Of a DNA stretch of 38,713 bases, positions 1-38,713 are shown piece by piece. Below the pieces are notes generated by a model that did no database searches, was not told where the DNA came from, and saw only the letters and a list, made by a program, of their open reading frames with translations. Numbering within the stretch: the stretch's first letter is position 1; every line of letters begins with the position of its first letter. Origin of the DNA: Candidatus Magasanikiibacteriota bacterium. GTDB taxonomy: Bacteria; Patescibacteriota; Patescibacteriia; Magasanikbacterales; 2-02-FULL-50-9b. The stretch covers positions 1 to 38,713 of the forward strand of contig CALRDW010000008.1 in assembly GCA_943355025.1 (NCBI GenBank), in the 5' to 3' direction. The position numbers were made by a program, and so were the translations under genes.

Positions 1-75
1 CCCGAAAAGTTATTAATTACGAAACACCGTATGAAGCTTTTACTAAACTTGTTGCGTTAGAAGGTTGAGACTGCC
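1..75 (+). mobile_element. Right end of an IS30-like insertion sequence (partial)
   Basis: The first bases encode the last 21 residues of a transposase and then an imperfect terminal inverted repeat. The repeat core GTTGCGTTAGAAG (51-63) overlaps the last codons, as is common in IS30-family elements. The same 13 bases occur inverted at 38650-38662, where another copy begins. Only the 3' end lies in the window, so the size of the element cannot be given. Confidence 0.7.
3..68 (+). CDS. IS30-like transposase, C-terminal fragment
   Basis: An open frame enters from the left edge and ends at TGA 66-68. It contains the residues INYETPYEAF followed by VALEG. This matches the end of IS30-family transposases, where an R-K-x-L-x-(Y/F)-x-T-P-(Y/A)-E-x-F motif lies shortly before the C-terminus. 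The DDE catalytic core is outside the window, so activity cannot be judged. The family call rests on this short motif and the overlapping terminal repeat. Confidence 0.65.
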   Translation, partial: RKVINYETPYEAFTKLVALEG

Positions 76-80
76 CTCTA

Positions 81-126
81 TAAAAAAACCCTGACGTTAG
101 TGTTAGTTACAACATGAACGTCAGGG
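81..126 (-). terminator. Rho-independent terminator of the sigma factor gene
   Basis: A perfect 10-bp stem (CCCTGACGTT at 89-98 with AACGTCAGGG at 117-126) is followed, on the minus strand, by a run of seven T (82-88). It lies just after the sigma gene stop codon. Confidence 0.85.
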
Positions 127-134
127 CTACACTA

Positions 135-1346
135 TTATTTCCGCTGAACAAGCTGACTGCGAACTTCTGCAGGTCTCTCAAACAACGACTTTGTCTCTGG
201 CGTTACCGCACTGCCAAGTTCGCCTAGAATGATATCCTCATAGCCCTGCCAGAGATAAACGGAGCCGAGCAACCGCAGCACCTGCACTTCGATTTGTCGC
301 ACACGTTCACGTGTAATACCAAATATCTCTGCGACCTGCTCGAGTGTCTGAACTTCTGTGCCATCAAGACCAAACCGCTTAATCATAATCGTCCGCTGTT
401 TCGGACTCAGCAACTCAGACTCAATAATCCATGCACATCTCGCTTTAAGCGACAGGCGCATAATTTTTTCGTCCAAGCGCTCATAAAACCCGCCAATATG
501 CACGAGCGCGGCCTGCTCAAGCAATTGATTCTTCTGTATTGAGTACGCCGAGCCTTCGTCATCCTCCTGCGGTGCATCGAGCGAAACATACCGCGCTGCT
601 CGAATCTGATTCGCGTGAAGAATCAACTTAAACTTAAACAAGGATAAACCCATTTTTTCGCGCAGCAGCTCTTCTTCATCCTGCCCTTCTTTGATGAGAG
701 TCTGACGAGAAACCTTTTTATATTTCTGCATCTCCACAGTGATGCCCGTCGGCAACAAAATTTGGCCGCGAGAACTAACGAGCAAACGAATATGCAACTC
801 AATCCACCATTTGGCATACGACGTGAGCGTAAAACCCCGCGACGGCTCAAATCGCTGGATTGCTTTAAGCAGTCCCTCATTTCCAGCCTGGACGAGATCC
901 TCGAAGTCAACCATGACATCACGCTCGCGCGAATCTTCACTACATGCCCATGCCCACTGCTTTACAATAGAAAGCACAAACGGTTGATTTGCAGCAACAA
1001 GTTGTTCCAGGGCACGACGCGCTTTTTTTGGGTCCTGCGATGCAAGTCCCGCAAGAAACTCCCCATTTTTAGTAAACGCTCGCAGCTCCCCATTCTCTCC
1101 ATGCACCATATCGGAACGTGGCAAAATTTCTTCGCCAAAAAGACCGAGTCCGTGCGCCATAAGCCGTCGGCGAATAAATCGAATAGTCCGAGCATTAATC
1201 TCTTTTTTAGCCAGATCACGCACTGTTTGCGCTGCAAAATCTCCAAGCACCAAAAACCCAAGCGGCCCAAATTGGTCCACTATTTTTTGACTAAAGCCCG
1301 CGTCAATCAAGGCCACTTGGTGCGGATCCACGATTTCATCTGCCAT
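135..1346 (-). CDS. Sigma-70 family RNA polymerase sigma factor with N-terminal alpha-CTD-like domain
   Basis: A 403-residue sigma factor. Region 2 is clear around residues 145-200: DFEDLVQAGNEGLLKA, then FTLTSYAKWWIE, matching the core-binding and -10-melting helices. Region 4 near residues 310-365 contains LSPKQRTIMIKRFGLDG and a helix-turn-helix ending ITRERVRQIE, which reads the -35 element. Region 1.1 is absent. Residues about 10-70 resemble the helix-hairpin-helix C-terminal domain of RNA polymerase alpha (LIDAGFSQKIVDQFG, then TVRDLAKKE and a basic helix ending MAHGLGL), an unusual fusion. The ATG at 1346 has a good ribosome site (GGGGGTGAT). The gene is divergent from csoR and has its own terminator. 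It may be an alternative or lineage-specific principal sigma; I cannot tell which. Confidence 0.88.
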   Translation of the reverse strand: MADEIVDPHQVALIDAGFSQKIVDQFGPLGFLVLGDFAAQTVRDLAKKEINARTIRFIRRRLMAHGLGLFGEEILPRSDMVHGENGELRAFTKNGEFLAGLASQDPKKARRALEQLVAANQPFVLSIVKQWAWACSEDSRERDVMVDFEDLVQAGNEGLLKAIQRFEPSRGFTLTSYAKWWIELHIRLLVSSRGQILLPTGITVEMQKYKKVSRQTLIKEGQDEEELLREKMGLSLFKFKLILHANQIRAARYVSLDAPQEDDEGSAYSIQKNQLLEQAALVHIGGFYERLDEKIMRLSLKARCAWIIESELLSPKQRTIMIKRFGLDGTEVQTLEQVAEIFGITRERVRQIEVQVLRLLGSVYLWQGYEDIILGELGSAVTPETKSLFERPAEVRSQLVQRK

Positions 1347-1379
1347 GAATCACCCCCGAACGTTTGTCTGCTCCGCCAA

Positions 1380-1400
1380 CCTGAGGCGGGATACCTCAGG
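1380..1400. other. Inverted repeat between the sigma gene and csoR
   Basis: CCTGAGG (1380-1386) and CCTCAGG (1394-1400) form a 7-bp stem. It falls near the predicted transcription start of the minus-strand sigma gene and could be an operator or a leader hairpin. No T-run follows on either strand, so it is not a terminator. Confidence 0.4.
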
Positions 1401-1426
1401 GTAGACAGTTTTTATGAATTCGTCAA
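1398..1426 (-). promoter_or_regulatory. Possible sigma-gene promoter
   Basis: On the minus strand TTGACG (1421-1426) is followed by a 17-base spacer and TACCCT (1398-1403). The -35 is good and the -10 weak. It overlaps one arm of the inverted repeat at 1380-1400. Confidence 0.35.
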
Positions 1427-1441
1427 GATGGGCTTGCCCTG

Positions 1442-1470
1442 TTGACCATACCCCCCAAGGGGTATATGAT
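1442..1470 (+). promoter_or_regulatory. csoR promoter with embedded CsoR-type operator
   Basis: TTGACC (1442-1447), a 17-base spacer and TATGAT (1465-1470) make a near-consensus promoter. The whole spacer is a palindrome, ATACCCC-N4-GGGGTAT (1448-1465), the G/C-tract form typical of CsoR operators. Bound repressor would block polymerase, and Cu(I) binding would release it. The -10 ends only 8 bases before the csoR ATG, so the mRNA should be leaderless. Confidence 0.85.
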
Positions 1471-1478
1471 GTAATTAT

Positions 1479-1745
1479 ATGTACACTGCACAAAAACCAT
1501 ATCTCCTTCGCCGTCTTAAAATTATTGAGGGTCAAATTCGCGGACTTCATGAAATGATTGAGAAGGATGCGTATTGCATTGATGTCATAACGCAAAGTTC
1601 CGCAGTCAAACAAGCGCTTTCAAAAATTGAGGATATTCTTATGGAAAATCATCTTGCGCATTGCGCTATCAATCAAATAAAAAATGGAAAAACAAAAAAG
1701 GCTGTTGATGAGATTTTAAAAGTTTACAAGCTTAAACGAAAATAA
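1479..1745 (+). CDS. csoR: Copper-sensing transcriptional repressor CsoR
   Basis: An 88-residue all-helical repressor of the CsoR/FrmR family. The Cu(I) ligand pattern of CsoR is present: Cys33, His58 and Cys62 (the last two in NHLAHC). The N-terminus has the usual RRLKIIEGQIRGL helix. It should bind the operator in its own promoter and leave the DNA when Cu(I) binds, derepressing the operon. The ATG lies 8 bases after the -10, so no ribosome-binding site is expected and none is seen. It is followed four bases later by copA, which supports the copper assignment over nickel or formaldehyde sensing. Confidence 0.92.
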   Translation: MYTAQKPYLLRRLKIIEGQIRGLHEMIEKDAYCIDVITQSSAVKQALSKIEDILMENHLAHCAINQIKNGKTKKAVDEILKVYKLKRK

Positions 1746-1749
1746 TTTT

Positions 1750-4014
1750 ATGACAACAGAAACTTTTCCAATCATCGGCATGCACTGTGCATCATGCGCG
1801 GGCATCATTGAAAAAACGCTTAAAAAAACAACGGGCGTAGAATCGGCGGAAGTAAATTACGGAACAGAAACTGCAAAAATAACATTTGATAATTCGAAAA
1901 CAAAAATACAAACACTTTCAAAACAGATAGAACCTCTTGGATACTCAATAAAAATTCCGGAAGACCATTCAAAACATTTGGGCATGAACGAAACGCACAG
2001 TGAAAAACTCGAGGAACTTTCTAACCTCAAAATAAACGTTATTTCAATTATCCCGCTTACGCTGTTTAGTATTTTTGTCATGACGTGGGATATCCTCGCT
2101 GAACTTGGGCGCATTTCGCCGCCATCATACACAATCAGAGAGTTATTCCATCATTTACTTCCAATCTTTGCGACATACGCGCTCTTTGTGGTTGGAAAAC
2201 CATACCTTCTTGGTCTCTATAGATTCTTTCGACATGGAGCAGCAAACATGGACACACTCATCGGTCTCGGAACGTCAGCTGCGTTTCTCTACAGCTTGGC
2301 AATTACAGCATTTGAAGAAACTCTGCGCCCATTTATTAATGTAAATCATACATACTACGATGTAACAATCGTCGTGATTGCATTTATTACATTCGGAAAA
2401 TATTTGGAAGCGCGATCAAAATTAAAAACGGGCGATGCAATTGAAAAATTATTAAATCTCCAAGCAAAAACTGCGCTTATGATTCATGAGGGCGTAGAAA
2501 TGGAAATGCCCGTTGAACATGTGAAGGTAGGCGACACAATCATTGTAAAACCGGGTGGAAAAATTCCTGTTGATGGCGTCGTTATTGACGGCACATCATT
2601 TGTTGATGAAGCACTAGTAACCGGAGAACCAATGCCGGTTGAAAAAAAATTAGGTGATACGGTTATCGCTGGCACGCTTAATACAGCTGGCACCTTTATG
2701 TTTCGTGCAACAAAAGTTGGTTCAGAAACAATGCTTGCGCACATTATAAAAATGGTACGCGACGCGCAAGGAAGCAAGGCGCCGATTCAAGCACTCGCAG
2801 ATAAAATTTCGAGTGTCTTTGTTCCGACTGTGTTGGTAATTGCTTTCGTGACTCTTGCTGCATGGATCCTAGTCGGCACACAATATTTCGGATTTGCACA
2901 AGCGCTTTCTTATGGTCTCACATCGTTTGTCGGCGTCCTCATCATAGCCTGCCCGTGCGCACTTGGCCTTGCGACGCCAACTGCAATTATCGTCGGTGTT
3001 GGCAAAGGCGCCCGTGCAGGAATTCTCATCAAGGATGCTGCAACACTCCAAAAATTACATAAAGTGACCACTATCGTTGTTGATAAAACAGGAACGATAA
3101 CACGCGGCAAACCAGAATTTATCTCTCTTGCAAATTTCTCCGACAAATCAGATCTGGAATTAATGAGCATTATCGCATCTCTGGAAAACAAATCCGAGCA
3201 TCCGATTGCGCATGCAATATTAACATATGCAGCGGAAAAAAACATTCCAATATCTACACTGACACAATTCGAAGCGCTTAGAGGAAAAGGCGTGCGCGGC
3301 ACGCTTGCGGGAACCGAATACGTTGCTGGCAGTCTCGCGCTTATTCACGAGCTTGGATTAAATTTCAACACAACACGCTTTGAAACAGAGGCGCGTACCG
3401 GTAAAACGCCGCTCATCATCGCGTCGCGCACAGCTGTGCTTGGTGTTTGTCTCGTTGCCGACGCGATAAAACCAGAGGCTGCGGCTGCGATAAAAGATTT
3501 ACGCGCGCTCGGCGTTACTGTGCTCATGGTAACGGGAGACACAAAAAATACGGCTGAATATATTGCTGCCCAAGTTGGTATTACTTCTGTAATTGCGGAA
3601 GCCTCGCCAGAGAGGAAGCTCGACACAATAAAAGAACTCCAGTCGCGAGGCATTGTTGTTGCAATGGCAGGCGACGGTGTAAATGATGCGCCTGCACTCG
3701 CACAGGCAGACGTTGGTATCGCAATGGCAACAGGCATCGATGTTGCAATAGAAACAGCGGGAATAACATTGCTCCACGGCGACATATCAAAAATTGTACA
3801 GGCGATTCGCCTATCAAAAATGACCATGACAGGGATTAAACAAAATTTATTTTGGGCATTCGCGTACAATGTCATTGGTATACCTCTTGCAGCGGGGTTA
3901 TTTTATCCAGTTTTTGGCTGGCTCCTTAATCCAGTGTTTGCAGGGCTCGCTATGGCATTCTCAAGTGTGTCTGTTGTTGGAAATTCGCTCCGTATCAAAA
4001 CAAAAAAATTATAG
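1750..4014 (+). CDS. copA: Copper-exporting P1B-type ATPase CopA
   Basis: A 754-residue heavy-metal P-type ATPase that exports Cu(I) across the membrane using ATP. One N-terminal HMA domain carries GMHCASC (Cys13, Cys16). The transmembrane metal site is CPC at 401-403, the phosphorylated aspartate is Asp445 in DKTGT, and the hinge motif GDGVNDAP is at 641-648. TGE of the actuator domain (VTGEPMPVEK) and the conserved SEHPIAHAI of the nucleotide domain are visible. Length and domain order are normal for bacterial CopA with one HMA. It sits between csoR and an HMA/TauE-like gene in a tight operon, so copper (or silver) export is far more likely than zinc or cadmium. Confidence 0.95.
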   Translation: MTTETFPIIGMHCASCAGIIEKTLKKTTGVESAEVNYGTETAKITFDNSKTKIQTLSKQIEPLGYSIKIPEDHSKHLGMNETHSEKLEELSNLKINVISIIPLTLFSIFVMTWDILAELGRISPPSYTIRELFHHLLPIFATYALFVVGKPYLLGLYRFFRHGAANMDTLIGLGTSAAFLYSLAITAFEETLRPFINVNHTYYDVTIVVIAFITFGKYLEARSKLKTGDAIEKLLNLQAKTALMIHEGVEMEMPVEHVKVGDTIIVKPGGKIPVDGVVIDGTSFVDEALVTGEPMPVEKKLGDTVIAGTLNTAGTFMFRATKVGSETMLAHIIKMVRDAQGSKAPIQALADKISSVFVPTVLVIAFVTLAAWILVGTQYFGFAQALSYGLTSFVGVLIIACPCALGLATPTAIIVGVGKGARAGILIKDAATLQKLHKVTTIVVDKTGTITRGKPEFISLANFSDKSDLELMSIIASLENKSEHPIAHAILTYAAEKNIPISTLTQFEALRGKGVRGTLAGTEYVAGSLALIHELGLNFNTTRFETEARTGKTPLIIASRTAVLGVCLVADAIKPEAAAAIKDLRALGVTVLMVTGDTKNTAEYIAAQVGITSVIAEASPERKLDTIKELQSRGIVVAMAGDGVNDAPALAQADVGIAMATGIDVAIETAGITLLHGDISKIVQAIRLSKMTMTGIKQNLFWAFAYNVIGIPLAAGLFYPVFGWLLNPVFAGLAMAFSSVSVVGNSLRIKTKKL

Positions 4015-4016
4015 CT

Positions 4017-5039
4017 ATGGAAAAAACGTATACATTCTACGTGACTGGCATGCACTGTAGCGCGTGTGTGCTCATGACAGAAAGTGAATTACAAGATGTG
4101 CCTGAAATCACGCATGCGAAAACATCACTTGCTACAAATACAGCTGAGGTGACAGGAAATTTTGGCGACAAACACATAACTGACATCGCGGCGGAGCTTT
4201 CGAACGTGCTTTCAAAACACGGGTACTCCCTTTCTGTCGAACAATCTGCAAAGAAAAAAAAGTGGGGTGAATTTAAATTTGCTGTGCCAATCGCCGCTCT
4301 GTGTGTGGCGGTATTTATTGCGCTACAAAAATTAAACATCGTAAATATTGTTGATACCCGATCGGTTACCTACGGAACATCTTTTCTAATCGGCATCATA
4401 GCCTCGCTTTCGACATGCCTGGCCGTTGTCGGCGGTCTTGTGTTGTCAATGTCAGCAACATTTGCAAAAGAGGGCGACAAAATTAAGCCGCAATTATTAT
4501 TCCACGCTGGACGCATCGGTGCATTTTTTGTCCTAGGCGGCGCAATTGGTGCGCTTGGTTCAGTTTTTATTTTAAGCACGCGCGCATCACTTATTTTGGG
4601 CTTCCTCATCGGTGGTATCATGCTGCTATTGGGTATAAATTTGCTCGATATATTCGACGGCGCAAAAAAATTTCAACCAGCACTTCCGCAGTGGCTGTCA
4701 CGCCGCGCACTTGGGCTCTCAAAAATAAACCATCGCCTCACACCGCTCCTCGTTGGCGTTGCAACGTTTTTTCTACCGTGCGGCTTTACCCAATCAATGC
4801 AAATTTATACACTCTCAACACACAACTTCCTGACCGGTGGTCTAACAATGCTCGCTTTCGCACTTGGAACACTCCCCGTCCTTGCACTCATGAGTTTTAG
4901 CTCGCTCAGCATTCAAAAAAGCTCTCAGTCTGGTATTTTTTTCAAAACAGCAGGCCTTGTTGTGATTCTGTTTGCGCTCTTCAATATCATTAATAGTCTC
5001 GTAGTAATCGGACTTATACCACCCGTGTTTAATTTTTAG
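4017..5039 (+). CDS. HMA-domain membrane protein with TauE/SafE-like (cytochrome c biogenesis-type) transmembrane domain
   Basis: A 340-residue protein. Residues 4-70 form a heavy-metal-associated domain with TGMHCSAC (Cys14, Cys17). Hydrophobic helices follow from about residue 84 to the end, with the signature FFLPCGFTQSMQ and a run of Gly-rich helices, as in the DsbD_2/UreH-like transmembrane family often named sulfite exporter TauE/SafE. Such HMA-TauE proteins commonly lie beside copA and cupredoxin genes, and a role in copper transfer or in assembling copper proteins is inferred. It starts two bases after copA. The substrate is not determined by sequence. Confidence 0.85.
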   Translation: MEKTYTFYVTGMHCSACVLMTESELQDVPEITHAKTSLATNTAEVTGNFGDKHITDIAAELSNVLSKHGYSLSVEQSAKKKKWGEFKFAVPIAALCVAVFIALQKLNIVNIVDTRSVTYGTSFLIGIIASLSTCLAVVGGLVLSMSATFAKEGDKIKPQLLFHAGRIGAFFVLGGAIGALGSVFILSTRASLILGFLIGGIMLLLGINLLDIFDGAKKFQPALPQWLSRRALGLSKINHRLTPLLVGVATFFLPCGFTQSMQIYTLSTHNFLTGGLTMLAFALGTLPVLALMSFSSLSIQKSSQSGIFFKTAGLVVILFALFNIINSLVVIGLIPPVFNF

Positions 5040-5051
5040 TATACTTATTAT

Positions 5052-5444
5052 ATGAAAACATCCTTGCTTATCACACTCAGTGTCGTAAGTCTCGCAGCAC
5101 TCAGTTTTTATATTGGCACGCGTGCACCATCACAAAATGACGCTGCTTCACAGCCTGTTGAAAATGTCACCACTGTTTCAGGAAAACAGATCATCGAGAT
5201 TCATGCAAAAGGAGGTTATCAACCACGAAAAAGTTCGGCCCGTGCAGGCATTCCGACCGTTCTGCGTTTTGTAACTGACGGAACATTTGATTGTTCCTCG
5301 ACCGTTCGAATTCCGAGCATGAATATTTCTCAAACACTTCCTCAATCTGGTGCGACAGACATTGCACTCAATTCGCCGGCTGCTGGAGCGCTTCGAGGAA
5401 CGTGTGGTATGGGTATGTATCAGTTCTCAATTGATTTTCTATGA
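5052..5444 (+). CDS. Membrane-anchored cupredoxin-like copper protein
   Basis: A 130-residue protein with one N-terminal hydrophobic segment (residues 4-22, a signal anchor) and a small beta domain of the cupredoxin_1/EfeO type. The conserved pieces are FDCSSTVRIP and, near the C-terminus, CGMGMYQF, which would supply Cys and Met copper ligands on the outer face of the membrane. It follows the HMA/TauE-like gene by 12 bases and overlaps the next gene at ATGA, so it is translated with it. It probably receives or buffers periplasmic-side copper. Confidence 0.82.
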   Translation: MKTSLLITLSVVSLAALSFYIGTRAPSQNDAASQPVENVTTVSGKQIIEIHAKGGYQPRKSSARAGIPTVLRFVTDGTFDCSSTVRIPSMNISQTLPQSGATDIALNSPAAGALRGTCGMGMYQFSIDFL

Positions 5445-5887
5445 AATTAAGTAAAAATGTTGCAACAGTACTTGAGATACTTCACGATGAAGTGTGCGGA
5501 GATGCGCGTGCTGCACTTAAAAAAATGACGGCTGATTACACGATGACATGGATGTATAACGGTGCAACAACACTATTTCCACATGTCAAAGTTGATGCAG
5601 CCCAGGGGCTCGATGACGCATATAAAATCAAGGGACGACAATACGAAATCAAAAATATTGCAGAGGGAAAAAATGTTGTGATGATTGAAATGATAGAAAG
5701 CTACCCAGATTCAAAAACAAAAAAAGTGTATCGAACGCCATTGGTCATTGTTCTAGAAATGAAGGGTTTAAAAATTCGTACGGGCCGCCATTATTGCGAT
5801 CCGCGCATTTCCTATTTACACCTCGAAAAAAATAAAATTAAAAAAGCATTTAAAAACTCATCCTCTCAAACAATGCTCATTAAATAG
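5441..5887 (+). CDS. NTF2-like (SnoaL-fold) protein of the copper operon
   Basis: A 148-residue soluble protein with the helix-plus-beta pattern of the NTF2/SnoaL fold: an N-terminal helix, a DYTMTWMYNG strand, a central repeated beta region and the closing GLKIRTGRHYCDPR motif seen in SnoaL-like proteins. There is no signal peptide and the C-terminal tail is basic. The ATG overlaps the cupredoxin stop codon (ATGA), so it is the last gene of the copper operon. Many members of this fold have unknown ligands, and no copper role is known to me for it; its place in the operon is the only functional clue. Confidence 0.7.
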   Translation: MKLSKNVATVLEILHDEVCGDARAALKKMTADYTMTWMYNGATTLFPHVKVDAAQGLDDAYKIKGRQYEIKNIAEGKNVVMIEMIESYPDSKTKKVYRTPLVIVLEMKGLKIRTGRHYCDPRISYLHLEKNKIKKAFKNSSSQTMLIK

Positions 5888-6003
5888 AAAATCTATCCAC
5901 AATCATTCCACAACCACGCCTCTTGACAAATAAAGTTTTTTATGCGACCCGTTAGTGAAGTGCGCGGCACAATCGCTTCGTACAAAACAAAGGAGAGTGG
6001 TCA

Positions 6004-6696
6004 ATGAAGTATCCTATTTTTTTGTGCGTTGGCAGTATTTTTTGTGTCACGAACTTTGGTGCTGTTGGGTGCTCGGGCGAATTTGCTGATGAGTTTATGC
6101 GCCAGGCCGGCACTACGACGGAACATGGCGATTCGACAGAGAGCGCCGATCTTTTGCCGTCGAACACCGGTGGACTTCCGACAAACGCAGTTCCCCCTGC
6201 TTCGTCATGCACAACAACGGCCGCCGAGGAAGACAAGGACGGCGACGGTATTCCCGCGGGTTTGGATTGTGATGATTACAATTCAGATACGTATCCTGGC
6301 GCGTACGAGTTGTGTGACTATGAAGACAATGATTGCAACGGCGAAATCGATGAGAATTGGAAAATTATCTTCGGAAAATTTTTCGGGCAACCATGCAGCT
6401 CGCAAGCGCTCAACGGCTGCGTGAGCGAAGGTATTTGGTCGTGCGATGCGTCACATGACTGGATTGAGTGCGACGCATCGCCGGAAACCCCGTCGCCAGA
6501 AAAATGCAATGGTCTCGATGATGATTGCAATGGGATCACTGACACGGACGCATGGCCTCAGCTACACACCTGCTGCAATGGAACCACATCCGATGGGCCG
6601 TTTATTGGTACGTGGGAGTGTGATTCATATTCGGAAGACATTGCCTGCGCGGCGACCTACGAAGACGACGAAGCTCCTACTACTTGCGGCGAGTAA
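6004..6696 (+). CDS. Lipoprotein with MopE-type metal-binding repeats
   Basis: A 230-residue predicted lipoprotein. The signal peptide ends in a lipobox, AVGC, with Cys23 as the lipid-modified residue. Residues 77-118 contain DKDGDG, DCDD, YPGAYELCD and DNDCNGEIDE, which match the MopE-like metal-binding motif (Cu-binding_MopE, Pfam). A second, shorter copy (CNGLDDDCNGITD) lies near 168-180. The acidic Asp/Cys loops should bind Ca2+ or copper outside the cell. Unlike its neighbours it has a strong Shine-Dalgarno (AGGAG at 5991-5995, 8 bases before ATG) and a more G/C-rich style, suggesting acquisition. It has its own terminator and may be unrelated to the copper operon despite its position. 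Confidence 0.8.
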   Translation: MKYPIFLCVGSIFCVTNFGAVGCSGEFADEFMRQAGTTTEHGDSTESADLLPSNTGGLPTNAVPPASSCTTTAAEEDKDGDGIPAGLDCDDYNSDTYPGAYELCDYEDNDCNGEIDENWKIIFGKFFGQPCSSQALNGCVSEGIWSCDASHDWIECDASPETPSPEKCNGLDDDCNGITDTDAWPQLHTCCNGTTSDGPFIGTWECDSYSEDIACAATYEDDEAPTTCGE

Positions 6697-6705
6697 CTTT
6701 GGCCC

Positions 6706-6750
6706 ACCTGCGAATCGACAAACAAACATGTCGATTCGCAGGTCTTTTTT
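6706..6750 (+). terminator. Strong intrinsic terminator
   Basis: A perfect 15-bp stem (6706-6720 with 6729-6743) and an 8-base loop are followed by C and six T (6745-6750). It ends the MopE-type lipoprotein transcript. Confidence 0.92.
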
Positions 6751-6789
6751 CAGAAAAAAAGAGTGCATTGCAGGCAGTCGCGCAACACG

Positions 6790-8589
6790 TCATCGTGCGA
6801 CGCGATACAATATAATTCCACCAAAGTCCCCGACAGGTTGTAATTGCTCAAATTCCTTTTGTGTAAACCCGCGCAACGGCTCTTCTGCTGCAATAAAATC
6901 AATACGATATTTTTTTAACTCACCAAGCACTGGTTCGGCATAAAACGTCGAATATGCCGCGAGAATCTCGTCATGCTTTTTTGAAATAAATGAGCTCTGG
7001 CCAGTTCCAAAAATATCATTCCAATCAGAAAAAAAATAAGTTCGAATATCTGAAACATGCGCTGTTAAATACGCATCAGCACTTTGCGGCGTTACTCCAT
7101 TCATTTGAAGTTCAATCAAATAATTATGCATGATTCGATCTTCTGGCACATTGCTCAGCGGAATCCATGGCGACGTGTATACATCACACTGGCTGAGTGC
7201 TGGAATCACTGTCGCGAGTGCAGAATGCTCTCCGTGTGGCCAGACAACGCATGGTGTGCCGCCATGTTCTGTAAGCCATGTTGCGAGAACTTCATATCGC
7301 TGTAAATCACCCATTGAATTAACCTCGTATTTATAGCTATCGACCGCAGTCGCTGCATAAATACTGATACACAAAATCACACTAAGTGTAACAAACCACC
7401 AGACGCGTGCAGAAATTGGATAAAGAACTCGCGCCAATATAACAAAAACAACAACAATCGCACACGGGATCGTATATTGAACAAAATGATACGGCCACAC
7501 AGTTCTGCCTGTTATAATTTGTTGGTTAAGAGCAAGAAATGAGCCAAAAAGCATTGCGAGACAGTACCACCACCATGATTTACACGACTTGAGCGTCGCA
7601 GAATTACGCGCATATAAATAAATAGTCGCCACAACGAACAAAGCGAGGGCCCCGATCAAAACCCTGTTGAAAAGCGGTGCATGTGTTAAAAATAATCCAT
7701 TTTTTGCGGCTGATGCACTCCCTCCTGTGCCGCCAATCACACGAAAGAGGCTGTGCCAATACGAAAAACTGACAACAAAGCTGCTCACTAACACGAATCC
7801 TGCTTGAAGCGCGACCACCCATCGTTTCTGAATGAGCGCGAAACACAAATATGTGCCAACAATTGCAAGAGCAACACCCCAGCTGAAAATGTAAAACACC
7901 ATCGCGCCAGCAAGCACACCACACATGGCTGCCGCCAACCATCTCCACGAATGCGAGCCTTCCTCATAGGCGATCCATGAAAAAATATACAAAAACCCAA
8001 AGAGTAAAATTGCACCAAGTATTGGATTGATCGGCCGGACCCACAAAAATGGATGAAACCAGTGTTGATGGCCGCGTGCAAATTCAATAATGTTCCGAAA
8101 ATCAATGAGATCGTAACCGAGTGTCACAAACAATCCGCCAGCAAGGCCGGTGATTCGCCGTATCCGCGACTCAACCTCAGCGCCACATACACGCCAAATT
8201 AATCCATACACCAACAGAAATAACACGAGCGGGAGCAGCGCCTTATACGCAAGAATAACGGAACCGAGCGGCGCGTGGAAAACCCAGACTGGTACTGCGT
8301 AAATAAACTCGCCAAGTGGCGGGACAACGGTCTGGGCAGATTTGTATTCAAAAAAGTATGTTGAACCCGAAAAGAGATGCCCTTCAAGAACTTCACGAAT
8401 CTTGGCTGTGTAATAAAATGAGTCGCTCACCTCAAAATATGGAACCCCGTGGTACGCCGTACCAAGCGCACGAATTGCAAGTTCAAAGGGGGCAATCGAA
8501 ACGAGCCCTACCACACACGCAATGAAAATTGCAGCCCAATGCAGCGCAAAAAAATTACGGATCTTTAAATAAAGCGTGCGTTGTGGCAT
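6790..8589 (-). CDS. GT-C-like polytopic membrane protein (probable glycosyltransferase)
   Basis: About 599 residues with some ten or more hydrophobic helices and a soluble C-terminal domain. Near residue 45 it carries YHGVP followed by SDSFYYTAKIREV, an acidic motif in the first outer loop, as expected of GT-C enzymes that use lipid-linked sugars. A paralogue at 16319-18127 shares this motif, a later RP(I/V) loop and the C-terminal pattern. The open frame extends 17 codons upstream to 8640, but the ATG at 8589 is preferred: an extended -10 (TGG-TATCAT, minus strand, 8600-8605) lies just before it and the extra residues look unlike a membrane-protein start. Transfer of a sugar to a surface glycan or protein is inferred. 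Confidence 0.72.
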   Translation of the reverse strand: MPQRTLYLKIRNFFALHWAAIFIACVVGLVSIAPFELAIRALGTAYHGVPYFEVSDSFYYTAKIREVLEGHLFSGSTYFFEYKSAQTVVPPLGEFIYAVPVWVFHAPLGSVILAYKALLPLVLFLLVYGLIWRVCGAEVESRIRRITGLAGGLFVTLGYDLIDFRNIIEFARGHQHWFHPFLWVRPINPILGAILLFGFLYIFSWIAYEEGSHSWRWLAAAMCGVLAGAMVFYIFSWGVALAIVGTYLCFALIQKRWVVALQAGFVLVSSFVVSFSYWHSLFRVIGGTGGSASAAKNGLFLTHAPLFNRVLIGALALFVVATIYLYARNSATLKSCKSWWWYCLAMLFGSFLALNQQIITGRTVWPYHFVQYTIPCAIVVVFVILARVLYPISARVWWFVTLSVILCISIYAATAVDSYKYEVNSMGDLQRYEVLATWLTEHGGTPCVVWPHGEHSALATVIPALSQCDVYTSPWIPLSNVPEDRIMHNYLIELQMNGVTPQSADAYLTAHVSDIRTYFFSDWNDIFGTGQSSFISKKHDEILAAYSTFYAEPVLGELKKYRIDFIAAEEPLRGFTQKEFEQLQPVGDFGGIILYRVAR

Positions 8590-8660
8590 ACGTGCTGGAA
8601 TGATACCATACGCCCCCCAAAAATTAAACGCGATCTGCACTCAAAATCCAGTACCTCGGC

Positions 8661-8690
8661 TTGACGCGCCTTTAATGAATAGCGTAGTAT
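8661..8690 (+). promoter_or_regulatory. Promoter of the glycan gene cluster
   Basis: TTGACG (8661-8666), an 18-base spacer and TAGTAT (8685-8690). The start would be near 8697, 16 bases before the first ATG of the plus-strand cluster. Confidence 0.6.
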
Positions 8691-8712
8691 AGGAACGATT
8701 ACCGAGCTGTCT

Positions 8713-9780
8713 ATGGAACAATCAGTGGCCAAAAAAACAGTATTACTTACCGGCGCGGCAGGCTTTATCGGCAGCCACGTTCTTGAGCATTTTTTCAATA
8801 AATACCCAGAGTACACATTTATAGTTTTGGATGCGCTCACCTATGCGGGCGATTATCGAAATATCCCAAAAAATATTGCCGCCTCCCCAAACTTTCGGTT
8901 TGTTTACGGCGATGTGCGCAACGCGAAACTGGTTGATACACTTGTCGCTCAGGCAAATATCATTATACATTTTGCTGCTGAAACACACGTAACCCGCTCG
9001 ATTCATGACGACACCGTGTTTTTTGAAACTGACATTATTGGGACGCAGCGTGTAGCTGCCGCCGTTGTGAACCATCGCGATCACATTGAGCGCTTTATTC
9101 ATATTTCAACATCCGAGGTTTACGGCACAGCACTGCAGGAAAAAATGAATGAGGATCACCCGCTCATTCCGCAAAGCCCTTACGCCGCAGCAAAAGCGGG
9201 CGCGGACCGTCTCGTCATGTCCTATTACATAACATACAAAATCCCGACAGTTATTGTTCGTCCATTTAACATGTTCGGGCCTCGCCAACATCTCGAAAAG
9301 GTTATTCCACGGTTTGTAACCAGCTGTGTGCTCGGCGAACCTCTTACAGTCCACGGTACTGGCGACAGTAAGCGAGACTTTACCTACGTTACCGACCTCG
9401 CACGCGCGCTCGACATGATTGCGCATGCGCCCGCTGAAAAAGTAGTGGGAGAAATTTTCAATGTTGGCTCAAGCAATGCAATTTCAGTTAAAGACCTTGC
9501 CGAGATTATCCCGAGTACCATCTCAAAACTTAACAAACCCGAGATAAAGTTTACTTCGTATGCGGTAAACATCGGAAATCGCCCTGGCCAGGTGTTCCGC
9601 CATGAATCCGACAGTTCAAAAATTGAACGCACTCTCGGATGGAAACCGGAAATCTCATTTGAAGATGGAATTGAACGCTGTGTGGCGTGGTATTTGGAAA
9701 ATGAAGATTGGTGGCGCTCTAAACTCTGGATGCGCTGCGTTCCAATCGAAACCGAAGATGGCAAAATTGAGTTGCACTAG
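8713..9780 (+). CDS. NAD-dependent sugar-nucleotide 4,6-dehydratase/epimerase (extended SDR)
   Basis: A 355-residue Rossmann-fold enzyme. The NAD motif GAAGFIGSH is near residue 14. The catalytic set is STSEVYGT followed by YAAAK, and the substrate motif RPFNMFGPRQH is intact. The sequence is closest in style to dTDP-glucose or UDP/GDP-GlcNAc 4,6-dehydratases (RmlB/LegB type), which make the 4-keto-6-deoxy intermediate of unusual sugars. It has Ser-Glu rather than Asp-Glu in the active-site strand, so it need not act on dTDP-glucose and no rml symbol is given. It is the first gene of a seven-gene plus-strand cluster. Confidence 0.85.
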   Translation: MEQSVAKKTVLLTGAAGFIGSHVLEHFFNKYPEYTFIVLDALTYAGDYRNIPKNIAASPNFRFVYGDVRNAKLVDTLVAQANIIIHFAAETHVTRSIHDDTVFFETDIIGTQRVAAAVVNHRDHIERFIHISTSEVYGTALQEKMNEDHPLIPQSPYAAAKAGADRLVMSYYITYKIPTVIVRPFNMFGPRQHLEKVIPRFVTSCVLGEPLTVHGTGDSKRDFTYVTDLARALDMIAHAPAEKVVGEIFNVGSSNAISVKDLAEIIPSTISKLNKPEIKFTSYAVNIGNRPGQVFRHESDSSKIERTLGWKPEISFEDGIERCVAWYLENEDWWRSKLWMRCVPIETEDGKIELH

Positions 9781-9824
9781 CTCTTGGTGCGGCGCTGCAC
9801 GATCAGAAGACTAACCCCGACAAC

Positions 9825-10757
9825 ATGAAAGTTATTATAACTGGTGCAACTGGGTTCGTTGGCGCAAATCTTGCAGCACGGCTTGCTGAGCGCGGCGATG
9901 ATGTCTATGTTTTGGTGCGTCGTGAGTCAAAACTTTGGCGTCTCGCCGCAATAAACGAAAAAATCACGCGACACGAAGCGGATCTGTCCGACGCTCCCGC
10001 GTTAGAGCGTGTATTTACTGCTGTTAAACCTGAAATTGTTTACCACCTTGGTGTTTATGGGGCATATTCAAGCCAAACAGACGCGGATCTTATTTTAAAA
10101 ACAGCGATTTTTGGAACTTTGAATTTAATTCGCGCATCTGAGATAGCAGGTGTTCGTGTATTTGTTAATACTGGCAGTTCGTCGGAATATGGAACAAAAG
10201 ACCACCCAATGTCTGAAGCAGAGATCCTTGAGCCAAACAGCTATTACGCAGTTGCAAAAGCGGCGCAAACATTGCTGTGCCAACATGTTGCGCGCACAAG
10301 TCCCCTCGCAGTCATAACACTGCGTCTGTTTTCTGTGTATGGACCATTCGAAGAGCCGGGCCGCCTCGTACCAAATGTAATTAAACTGGCCCTCGCACAT
10401 GAAAATATCCCGCTAGCTGCGCCGACGGTCGCACGAGATTTTGTTTATATCGACGATGTGGTTGATGCATATATCATGGCCGCAGGACGGCCCGACCTCA
10501 GTGGCGAGGTTTTTAACATAGGCAGTGGCGTACAAACAACGATTCGTGATATAACAGACAAAATTTTAGAAGCAACAAGCTCGGCCTCGGAACCGATCTG
10601 GGGTGCGTACGGCGGACGCACATTTGATACGAATATGTGGGTTGCGAATATGTCACATACCGCAAAAAAACTTGGGTTCACTGCGCGCACGTCACTTGCT
10701 CACGGGATTGCGCTCAGCGTTGCCTGGTTTAAGGAGCACAAGAAATTCTATAACTAA
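9825..10757 (+). CDS. NAD-dependent nucleotide-sugar epimerase/reductase (extended SDR)
   Basis: A 310-residue extended SDR enzyme. GATGFVGAN at residues 7-15 binds NAD(P), and GSSSEYGT with YAVAK supplies the catalytic Ser/Tyr/Lys triad. LRLFSVYGPFEEPGRL and the RDFVYIDDVVDA motif are typical of nucleotide-sugar epimerases and CDP-abequose/paratose-type reductases. It presumably acts after the upstream dehydratase on a 4-keto sugar nucleotide. It begins 44 bases after that gene and ends three bases before the transketolase subunit gene. Substrate specificity cannot be read from sequence. Confidence 0.82.
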   Translation: MKVIITGATGFVGANLAARLAERGDDVYVLVRRESKLWRLAAINEKITRHEADLSDAPALERVFTAVKPEIVYHLGVYGAYSSQTDADLILKTAIFGTLNLIRASEIAGVRVFVNTGSSSEYGTKDHPMSEAEILEPNSYYAVAKAAQTLLCQHVARTSPLAVITLRLFSVYGPFEEPGRLVPNVIKLALAHENIPLAAPTVARDFVYIDDVVDAYIMAAGRPDLSGEVFNIGSGVQTTIRDITDKILEATSSASEPIWGAYGGRTFDTNMWVANMSHTAKKLGFTARTSLAHGIALSVAWFKEHKKFYN

Positions 10758-10760
10758 TGT

Positions 10761-11582
10761 ATGGTGGTTGATACGAAAAAACACGCGGAGCTCAGCAAAT
10801 TACTCCAAAAAGACATCCTGGACATGGCGTTTAATAGCAAAACTGGCCATATCGGGTCAGCCTTTAGCATTAGTGATATTTTGACTGTGCTTTATTTTGG
10901 TGTGATGAATATTCGGCCCGAGCAGCCACTTTGGTCAGATCGTGATTATTTTATTTTAAGCAAAGGCCATGCTGCAGCAGCGTTATATGCCGTGCTTGCG
11001 CGTCGTGGTTTTTTTTCGCCGGACTTACTCGCGGAGTATCGTATTGATGGCGGTAAGCTGCACGGACACCCGTGTCGTGACGCAGCTCCGGGAATTGAAC
11101 TTTCGACTGGCTCGCTTGGCCATGGATTATCCGTTGGCGCAGGTATTGCGCTCGCAATCTTAAACAAAACCCCTGGCCGCGTATTCGTACTTCTTGGCGA
11201 CGGTGAATGTAATGAGGGTGTGGTTTGGGAAGCCGCCATGTTCGCGTCAACACAGCGCCTCACTAACCTTATCGCAATTGTTGATCGCAACAAATTTCAA
11301 GGCTTTGATGCTGCTGGCGCTGTAGATCTTATGCCGCTTGAAGAAAAATGGCGCGCATTCGGCTGGGATGTGCAGACAGTTAATGGCCACGACACGGTGG
11401 CGCTCACAGCTGCGTTTGAGGCGGCAAAAATAAATACAACGACTGGTTGCCCCAGCGTTATTATTGCAGACACGGTCGCAGGCAAAGGGATCGCAGAAGT
11501 TGAAAACACCCTGCTCGCTCACTACTACGTCCCGACAGAGCAAAGCTACAAAGATATTTTGACTGCAATTTATGCGAAGTGA
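10761..11582 (+). CDS. Transketolase-like enzyme, N-terminal (thiamine diphosphate) subunit
   Basis: A 273-residue N-terminal half of transketolase. The thiamine diphosphate/Mg2+ motif is GDGECNEGVVWEAA, ending in the DRNKFQ region, and the conserved GHAAAALYA, HGHP and STGSLGHGLSVGAG segments are present. The C-terminal half is encoded by the next gene, which overlaps by 11 bases, so the two subunits are made together. Split transketolases are common in CPR and archaea for pentose metabolism, but this pair lies inside a sugar-modification cluster, so a role in making a chain-extended or branched sugar is also possible. Confidence 0.9.
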   Translation: MVVDTKKHAELSKLLQKDILDMAFNSKTGHIGSAFSISDILTVLYFGVMNIRPEQPLWSDRDYFILSKGHAAAALYAVLARRGFFSPDLLAEYRIDGGKLHGHPCRDAAPGIELSTGSLGHGLSVGAGIALAILNKTPGRVFVLLGDGECNEGVVWEAAMFASTQRLTNLIAIVDRNKFQGFDAAGAVDLMPLEEKWRAFGWDVQTVNGHDTVALTAAFEAAKINTTTGCPSVIIADTVAGKGIAEVENTLLAHYYVPTEQSYKDILTAIYAK

Positions 11583-12513
11583 TTTTGTTGCGCAATTAAT
11601 TATTGAAATGGAGGCAAACCCTGATATTATCTTTTTAACAGGCGACCTTGGTTTTCATGCGCTCGAGCCTCTCAAAGAAAAATTTGGCTCGCGTTTTATC
11701 AACGTCGGCATCGCTGAAGCAAATATGGTCGGCGTTGCTGCTGGTCTCGCGCTCGCAGGCAAAAAAGTAATCACGTATTCAATTGCATCGTTCATGACAA
11801 TGCGTTGCTATGAGCAAATTCGAACCGATGTCGCATATCACAATCTCGATGTTAAATTTATAGGCGTTGGCGGTGGTTATAGCTATGGAGATCAAGGTGT
11901 GACACATCACACGATTGAAGACATCGCAATAATGCGCGCGCTTCCAAACGTCAAAGTTGTGTGTCCAGGATACTCATGGGAAACCACCGAGGCAACAAAG
12001 GCTTTGCTCCGCGATACAGGTCCTGTTTATTTGCGTCTCGGGAAAAAAATTCCGCCCACATTCGCTGTGCCAACAGGGCCGTTTGAACTCGGAAAAGGCT
12101 TTATTTTACGCACTGGCACAGAAAATGATACAAAAAAAGCTGATGGACTTCTGGTGTGCGCTGGAAATGTTGTCCATACAGCGATAGAAGCTGCGGACAT
12201 TCTCAGTGCGCAAGGAATCTCTCTCTGCGTCATCAGTATGCCGAGCATCAAGCCGCTCGATACAGCGCTCTTGATTGAAAGCACAACGAATGTCCGCGGC
12301 GTATTCACACTCGAAGAAAATAGCGTGATTGGTGGCCTCGGAAGTGCTGTCGCGGAAACACTACTGGCGAGCGACGCGCCAAAAACAAAATTTCACGCAT
12401 TCGGTCTGCCTGATAAATTCATAAAAACTGTTGGCAGTCGTGAGTTCTTGTCCGCTTCGATTGGTATCGATGCCGCTTCGATCGCCCGCACCATCGCAGA
12501 AATCCTTAAGTAA
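11572..12513 (+). CDS. Transketolase-like enzyme, C-terminal subunit
   Basis: A 313-residue protein with the pyrimidine-binding and C-terminal domains of transketolase/1-deoxyxylulose-5-phosphate synthase. FINVGIAEANMVGVAAGLA holds the conserved Glu that activates thiamine diphosphate. GGGYSYGDQGVTHHTIEDIAI and VYLRLGK follow as in the family, and the last third is the C-terminal Rossmann-like domain. The ATG at 11572 lies inside the preceding gene, giving an 11-base overlap and probable translational coupling. It completes the two-subunit enzyme. Confidence 0.9.
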   Translation: MRSDFVAQLIIEMEANPDIIFLTGDLGFHALEPLKEKFGSRFINVGIAEANMVGVAAGLALAGKKVITYSIASFMTMRCYEQIRTDVAYHNLDVKFIGVGGGYSYGDQGVTHHTIEDIAIMRALPNVKVVCPGYSWETTEATKALLRDTGPVYLRLGKKIPPTFAVPTGPFELGKGFILRTGTENDTKKADGLLVCAGNVVHTAIEAADILSAQGISLCVISMPSIKPLDTALLIESTTNVRGVFTLEENSVIGGLGSAVAETLLASDAPKTKFHAFGLPDKFIKTVGSREFLSASIGIDAASIARTIAEILK

Positions 12514-12529
12514 TCGTCCTAAAACCTAT

Positions 12530-13390
12530 ATGCGAACAGACATTCTACCAATTCTTATTTGTATCTCGTGTAAAAATTCTCTCGAACAAAAGGATGGCGG
12601 TGCAGTTTGTGTTGGTTGCGGAAAAAAATTTGTGATTAATTCCGATGGAGCCATAATCCTCCAAGCTGCAGCCCCCGAGGAATTTTCGGGCACGATCGGC
12701 GATCCGCTTGTGTACAAACTTAAAACAATCTTCAAAAAATACGAGGGTTTATATTTTATTTTAGTTCGTATTGCTGGAGCCTTGTTTGTTGGCGAAGAAA
12801 CTGGCAAAACAGCTTTCATGCACTTACCAAATGAATCCATTATTATTAATCTTGGGTCTGGGCCAAAAATTATTAGCGAGCGTGTAATTAACGTCGACTG
12901 CTTTCCGTTTAAAGGTGTGTCTGTTGTTAATGATGCGGCCATGATCCCGTTTAAAGACGGGAGCGTCGATGCTGTCATTTGCGAATGTCTTCTCGAACAC
13001 GTTACGGAGCCAAACGCTGTGGTCGCGGAAATTGAACGGATTTTAAAAAAGGGCGGCCTTGTTTACATCAGCATTCCGTTCATGGATGCGTATCACTCAG
13101 CGCCGGATGATTACTATCGATGGACAACGTCAGGCCTGCGCCATATGCTGCGAGGCTTCAAAGAACACAAGCTTCGTATTGGGTGGGGGCCAACATCGAC
13201 CTTTGTTTCCGCTACTGCACACTGGCTCGGCATGATTCTTAGCTTTGGAAACAAAACGCTTTACCAGCTCGGCATGCTCTTTTTTTCCGTCATCCTCTCT
13301 CCACTCAAACTTCTCGACTACGGCCTCAAGCATTATAAATTCGCCACAAACGCTTCAGTAGGCTATTATTTCATTGGTGAGAAAAAATAA
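12530..13390 (+). CDS. SAM-dependent methyltransferase with N-terminal zinc ribbon
   Basis: A 286-residue protein. Residues 8-35 form a Trm112-like zinc ribbon (CISC and CVGC). The methyltransferase domain follows: IIINLGSGPK is the SAM loop, VINVD the acidic strand end, and DGSVDAVICECLLEHV with the GGLVYISIPF strand are typical of class I methyltransferase type 11. The open frame runs 33 codons further upstream into the transketolase gene, but the ATG at 12530, 17 bases after that gene, gives the expected N-terminus. It likely methylates a sugar or lipid-linked intermediate of the cluster. Confidence 0.83.
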   Translation: MRTDILPILICISCKNSLEQKDGGAVCVGCGKKFVINSDGAIILQAAAPEEFSGTIGDPLVYKLKTIFKKYEGLYFILVRIAGALFVGEETGKTAFMHLPNESIIINLGSGPKIISERVINVDCFPFKGVSVVNDAAMIPFKDGSVDAVICECLLEHVTEPNAVVAEIERILKKGGLVYISIPFMDAYHSAPDDYYRWTTSGLRHMLRGFKEHKLRIGWGPTSTFVSATAHWLGMILSFGNKTLYQLGMLFFSVILSPLKLLDYGLKHYKFATNASVGYYFIGEKK

Positions 13391-13404
13391 GCCGCGCCTG
13401 CACT

Positions 13405-14100
13405 ATGAATACCGAGCCTTTGATTTCAATAACACTCCCATTCCACTGCAAAGAAACCAGCGTGACGGAGGTTGTGGCTGAATACAAAAAAAAATTAATA
13501 GAGAAAGGCATTACCTTTGAGTTGCACATTGTTATCAACGGTTGCACTGATCAAAACGAGGAGCGTATTGTTCGTGTGCTTGAGGAATCGCCGCGCATCG
13601 TTGAATATCGCTTACGCGAATCTGGCTGGGGCCGCGGCGTTCTATGCGGACTCCGCGAAGCACGCGGAACCTTTGTGTGCTACACAAACACGGCGCGCAC
13701 AAAGATAGACGATCTCCTTAAATTCATTGATTACGCGACGATAGATCCACGCGCTGTCGTCAAAGCAACGCGCGTTGTGCGCGAAAGTGCGTTGCGCAAG
13801 TGGGTTTCAATTTTTTACAATCTAGAAAACCGTATTATTCTTAAAACACCTATCTGGGATATCAATGCAACACCAAAAATCATTCCTTACGATCTACTCG
13901 CCCGTCTCAATTTACAATCACTGGATGACTTGATTGATGCCGAGCTCATGTTTAAATGTTTTAATTTCGGCATTCCCGTAGTTGAAGTACCGGTCGTAAA
14001 TGTATTGAAGCGTAGAAGTGGACGAAGCACGACAAATATTCTGTCAGCGTTTAAAATGTGGCTCGGTGTATTTAAAATTCGATGGCTCTATGGCAAATAA
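13405..14100 (+). CDS. Glycosyltransferase family 2
   Basis: A 231-residue GT-A-fold protein. It opens with ISITLPFHCKE and VINGCTDQNEE, the standard nucleotide-binding start of family 2, and RESGWGRGVLCGLREARG matches the G-x-G-x-A-x-x-x-G stretch. The usual DxD is replaced by a TNTARTKID segment, so the metal site is atypical. The acceptor region (DLIDAELMFKC, VVEVPV, RSGRSTTN) is present. No membrane helix is evident. It overlaps the next gene by 11 bases. It should add one sugar to the glycan made by this cluster. Confidence 0.8.
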   Translation: MNTEPLISITLPFHCKETSVTEVVAEYKKKLIEKGITFELHIVINGCTDQNEERIVRVLEESPRIVEYRLRESGWGRGVLCGLREARGTFVCYTNTARTKIDDLLKFIDYATIDPRAVVKATRVVRESALRKWVSIFYNLENRIILKTPIWDINATPKIIPYDLLARLNLQSLDDLIDAELMFKCFNFGIPVVEVPVVNVLKRRSGRSTTNILSAFKMWLGVFKIRWLYGK

Positions 14101-15274
14101 TCCACGAAAAGAAGAGTTGTGGCAGATACAAGGTGACGCGCTGCGCGAGCCGAGCGAAATTTTATGCCAAAAATATGAACATAGCGGATTGTACGCAGAA
14201 TCATTAAAATTTTCTGCGGATGAGCCCTTTGTTGAATTATTGGGGGCTCTCGGCATTACGCTTTTTGTTACCCGCGAATACGAGCACCTTGTTCTTGCAT
14301 TAACGGTAGATACGTCAGGCAAACTTCGACAATCACACACACATCTTCCGCATCCTTCAGGCCTTGTTGTTGATCGAAAAAATAATTCTATTTACATAGC
14401 GGCGACGCGTAACCCAAACCAGATTTGGGAATTTAAGCCACTCGAAGGCTTGCAGGAGCGCAAAGATCGCTCACTACCAAAAACGTGCCCCGCATATCTC
14501 ATGCCAACGCGTACAAAATTCATGAGCGGTTCATACTATACACACGATCTTGCACTGATTGGTGGTGAACTCTACGGAAATTCTGTTGGCCAAAATGCAA
14601 TTACAAAAATCGAATTCGATTCACCACACATGGATAGACTTGTCTGGTGGCCAAAATCGCTTGACCGTGATCGCGGTAAAACAGAAACACGACAAAATTA
14701 TATCCAACTGAACTCAATAGCTGGTGGCGCACGTCTCGAAGAATCTTTTTTCAGTGCGTCGAGCGACAAACCATCTGCACGCCGTCCAGGCCACCACAAC
14801 TATCCCGTCGATAAACGCGGGGTTATTTTCAGCGGTGCAACCCGCGATGTTCATGCGCGCGGTCTCACTCGTCCGCACTCCGCGCGCCTCGCAGGCGGAC
14901 AAATTTGGGTTGATAATAGCGGTTATGGCGAATTTGGTTATGCAAATGATGGAGAATTCGTCCCAATTATAAAGTTGCCCGGCTGGACACGCGGTCTTTG
15001 CATACATAAAAACATCGCTTTTGTTGGTGTGTCGCGAGTACTACCTCGCTTTCGCCACTACGCCCCCGGCCTCAAAGAAACGTCTAAAGAATGCGGCTTA
15101 TATGCGATCAATATCAAAACAGGAGTTGTCCTTGGACATCTCAAATGGCCAAATGGTAACCAAATCTTTGCAATTGATTGGATCAGCAACGCTGTAACCC
15201 CTGGTTTTGTTTTTACGAATCTCAAAGCAGCGACTCAGGCTACGAAAGATATTTTCTACAGTTACAAAATATAA
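14090..15274 (+). CDS. TIGR03032/DUF4915-like beta-propeller-type protein
   Basis: A 394-residue protein recognised by the pattern HPSGLVVD, then LTRPHSARLAGGQIWVDNS and LPGWTRGLCIHKNIAFVGVSR, which match the TIGR03032 (DUF4915) family of unknown function. Repeated beta strands with Gly-Asp turns suggest a propeller fold. The start at 14090 overlaps the glycosyltransferase stop by 11 bases; the frame extends upstream but only into that gene. Members elsewhere often sit next to sulfotransferases or glycan genes, as here. It is the last gene of the plus-strand cluster, ending just before a shared terminator. Confidence 0.7.
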   Translation: MANNPRKEELWQIQGDALREPSEILCQKYEHSGLYAESLKFSADEPFVELLGALGITLFVTREYEHLVLALTVDTSGKLRQSHTHLPHPSGLVVDRKNNSIYIAATRNPNQIWEFKPLEGLQERKDRSLPKTCPAYLMPTRTKFMSGSYYTHDLALIGGELYGNSVGQNAITKIEFDSPHMDRLVWWPKSLDRDRGKTETRQNYIQLNSIAGGARLEESFFSASSDKPSARRPGHHNYPVDKRGVIFSGATRDVHARGLTRPHSARLAGGQIWVDNSGYGEFGYANDGEFVPIIKLPGWTRGLCIHKNIAFVGVSRVLPRFRHYAPGLKETSKECGLYAINIKTGVVLGHLKWPNGNQIFAIDWISNAVTPGFVFTNLKAATQATKDIFYSYKI

Positions 15275-15302
15275 TTTTTCAAGATCCAGGTTCCGCTGTA
15301 CT

Positions 15303-15331
15303 AAAAAACGCTCCATTCACGGAGCGTTTTT
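15303..15331. terminator. Bidirectional terminator between convergent genes
   Basis: AACGCTCC (15307-15314) pairs with GGAGCGTT (15321-15328) around a 6-base loop. A-runs on the left and T-runs on the right let it stop both the plus-strand glycan cluster and the minus-strand sulfotransferase operon. Confidence 0.85.
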
Positions 15332-15352
15332 ATTAATCACTCTTCTAAAAAG

Positions 15353-16297
15353 TTATGCTGCTATTTTCTGGTACACTTCTTCATAGCCGTAGTGTGTGAT
15401 CCACTCCTTGGTGCGCGCATAAATCTCGGCGATCTCTTCTTTGTTTAATTCGCGACCCGTTGCAACATTCGACTCTTCCGTTGGAATACGAATTGTTCCC
15501 CATGGAAATACCTGTTTCAATACTTCGCCGTTCCAACTTGGCTCTGCGAGAGTATCGCTTGGTGCAAGACCGAGCTTCTGAACCAACGCACCCAAAACTT
15601 CTTTTGGATTTTTGATTTCATCTTCGTATTTAACGATGTGAAAATTATTCGGGTACTTTTCCGCAAAAATCTTTGCATAATATTGGCACGTCACCCAACC
15701 GAGCATGTAATGATCGATCGAGAGTGGCGCAGGACGTTTTTTCGTGTCACCATATGCTGAAAAAGGATTGCGCACAACGTGCAAGACGTGACCGCGTTCG
15801 CCATAGTCGCGAATAATCTTGTCGCCATCTACACCAATGATCGGGCTGTAACCCACCCAAAACTTCTCATTACCTGTTTTCTTTACATTTTTCCATGCAA
15901 TAAATGTTGCGCGGTAAAAAGCCTCCATAACATTCGCGCGCGTGAGAGGCTTGTCTTTAAGAAACTCAAGGTATGCTGCCATTCGATCTTTATCCGCAAA
16001 ATCGAACGCTGCGTCACGGAACTTGCTTACAAACGGTGTATTTGCACGCACGCGGCACTCCTCATCAATAATGAGGCGGTACATTTCTTCAGCAGTCGCT
16101 GAGCTAGGAAAAATTGGCCATCGATACTTGAGCGGATACATGCTCGAAAGATGGTCAGTAACAAATTTGGTGCCTGGCTGTGACTCAAACGGATAGACAA
16201 ACATTTCTGGGTGTCCATCGAGCAGGCGGTGCGTCGTGTTGCCACCATTTTCATACATTGCGGACAACATGAGGAAATTGTATTGAGTCTCTGCCAT
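15353..16297 (-). CDS. Sulfotransferase family protein
   Basis: A 314-residue PAPS-dependent sulfotransferase-like protein. An N-terminal GGNTTHRLLDGHPE segment fits the 5'-phosphosulfate loop and HPE motif, and VLHVVRNPFSAYGDT fits the 3'-phosphate-binding HVVRxPxxxxxS region. Tyr/Trp-rich segments and a C-terminal helix complete the fold. It starts 21 bases after the GT-C-like gene at 16319-18127, so the two form an operon. It probably sulfates a sugar of the surface glycan. The 5' loop is non-canonical (GGNTT rather than SGTT), so donor use is an inference. Confidence 0.75.
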   Translation of the reverse strand: MAETQYNFLMLSAMYENGGNTTHRLLDGHPEMFVYPFESQPGTKFVTDHLSSMYPLKYRWPIFPSSATAEEMYRLIIDEECRVRANTPFVSKFRDAAFDFADKDRMAAYLEFLKDKPLTRANVMEAFYRATFIAWKNVKKTGNEKFWVGYSPIIGVDGDKIIRDYGERGHVLHVVRNPFSAYGDTKKRPAPLSIDHYMLGWVTCQYYAKIFAEKYPNNFHIVKYEDEIKNPKEVLGALVQKLGLAPSDTLAEPSWNGEVLKQVFPWGTIRIPTEESNVATGRELNKEEIAEIYARTKEWITHYGYEEVYQKIAA

Positions 16298-16318
16298 ACA
16301 GATAGTGCGCTCGAGCGC

Positions 16319-18127
16319 TTACTTAAGCTTATAAATTAGAAATCGCTGATCACGATATACGCGCTCTACCTCAGCGAATTTTTCAGGCTCGAAATCGGTA
16401 TCGAACTTGGTGTCCACAATAATATACTGTACGTGAAATTTATGCAACTCTTGAGCAAAATGTGGCTGAATTACAGTTTTATATTGCTGAACACGACCAT
16501 CAAAATACGGTCGTCCCCAATATGCGAGCGCGTCAGGGGTGATCGAACCACACGTGTGGTCTGGAATAAGTTTTTGAATGAGTCCACACAGCCACACCTC
16601 ACGATTGTGCAACTTATATCGGTGAACACCATTGCCAACACCCAAATATCCGCGCATCTGACTAGCCAAATATAGAGCGCTCGGTTCATGTGGATACTGT
16701 TGAATCAAAAAACGCTCTTCGAGCTCGGCATTCGACATGAAATGCAAGAGCCCAGGACCATCAAACAACACATAATGCTGAGTTAAAATTGGAATATAGT
16801 GATTCACCACGTCAGAATGTGCAAAAATCACTACGGGAGTTTTCTCTGCTCCAGCGAGCCACGCGAGCGGCGCCGCATATTCCTGCACATCACGAATTGC
16901 TCCCTGCGAATTTTCCGAATCAGCTGAAACAAGAAGGCCGTCATGGATATACACCAGCAGCGCACCTACGATAACACAAACAGCTGCAACAATAATGACT
17001 ATTGTTGCGCTAGCTTTTTTCTTGTGCGTGAGCGCGAACGTCTGTGCTCTAAACGCAGCCGCAACAGAGTGCCGCGCATTCCACAGCGCATATCCGAGCC
17101 AAACGACACCAAGAGCAAGCCACACAATTACAAAGCGCTCAACATGTTGTGGAATTTCGAGTTCTTTCCCTGTAAAAATATTACTGACTGATGTAACAGC
17201 GATTGCAGCTCCAAGCAGCATGAACCCTTTAAATACGCCGTCTGGCTCGTGCGCTTTAATTTCAGGCACACCCCGACGAATAAGCCCCCATGCGCCCAAA
17301 AAAGCGCTGAGGATTAAAAAAATAACTACCACACGTGCCGCTGGCACATGAGTATATAAGAGGCCGATGCGCTCCATCGTTTCCCAATACACGGGATTTT
17401 TTATTTGATGGATTGTATAAATAATCATGGGGATGCTCAGCGCCACAGCTCCAAGAATAATACACGCTGCCGTACGGACAACCTTCCACTGCCGCTCATA
17501 TGCATAAAAAAGCATCGCGAGACCGAGGGTAACAAAAGTTATTTGCCAAAGATATGTATAAATATAAAAACTTGCCGATGTCGCAATTATGAGATTTATA
17601 CAGAATAGATTTCGGCGTGGCTCTCGAAGCCACATAAAAAAACTAATGAGAAACCAAACAAAAAAAGGATAGATCACTTGCATTGAAACCGGTCGGACCA
17701 TCAGTGCGTATGTCATTACAAAGGTAAGAGCAGCGCCAACCCATGAAATATGCGATGGTATTTTAAGATAGCGAAAAAAAGCGTACACCAAAAAGACGAG
17801 CGCAAGCGACCAAAAAACAAAATCCATGCCAATCATTGCCATCATGGAGCTGCCAAAAAATAATGGCACCGCCGAAATCCAATCTGTAATAAAAAATGCA
17901 GGCGCAAGCTCTGCTGTGTGCTCAATAAAATAAGGGTTGCCAATTCCATGCACATCATACACTTCTTTGATGCGCGCATAATAATAATAATTATCGGTAT
18001 AGAGGGGTGGGACCCCGTGCCAAACACCCTTTGTCTGCTGTGCAATAAAAATAAACGGTGCTGCAAGAAGTCCTGCAATAATTAAGCCCGAACACAAAAA
18101 AAATAAAATCCGCAAACGAGTCTTCAT
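16319..18127 (-). CDS. GT-C-like polytopic membrane protein (probable glycosyltransferase), paralogue of 6790-8589
   Basis: A 602-residue protein with about a dozen hydrophobic helices and a soluble C-terminal domain. WHGVP and TDNYYYYARIKEV near residue 38 correspond to YHGVP and SDSFYYTAKIREV of the paralogue. MVRPVSM matches the later RP motif, and both end in an alpha/beta domain closing with an (I/F)LIYK-type strand. The acidic outer-loop motif suggests a lipid-linked sugar donor, but the exact activity is unknown. The ATG is 9 bases after a TAGTAT -10, so translation is probably leaderless. The sulfotransferase follows in the same operon. Confidence 0.75.
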   Translation of the reverse strand: MKTRLRILFFLCSGLIIAGLLAAPFIFIAQQTKGVWHGVPPLYTDNYYYYARIKEVYDVHGIGNPYFIEHTAELAPAFFITDWISAVPLFFGSSMMAMIGMDFVFWSLALVFLVYAFFRYLKIPSHISWVGAALTFVMTYALMVRPVSMQVIYPFFVWFLISFFMWLREPRRNLFCINLIIATSASFYIYTYLWQITFVTLGLAMLFYAYERQWKVVRTAACIILGAVALSIPMIIYTIHQIKNPVYWETMERIGLLYTHVPAARVVVIFLILSAFLGAWGLIRRGVPEIKAHEPDGVFKGFMLLGAAIAVTSVSNIFTGKELEIPQHVERFVIVWLALGVVWLGYALWNARHSVAAAFRAQTFALTHKKKASATIVIIVAAVCVIVGALLVYIHDGLLVSADSENSQGAIRDVQEYAAPLAWLAGAEKTPVVIFAHSDVVNHYIPILTQHYVLFDGPGLLHFMSNAELEERFLIQQYPHEPSALYLASQMRGYLGVGNGVHRYKLHNREVWLCGLIQKLIPDHTCGSITPDALAYWGRPYFDGRVQQYKTVIQPHFAQELHKFHVQYIIVDTKFDTDFEPEKFAEVERVYRDQRFLIYKLK

Positions 18128-18136
18128 AGTAATCCT

Positions 18137-18165
18137 ATACTAGCGTATGTGCACAATGCGCGCAA
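18137..18165 (-). promoter_or_regulatory. Promoter of the GT-C/sulfotransferase operon
   Basis: On the minus strand TTGCGC (18160-18165), a 17-base spacer and TAGTAT (18137-18142). The -10 ends 9 bases before the ATG, giving a leader of about 2 bases. Confidence 0.6.
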
Positions 18166-18175
18166 CAGAAACATG

Positions 18176-18184
18176 TGCTAGTAT
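18176..18184 (+). promoter_or_regulatory. Extended -10 promoter of msrB
   Basis: TGC-TAGTAT at 18176-18184 is an extended -10 element; the ATG is 24 bases further on. Confidence 0.45.
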
Positions 18185-18208
18185 TAACACAAAATTACTT
18201 CTAAAGAT

Positions 18209-18598
18209 ATGGATGAAAAAATTAAAAAAACTGATGCAGAGTGGCATGCAGAGCTCCCCCCAGAAAAATATGCGGTCCTGCGCGAAAAAGCTACCGAGGC
18301 GCCTTTTACAGGAAAATATTGGAATGTGTTTGAAGACGGAACATACCATTGTGGCGCGTGCGGTGCCGAGCTTTTTTCATCATCCGCAAAGTACGATGCG
18401 GGCTGCGGCTGGCCAAGCTTCTCAGCAAAAAAGGCAGGCGCTCCTATTGCCGAACATATTGATACCGACCACGGAATGGTCCGAACAGAAGTGATCTGTG
18501 ATCGCTGCGGCTCACACCTTGGACATGTTTTTAATGATGGACCAGGCCCAACAGGCCAGCGTTTCTGTATCAACTCAGTCTCAATCACATTAAAATAA
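18209..18598 (+). CDS. msrB: Peptide-methionine (R)-S-oxide reductase MsrB
   Basis: A 129-residue repair enzyme that reduces methionine-R-sulfoxide in proteins. The zinc site is complete: Cys48/Cys51 (CGAC) and Cys97/Cys100 (CDRC). The catalytic Cys120 lies in RFCINSVS, and the GWPSF and HLGHVFNDGP motifs are intact. There is no signal peptide, so it acts in the cytoplasm. It is a stand-alone gene and msrA is not in the window. Confidence 0.95.
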   Translation: MDEKIKKTDAEWHAELPPEKYAVLREKATEAPFTGKYWNVFEDGTYHCGACGAELFSSSAKYDAGCGWPSFSAKKAGAPIAEHIDTDHGMVRTEVICDRCGSHLGHVFNDGPGPTGQRFCINSVSITLK

Positions 18599-18625
18599 GC
18601 CCAGCCAAGCGCAAGAACAACTGAG

Positions 18626-18655
18626 TTGCTCGGCAACTGTGACGCGGGGTATACT
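18626..18655 (+). promoter_or_regulatory. Promoter of the YibE/F gene
   Basis: TTGCTC (18626-18631), an 18-base spacer and TATACT (18650-18655). The -10 ends 9 bases before the ATG at 18665, a leaderless arrangement that decides this start over the open frame beginning at 18626. Confidence 0.6.
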
Positions 18656-18664
18656 AGGACTCCT

Positions 18665-19837
18665 ATGTATTCACCACTACACCGCCTCGGCCGAATCGCG
18701 CTCGCGGTCCTATTCACCGCAGGTCTATTCATAACCCCGGTTGCAGCGTTTGCCGCTCCCATTACTCCAACACCAACATCAGCGCTTGCGCAAGTAGCAA
18801 AAACCGCAACAGTGCCTGATGAATACATGCGTGCGGAAGTAACTTCGATTGTTTCAGAAACCCCGTCCCCAACTGATCCGTCAAAAATTCTTCAGATTGT
18901 AACAGTGCATATTCAGTCTGGAAAAGATGCAGGTAAAACAGAAACGATCCATTACGATCTCGGCGCTTCGGAGGCAAAAATTCCGATGCTCCACTCCGGT
19001 GAATCAGTTGTTGTGATCAAAATTCAAGATCCAGACGGCGTTGCATATTATGTAAGTGACATCAATCGTATTCCAGCGCTGCTTGCTTTCGTTGGACTAT
19101 TCCTGTTGCTTGCAATTGTGATCGGACGCGGCCGAGGTATGAGCTCGGTTGTCGGTCTTGGCGCTTCAATTGCAATTCTTGTGTTTGCTGTCGTGCCTGC
19201 GATTGTCCATGGTAATGATCCCCGATTAGTAATTTTGCTCGCATCACCCTTTATCATTGGCATTTCAATGTTTCTCGCGCATGGCTTTTCTCGGCAAACC
19301 GGCCTTGCGGTCATAAGTACGGTTCTAACTCTCATACTAGCGGCGCTCCTCGCGGGCGCAAGCGTGAGTATTGCTAATTTGTATGGTGGCGGAAACGAAG
19401 AGGCGCTGTACGTAAATTCGCTTCTGCCTGGCGGCATCGATTTACAAGGAATTTTACTTGTCGGCATTATCATTGGTGCAATCGGTGTACTTAATGATAT
19501 AACAACTGCTCAAACTGCAACGGCGCACGAAATCAAAGAGGCAAAGCCCGAAATCAAATTCGCTGAATTGTTTACACGCAGTATGCGCGTTGGCCGCGAA
19601 CATATCGCATCCCTTGTTAATACTCTCGTCCTTGCATATGCAGGTGTTGCATTTCCTCTCTTTCTGCTGCTCTACATCACGCACGGCGAACAACCCTTGT
19701 GGACTGTTATAAGTAGTCAACAAATTTCCGAGGAAATCGTCCGAACGTTTGTTGGCAGCTGCGCACTCATTCTCTCAGTACCAATCAGTTCTGCTCTTGC
19801 AACATGGTTTTATACTCGTAATCGACACAATACTTAA
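18665..19837 (+). CDS. YibE/F family membrane protein
   Basis: A 390-residue protein with an N-terminal signal-like segment (residues 10-31, ending AAFAAP), an extracytoplasmic beta-rich domain of about 100 residues, and seven or so membrane helices from residue 137 on. The helices hold the YibE/F signatures: IGRGRGMSSVVGLG, the GGIDLQGILLVGIIIGAIGVLND motif region and the TAQTATAHEI loop. The family is conserved but its function is unknown. Its stop is four bases before malic enzyme, so the two may be co-transcribed. Confidence 0.85.
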   Translation: MYSPLHRLGRIALAVLFTAGLFITPVAAFAAPITPTPTSALAQVAKTATVPDEYMRAEVTSIVSETPSPTDPSKILQIVTVHIQSGKDAGKTETIHYDLGASEAKIPMLHSGESVVVIKIQDPDGVAYYVSDINRIPALLAFVGLFLLLAIVIGRGRGMSSVVGLGASIAILVFAVVPAIVHGNDPRLVILLASPFIIGISMFLAHGFSRQTGLAVISTVLTLILAALLAGASVSIANLYGGGNEEALYVNSLLPGGIDLQGILLVGIIIGAIGVLNDITTAQTATAHEIKEAKPEIKFAELFTRSMRVGREHIASLVNTLVLAYAGVAFPLFLLLYITHGEQPLWTVISSQQISEEIVRTFVGSCALILSVPISSALATWFYTRNRHNT

Positions 19838-19841
19838 ACGT

Positions 19842-21008
19842 ATGCCGACTCTGTCTGAGGAATCGCTTGAATTGCACAGACGCACGCATGGTAAACTCGA
19901 AATTGTTTCGCGCGTCCCACTTGAAAACACCCACGACATGTCGCTTGCCTACACACCAGGTGTTGCTGAAGTGTGTCGCGTTATTGCTGCGCATCCCGAC
20001 ACGACTGCTCAGTACACGCTCAAGGGCAACACCATCGCAATTATTTCCGACGGCTCAGCTGTACTCGGCCTTGGAAACATCGGTGCTCTCGGCGCTATTC
20101 CTGTTATGGAGGGCAAGGCTATACTTTTTAAACGATTTGCGGATCTCGACGCCTTTCCAATTTGTCTCGCAACACAAAACACCGAAGAGATCATTCAGGC
20201 CGTCAAAGCAATCGCCCCAGTTTTCGGTGGCATAAATTTAGAGGATATTGCAGCGCCGCGCTGCTTTGAAATAGAAAAACGCCTGATTGAAGAGCTCGAT
20301 ATTCCAGTTATGCATGATGACCAACATGGCACAGCCGTCGTTGTGCTTGCAGGACTCATCAATGCGCTCCGTGTTGCCGAAAAATCTGTCGAGACAGTTC
20401 GTGTTGTGATCAGCGGTGCTGGTGCAGCAGGAACCGCCATTGCAGAGCTCCTGATTACATACGGTTTTAAAAAAATTGTTGTCTGCGACAGCCATGGTGC
20501 AATTTACACTGGTCGAGATAATCTCAATTCTCCCAAACAGGCGCTCGCACGTATAACAAATCCAGGATGCGTGACGGGTGAAGCAGCGCTCGACTGTATT
20601 ACTGGCGGCCTCGCAGACGCACTCGTCGGCGCTGATGTTTTTATCGGTGTAAGTATTGCGGGCGCACTCACTGGCGCGATGATTTCACGCATGGCACAGC
20701 GCCCAATTATTTTCGCAATGGCAAATCCTCTGCCTGAGATTATGCCAGACGAAGCGCGTGCCGCAGGTGCTTTTATTATTGCAACTGGCCGCTCTGATTT
20801 TCCAAATCAAATTAACAATGTTCTTGCGTTTCCTGGTATTTTTCGAGGCGCACTTGATAATCATGTACGAAAAATAACAGAGATAATGCTCGTAAATGCC
20901 GCTAAAAATCTCGCTGCATGTGTTTTAGATCCACACCCAGAATTAATTATTCCACCAGCGTTTGATCCATCGGTAGCTCCTGCGGTTGCACGAGCAATTT
21001 CCGCTTAA
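19842..21008 (+). CDS. NAD(P)-dependent malic enzyme
   Basis: A 388-residue malic enzyme of the short bacterial type, converting malate to pyruvate and CO2 with reduction of NAD(P). The malate-binding YTPGVAEVC segment, SDGSAVLGLGNIGALGA, PVMEGKAILFK and the metal-site DIPVMHDDQHGTAVV are intact. GAGAAGTAIAELL is the dinucleotide loop. An open frame extends 31 codons upstream, but the ATG at 19842, 4 bases after the YibE/F gene, starts the conserved protein. It is full length for enzymes lacking the phosphotransacetylase extension. Confidence 0.93.
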   Translation: MPTLSEESLELHRRTHGKLEIVSRVPLENTHDMSLAYTPGVAEVCRVIAAHPDTTAQYTLKGNTIAIISDGSAVLGLGNIGALGAIPVMEGKAILFKRFADLDAFPICLATQNTEEIIQAVKAIAPVFGGINLEDIAAPRCFEIEKRLIEELDIPVMHDDQHGTAVVVLAGLINALRVAEKSVETVRVVISGAGAAGTAIAELLITYGFKKIVVCDSHGAIYTGRDNLNSPKQALARITNPGCVTGEAALDCITGGLADALVGADVFIGVSIAGALTGAMISRMAQRPIIFAMANPLPEIMPDEARAAGAFIIATGRSDFPNQINNVLAFPGIFRGALDNHVRKITEIMLVNAAKNLAACVLDPHPELIIPPAFDPSVAPAVARAISA

Positions 21009-21040
21009 ACAAAGGAGATTTGCCTGTGGATAACTACCAC

Positions 21041-21069
21041 TTGACGCAATGTTTGAACTCGCGTAGAAT
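21041..21069 (+). promoter_or_regulatory. Strong promoter in front of a gene-free region
   Basis: TTGACG (21041-21046), exactly 17 bases, then TAGAAT (21064-21069). Five of six bases match the consensus in each box. Transcription should begin near 21076. Confidence 0.7.
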
Positions 21070-21075
21070 TGTTCT

Positions 21076-21625
21076 CAGTCGCCTAGAAAGTTGAACAGCA
21101 CACCCGGGACATCGGGCAACCGAAGTCAATCAGCAGGGTTTTGGGTAACAACTCAGAATCAAATTCCGAAAGGAGCGCAGATAGTGTGTAACTAGACAAG
21201 AAAAGCAGAGAGTGAGAACCGCAAGGAACAAGCTTGATAGCAAATCGAATGGCACAACGATAGGCTCGTGAAAACCAGCAAGGATGAAACTCCAAAAGTG
21301 GAAGACACGTTACAAAGCAATCACTTCTGTGGTGGCTAAGTAGAAAGACCAATTGGTCTGCCTGTATACTTTCGGCCTGAAAGCAGAAAGGTGTAACAAC
21401 CTAATGCTCAAGGAATCTCTCCGCAATGAAGTGCGCGGAGCCAAAAACGAAGCACCGTAAGGAGCCTCGTGATCTGGAAGCAGAAAAACGAAAGGAATTC
21501 TCAAAATTCTAAGGCAAATATGAATGTGGTGTATCAATCGCAAACAAAAAAGCCAAAGAACACAGGCCCGGAAACTCAGAAAACGCGCGCAAGCACGTCT
21601 ATGAGTTTCCGGGCCATTTAATTTT
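21076..21625 (+). ncRNA. Candidate long structured non-coding RNA, unidentified
   Basis: This 550-base unit has a near-consensus promoter and a 14-bp hairpin at its end but no plus-strand open frame beyond about 20 codons. It is visibly purine-rich. CC-GNAA-GG occurs three times (21166, 21219, 21455), the shape of GNRA tetraloops on short stems, and AAGGA recurs about six times. Local hairpins include AGACC-AATT-GGTCT near 21346 and a CTCCGC/GCGGAG stem near 21419-21440. I checked by eye for the conserved parts of RNase P RNA, tmRNA, SRP RNA, 6S RNA and group I/II introns and did not find them. Two tiny frames (19 codons at 21274, 18 codons at 21403) exist but lack convincing support. The open minus-strand frames here look like by-products of purine bias. 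Confidence 0.5.
21565..21625. terminator. Terminator between the RNA unit and gltX
   Basis: A 14-bp perfect stem (21565-21578 with 21602-21615) encloses a smaller ACG-GC stem with a GCAA-like loop. ATTTAATTTT follows on the plus strand. It can close the candidate RNA and, from the other side, gltX, whose stop is at 21637; the T-tract on the minus side is more distant. Confidence 0.7.
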
Positions 21626-21636
21626 AAAACGATTTT

Positions 21637-23313
21637 CTATTTTAGAAATGCACGTGCTTGAGCGACGCGTGCTTGAATGCGCCTCTCCCCCATAACCTGT
21701 AACATCTCAAACAGATCAGGTGTCTGCGCACGCTTCGTCAGTGCACGACGAATAACCATAGCGACATCACCAAAGTGGCCGCGATATGTTCCTGGTGGCG
21801 CAGCTTTGAACTGTTTAGTGTCCGCTGCAAAACCATGCTCTACGCCAAGCGACTTCATCTCTGCAAGCCAGTCATCCGCCGAAGCCTTAGGATTATATGC
21901 TAAAAGAAACGCTTCCAGCAGTTCCGCAGCAGCAGCCCGCCCAACAGATTCAGGAACATCAAATCCTTCTGTAGGTAACAAATCAAATACTTCGTCAAAA
22001 AAATATCCAACTGAACCGTCTAGCTCTGACCATGCAGCAATATCCTTTCGCTTTTTATCTCCACCACGTTCAATGCCAAAAATTGCGAGTGCATATTCTG
22101 CGTTCTTAGAAATAAGTCGTGCGAATTTTGCGTCATACTCTTCTGCCCATGCAAGCACACGCGCAAAAACCTCATCGGCGTTCATGCGCGAAATAACATT
22201 TTTACTAATGTCGAGCAGTTTCGTCATGTCAAATAAAGCACCACTCACATTTATTTTTTCGAGCTTCAATACAAATTCATTCATCGGTGCTGCTGGGTGT
22301 TCACGGCGCCAATCCTCAAAACTTGAGTTCGCCAAATTCATCAAATATTCGATAACCGCTTCTTTCGGAATCCCCTGCTCTGCATAAAACTCTACATTCG
22401 CCTCAGGGTCTTTGCGCTTACTTAATTTACGTTTCGTTCCGCCATCGAGTTTCATAATCAATGAAACATGGCAATAAATTGGCGCTTTCCAATTCATAAG
22501 TTCAAACAGCTCGATGTGCAGCGGTGCGGACGGCAACCATTCTTCGCCACGAATCACATGCGTTGTTTTCATCAAATAATCATCAACAACATGTGCCCAG
22601 TGATACGTTGGATAGCCGTCTGACTTAAATAAAATGGCGTCCTGATCATTTGCTGTAAGTGTCAATCCGCCCTTTACAGCGTCCTTAAATGAAAATTTCT
22701 GCCCTTCAACGCCACGCGATCGAACACGAATAACTGGCTTTTCCCCCTTTGCAAGACGCTCTGCAACTTCCTCGACTGTTATATCTCGATGTCGTGCCCA
22801 CACGCCGTAATATCCAGTTTTAATTTTCTGTAGTTCCTGCGTTGCTCGAACACTATCTAATTCCTCTGGCGTACAAAAACAAGGGTATGCTCCTCCCCGC
22901 ACAACAAGCTCTTTTATAAAAACTTTATATAGTTCGCGGCGGTGACTCTGCACATATGGACCATATACACCGCGCTCGCCCGAACCATCTGCTGTAATCC
23001 CCTCGTCGCTATCTAATCCAAATTTATGGAGCCCCTCCGCAATAAGCGCAATTCCATTCTCAACTTCTCGCTCTTTATCTGTGTCCTCAACGCGTAAAAT
23101 AAAAACACCCTTCGTTTGGTCTGCAATCTTTTTTGAAATGAGGGCTGTATATAGTGAGCCGAGGTGCACGAAACCTGTTGGACTTGGCGCATATCGAGTT
23201 ACGCATGCGCCGACCGGCAAATTTCGTGCAGGGTAGTGCGCCAAAATAGCCTCAGGCGATTCTGTAACATCAGGAAATAATAACTCTGCAATTGTCTGTA
23301 AATCTGTGGACAT
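21637..23313 (-). CDS. gltX: Glutamate--tRNA ligase
   Basis: A 558-residue class I aminoacyl-tRNA synthetase that charges tRNA-Glu. RYAPSPTGFVHLGSLYTAL holds the HIGH-like signature (His50-Leu-Gly), LRVEDTDKEREV follows, and KRKLSKRKD is the KMSKS loop. The C-terminal anticodon-binding part has normal length. Compared with typical enzymes that start at the RYAPSPTG strand, there is an extra N-terminal stretch of about 36 residues. The ATG is supported by a TAGTAT -10 ending 9 bases upstream. Whether it is discriminating or also charges tRNA-Gln cannot be told here. Confidence 0.95.
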   Translation of the reverse strand: MSTDLQTIAELLFPDVTESPEAILAHYPARNLPVGACVTRYAPSPTGFVHLGSLYTALISKKIADQTKGVFILRVEDTDKEREVENGIALIAEGLHKFGLDSDEGITADGSGERGVYGPYVQSHRRELYKVFIKELVVRGGAYPCFCTPEELDSVRATQELQKIKTGYYGVWARHRDITVEEVAERLAKGEKPVIRVRSRGVEGQKFSFKDAVKGGLTLTANDQDAILFKSDGYPTYHWAHVVDDYLMKTTHVIRGEEWLPSAPLHIELFELMNWKAPIYCHVSLIMKLDGGTKRKLSKRKDPEANVEFYAEQGIPKEAVIEYLMNLANSSFEDWRREHPAAPMNEFVLKLEKINVSGALFDMTKLLDISKNVISRMNADEVFARVLAWAEEYDAKFARLISKNAEYALAIFGIERGGDKKRKDIAAWSELDGSVGYFFDEVFDLLPTEGFDVPESVGRAAAAELLEAFLLAYNPKASADDWLAEMKSLGVEHGFAADTKQFKAAPPGTYRGHFGDVAMVIRRALTKRAQTPDLFEMLQVMGERRIQARVAQARAFLK

Positions 23314-23322
23314 ACTCCACGG

Positions 23323-23351
23323 ATACTACCTGAGACAGAGCATTAATTCAA
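23323..23351 (-). promoter_or_regulatory. gltX promoter
   Basis: On the minus strand TTGAAT (23346-23351), 17 bases, TAGTAT (23323-23328), ending 9 bases before the ATG. It lies at the 3' end of the upstream membrane-protein gene. Confidence 0.5.
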
Positions 23352-23746
23352 GCCCTATTTTGAGCCGTTGACTTTAAACGAGAAAACGCAATCGGCAGAT
23401 AGGCAACATAAATCACAATAGCCAAATTCAAAACAAAAATACCAATGAGACCAAGGGGTAATACGTCATATAAACGTGCGGCCGTATCAAGCAAGCCCCG
23501 GCCCGTCAGTTCGATATTTTCGCTAATGATTGAAATCACCAAAAAAACATCAAACTCTCCCCACTGATCTGCGAGTCGCAGCCACGATATAACCAAATTA
23601 ATGGTAAGCAGTGCCATGATTGAAATAAATGGAAATCGAAATTTCAAAAAAATCAGCTTGCGCATTATTTTTCCATGAAGCCCTGGTGGCAATTCAGTTA
23701 TGGATATCTCTTTAAGAATTGTACTTAAATCTTGTTCAATTTTCAT
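23348..23746 (-). CDS. Two-helix membrane protein, putative anti-sigma partner
   Basis: A 132-residue protein beginning MKIEQDLSTILKE. A short N-terminal cytoplasmic helix region (ELPPGLHGKIMRKL) precedes two hydrophobic segments at about 45-62 and 104-124. Its start overlaps the end of the ECF sigma gene by 11 bases, so the two are translated together. That arrangement, and an N-terminal PPGLHxKIM pattern common in ECF-linked membrane proteins, suggest an anti-sigma factor that holds the sigma at the membrane. There is no zinc-binding HxxxCxxC motif, so it would be a non-canonical one. The frame extends upstream inside the sigma gene, but that part is not expected to be translated. Confidence 0.6.
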   Translation of the reverse strand: MKIEQDLSTILKEISITELPPGLHGKIMRKLIFLKFRFPFISIMALLTINLVISWLRLADQWGEFDVFLVISIISENIELTGRGLLDTAARLYDVLPLGLIGIFVLNLAIVIYVAYLPIAFSRLKSTAQNRA

Positions 23747-24329
23747 ATAAGTTTTCGTTTGAAAAATTTCCTGGCTCAACAGGGCCTTGCAAGACATCCT
23801 TAATTGCGGAACGTGCCCGAGCAAGATGTGTTTTGACGGTTCCAATCGGCGCTCCAAGTGCGCGAGCAACCTCCTCTACTGATAACCCTTCCATATAAAA
23901 CAGCGTCAAAACGCTCTGATATGCAGGACGAAGCGTTGCAAGCGCCGCACGGATATCGTGACCTGTTTCTATCTGTATATACGTGTCAGTGGTGTCCGCG
24001 GTTTCAAATGATCGATCAGGATCGCTTATGATCAAAAGCTCAGGCTTTACGCGTTTCTTACGTAGGAAATCATATGCCGCATGTGTAGCAATTGCAAAAA
24101 GCCAGGTTTTAAAGGATTGTTCTTCATCATAAGAACCAAACTTTTTATACACTTTGATGAAAATATCTTGTGTTATATCTTCAGCGTCCTCACGATTCCC
24201 AACTATTCTGAGAACATACCCAAAAACGCGCCCCTCAAAAAAACGAAGGAGGCTCTCAAACGCAGCAAGGTCGCCCTCACGGGCGGCCTTGACTGTTGTT
24301 GCTAAGTTTTCTGTCTGTTCGAGGTTCAT
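23736..24329 (-). CDS. ECF-type sigma-70 family RNA polymerase sigma factor
   Basis: A 197-residue two-domain sigma factor. Region 2 spans about residues 25-95: DREDAEDITQDIF-like NREDAEDITQDIFIKVYKKF followed by SFKTWLFAIATHAAYDFLRKK. Region 4 near 128-180 has LRPAYQSVLTLFYMEGLSVEEVA and the recognition helix IGTVKTHLARARSAIKD. There is no region 1 or 3, as expected for the extracytoplasmic-function group. It lies directly downstream of seven pilin-like genes and upstream of an overlapping membrane-protein gene that may regulate it. Confidence 0.9.
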   Translation of the reverse strand: MNLEQTENLATTVKAAREGDLAAFESLLRFFEGRVFGYVLRIVGNREDAEDITQDIFIKVYKKFGSYDEEQSFKTWLFAIATHAAYDFLRKKRVKPELLIISDPDRSFETADTTDTYIQIETGHDIRAALATLRPAYQSVLTLFYMEGLSVEEVARALGAPIGTVKTHLARARSAIKDVLQGPVEPGNFSNENLYEN

Positions 24330-24361
24330 TGCAAGAGGACAACGAGCGGCTCGCTATGAGT

Positions 24362-24778
24362 CTACTGACCTGTTGCGCTACGAAGTTGATCAATAACAAA
24401 CGTGCTGAGCGCGTACGATGCCATGATAATAACCACACCAATAACCGCATTTTTAATTAAATCTTTTGCTTTTTCAATCTGATCTTCCTCACCGCCAGCC
24501 GTCATCCACAGGTAGCCAGCGTACAGCGCGAGAACAAGAAAAATGATGCCAAGCAGCCCAAGAAAAATATTAATGAAGTTCCCAACGATTACATAAAGAT
24601 CCCCATTCTGAATACCGGCGCCAGACGCTGTCTTTTGAAGTGTTTTTGCTCCACGATCAAATGGGTTAGTATTCAAATCTGGCTTGCTTTGTGCGAAAGC
24701 GAGTGACGGAAGCACAAGTGACGCAACGACAATTGCAGTGCCAGCCGCTGCAACCAACTTCTGTTTAGTAATGTACAT
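24362..24778 (-). CDS. Type IV secretion pilin-like protein (array member 1)
   Basis: A 138-residue protein with a signal peptide (ALAFAQ-type cleavage after SLAFA), a short outer segment, TM1 (LGIIFLVLALYAGYL), the hallmark loop WMTAGGEEDQIEKAKD, and TM2 (VIGVVIIMASYALSTFVI). This is the T4SS_pilin (VirB2/TrbC-like) architecture found in Parcubacteria. The open frame begins 17 codons earlier, but MYITKQKL at 24778 gives a proper signal peptide and follows a TATACT -10 by 22 bases. It is the last of seven related genes. Confidence 0.8.
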   Translation of the reverse strand: MYITKQKLVAAAGTAIVVASLVLPSLAFAQSKPDLNTNPFDRGAKTLQKTASGAGIQNGDLYVIVGNFINIFLGLLGIIFLVLALYAGYLWMTAGGEEDQIEKAKDLIKNAVIGVVIIMASYALSTFVIDQLRSATGQ

Positions 24779-24800
24779 AGTGAGATAATGTTTGATTAAT

Positions 24801-24829
24801 AGTATACACGAAAAAGTGAAGCACACCAA
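24801..24829 (-). promoter_or_regulatory. Promoter of pilin-like gene 24362-24778
   Basis: Minus strand TTGGTG (24824-24829), 17 bases, TATACT (24801-24806). Confidence 0.5.
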
Positions 24830-24836
24830 CAGCTGT

Positions 24837-25172
24837 CTATCCTCCCGTTGCTGCCTGGGTTGTGGATATCAATGAATCCATAATGAATGTGGTCAACGCA
24901 TACGAGCACATGATAAGCACCATGCCGAGAACCGCGTTCTTCAACGTATTTTTCGCAGTCTCAATTTTTTCTTCCTCGCCGCCCGCAGTCATCCAATTGT
25001 AGCCTGCCCAGAGCGCAAGCCCCAAAAAAACAACGCCAAATAAACCAAGGCCTATATTAATAATATTTCCGATGATAACTGGAAGCGGCGCTGTCGTTTG
25101 TCCCCACGCGCGCGTGCCCGCATTATCAACGCTTTTTCCAATATCCCCCCATGTCATAGCGAGTAGTCGCAT
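24837..25172 (-). CDS. Type IV secretion pilin-like protein without signal peptide (array member 2)
   Basis: A 111-residue short form with the same two-helix core: FGVVFLGLALWAGYN, WMTAGGEEEKIETAKN, then VLGMVLIMCSYALTTFIM. Unlike the others it has no recognisable signal peptide. It starts two bases after the stop of the upstream pilin gene, so it is translated in coupling with it. An internal ATG five codons later (25157) is possible. It may be a cytoplasmic-side partner or use TM1 as its insertion signal. Confidence 0.75.
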   Translation of the reverse strand: MRLLAMTWGDIGKSVDNAGTRAWGQTTAPLPVIIGNIINIGLGLFGVVFLGLALWAGYNWMTAGGEEEKIETAKNTLKNAVLGMVLIMCSYALTTFIMDSLISTTQAATGG

Positions 25173-25174
25173 AG

Positions 25175-25729
25175 CTATGCTTGTATTTCAGAGCCCGGTT
25201 CTAGACCTCCATTTTGCTGATCCTGCACTGCCTTATCTTGAATCTGCTGTTGCTGCTGACTTGCGGCATCACTTGCTGGCGATGCTGCATCAGGCGTTGG
25301 TGTTTCACTTCCCGCTGCAGAGCTTGCACCAGTTACAGGAGCAATTACATCGGTAAACACAAAGTTTGTAATCGCGTATGCAGAAACGATCAAAATTACA
25401 CCAATTGTTGCGTCGACTAAAATCTGACGGCCTTTTTCAACACTCTCTTTATTTCCTTGCGCCGTCATCCAACGAAAACCGCCGTAAACCGCGAGAACAA
25501 GAAATATCAAACCGATAAGCGACAATAAAACTGAAATTGCGTCACCAACTAATTGCGGCAAGGATTTATTCTGGGTAACAGCATCTTTAAATACTGTTTT
25601 ATTTGCCGTATATTTAAGGCCGTATGGATCATCTGCGGCAAACGCCGGAGTCGCAAAAATAAAAAAACCCGTAGCAATCGCCTGCGCGCAAACAACTGCG
25701 GTAATAAATTGTGCAAAAAAACGTTTCAT
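25175..25729 (-). CDS. Type IV secretion pilin-like protein with Gln-rich tail (array member 3)
   Basis: A 184-residue protein beginning MKRFFAQF with a signal peptide ending TPAFAAD, then LIFLVLAVYGGFR, WMTAQGNKESVEKGRQ and TM2 IGVILIVSAYAITNFVF. A tail of about 60 residues rich in Ala, Ser, Pro and Gln (including QQQQQ) follows. The longer frame from 25795 is rejected because it would run through the promoter (TATACT at 25749-25754). Residues DPYGLKYTANKT resemble DPYGLKTTASRT of the next array member, marking these two as close paralogues. Confidence 0.78.
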   Translation of the reverse strand: MKRFFAQFITAVVCAQAIATGFFIFATPAFAADDPYGLKYTANKTVFKDAVTQNKSLPQLVGDAISVLLSLIGLIFLVLAVYGGFRWMTAQGNKESVEKGRQILVDATIGVILIVSAYAITNFVFTDVIAPVTGASSAAGSETPTPDAASPASDAASQQQQQIQDKAVQDQQNGGLEPGSEIQA

Positions 25730-25735
25730 ATTTTT

Positions 25736-25788
25736 TCTAGCTCCGGCTAGTATAGCAGACACAAACACTCCTCTGCTATAGCCAGCAG
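25736..25788 (-). promoter_or_regulatory. Promoter/hairpin region upstream of pilin-like gene 25175-25729
   Basis: On the minus strand a hairpin formed by GGCTATAGCAGA and TCTGCTATACTAGCC overlaps the TATACT -10 (25749-25754). A second 5-bp stem (CTAGC-CGGA-GCTAG) lies in the leader. GGAG in the leader may be the ribosome site. Confidence 0.4.
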
Positions 25789-25794
25789 CCAACA

Positions 25795-26241
25795 TTACGG
25801 TGTGGGTTGCTGCGAAGCTGGCGGCGCAGGCGGTGTTGTTGTAGAAACAACCGAAATTGCGCTATCAAACAAAAATGTTGTAAGCGCATAAGCGCACATA
25901 ATCAAGGCAATGCCAATCGCCGCATTAACGAGCGTGTCGCGTCCTTCTTTTACCGAGTCCTCGTCGCCAGCAGCTGTCATCCATTTAAAGCCACCATAAA
26001 CCGAAAGAACCAAAAACACGAGCCCGACAAGTGAGAGGAGCACCCCGATAAAACCACCAATGAGTTCGGGGAGTGTTTTTTGCGACGTTGCCGGATCGCT
26101 GTACGGCGTTCTGCTTGCCGTTGTTTTTAAACCGTAGGGATCTTCTGGATGTGGAATCGCCCAGACGTTTGGCGCCATTGCAAAAAGTCCCGCACCGGCG
26201 AGTGTCAAACCTATAACTGTTTGATAAAAAAAACGTTTCAT
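25795..26241 (-). CDS. Type IV secretion pilin-like protein (array member 4)
   Basis: A 148-residue protein with signal peptide (ending NVWAIPH), the outer motif DPYGLKTTASRT, TM1 LVGLVFLVLSVYGGFK, loop WMTAAGDEDSVKEGRD, TM2 GIALIMCAYALTTFLF and a Pro/Thr/Gln tail. Its ATG follows six T of a terminator-like hairpin whose other arm abuts the -10 element (see 26241-26280). It is a close paralogue of the gene at 25175. Confidence 0.8.
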   Translation of the reverse strand: MKRFFYQTVIGLTLAGAGLFAMAPNVWAIPHPEDPYGLKTTASRTPYSDPATSQKTLPELIGGFIGVLLSLVGLVFLVLSVYGGFKWMTAAGDEDSVKEGRDTLVNAAIGIALIMCAYALTTFLFDSAISVVSTTTPPAPPASQQPTP

Positions 26242-26274
26242 AAAAAATCAGCCGGAAGTTTCCTTCCGGCTGAT
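26241..26274 (-). terminator. Terminator of the upstream pilin-like gene, lying in the leader of the next
   Basis: A 12-bp perfect stem with a GAAA loop (minus strand; arms 26263-26274 and 26247-26258) is followed by T6 and then immediately by the ATG of the next gene. It would stop transcripts coming from the gene at 26309-26725. Confidence 0.8.
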
Positions 26275-26280
26275 AGTATA
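26275..26280 (-). promoter_or_regulatory. -10 element directly abutting the terminator hairpin
   Basis: Minus strand TATACT. With a start about 7 bases on, the new transcript would contain only part of the hairpin arm. No good -35 was found. Confidence 0.5.
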
Positions 26281-26308
26281 TCAGAGTTCCAAAAACTCCG
26301 TAAGCTTT

Positions 26309-26725
26309 TTAATAACCTGTGAAGTTCTTTGTTGCGCCCGAAGCGTCGAGTACTGAACCGAGAACAAACGTCGTAAGCGCGTATGCAGAGAACACGATCA
26401 CCGCACCAATTGCAGCTGAGTACAAAATCTTTTTTGCTTCCTCAACTTTTTCTTCGCTCCCACCCGCAGTCATCCATTTAAAACCTCCGTAGATGACTAA
26501 GATAATAACGATAACACCGACAAAACGAAGTGCTACTTTAATAAAGTAACCAACTGTCTGATAAATATTCTGTGTGCCGAGACCAGCCGATGCATTAATT
26601 GTCGTGAGACCAAGGTCACCGCCGACATCGCTTTGTGCAAATGCTGTTTGAGTTACGCCGAACGCGCTTGCTGCAATCATCGCTGCTGTAGCGAGGGCTG
26701 CAAATTTGTGAAGGTACTGCTTCAT
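26309..26725 (-). CDS. Type IV secretion pilin-like protein (array member 5)
   Basis: A 138-residue protein beginning MKQYLHKF with a signal peptide (ending QTAFAQS), a Gly/Asn/Thr-rich outer stretch, TM1 FVGVIVIILVIYGGFK, loop WMTAGGSEEKVEEAKK and TM2 GAVIVFSAYALTTFVL. The frame starts 17 codons earlier, but the ATG at 26725 is supported by TTGCGA-N17-TATACT just upstream. This is the most typical member of the family in the window. Confidence 0.82.
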   Translation of the reverse strand: MKQYLHKFAALATAAMIAASAFGVTQTAFAQSDVGGDLGLTTINASAGLGTQNIYQTVGYFIKVALRFVGVIVIILVIYGGFKWMTAGGSEEKVEEAKKILYSAAIGAVIVFSAYALTTFVLGSVLDASGATKNFTGY

Positions 26726-26747
26726 AGATTTGTTAATTATTGCTCGA

Positions 26748-26776
26748 AGTATACACCGGTTATTTTTATTTCGCAA
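26748..26776 (-). promoter_or_regulatory. Promoter of pilin-like gene 26309-26725
   Basis: Minus strand TTGCGA (26771-26776), 17 bases, TATACT (26748-26753); leader about 16 bases, no clear ribosome site. Confidence 0.6.
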
Positions 26777-26802
26777 CCATACTCAGGACCGCAAACTTTA
26801 TT

Positions 26803-27666
26803 TTATTTCGTTGTATATTTACAACAGATCGTTTTTTTACCAGCCTTATTCTTTCCACAACTTACATTAAGTTCCGCGCCAGTAAACGTGATTTTTGTTC
26901 CGCCAACTGTCTTGCTCGATTTTGGACATGTAGTTACAGGCTCGCAACTACCTGTTTTTTCGCCTTCGCCTTGTACTTCACATGCCGTATTTGCTTGGCA
27001 TCGTTCATACCCAGTCGGACTAAGTTCATATTGTCCTGGCCATTTACACTGCGCAAGAGGTGTTACGGCACAGGAGTTCAAAGAGCAGAAATTGTAATCT
27101 TCACATTTACCAGGGAGTTGCTCTGCTGCGTTATTTTTTGCTTTGCACGCATCAACTGTGAGGTTTTCAATATTAAGCGTTCCGTCTTCAGCGCTATATT
27201 TGCAGCAGACTGTCGCTCCAGACGCTGGCCCTGCATTTGCATTCCCCGGCGCATTCGCGTCAGCAACTGTTGGCGCTGTGTCTGGTGGTGGCGCGCCGAT
27301 TTGAGGCGACAACAAAGTCCCAAATAAATATTGGACGATAACGTAAGCGGAAAACATGACTACGAGGCCAGCGGTTGACCACTGAAAAATATTTTTTCCT
27401 TTTTCAATCCACTTTTCATTGCCTGCTGACGCAAGCCATAAAAACCCACCGAGCACAAACATAAACAGCGCAACCGTACCCGCAATGCCAAACATGGTGT
27501 TGATAAGTACTGCGGCAAGAGATTGTAGTGGTTTGTCTGCCGAGATTGTATTTTTTAGTGGATTGATTAATGTATCACCTGCAGCGAACACCGGAGTTAC
27601 AAAAATAGAGGCCATGAGACTAATCGATGCGACGAAAGAAACGGTGCGAAGAAAGAAACGAGACAT
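26803..27666 (-). CDS. Pilin-like membrane protein with cysteine-rich C-terminal domain (array member 6)
   Basis: A 287-residue protein. Residues 1-28 are a signal peptide (ending PVFAAG). The pilin-like core is TM1 TVALFMFVLGGFLWL, loop ASAGNEKWIEKGKN and TM2 AGLVVMFSAYVIVQYLF. A Pro/Ala linker then leads to a domain of about 130 residues with 14 cysteines, starting and ending in Cys-Cys pairs (VCCKY and ICCKY). With N- and C-termini outside the membrane, this domain would be extracellular and probably disulfide-bonded. The ATG lies 9 bases after an extended -10 (TGT-TATACT), so it is probably leaderless. Confidence 0.72.
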   Translation of the reverse strand: MSRFFLRTVSFVASISLMASIFVTPVFAAGDTLINPLKNTISADKPLQSLAAVLINTMFGIAGTVALFMFVLGGFLWLASAGNEKWIEKGKNIFQWSTAGLVVMFSAYVIVQYLFGTLLSPQIGAPPPDTAPTVADANAPGNANAGPASGATVCCKYSAEDGTLNIENLTVDACKAKNNAAEQLPGKCEDYNFCSLNSCAVTPLAQCKWPGQYELSPTGYERCQANTACEVQGEGEKTGSCEPVTTCPKSSKTVGGTKITFTGAELNVSCGKNKAGKKTICCKYTTK

Positions 27667-27675
27667 AGTAGCGCC

Positions 27676-27681
27676 AGTATA
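27676..27681 (-). promoter_or_regulatory. -10 element of the gene at 26803-27666
   Basis: Minus strand TATACT preceded by TGT (extended -10), 9 bases before the ATG. Confidence 0.55.
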
Positions 27682-27722
27682 ACAGCTTCCGCTAAAAAAT
27701 TAAATTTTGCGCTACGGAGAAG

Positions 27723-28526
27723 CTAACTGCCGCTTCCGAAACAGCACTGTTGATTTGCGTCGCCCGCATCACTACCAGAGACACACATATTTTTTACATA
27801 CGCACCTCCGCACGCAGCCGATGTTTTTTGACACGTGCCCCCGAGTTGTCCACATGCACCATCTTGCTCAGGATTTTTTGTCGTGACGCAGCAATCCCCA
27901 TTTTTTGGACACGCTCCAATTACGGCTGTGCCTGCTTTACACGCTCCCTTGGTAACACATGCCCCACCTAAAACATTCGCACAAAGCTGCGTCTTATCAA
28001 ACGCGCTTTTATTTGTACTTACTGTATATGCCGGCGCTGCATTTGGATCGAACGAGCTCCCAGCGGCCTTCGGAAGATATTTTACAGCCTCCTTATTACC
28101 AAGCAAAATTCGAACTCCGTATGTGATTGCGGTGTATGCGAAAAAAACAATAATTAACCCGATCACGGCAGATTTCATAATGCTTTGCCCTTTTGAAACA
28201 AGCCCTGAGTTTCCAGCAGAAAGCAACCACATAAAACCACCGACAACAAACGCAAATAAAACTATCGTGCCTGTAAACCCAAGCATCCAGTTGCCAATGC
28301 GGCCAATGAGCAATTTGGTGTCGTCGAGAGAATAGTCTCGCTGTTCACCATTTGCGCACGGTGTCTTTAAATCTGCTGTAGTTCCTTTTTCATAATTCTC
28401 CGGACATTTACCATGCGGATCTGGAAGAAGACCGGCTGCGAAGAGCGTTTGTGTTGCACCAAACAACGCTGCACAGCATGCGAGGATGACGAAATAAGCG
28501 CTGAACTTCCGCATAAGTCGCGTCAT
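27723..28526 (-). CDS. Pilin-like membrane protein with duplicated cysteine-rich C-terminal repeats (array member 7)
   Basis: A 267-residue protein with a signal peptide, a short outer segment with two cysteines, TM1 TIVLFAFVVGGFMWL, loop LSAGNSGLVSKGQS and TM2 IGLIIVFFAYTAITYGV. The C-terminal 85 residues hold 12 cysteines in two similar units, each opening with LGG(A/T)C and closing in CC (GDCCV and QQCCF), an internal duplication. The outer location makes disulfide-stabilised knots likely. The ATG overlaps the stop of the solute-binding protein gene (ATGA), so the two are translationally coupled. Confidence 0.72.
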   Translation of the reverse strand: MTRLMRKFSAYFVILACCAALFGATQTLFAAGLLPDPHGKCPENYEKGTTADLKTPCANGEQRDYSLDDTKLLIGRIGNWMLGFTGTIVLFAFVVGGFMWLLSAGNSGLVSKGQSIMKSAVIGLIIVFFAYTAITYGVRILLGNKEAVKYLPKAAGSSFDPNAAPAYTVSTNKSAFDKTQLCANVLGGACVTKGACKAGTAVIGACPKNGDCCVTTKNPEQDGACGQLGGTCQKTSAACGGAYVKNMCVSGSDAGDANQQCCFGSGS

Positions 28527-29974
28527 AGCGTATCGTTTATTTGTGTTGCGGCTTGTCCTACTGCCGCCTCAAGCAACTTTGCAGTATCTTGATTTTCAGC
28601 CGGTGTCAAAATAACATTATGCGCCTTTTCTATCATCGTTGTCATAATAGCATCAACTGCCGCACCATCCTTGCCGTGATACCACGAACGCGATGTCAAT
28701 GCCTGCTTTGCAAAAACACCAACATCAGGATCTTCGAGTTGTGTTTGTATGAGTTCATTAAGCGCAGACGCACGCTTTGTTCGTTTAAGAAACGCGGCAA
28801 GCGGATCTTTGTTTGTCGCAGCCTCGCTGATAAATAACCACGCTTCATTTATATTGCGAGATTTTTTTGATACCGCTTCAATCCAATAGTTCGCGGTAAC
28901 GGCCTTGGTCGTCGAATCACGCGGAGTCAAAATCGGATTGATATCAAAGTTGAGTCGCGGATTGCGCGCTTGAATTGTACTCGCATCGTAGGAGTAGCCG
29001 AAATAGTAGGGTACACGGCCTTGCGCGAACGCATCGAGCGCGTCTCCCTGTTCAGTGTTCCATGTATATGCCGCCTGCTTTGGATCAGCAAAATCAAGAT
29101 AATAGCCAAGAGCATCTACACCTGGTATCTGCTCGGATCCATCTTTATTTACAACTTTCGAGTTAAACGAAACGCGTCCATTTGGTGCCGTAACAGCGGA
29201 GCCGTTTTGCATCATGAGCGTGACCAATAAATCACTCGCGCGATGAACATTCGTTCCTGTGCCAAAAGGCACGATTGCTTGTGTTATTCCTTTGCTGCGC
29301 TCATCAACATCCGCAGGTTTTGTATATTTTTGCGCCTGCGTTAATAAATCTTCCCAATCCGCAGCTGGCTTTGTAATTTGATTTTGTGCCAACAAATCAT
29401 GGTTATAATAAAGTGCCAGCGAATCAACAAAAAATGGAAGCGCAAAAATTGATTTTTGTGTTGATGTTGGAGTTGCAAATGCAAGCACATCAGACTCAAC
29501 AACGCCCACAAACTTGTCGCGCAGTTGCTTGAGCGTGAGACCTGGTCGCGTATCTTGCGTCACAACAACTTTTTCGCTCAGCCCACTTCCCTGTTTCATA
29601 AACACGAAAAATGGAATATTCGCTGGCATTGGCGCAAGCTTCGTCAAATAATGTCCGAGATTGTTGTTATGAACAGTAAACAGGTCAGGTCCGCGATCCT
29701 CAGCAAATGCCTCCAATAATTTTTGTTCGTATTCTTCCGGTCGAAACTTTCGATAATTAATACGAATGTTGGCATGATTTGCTTGAAATCCCTTAATCAA
29801 AACATCCATGTCATCAGTATCGGTAAAGACCCCCCAATATTCAAGTGTAATCGGCTTCGCTTGCGCCGCAACAACATTTGCTTGCGTCGTTGCTGTTGAT
29901 TTGCACCCAAAACCAGGGAGCACTGCAAGAGCGGCGAGTAAAAGCGCTGCAATAGATCTCTTTACCTGTGTCAT
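28523..29974 (-). CDS. Extracellular solute-binding lipoprotein (ABC sugar-binding, family 1)
   Basis: A 483-residue lipoprotein with Cys24 in the lipobox GFGC. The mature part follows the family 1 pattern: ITLEYWGVFTDTDD, FQANHANIRINYR, LLEAFAEDRGPDLF, LPFFVDSLALYYNHDLL and a late YWIEAVSKKS segment. Such proteins bind sugars for ABC importers. No permease or ATPase gene is nearby; instead the gene sits between galU (4 bases) and a pilin-like gene (overlap). It may have been recruited to the envelope machine, or use a transporter encoded elsewhere. Confidence 0.88.
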   Translation of the reverse strand: MTQVKRSIAALLLAALAVLPGFGCKSTATTQANVVAAQAKPITLEYWGVFTDTDDMDVLIKGFQANHANIRINYRKFRPEEYEQKLLEAFAEDRGPDLFTVHNNNLGHYLTKLAPMPANIPFFVFMKQGSGLSEKVVVTQDTRPGLTLKQLRDKFVGVVESDVLAFATPTSTQKSIFALPFFVDSLALYYNHDLLAQNQITKPAADWEDLLTQAQKYTKPADVDERSKGITQAIVPFGTGTNVHRASDLLVTLMMQNGSAVTAPNGRVSFNSKVVNKDGSEQIPGVDALGYYLDFADPKQAAYTWNTEQGDALDAFAQGRVPYYFGYSYDASTIQARNPRLNFDINPILTPRDSTTKAVTANYWIEAVSKKSRNINEAWLFISEAATNKDPLAAFLKRTKRASALNELIQTQLEDPDVGVFAKQALTSRSWYHGKDGAAVDAIMTTMIEKAHNVILTPAENQDTAKLLEAAVGQAATQINDTL

Positions 29975-29978
29975 AGAA

Positions 29979-30863
29979 CTAAATAACTAATTTTCGCAGA
30001 TATTCCGCGAAATCTTTTCCAACTTTTGGATGTTTAAGGCCGTAACAAATTGTTGCCTTTAAATAATTGAGGGGGTCCCCAGTAGTGTACCACGTTCCCT
30101 CAACTTTTTTAGCAAATACGTTTTTCTTTTTCGCAATTGTCATGAGTGCATCAGTCAACCACAGCTCATTATCCTTGCCGAGAGGCTGTTTTTCAAGTGC
30201 GCGAATTACGTCGGGCGTGAGAACAAACCGACCAAACTGCGCAAGATTGCTCGGCGCGGTTCCTTTCGCTGGTTTTTCAATGATACTTTCAACACGCATC
30301 GCGCCATCAATAATTTTTGCGCCTGCACGTGGCTTGACCACGCCATATAAATGCAGCACCTCTTCTGGCATTTCCTGAACGCCAATAATCGCTGATGCAT
30401 TTGGGAGTTTTTCAAATGTTTTGACGAGCTGTTTTGTTGCGCTCACCTGCGAATCAACAACATCATCCGGAAAAACGTAAATGAACGGCTCGTCACCAAT
30501 CAATTCTTTTGCAGCTAAGAGCGGTGTGCCATTTCCATATGGCATGTCGCGTGTCTGTCGGACATAATAAAACCGGGCCAAATCTTTTATCTTACGAAGA
30601 ATTTCGAGCTTGTCATGTTTACCCGACAATTCAAGCTGGCGTTCAAGCTCCGGATTACTATCAAAATGATCCTCAAGCATGTGATTGCCGCGACGTGTAA
30701 CAAAAATAATATCCGTAATTCCGGCCGCAACAATTTCCTCAACCACATATTGAACCGTTGGTTTATCAACGATTGGCAGCATTTCTTTTGGCTGAGCTTT
30801 GGTTGCTGGCAAAAAACGTGTTCCGTATCCAGCAACAGGAATGATCGCTTTTCTGATTTTCAT
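29979..30863 (-). CDS. galU: UTP--glucose-1-phosphate uridylyltransferase
   Basis: A 294-residue nucleotidyltransferase making UDP-glucose from UTP and glucose-1-phosphate. AGYGTRFLPATKAQPKEMLPI is the nucleotide loop (shown here only as its known GxGTRFLPxTK core), KPTVQYVVEEI, EKPAKGTAPSN and TGDPLNYLKA match GalU. A GTG-initiated frame begins six codons earlier at 30881, but that start lies on the -10 (TATACT, 30873-30878), so the ATG at 30863 is used. It could feed the glycan cluster. It is the first gene of galU-SBP-pilin. Confidence 0.93.
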   Translation of the reverse strand: MKIRKAIIPVAGYGTRFLPATKAQPKEMLPIVDKPTVQYVVEEIVAAGITDIIFVTRRGNHMLEDHFDSNPELERQLELSGKHDKLEILRKIKDLARFYYVRQTRDMPYGNGTPLLAAKELIGDEPFIYVFPDDVVDSQVSATKQLVKTFEKLPNASAIIGVQEMPEEVLHLYGVVKPRAGAKIIDGAMRVESIIEKPAKGTAPSNLAQFGRFVLTPDVIRALEKQPLGKDNELWLTDALMTIAKKKNVFAKKVEGTWYTTGDPLNYLKATICYGLKHPKVGKDFAEYLRKLVI

Positions 30864-30872
30864 AGCGCTCCC

Positions 30873-30878
30873 AGTATA
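30873..30878 (-). promoter_or_regulatory. -10 element of galU
   Basis: Minus strand TATACT ending 9 bases before the galU ATG. GGGAG in the gap could alternatively serve as a ribosome site for a longer transcript from xerC. Confidence 0.5.
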
Positions 30879-30880
30879 CA

Positions 30881-31837
30881 CTACTCCGCCTTTCGGTGAA
30901 ATTGTTGGTGGATTTTCTTCAGCTGTGGATCAGTTACGTGTGTATAAACCTGGGTCGTCGTAATTGATGAATGCCCGAGCATAACCTGAACCGAGCGAAT
31001 ATCGGCTCCATTATGCAACAGGTCTGTCGCGAACGAATGACGAAGCACATGCGGAGTGACTTTCTTCATAATTCCCGCTTGCCGCGTATATTTCTCAACC
31101 ATCCGCTGCACAGACCGTGGAGAAAGGCCCTCAGCCCCGCGCTTATCTGCTGCCTTGTGCTGCTCACGCATGCTCGCAGCTCGATCGTGGTTCGCAAATA
31201 AAAACGGACTCATGTCGCGGCGAATTGCCATATATTTTTTGACCGACAGTCGCGCATCTTGCGAAACAAATACGACGCGCCGCTTACGGCCCTTGCCCAT
31301 TACACCAATCTCGCCGCGATCAAGTTCGATATCTTCGCGCTTCAATGAAACCAATTCTGAAACACGCAAACCAGTTGAAAACAAAAGCTCCAAAATTGCT
31401 TTATCGCGCAAGACCAATACTTCAGGCTGTTTAACAGTAAACGGTGCATTCAAAAAACGTTTTAATTCCTCACCCGATAAAAACGACACGTGCCGTTCCG
31501 GCATTTTTCCGAGTTCGACACGTTCGGCCTGCAGCGTTGTAATCTCGCGTTTTGCCAAATATTTTAAAAATGAACGGAGCGCGATTAAATGATAATTTTG
31601 TGTAGCCGCGCTCAGTGGCTCGCCACGATGATCAGTAAATCTGTGTAACCACAGACGAAAATTTCGCACAACCTCATACGTAATCGCCTCTGGTGCGGCG
31701 CCGCCCTTTTTTCCATCCGCAACAAACGCCCGAAATCGACGCAGATATAGTTCGTAATTTCGACGCGTTAATAAGGAACGGTTTTTTTCGATTTCCAAGT
31801 GGTCTAAAAAATCAGCGGCTAAACGATCAAGTTGCAT
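30881..31837 (-). CDS. Tyrosine recombinase XerC/XerD-like
   Basis: A 318-residue tyrosine recombinase. The catalytic set is complete: Arg158 (TGLRVSE), Lys182 (GKGRKRR), His263 and Arg266 (HVLRH), His289 (LGHSS) and nucleophile Tyr298 (QVYTHV). The N-terminal SAM-like core-binding domain is present. Length is normal. It starts one base after the upstream unknown gene. As no second Xer gene is visible here, it may be the single Xer that resolves chromosome dimers; the pairing with a nearby parS/origin-like region fits a chromosomal housekeeping role rather than an integrase. Confidence 0.9.
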   Translation of the reverse strand: MQLDRLAADFLDHLEIEKNRSLLTRRNYELYLRRFRAFVADGKKGGAAPEAITYEVVRNFRLWLHRFTDHRGEPLSAATQNYHLIALRSFLKYLAKREITTLQAERVELGKMPERHVSFLSGEELKRFLNAPFTVKQPEVLVLRDKAILELLFSTGLRVSELVSLKREDIELDRGEIGVMGKGRKRRVVFVSQDARLSVKKYMAIRRDMSPFLFANHDRAASMREQHKAADKRGAEGLSPRSVQRMVEKYTRQAGIMKKVTPHVLRHSFATDLLHNGADIRSVQVMLGHSSITTTQVYTHVTDPQLKKIHQQFHRKAE

Positions 31838-31838
31838 A

Positions 31839-33026
31839 TCATCGAGAAATCAAATTTTTTTTCAGCGAGGCAAGCGCGCCAGCCGGATTATATGAAGCAC
31901 TATCAACCCATTCGCGAATACTATCCGCATGGATGAGTGTATTTGGCACCATACCGACGAGCTGTTCAAGATCACTCGCCTGCTTCCACAAACGCTCCTC
32001 AAAAAAATGCTGTGCTTTTGTTAATTCAGGATACATTTCCAATCTCTGTTCTTTCTGCAACGCATACAATACGAGCCCGAGTTCGAGTGCTGTTTGCTCA
32101 ACAACACGAAGCTGCTCTTCGCCAGCAGTTCCTCCATTGAGATCTATGAGTTCAGGCACGTGGGATTGAATAAACGGGTGTTTCCCTGCCACTGCCTGAA
32201 GTGGTCGATTTATAAATTCACGACACTCTTGATCTCGAATCGTCAGACAGATATTTGAATCACTTGAAATCTCTTGTGAATCGAGTTGGATAATACAAAA
32301 TTCATTCGCGGATGTAGCGGTTTGTTCTTGCTTTTTCCCTCTTTCATTGCCAAAAATAACCTCGCCCATTGTTTTGAGACCGCTCTCCGTGATTTCATAG
32401 ACAATCCCGAGGGCGCTGATTAAAACATCAGCCCTATCAACCGCAAGTGGTAAATCGCCATAAATTGTACGCACAACAAACGGTCGCTCAGAATCAAATC
32501 CTCGTATGCGCCCAACACATTCTGCTTCAAGCTGTGAAACCAATTGGCGCATATCTAACACATGCACAACCTTTCCGGCCGGAGTTACAAAAAATTTTTT
32601 AGAGTCTGTTGGAATTTCTCGTTCCTCGCCATTCGCTGCTATCATCGTTCGCAAAAATTTCTGTTTGTGCAGAGCACGGCCATTAGAATCAATTGATCCG
32701 TATGCAATAAATGCGCCGTCCTGCCAATGCTCAAATTCTGTTGGCACTGGTTGTGATTGCGGCAGGTCCGATGTGTACCTATACTGGGTGCGCGCCGCCG
32801 GCACCCCATTATCACCATAAGAAACAATGTGTTCGAGTCGACCGCTTTTTTCTGAAAATTTATATCGACGACGCTCATCGGTCTGGTGTGGCAGGCCTGG
32901 TTGCGGCCCAAGCCAAATATGCGCCGGTGGGGAAAGTAATATAGAATCAGTGATCATGCCTTCCGGCGTAATCACGTTATATAGTAGATCTTTCTTGACA
33001 TTTTCAAAAGAATGCGATGTAATCAT
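31839..33026 (-). CDS. Hypothetical soluble protein
   Basis: A 395-residue protein I do not recognise. There is no signal peptide or membrane segment. The N-terminal third has alternating short strands with repeated Tyr and Trp (RRRYKFSEKSG, TQYRYTSD, TEFEHWQDGAF), resembling the YD/MORN-like repeat style, which may be chance. The C-terminal third is helical and charged. The ATG follows a perfect extended -10 (TGC-TATAAT) by 8 bases, so it is leaderless. It is co-directional with xerC/D and probably in one operon with it. Confidence 0.75.
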   Translation of the reverse strand: MITSHSFENVKKDLLYNVITPEGMITDSILLSPPAHIWLGPQPGLPHQTDERRRYKFSEKSGRLEHIVSYGDNGVPAARTQYRYTSDLPQSQPVPTEFEHWQDGAFIAYGSIDSNGRALHKQKFLRTMIAANGEEREIPTDSKKFFVTPAGKVVHVLDMRQLVSQLEAECVGRIRGFDSERPFVVRTIYGDLPLAVDRADVLISALGIVYEITESGLKTMGEVIFGNERGKKQEQTATSANEFCIIQLDSQEISSDSNICLTIRDQECREFINRPLQAVAGKHPFIQSHVPELIDLNGGTAGEEQLRVVEQTALELGLVLYALQKEQRLEMYPELTKAQHFFEERLWKQASDLEQLVGMVPNTLIHADSIREWVDSASYNPAGALASLKKNLISR

Positions 33027-33034
33027 GGGTGTTC

Positions 33035-33047
33035 ATTATAGCATAAT
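33035..33047. promoter_or_regulatory. Back-to-back divergent -10 elements
   Basis: TATAAT on the minus strand (33035-33040, with TGC before it) and CATAAT on the plus strand (33042-33047) are one base apart in a 29-base gap between divergent ATGs. Both ATGs lie 8 bases from their -10, so both transcripts would be leaderless. Confidence 0.6.
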
Positions 33048-33055
33048 TAGATTTT

Positions 33056-33469
33056 ATGATGCAGTTCATTCGAAACATGGTCCGCATTTTTTGGCTCCCG
33101 ACCCTGGTACTTGTTCTCAATTTTACGCCAACCGCACAACGACTCATGGATCGCGGAACTGGTTTTGACAAAATAATTCATGCAATTGGAGGTGCTGCGA
33201 TTGCTTATATTTCATTTCTCGCTCTTCGCATTTACGGAAAAAATTGGTGGGTGCAGACGCCATGGTTTGTTAAATGCTTTTTTGTTATTATGCTCATCGC
33301 GTTTTCAGGCGTCGCCTGGGAAGTATACGAATTTGCATCAGACACTTTCCGCGGAACCCATATGCAACCAAACAACGCCGATACAATGGGTGATTTAATC
33401 ACAGATATTTTATTTGGCGCTCTCGCCGCTTTTTTCATTGCGTTTCGAAATAAAAAATCCCGGAACTAG
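33056..33469 (+). CDS. Small membrane protein, YjdF/DUF2238-like
   Basis: A 137-residue protein with four hydrophobic segments (about 11-26, 40-58, 72-92 and 113-129). HAIGGAAIAY, WEVYEFASDTFRG and the NNADTMGDLITDILFGALAA motif near the end resemble the YjdF/DUF2238 and VanZ-like membrane families, where a conserved His and a (D)TxxDLxxD motif face each other. The function is unknown. A second ATG follows directly (33059). The stop codon lies in the loop of the terminator hairpin. Confidence 0.7.
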   Translation: MMQFIRNMVRIFWLPTLVLVLNFTPTAQRLMDRGTGFDKIIHAIGGAAIAYISFLALRIYGKNWWVQTPWFVKCFFVIMLIAFSGVAWEVYEFASDTFRGTHMQPNNADTMGDLITDILFGALAAFFIAFRNKKSRN

Positions 33470-33483
33470 TCGCGGGATTTTTT
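33451..33483. terminator. Bidirectional terminator
   Basis: AAAAAATCCCG (33452-33462) pairs with CGGGATTTTTT (33473-33483). It serves the plus-strand membrane protein and the minus-strand gene ending at 33524. Confidence 0.88.
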
Positions 33484-33523
33484 AAGCTATCGGTTCGAGA
33501 AGAGGTTTTATGTATGCGTCGTA

Positions 33524-35107
33524 CTACTGGTTACTCGGTTGCTGTGTGAGGAAGCCACTTTGTTGTGATGAACTGCTCTCCTGTGGCATGAACTGTTGCA
33601 TCGCCTGCTGATCTCCAATGATATTCGAGATCGTATTCTGATCAGCAAAGATGGTGTCCATTAGATCGCGCAGATCCTGTGGATCAAAATCTTTTTGTGC
33701 AACAGTTGTTTTGACTGTTGCGATTTTTTCGTTCATATCACTGAGCGCGCTAAGCGCTTCACCTACATCTTTGCCACTCTTTCCGGCGCGACTAATATCC
33801 TTAGCTGCTTTTACCGTAAATTTGTTGAGGCTCGTGAGCGAGCTTTTTACGTTCTGAAGCGCTTTGATTACACCCTCATACTGAGATGCATCGTTAAGTT
33901 TCGAGAACACATCATCCTGAAGAGTTGACAGTGCATCATCAATCTCTCCACTTGCTGCAGATGTTTGTGCGGCCTGGAGAGCTGCTTTGATATCGGCAAT
34001 TGCTGCTGCATAGGAGGCCATTTGACCCGAAACATCAAACTTGAGACGCGCTGCTGCTTTCGCGGTGCGAGCGTATGCTGCGTCGAGTTTTTTAATTTCT
34101 GTGGTCGCCTGCTTCAAGATGCGTGGCATCTGAGCAATTTGATCGAGCTTTTGTGACCAATCACGGAGCGAGTCGCTACTGGACATCAAGCTATCCATAG
34201 CTTCCTGCACACCGTCTTCGTCAGCGGATGATGCTGCGAGCACTTTTTGAAGCGCTGCATTTGCAGCTGAGAGCTCGGTCTTAAGTTCTGCTGGCACAAC
34301 GGCACCCTGCTTTTCAGCGGAGCTTACGCGTGTAGCAAACTGCTTAAGCATGCTCGAAAACTGTTTGAGTTGAGATTTTTGTTGAGAAAATTGCTGCTTC
34401 GCGCGAGCTGCATCAGCTGCGCTCTGCTGATCCCCGTCGTCAGACTGACTTCCGGAATCCATTCCTTGTGACTGGCCATTTTTTTGCTGGCCACCCATCT
34501 GGTTTCCCATATGTCCTGCGTGCGCAGCTCCAGAATGACAGACTAGTCCCACCTGACCACGTTGTTGTCCATTCTGCTTCATGCCCTGCTGACCTTGCTG
34601 CATAGATCCGGGTTGGCCCATCTGTCCTTGCTGGCCCATTTGAAAACCCTTCTGTTGTGAACCAGGCATTTGTTGCATTCCGCCCTGCTGATTTGGTTGA
34701 CCAAATTGCTGGCCGCCCATCTGGTTTCCCATTTGACCGCCTTGTGGACCGCCAAATTGAGTTCCTCCTGGCTGGTTGCCAGGTTGGTTTCCCATTTGTC
34801 CTTGTTGACCCTGCTGCATATTTCCTGGCTGGCCCATCATCTGACCGCCAGAAGGTGGCTGCATCATGCCTTGCTGTCCACTTGGCATCTGACCTCCAGA
34901 TGGAGGCTGCATCTGCCCCTGCTGTCCACCCGATGGTGGTGGCATACCACCTTGCGAAGGTGGCGGCATTGGTCCTGCGCTCTGAGCTAATGCAAACCCA
35001 ACTTCCTGGGATACATACAGCGTTGAGACACCGAACACAACCGCTAGAAATAAAACCTGTTTTGGTACTGAACAAATGCTTCGTACCCACTTTGCAATGA
35101 ACGACAT
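33524..35107 (-). CDS. Secreted Gln/Gly/Met-rich low-complexity protein with helical C-terminal domain
   Basis: A 527-residue protein. A signal peptide (residues 1-42, cleavage after FALA) is followed by some 170 residues of repeats built from PPSGGQ, GQQGQM, GNQPG and GQPGNMQQ. From about residue 225 to 510 the chain is helical and coiled-coil-like (Ala, Lys, Ser, Gln, Asp rich, no cysteine), and it ends in a Gln/Ser-rich tail. A flexible stalk plus a helical body suggests a surface or cell-wall protein; Met-rich repeats could also bind metal. The ATG at 35107 is preferred to a TTG eight codons upstream. A perfect promoter lies 50 bases upstream. Confidence 0.75.
   Translation of the reverse strand: MSFIAKWVRSICSVPKQVLFLAVVFGVSTLYVSQEVGFALAQSAGPMPPPSQGGMPPPSGGQQGQMQPPSGGQMPSGQQGMMQPPSGGQMMGQPGNMQQGQQGQMGNQPGNQPGGTQFGGPQGGQMGNQMGGQQFGQPNQQGGMQQMPGSQQKGFQMGQQGQMGQPGSMQQGQQGMKQNGQQRGQVGLVCHSGAAHAGHMGNQMGGQQKNGQSQGMDSGSQSDDGDQQSAADAARAKQQFSQQKSQLKQFSSMLKQFATRVSSAEKQGAVVPAELKTELSAANAALQKVLAASSADEDGVQEAMDSLMSSSDSLRDWSQKLDQIAQMPRILKQATTEIKKLDAAYARTAKAAARLKFDVSGQMASYAAAIADIKAALQAAQTSAASGEIDDALSTLQDDVFSKLNDASQYEGVIKALQNVKSSLTSLNKFTVKAAKDISRAGKSGKDVGEALSALSDMNEKIATVKTTVAQKDFDPQDLRDLMDTIFADQNTISNIIGDQQAMQQFMPQESSSSQQSGFLTQQPSNQ
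34440..34990. repeat. Short-period coding repeats
   Basis: This stretch encodes the degenerate PPSGGQ / GQQGQM / GNQPG repeats of the secreted protein. The units vary in length and spelling, so they are old or under drift. The same repeats keep other frames open, producing spurious frames on both strands. Confidence 0.7.
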
Positions 35108-35160
35108 AAAATCTCTTAAAGCCCCGCTCAATTTTACCGAGGGAGAATAATTACAAATAA

Positions 35161-35189
35161 AGTATAGCAGAAAAAACCACTTTTGTCAA
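35161..35189 (-). promoter_or_regulatory. Consensus promoter of the Gln/Gly/Met-rich protein gene
   Basis: Minus strand TTGACA (35184-35189), exactly 17 bases, TATACT (35161-35166). This is the best promoter match in the window and predicts high expression; leader about 48 bases. Confidence 0.8.
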
Positions 35190-35291
35190 CGCACTAATAC
35201 CCAAAATTATATAATAAAGTTTATTTGATAAACTTTTTTTCAACACGCATTAATAAAATTTAATTTTTTATGCGCGATTGTTTACTCTTGT

Positions 35292-35708
35292 TTACATTAT
35301 ATAAATTATTGTTGCTGCGATCATAAAACAGACGAGTGATCCACCAGCCATAATTGCAATTTTCTTTACCATCGATTTGTTTTCAGTTCCGCCAAAAATA
35401 ACTGCGCTAATTTGTGTTGGCACAACAAAACCAACCCAAAAGAATCCTGCCTCTCCAAAAATATTCCATTCATGTGGATTATTCTGCGCAAATAATGCAA
35501 AAACAAAAGTACTGACTAGCGTTATAAAAAATTGTATAGCATAAAACGGCGCCATACCCTTCATCATCTTTTCCTGTTCTTCCTTTGTGTGCTTATCAAA
35601 AGAGTGAATTTTTCTCCATGCATTCCCAAATATGAATGTGTACCACACTGCACCCCACAAGAACTGGAGAATTGTTGCAAGGAGCACTGCTGCGTAGTTT
35701 ATTTCCAT
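35292..35708 (-). CDS. DUF1761 family membrane protein
   Basis: A 138-residue protein with four hydrophobic segments. The N-terminal LWGAVWYTFIFGNAWRK and a late GFVVPTQISAVIFGG match the DUF1761 pattern, in which a (W/Y)YxxFG-type N-terminus precedes a short charged loop (KHTKEEQEKMMKGM here) and three further helices. The function of the family is unknown. No Shine-Dalgarno is seen. It is a single gene followed by an AT-rich gap. Confidence 0.78.
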   Translation of the reverse strand: MEINYAAVLLATILQFLWGAVWYTFIFGNAWRKIHSFDKHTKEEQEKMMKGMAPFYAIQFFITLVSTFVFALFAQNNPHEWNIFGEAGFFWVGFVVPTQISAVIFGGTENKSMVKKIAIMAGGSLVCFMIAATIIYIM

Positions 35709-35784
35709 ATAAGTAGAGAGATTTTTATTTATTTATGAAAAATATTTTTATTCAATGTTGCACATCTAGCTGACCGCTGTTATG

Positions 35785-35860
35785 TGGTGGACCCTACCGG
35801 GCTCGAACCGGTCACCTCTTCCATGCCATGGAAGCACTCTACCAAATGAGCTAAGGGCCC
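35785..35860 (-). tRNA. tRNA-Ala (anticodon GGC), CCA encoded
   Basis: A 76-base cloverleaf on the minus strand. The acceptor stem GGGCCCT pairs with AGGGTCC (one G-U), the D arm is GCTC/GAGT, the anticodon loop is ATGGCAT on a CTTCC/GGAAG stem, and the T arm carries GGTTCGAGCC. The anticodon GGC at positions 34-36 with U33 reads GCC (alanine). The 3' CCA (35785-35787) is encoded. Confidence 0.95.
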
Positions 35861-36154
35861 GTTACATATGTGAAAAAATCTTGCTTCCTTATATAGAGTG
35901 TCAAAATATTTTCGATTATCATTTTAACACGCCGCTATCTTGACGCAAAGATCCGTTGATTACACATTTATGCAGAAAGACCTGTACATACTTGACGTGA
36001 TATATCCACAAATAAACCGTGGTTGACAGCCCCATTTGTCTTAATTAAGCCTTTTTTGCTGTTGATAAGTGTGGGGATAAGACTGTGCTTTCTGTGTGTA
36101 AGCATTGTGTGTATAATGTTTTAGCACCGTTTAGTATCAAATTATAAGCTTTTC
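35861..36154. other. AT-rich intergenic region with degenerate DnaA boxes, candidate origin
   Basis: This stretch has no gene. An AT-rich part (35885-35935) is followed by ATATCCACA (36002-36010) and TGTTGATAA (36060-36068), each one base from the DnaA box TTATCCACA or its complement, and by a TGTGGGGATAA variant at 36071-36080. Three parS-type palindromes follow at once. Genes immediately left read left and those right read right. Together this suggests a replication origin or its flank, but dnaA, dnaN and parAB are not in the window. Confidence 0.35.
36112..36117 (+). promoter_or_regulatory. -10 element upstream of the parS cluster
   Basis: A perfect TATAAT with only a weak TTTCTG 17 bases upstream. 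Transcripts would begin near 36124 and run through the parS sites into the LAGLIDADG-like gene. Confidence 0.45.
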
Positions 36155-36168
36155 GTTTCACGTGAAAC
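36155..36168. promoter_or_regulatory. parS-type site 1
   Basis: GTTTCACGTGAAAC, a perfect 14-base palindrome identical to the core of the bacterial parS consensus (TGTTTCACGTGAAACA). The flanking bases are C and G. Confidence 0.8.
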
Positions 36169-36194
36169 GAAAAAACACATGTCAAGTCGATTTG

Positions 36195-36208
36195 GTTTCA
36201 CGTGAAAC
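36195..36208. promoter_or_regulatory. parS-type site 2
   Basis: The same perfect 14-base palindrome, 40 bases after site 1. Confidence 0.8.
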
Positions 36209-36233
36209 GAACGTGACAGTAAAATACGAAATT

Positions 36234-36605
36234 ATGGTTTCACGTGAAACGCTCCCAGCGCAAACACGATTAAGCAAGGATTTCATAGCAGGCATCATTT
36301 CAACACATGGATCTTTTTTGCATACACACTCTGCACGTGTTGAGCAATTCGGCTTTCAAATTAAGCTTACCGCCACAAACTATGCACTCCTAGAGCTGAT
36401 TAGAGAGTCAATCGGCCTCAAGCGCCCAGCGCGACTTTTTAGAGAAAAAAATAGTTCATACACAATACTCACCACGCGATCAAAAAAAGAGCTGCTGACA
36501 AAACTCATCCCGTACATCGATGGTGAGATAATTGGCCCGAAATTAGCGCATTTTGAGCGGTGGAAGGCCCTTTTAAATAATGACAGTGGCGCTCGACAAA
36601 ATTAA
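36234..36605 (+). CDS. Degenerate LAGLIDADG-type protein, probably catalytically inactive
   Basis: A 123-residue single LAGLIDADG-fold protein. FIAGIISTHGSF at 17-28 aligns with LAGLIDADGSF, but the metal-binding Asp is Ser23 and the next acidic position is His25, so DNA cleavage is unlikely. The rest of the fold is well kept: a strand (FGFQIKLTATN), helix (LLELIRESIGL), a second strand pair, and the closing IIGPKLAHFERWK. A GTG-initiated frame from 36162 would start inside parS site 1; the ATG at 36234 is preferred. It may have become a DNA-binding regulator, as in WhiA-type domestication. Confidence 0.7.
   Translation: MVSRETLPAQTRLSKDFIAGIISTHGSFLHTHSARVEQFGFQIKLTATNYALLELIRESIGLKRPARLFREKNSSYTILTTRSKKELLTKLIPYIDGEIIGPKLAHFERWKALLNNDSGARQN
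36237..36250. promoter_or_regulatory. parS-type site 3, inside a coding sequence
   Basis: The same perfect palindrome, 42 bases after site 2. Here it forms codons 2-6 (Val-Ser-Arg-Glu-Thr) of the LAGLIDADG-like protein. Confidence 0.8.
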
Positions 36606-36621
36606 TCATCTCATTTATACT
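36593..36621 (+). promoter_or_regulatory. Promoter of the TrmB-type regulator
   Basis: TCGACA (36593-36598), 17 bases, TATACT (36616-36621); leader about 11 bases. Confidence 0.6.
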
Positions 36622-36638
36622 CAACTAAAATAACCTCT

Positions 36639-37379
36639 ATGACGCAGTGGAAAAAAATGCTTCGCTCTCTTGGTCTGACGGAGAGTGAGTCAACAATTTA
36701 TCTTCTCTCATTAGAACTTGGGCCGACATCGGTACAAGACATTGCTCGTAAGGCGCTCGTCTCGCGCATGACGACATATACTGCCATCGAGTCTTTAACT
36801 GAGCATGGCCTCATGAGCTCAGTTCAAAAAGGCAAAAAAACGCTCTACACAGCAGAATCTCCAGAACGACTTGTCTCTTTTGTACACACAAAAATTCGCC
36901 AAGTGGAGACAACCTTGCATGAAGTTCAGGGTGCAATAGATGAATTGAAACTTCGTCAGCGCGGAGAACGGCCCGCGGTTAAGCTTCTGGAGGGTCTCGA
37001 GGGACTCAAAGCACTCATGGATGACATTATCGAAACTGCACCAACGGAAGCCTTGGAATACTATAATATCGAAAGTGTGTATTCTACTTTTTCGGCCGAC
37101 GAGCTCAAACCTTTTAGAGAGCGGCTGTCAGAACTCAAAGTCACAGGTAAGGGCCTCTTCTCAGGAATGCCGCCAGCAAACATCCCACCTCGAAAGCACG
37201 TTGAAATTCGTCAAATCAAGCAGCACCACTTACCATTTAATGGGGATATTTTCATATATGGCAACAAAGTAGCCATGTCGACACTCCGTGGAAAACTAAT
37301 TACAGTTATTATTGAGAGCCCTGAAATTGCTGATACACTCCGCTCGATGTACCTTCTTGCTTGGGAGGCATCTGAATAA
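36639..37379 (+). CDS. TrmB-family transcriptional regulator
   Basis: A 246-residue protein with an N-terminal winged helix (LGLTESESTIYLLSLE, then SVQDIARKALVSRMTTYTAIESL and GLMSSVQKGKKTLY), the TrmB DNA-binding pattern. A coiled coil at about 90-115 (RQVETTLHEVQGAIDELK) serves for dimerisation. The C-terminal domain (residues 120-246) resembles the phospholipase D-like effector domain of TrmB proteins, with GDIFIYGNKVAMSTLRG typical of it. Such proteins are common in CPR and archaea and usually sense sugars; the ligand and targets here are unknown. Confidence 0.87.
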   Translation: MTQWKKMLRSLGLTESESTIYLLSLELGPTSVQDIARKALVSRMTTYTAIESLTEHGLMSSVQKGKKTLYTAESPERLVSFVHTKIRQVETTLHEVQGAIDELKLRQRGERPAVKLLEGLEGLKALMDDIIETAPTEALEYYNIESVYSTFSADELKPFRERLSELKVTGKGLFSGMPPANIPPRKHVEIRQIKQHHLPFNGDIFIYGNKVAMSTLRGKLITVIIESPEIADTLRSMYLLAWEASE

Positions 37380-37419
37380 AAAATGTAGCCCGACTTCACC
37401 AAAATAGAAGCCGGACTAC
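37378..37419 (-). terminator. Terminator-like hairpin with T-run on the minus strand
   Basis: GTAGxCCGxCTTC (37385-37397) pairs with GAAGxCGGxCTAC (37107+300 = 37407-37419) with two mismatches. On the minus strand it is followed by T6 (37378-37383). It therefore ends a leftward transcript from the gene-free region to the right, though it also follows the TrmB-type gene. Confidence 0.6.
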
Positions 37420-37626
37420 GTATGATCGACCTTGGGCCAATCCGATTTGACTCTTTGAGCACCTACGAGTCTGGTTTGTCCGAAGACACAACCCAGCTGT
37501 CGCCCATCGGCGAGTCAGAGCCTGCGTTATTTGTTAACCGTTGAACAAAGTTGCCTCCATGCGTCACACATTCCTGATAGATAATTCCATCATGAACGGA
37601 CGCACCTGCAAGAACACCTCAGCAGC
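37384..37626 (-). ncRNA. Possible short minus-strand transcript (small RNA or small/decayed gene)
   Basis: A promoter (TTGACA at 37656-37661, 17 bases, TATTGT at 37633-37638, minus strand) and the terminator above delimit about 240 bases. One minus-strand frame is open for about 50 codons and ends at 37462 (containing VHDGIIYQECVTHGG), but it has no ATG and is preceded by TGA. It could be a remnant of a secreted protein gene, or chance. Confidence 0.3.
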
Positions 37627-37632
37627 AGCCAA

Positions 37633-37661
37633 ACAATAGCAAGTGTCCAGTAAAATGTCAA
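37633..37661 (-). promoter_or_regulatory. Minus-strand promoter in the 37.4-38.1 kb gap
   Basis: TTGACA, 17 bases, TATTGT; perfect -35, moderate -10. No annotated gene follows it. Confidence 0.5.
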
Positions 37662-37779
37662 CTGCTCCTATGACGAACCACTCTAAAAAAATTTAGAAAA
37701 TATTTTTTTAAATTAAATGATTTTATTGCTAATTTTAAATAAAAAACAAAGCTATTTTGCTTTACTTTTAAGTAAGTAC

Positions 37780-37808
37780 TTGACAAAATAATTACGTCAT
37801 GCTAGTGT
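37780..37808 (+). promoter_or_regulatory. Promoter for the right-end genes
   Basis: TTGACA (37780-37785), 17 bases, TAGTGT (37803-37808) with TGC before it (extended -10). It lies in a very AT-rich stretch (37683-37790). Confidence 0.65.
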
Positions 37809-37895
37809 CTTCTCAGTTCAAAAAAATGGAGGGTGAAAAAAATATTTCAGATAGACTCTATTGATGCTTGTTAGGGAAAGTAGGCGATTTGTGGT

Positions 37896-38084
37896 GTGAC
37901 CCTGGTTTCACATGAGCGCCGTACCATCTATTTGAGGCCGTCCACAAGAACAGAGCTCCTTAAAAGTCGTGAGCGAGCGCGGAATTCTGCGCTCGGTAAT
38001 GTAGCTAACAGTGTTAGCGCCACTGCCGAACGCAAAATAACGCCTCCTCAAATAGACCCACAACACACCAAGGAACCCCAATGA
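37896..38084 (+). CDS. Small hypothetical protein
   Basis: A 62-codon frame with a GTG start whose TGA stop overlaps the next gene's ATG (ATGA). The product is basic, Arg/Thr/Ser rich, with no membrane segment, and is not recognised. Support is the coupling to the next gene and the promoter 90 bases upstream; against it are the GTG start and the lack of a clear ribosome site. It may instead be a long leader. Confidence 0.3.
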   Translation: MTLVSHERRTIYLRPSTRTELLKSRERARNSALGNVANSVSATAERKITPPQIDPQHTKEPQ

Positions 38085-38617
38085 ATGCAAATCTCAAGGC
38101 CGCTCTCTGCGTCTTGTTCATGGTTGTGATACTTGTCGCGTGTGGCTATGCACAGCTCTGGCTGTTTGACGTAGTCCTACACTACAGGGTTGCTGTGCAT
38201 ACCTTGTTTGTGCATGACTTGGCCAATGGGCACCTGCTCCGCTGGACAGCGTCACTCGCGAGTTTTGCTCCGCTCTTTAGTGCCCAGATGCTCTGTGCCT
38301 ACACTTTCTCGTTGATGTACAGCTGGCGCACGAATGTGCCCGGGTTGTTTTCACGAGAACAGTGGGGTTACACAAGCACCTTCGTCGTCATAGAGCTAGC
38401 TGTCGGATACAGCATTTACTTGTTGATACCGCAGTGGCAGGGCGCCGTCGAGTTATTAGCCGAAATGCCGCAGATCGAGGCTTATCCGCACATCATCGAC
38501 ATGACGCGTGTGCTACACATGCTCTGTGTAGTAAGCGTCTGCCTGATGCTCATTGCGAATGCCAAAGTCGCTGACATTCTTCGGCACCACTCAAGCCCGC
38601 CCACTACTAACGAGTAG
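38081..38617 (+). CDS. Hypothetical four-helix membrane protein
   Basis: A 178-residue protein with hydrophobic segments at about 8-30, 55-80, 95-118 and 138-160. It is not recognised. Conserved-looking features are histidines near the membrane edges (VLHYRVAVHTLFVHD, PHIIDMTRVLHML). The ATG has a plausible AAGGAA site 5 bases upstream and overlaps the small frame before it. It ends in its own terminator, next to an IS30-like end. Its G/C-richer style and Shine-Dalgarno set it apart from the leaderless core genes, suggesting acquisition. Confidence 0.65.
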   Translation: MNANLKAALCVLFMVVILVACGYAQLWLFDVVLHYRVAVHTLFVHDLANGHLLRWTASLASFAPLFSAQMLCAYTFSLMYSWRTNVPGLFSREQWGYTSTFVVIELAVGYSIYLLIPQWQGAVELLAEMPQIEAYPHIIDMTRVLHMLCVVSVCLMLIANAKVADILRHHSSPPTTNE

Positions 38618-38634
38618 TGTGTGCGGGTTTTTTT
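38595..38634 (+). terminator. Intrinsic terminator
   Basis: CCCGC and CACTAC (38596-38607) pair with GTAGTG and GCGGG (up to 38627) with a small internal loop; T7 follows (38628-38634). Confidence 0.88.
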
Positions 38635-38637
38635 ATT

Positions 38638-38713
38638 CTTAGTTCCCAACTTCTAACGCAACGGGTTATCATTAATCCGTATGCAACAAACCTACACCCG
38701 TCTTTCTAGTACA
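38638..38713 (+). mobile_element. Left end of an IS30-like insertion sequence (partial)
   Basis: CTTCTAACGCAAC (38650-38662) is the exact inverse of the repeat core at 51-63. About 18 of 25 bases match over the longer end repeat. A transposase start follows, in the same direction as the fragment at the left edge, so the window is flanked by two directly oriented partial copies, or by the two halves of one repeated element. Confidence 0.65.
38681..38713 (+). CDS. IS30-like transposase, N-terminal fragment
   Basis: Eleven codons from ATG to the window edge: MQQTYTRLSST. This resembles IS30-family N-termini, which open with a short basic stretch and an L-(T/S)-x-x-E-R helix. It runs off the right edge. 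The call depends mainly on the end repeat and its position. Confidence 0.5.
   Translation, partial: MQQTYTRLSST

Follow-up and report, generated by a model that had tools for sequence, protein, structure and literature searches.

A candidate gene for a large structured RNA between malic enzyme and gltX in a Magasanikbacteria genome

In one Magasanikbacteria (Patescibacteria) genome the genes for malic enzyme and glutamyl-tRNA synthetase (gltX) converge on a spacer of 628 bp, which raises the question of what this spacer encodes. It lies within the window, by which we mean the whole stretch of 38,713 nucleotides analysed here; it corresponds to C8, one of the 33 contigs that make up the 0.99-Mb genome. 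The gltX proteins nearest to the one encoded here are those of Candidatus Magasanikbacteria, which places the host in the Patescibacteria (CPR). A first-pass annotation, made from the letters of the sequence, had proposed about 550 purine-rich nucleotides at 21041-21625 with a promoter, tetraloop-like motifs and a closing hairpin, and had read them as a large structured RNA not matching common classes. Fold statistics, tetraloop statistics and a null result with Rfam support this proposal: the spacer likely holds an autonomous non-coding gene, with promoter and terminator, whose product would be a large structured RNA of ~550 nt, and this unit is probably a lineage-specific RNA gene without known relative. 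To our knowledge, only a handful of bacterial RNAs of such size and complexity are known and their roles are mostly open.

Features and boundaries of the locus

The neighbouring genes and the predicted elements of the unit are as follows:

19749-21008, + strand: malic enzyme gene, upstream neighbour (ORF with Pfam PF00390 and PF03949)
21041-21069, + strand: sigma-70-like promoter TTGACG-N17-TAGAAT (consensus scan, 10/12)
21076-21625, + strand: candidate structured RNA of about 540-550 nt (fold z, no Rfam match)
21108-21127, + strand: predicted hairpin GAC-A-UCGG-GCAA-CCGA-A-GUC with GNRA loop (pair probability 0.97)
21137-21160, + strand: predicted 10-bp hairpin GGUUUUGGGU / ACUCAGAAUC (pair probability 0.97)
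21165-21174, + strand: CC-GAAA-GG tetraloop hairpin, which also holds the longest stretch complementary to the 16S tail (GAAAGGAG)
21219-21226, + strand: CC-GCAA-GG tetraloop hairpin
21346-21359, + strand: predicted hairpin AGACC-AAUU-GGUCU, a perfect 14-nt palindrome (pair probability 0.99)
21369-21494, + strand: predicted multibranch domain, closing helix CUUUCG/CGAAAG round four arms (pair probabilities 0.62-0.99)
21565-21615, + strand: closing hairpin with inner GCAA-capped stem, then AUUUAAUUUU (inverted repeat 100%, pair probability 1.00)
21637-23313, - strand: gltX, glutamyl-tRNA synthetase, convergent neighbour (Pfam PF00749)

The ends of the candidate RNA are defined by the promoter (5') and by the closing hairpin (3'): transcription would start near 21076 from the unit's own sigma-70 promoter and end at the hairpin at 21565-21615. 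The promoter is present where it had been annotated, and by itself it is weak evidence, because the window has 14 promoter-like sites at 5/6 or better per box on both strands. TTGACA boxes can also be read in the sequence upstream of this genome's genes for RNase P RNA and tmRNA. The arms of the closing hairpin (21565-21578/21602-21615) form 14 bp with 100% complementarity, just before the gltX stop, and the annotation was right in calling it; the hairpin's loop exceeds 8, which is why a simple terminator scan passed over it. Both sides of the hairpin have U-rich flanks (the tail on the - strand is TGTGTTCTTTGGCTTTTTTG), and it is likely a bidirectional terminator that would end transcription of gltX, arriving from the opposite side, as well. 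The loop of the hairpin (21586-21598, CGCGCAAGCACGT) and the 3' end of gltX (21652-21664) are 92% complementary.

The purine content of the candidate RNA is 61%, near the window maximum and in agreement with the purine-rich stretch first described; sampling elsewhere in the genome gave a few stretches with 62-63%.

Stability of the fold and clustering of tetraloops

Over 21076-21625, closing hairpin included, the fold z is -5.06. Since the closing hairpin by itself could produce a low z, it was removed before refolding; z was then -3.25 for the + strand, compared with -1.64 for the - strand. The yardsticks, RNase P RNA and tmRNA from the genome under study, have fold z of -3.24 and -3.78, respectively, while 38 control stretches of the window average -0.12 +/- 1.04 with a minimum of -2.43. 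The unit (z -3.25 versus these controls) is thus more stably folded than shuffled sequence, a property of large ornate RNAs, as far as can be judged from one sequence, in which selection on structure and chance are not separable with certainty. The signal comes chiefly from the 3' half (z -2.74); the 5' 255 nt by themselves fold only a little better than shuffles (z -1.20).

The three annotated CC-GNAA-GG motifs are all there: CCGNAAGG occurs at 21166, 21219 and 21455 with an expectation of 0.05, and none of 2000 dinucleotide shuffles reaches three. The last of these (CC-GUAA-GG, 21455-21462) caps one arm of the multibranch domain. GNRA loops closed by two or more pairs are likewise in excess (8 observed, 2.5 expected, 4/2000 shuffles reach 8). 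We also searched 834 kb of strand sequence, consisting of stretches of the same genome (about 378 kb taken), for three copies of CCGNAAGG within 550 nt and found them only at the candidate locus, in RNase P RNA (L010) and in the 23S rRNA gene (L144). The RNase P, tmRNA and 16S loci had been added to this sample deliberately; the 23S rRNA gene was included by chance and identified by Rfam. The rarity of such clusters in this sample is the strongest single argument for a structured RNA. A second pair of CCGNAAGG, at L142:13340, was discarded, as it belongs to a tRNA plus a Nudix-like gene.

The palindrome AGACCAATTGGTCT is matched in length by a palindrome in 1 of 100 shuffles, and its hairpin (21346-21359) could in principle pair between two molecules, so that the RNA might dimerise. 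Two other properties are at chance level: unpaired A is as frequent as in shuffles, hence no evidence for structure, and internal direct repeats besides the tetraloops are equalled by 72/200 shuffles.

Known RNA families and related genomes

A search of 20900-21800 with all 4227 Rfam models, the check that had been suggested with the first description, returned no family at gathering score; at E <= 10 there were four matches to eukaryotic families, all at chance level. RNase P RNA and tmRNA, the cores of which the first-pass annotation had not found, are indeed not at this locus, and both have their genome copies elsewhere. The likeness to RNase P RNA class A (RF00010) is in statistics: the copy of the same genome has an equal fold z and also three CCGNAAGG hairpins within 550 nt, but it lies at C33:267-729 and is recognised with 116 bits, whereas the candidate has no RF00010 match. 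Thus, loci that are Rfam-negative and have no homologues can show statistics as strong as RNase P RNA. tmRNA (RF00023; C16:11071-11472) is comparable in its fold z and as a stable structured RNA with its own promoter, but neither tRNA-like ends nor a tag were found at the candidate locus.

Group I introns (RF00028) are present in the 23S rRNA of this genome and share the GNRA-rich folding. Unlike them, the candidate has no RF00028 match at E <= 10, lies outside genes and has its own promoter and terminator. The group I matches in the 23S gene served as positive control (E 2e-5 and 2e-7): as these divergent introns were recognised, a group I intron at the candidate locus would probably have been detected. 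The 23S rRNA gene itself measures about 4.0 kb, compared to 2.9 kb of the model (L144:10379-14374; C3:50379-54374), and contains, in addition to the two intron-like matches (12858-13050 and 13683-13980 of L144, below gathering score), an open frame of 184 aa that includes a LAGLIDADG-like segment.

The large bacterial RNAs ROOL, GOLLD and OLE resemble the candidate in being stand-alone RNAs with a complex predicted fold including a multibranch domain, and in their size class (ROOL env-120 has 659 nt and many GOLLD RNAs have over 800 nt; PMC12286853). They are reported to assemble through A-minor contacts and through kissing loops that are palindromic, with GGCC in the case of OLE (PMC12286853); the candidate has GNRA loops, the AAUU palindrome hairpin and a GGCC stretch. 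However, the usual setting of ROOL and GOLLD is a prophage or the vicinity of a tRNA island (PMC12286853), whereas the candidate lies in neither. The ROOL, GOLLD and OLE models of Rfam gave no match at E <= 10 over 20900-21800, and no other Rfam model matches the candidate above chance level.

Conservation in relatives, which the first-pass annotation had named as a touchstone, was not found. In 5/5 genomes of the same family (one sister genus) the malic enzyme gene likewise converges with gltX, but only -11 to +4 bp separate the two stops: the unit is absent from the syntenic site. Because the neighbours abut in all five, the 628-bp unit was either inserted in the candidate's lineage or lost from the sister genus, and is a discrete insertion or deletion and not a long UTR of the whole group. 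The 24 more distant gltX loci have no malic enzyme neighbour and do not polarise gain versus loss. BLASTN with the RNA showed that it is single copy in its own genome and yielded only noise (weak matches, mostly of 16-40 nt) in 57 relatives and in genome sets of the order (86), the class (381) and the phylum (380); an unrelated stretch, used as negative control, likewise gives scattered matches (E 6e-4 to 0.5), and the RNase P RNA of the genome, as positive control, finds 5/5 same-family genomes with E 1e-38 to 1e-105. A covariance model (R1) built from the single sequence of the multibranch domain (21369-21494) and run with strict filters over the order and class genomes identified only itself plus weak matches with E 0.05-0.45 (in G042, G017, G271 and L087); the one in G042 was dismissed as it falls within a coding frame.

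No homologue was found in phages and plasmids either, and eight exact patterns, searched in viral contigs, hit 41 contigs with no extended similarity. Matches to the second and sixth pattern were rejected, being mostly in open frames, and the rest are short. At L125:11115-11140, between genes of a viral contig, 26 nt match the first tetraloop hairpin at 92%; this is not a homologue, since the similarity does not extend and the would-be RNA runs through a 395-aa ORF.

Possible functions and competing explanations

In the predicted fold of the transcript, tetraloop-capped hairpins occupy the 5' region and are joined by the four-arm multibranch domain at 21369-21494, and its GNRA loops, at least five of them, together with A-rich joints suggest A-minor packing in three dimensions. 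Where a single RNA has many GNRA loops, these usually make helix-packing contacts, as in RNase P, rRNA and introns. Given this packing role, and the A-minor and kissing-loop assembly of OLE, ROOL and GOLLD, the likeliest single function, if the RNA is real, would be that of a scaffold for proteins or of a self-associating RNA in the manner of these families; we put this forward as a tentative suggestion by analogy. A structural RNA is most likely, more so than a base-pairing regulator. The more specific view, that the unit founds a new class of large RNAs of one Magasanikbacteria lineage, unrelated to Rfam families, with a GNRA/A-minor fold and possible self-association by the AAUU palindrome, is a serious possibility that falls somewhat short of an even chance. 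If true, large RNAs would be seen to arise or move by lineage (one lineage has the RNA and its sisters do not, at an otherwise identical site), and a reduced Patescibacteria genome would provide a gene small and defined enough for expression and imaging. In genomes of about 1 Mb one would not expect a 550-nt RNA gene that is dispensable.

Among the competing explanations, a decayed insertion, namely a mobile element or intron that degenerated after landing between the convergent genes, with promoter and fold arising by chance, would account for the empty site in all five same-family genomes and for the lack of any homologue that keeps the unit elsewhere, and the genome does have self-splicing introns, judged by the two group I-like matches in its 23S gene. 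We nevertheless consider it unlikely, as no Rfam intron model matches the locus at E <= 10 where the 23S introns score 2e-5 and 2e-7, the statistics of fold and tetraloops equal those of working RNAs, and the unit is single copy by BLASTN with no transposon-like terminal inverted repeats found. Still less probable is a base-pairing or cis-acting regulator of gltX or malic enzyme (a long 3' UTR, an antisense RNA or a terminator element). The unit does run towards gltX and meets its 3' end, its closing hairpin probably terminates gltX and the hairpin's loop is complementary to the gltX tail; but this complementarity covers merely 13 nt, the relatives run both genes without any spacer, and a regulator would need no promoter of its own and would leave most of the 550 nt superfluous.

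A protein-coding stretch or pseudogene mistaken for RNA is the least probable explanation. The statement that no open frame exceeds about 20 codons was too strong: ORFs on the + strand of the unit reach 50, 35 and 34 aa, and two TTG ORFs, of 89 and 77 aa, lie on the - strand, the 89-aa one being the coding candidate. However, the 89-aa ORF has no Pfam match, PADLOC matched none of the 89-, 77- and 50-aa ORFs and the DNA has no homologue in the viral, plasmid and genome sets. The antisense frames are probably open because TTA, CTA and TCA are scarce on the purine-rich + strand, and the fold favours the + strand too. A ribosome-directed RNA, with AAGGA binding the anti-Shine-Dalgarno end of 16S rRNA, as the first-pass annotation had imagined, and thereby favouring translation of leaderless mRNAs, is hardly more probable. 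Six AAGGA are present as counted, a number reached by 8/2000 dinucleotide shuffles; the 16S end (CACCUCCUUUC) is an intact anti-Shine-Dalgarno tail, and the 8-nt GAAAGGAG at 21168 is complementary to it. But this 8-nt complement is inside a hairpin, half of the six AAGGA (three) make up the 3' strand of a CCGNAAGG hairpin each, so that the excess is partly a by-product of the tetraloops, and the predicted accessibility of the six sites is middling (mean unpaired probability 0.37-0.60), which makes the binding idea weak. The premise of leaderless mRNAs is fair: a Shine-Dalgarno-like motif occurs within 20 nt of the start in only one of 25 window genes (135-37379). For a ribosome-directed RNA this scarcity cuts both ways, as few Shine-Dalgarno mRNAs also mean little to compete with. 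Several starts in the window lie ~10 nt after a -10-like TATACT or TATAGG, which is consistent with leaderless mRNAs.
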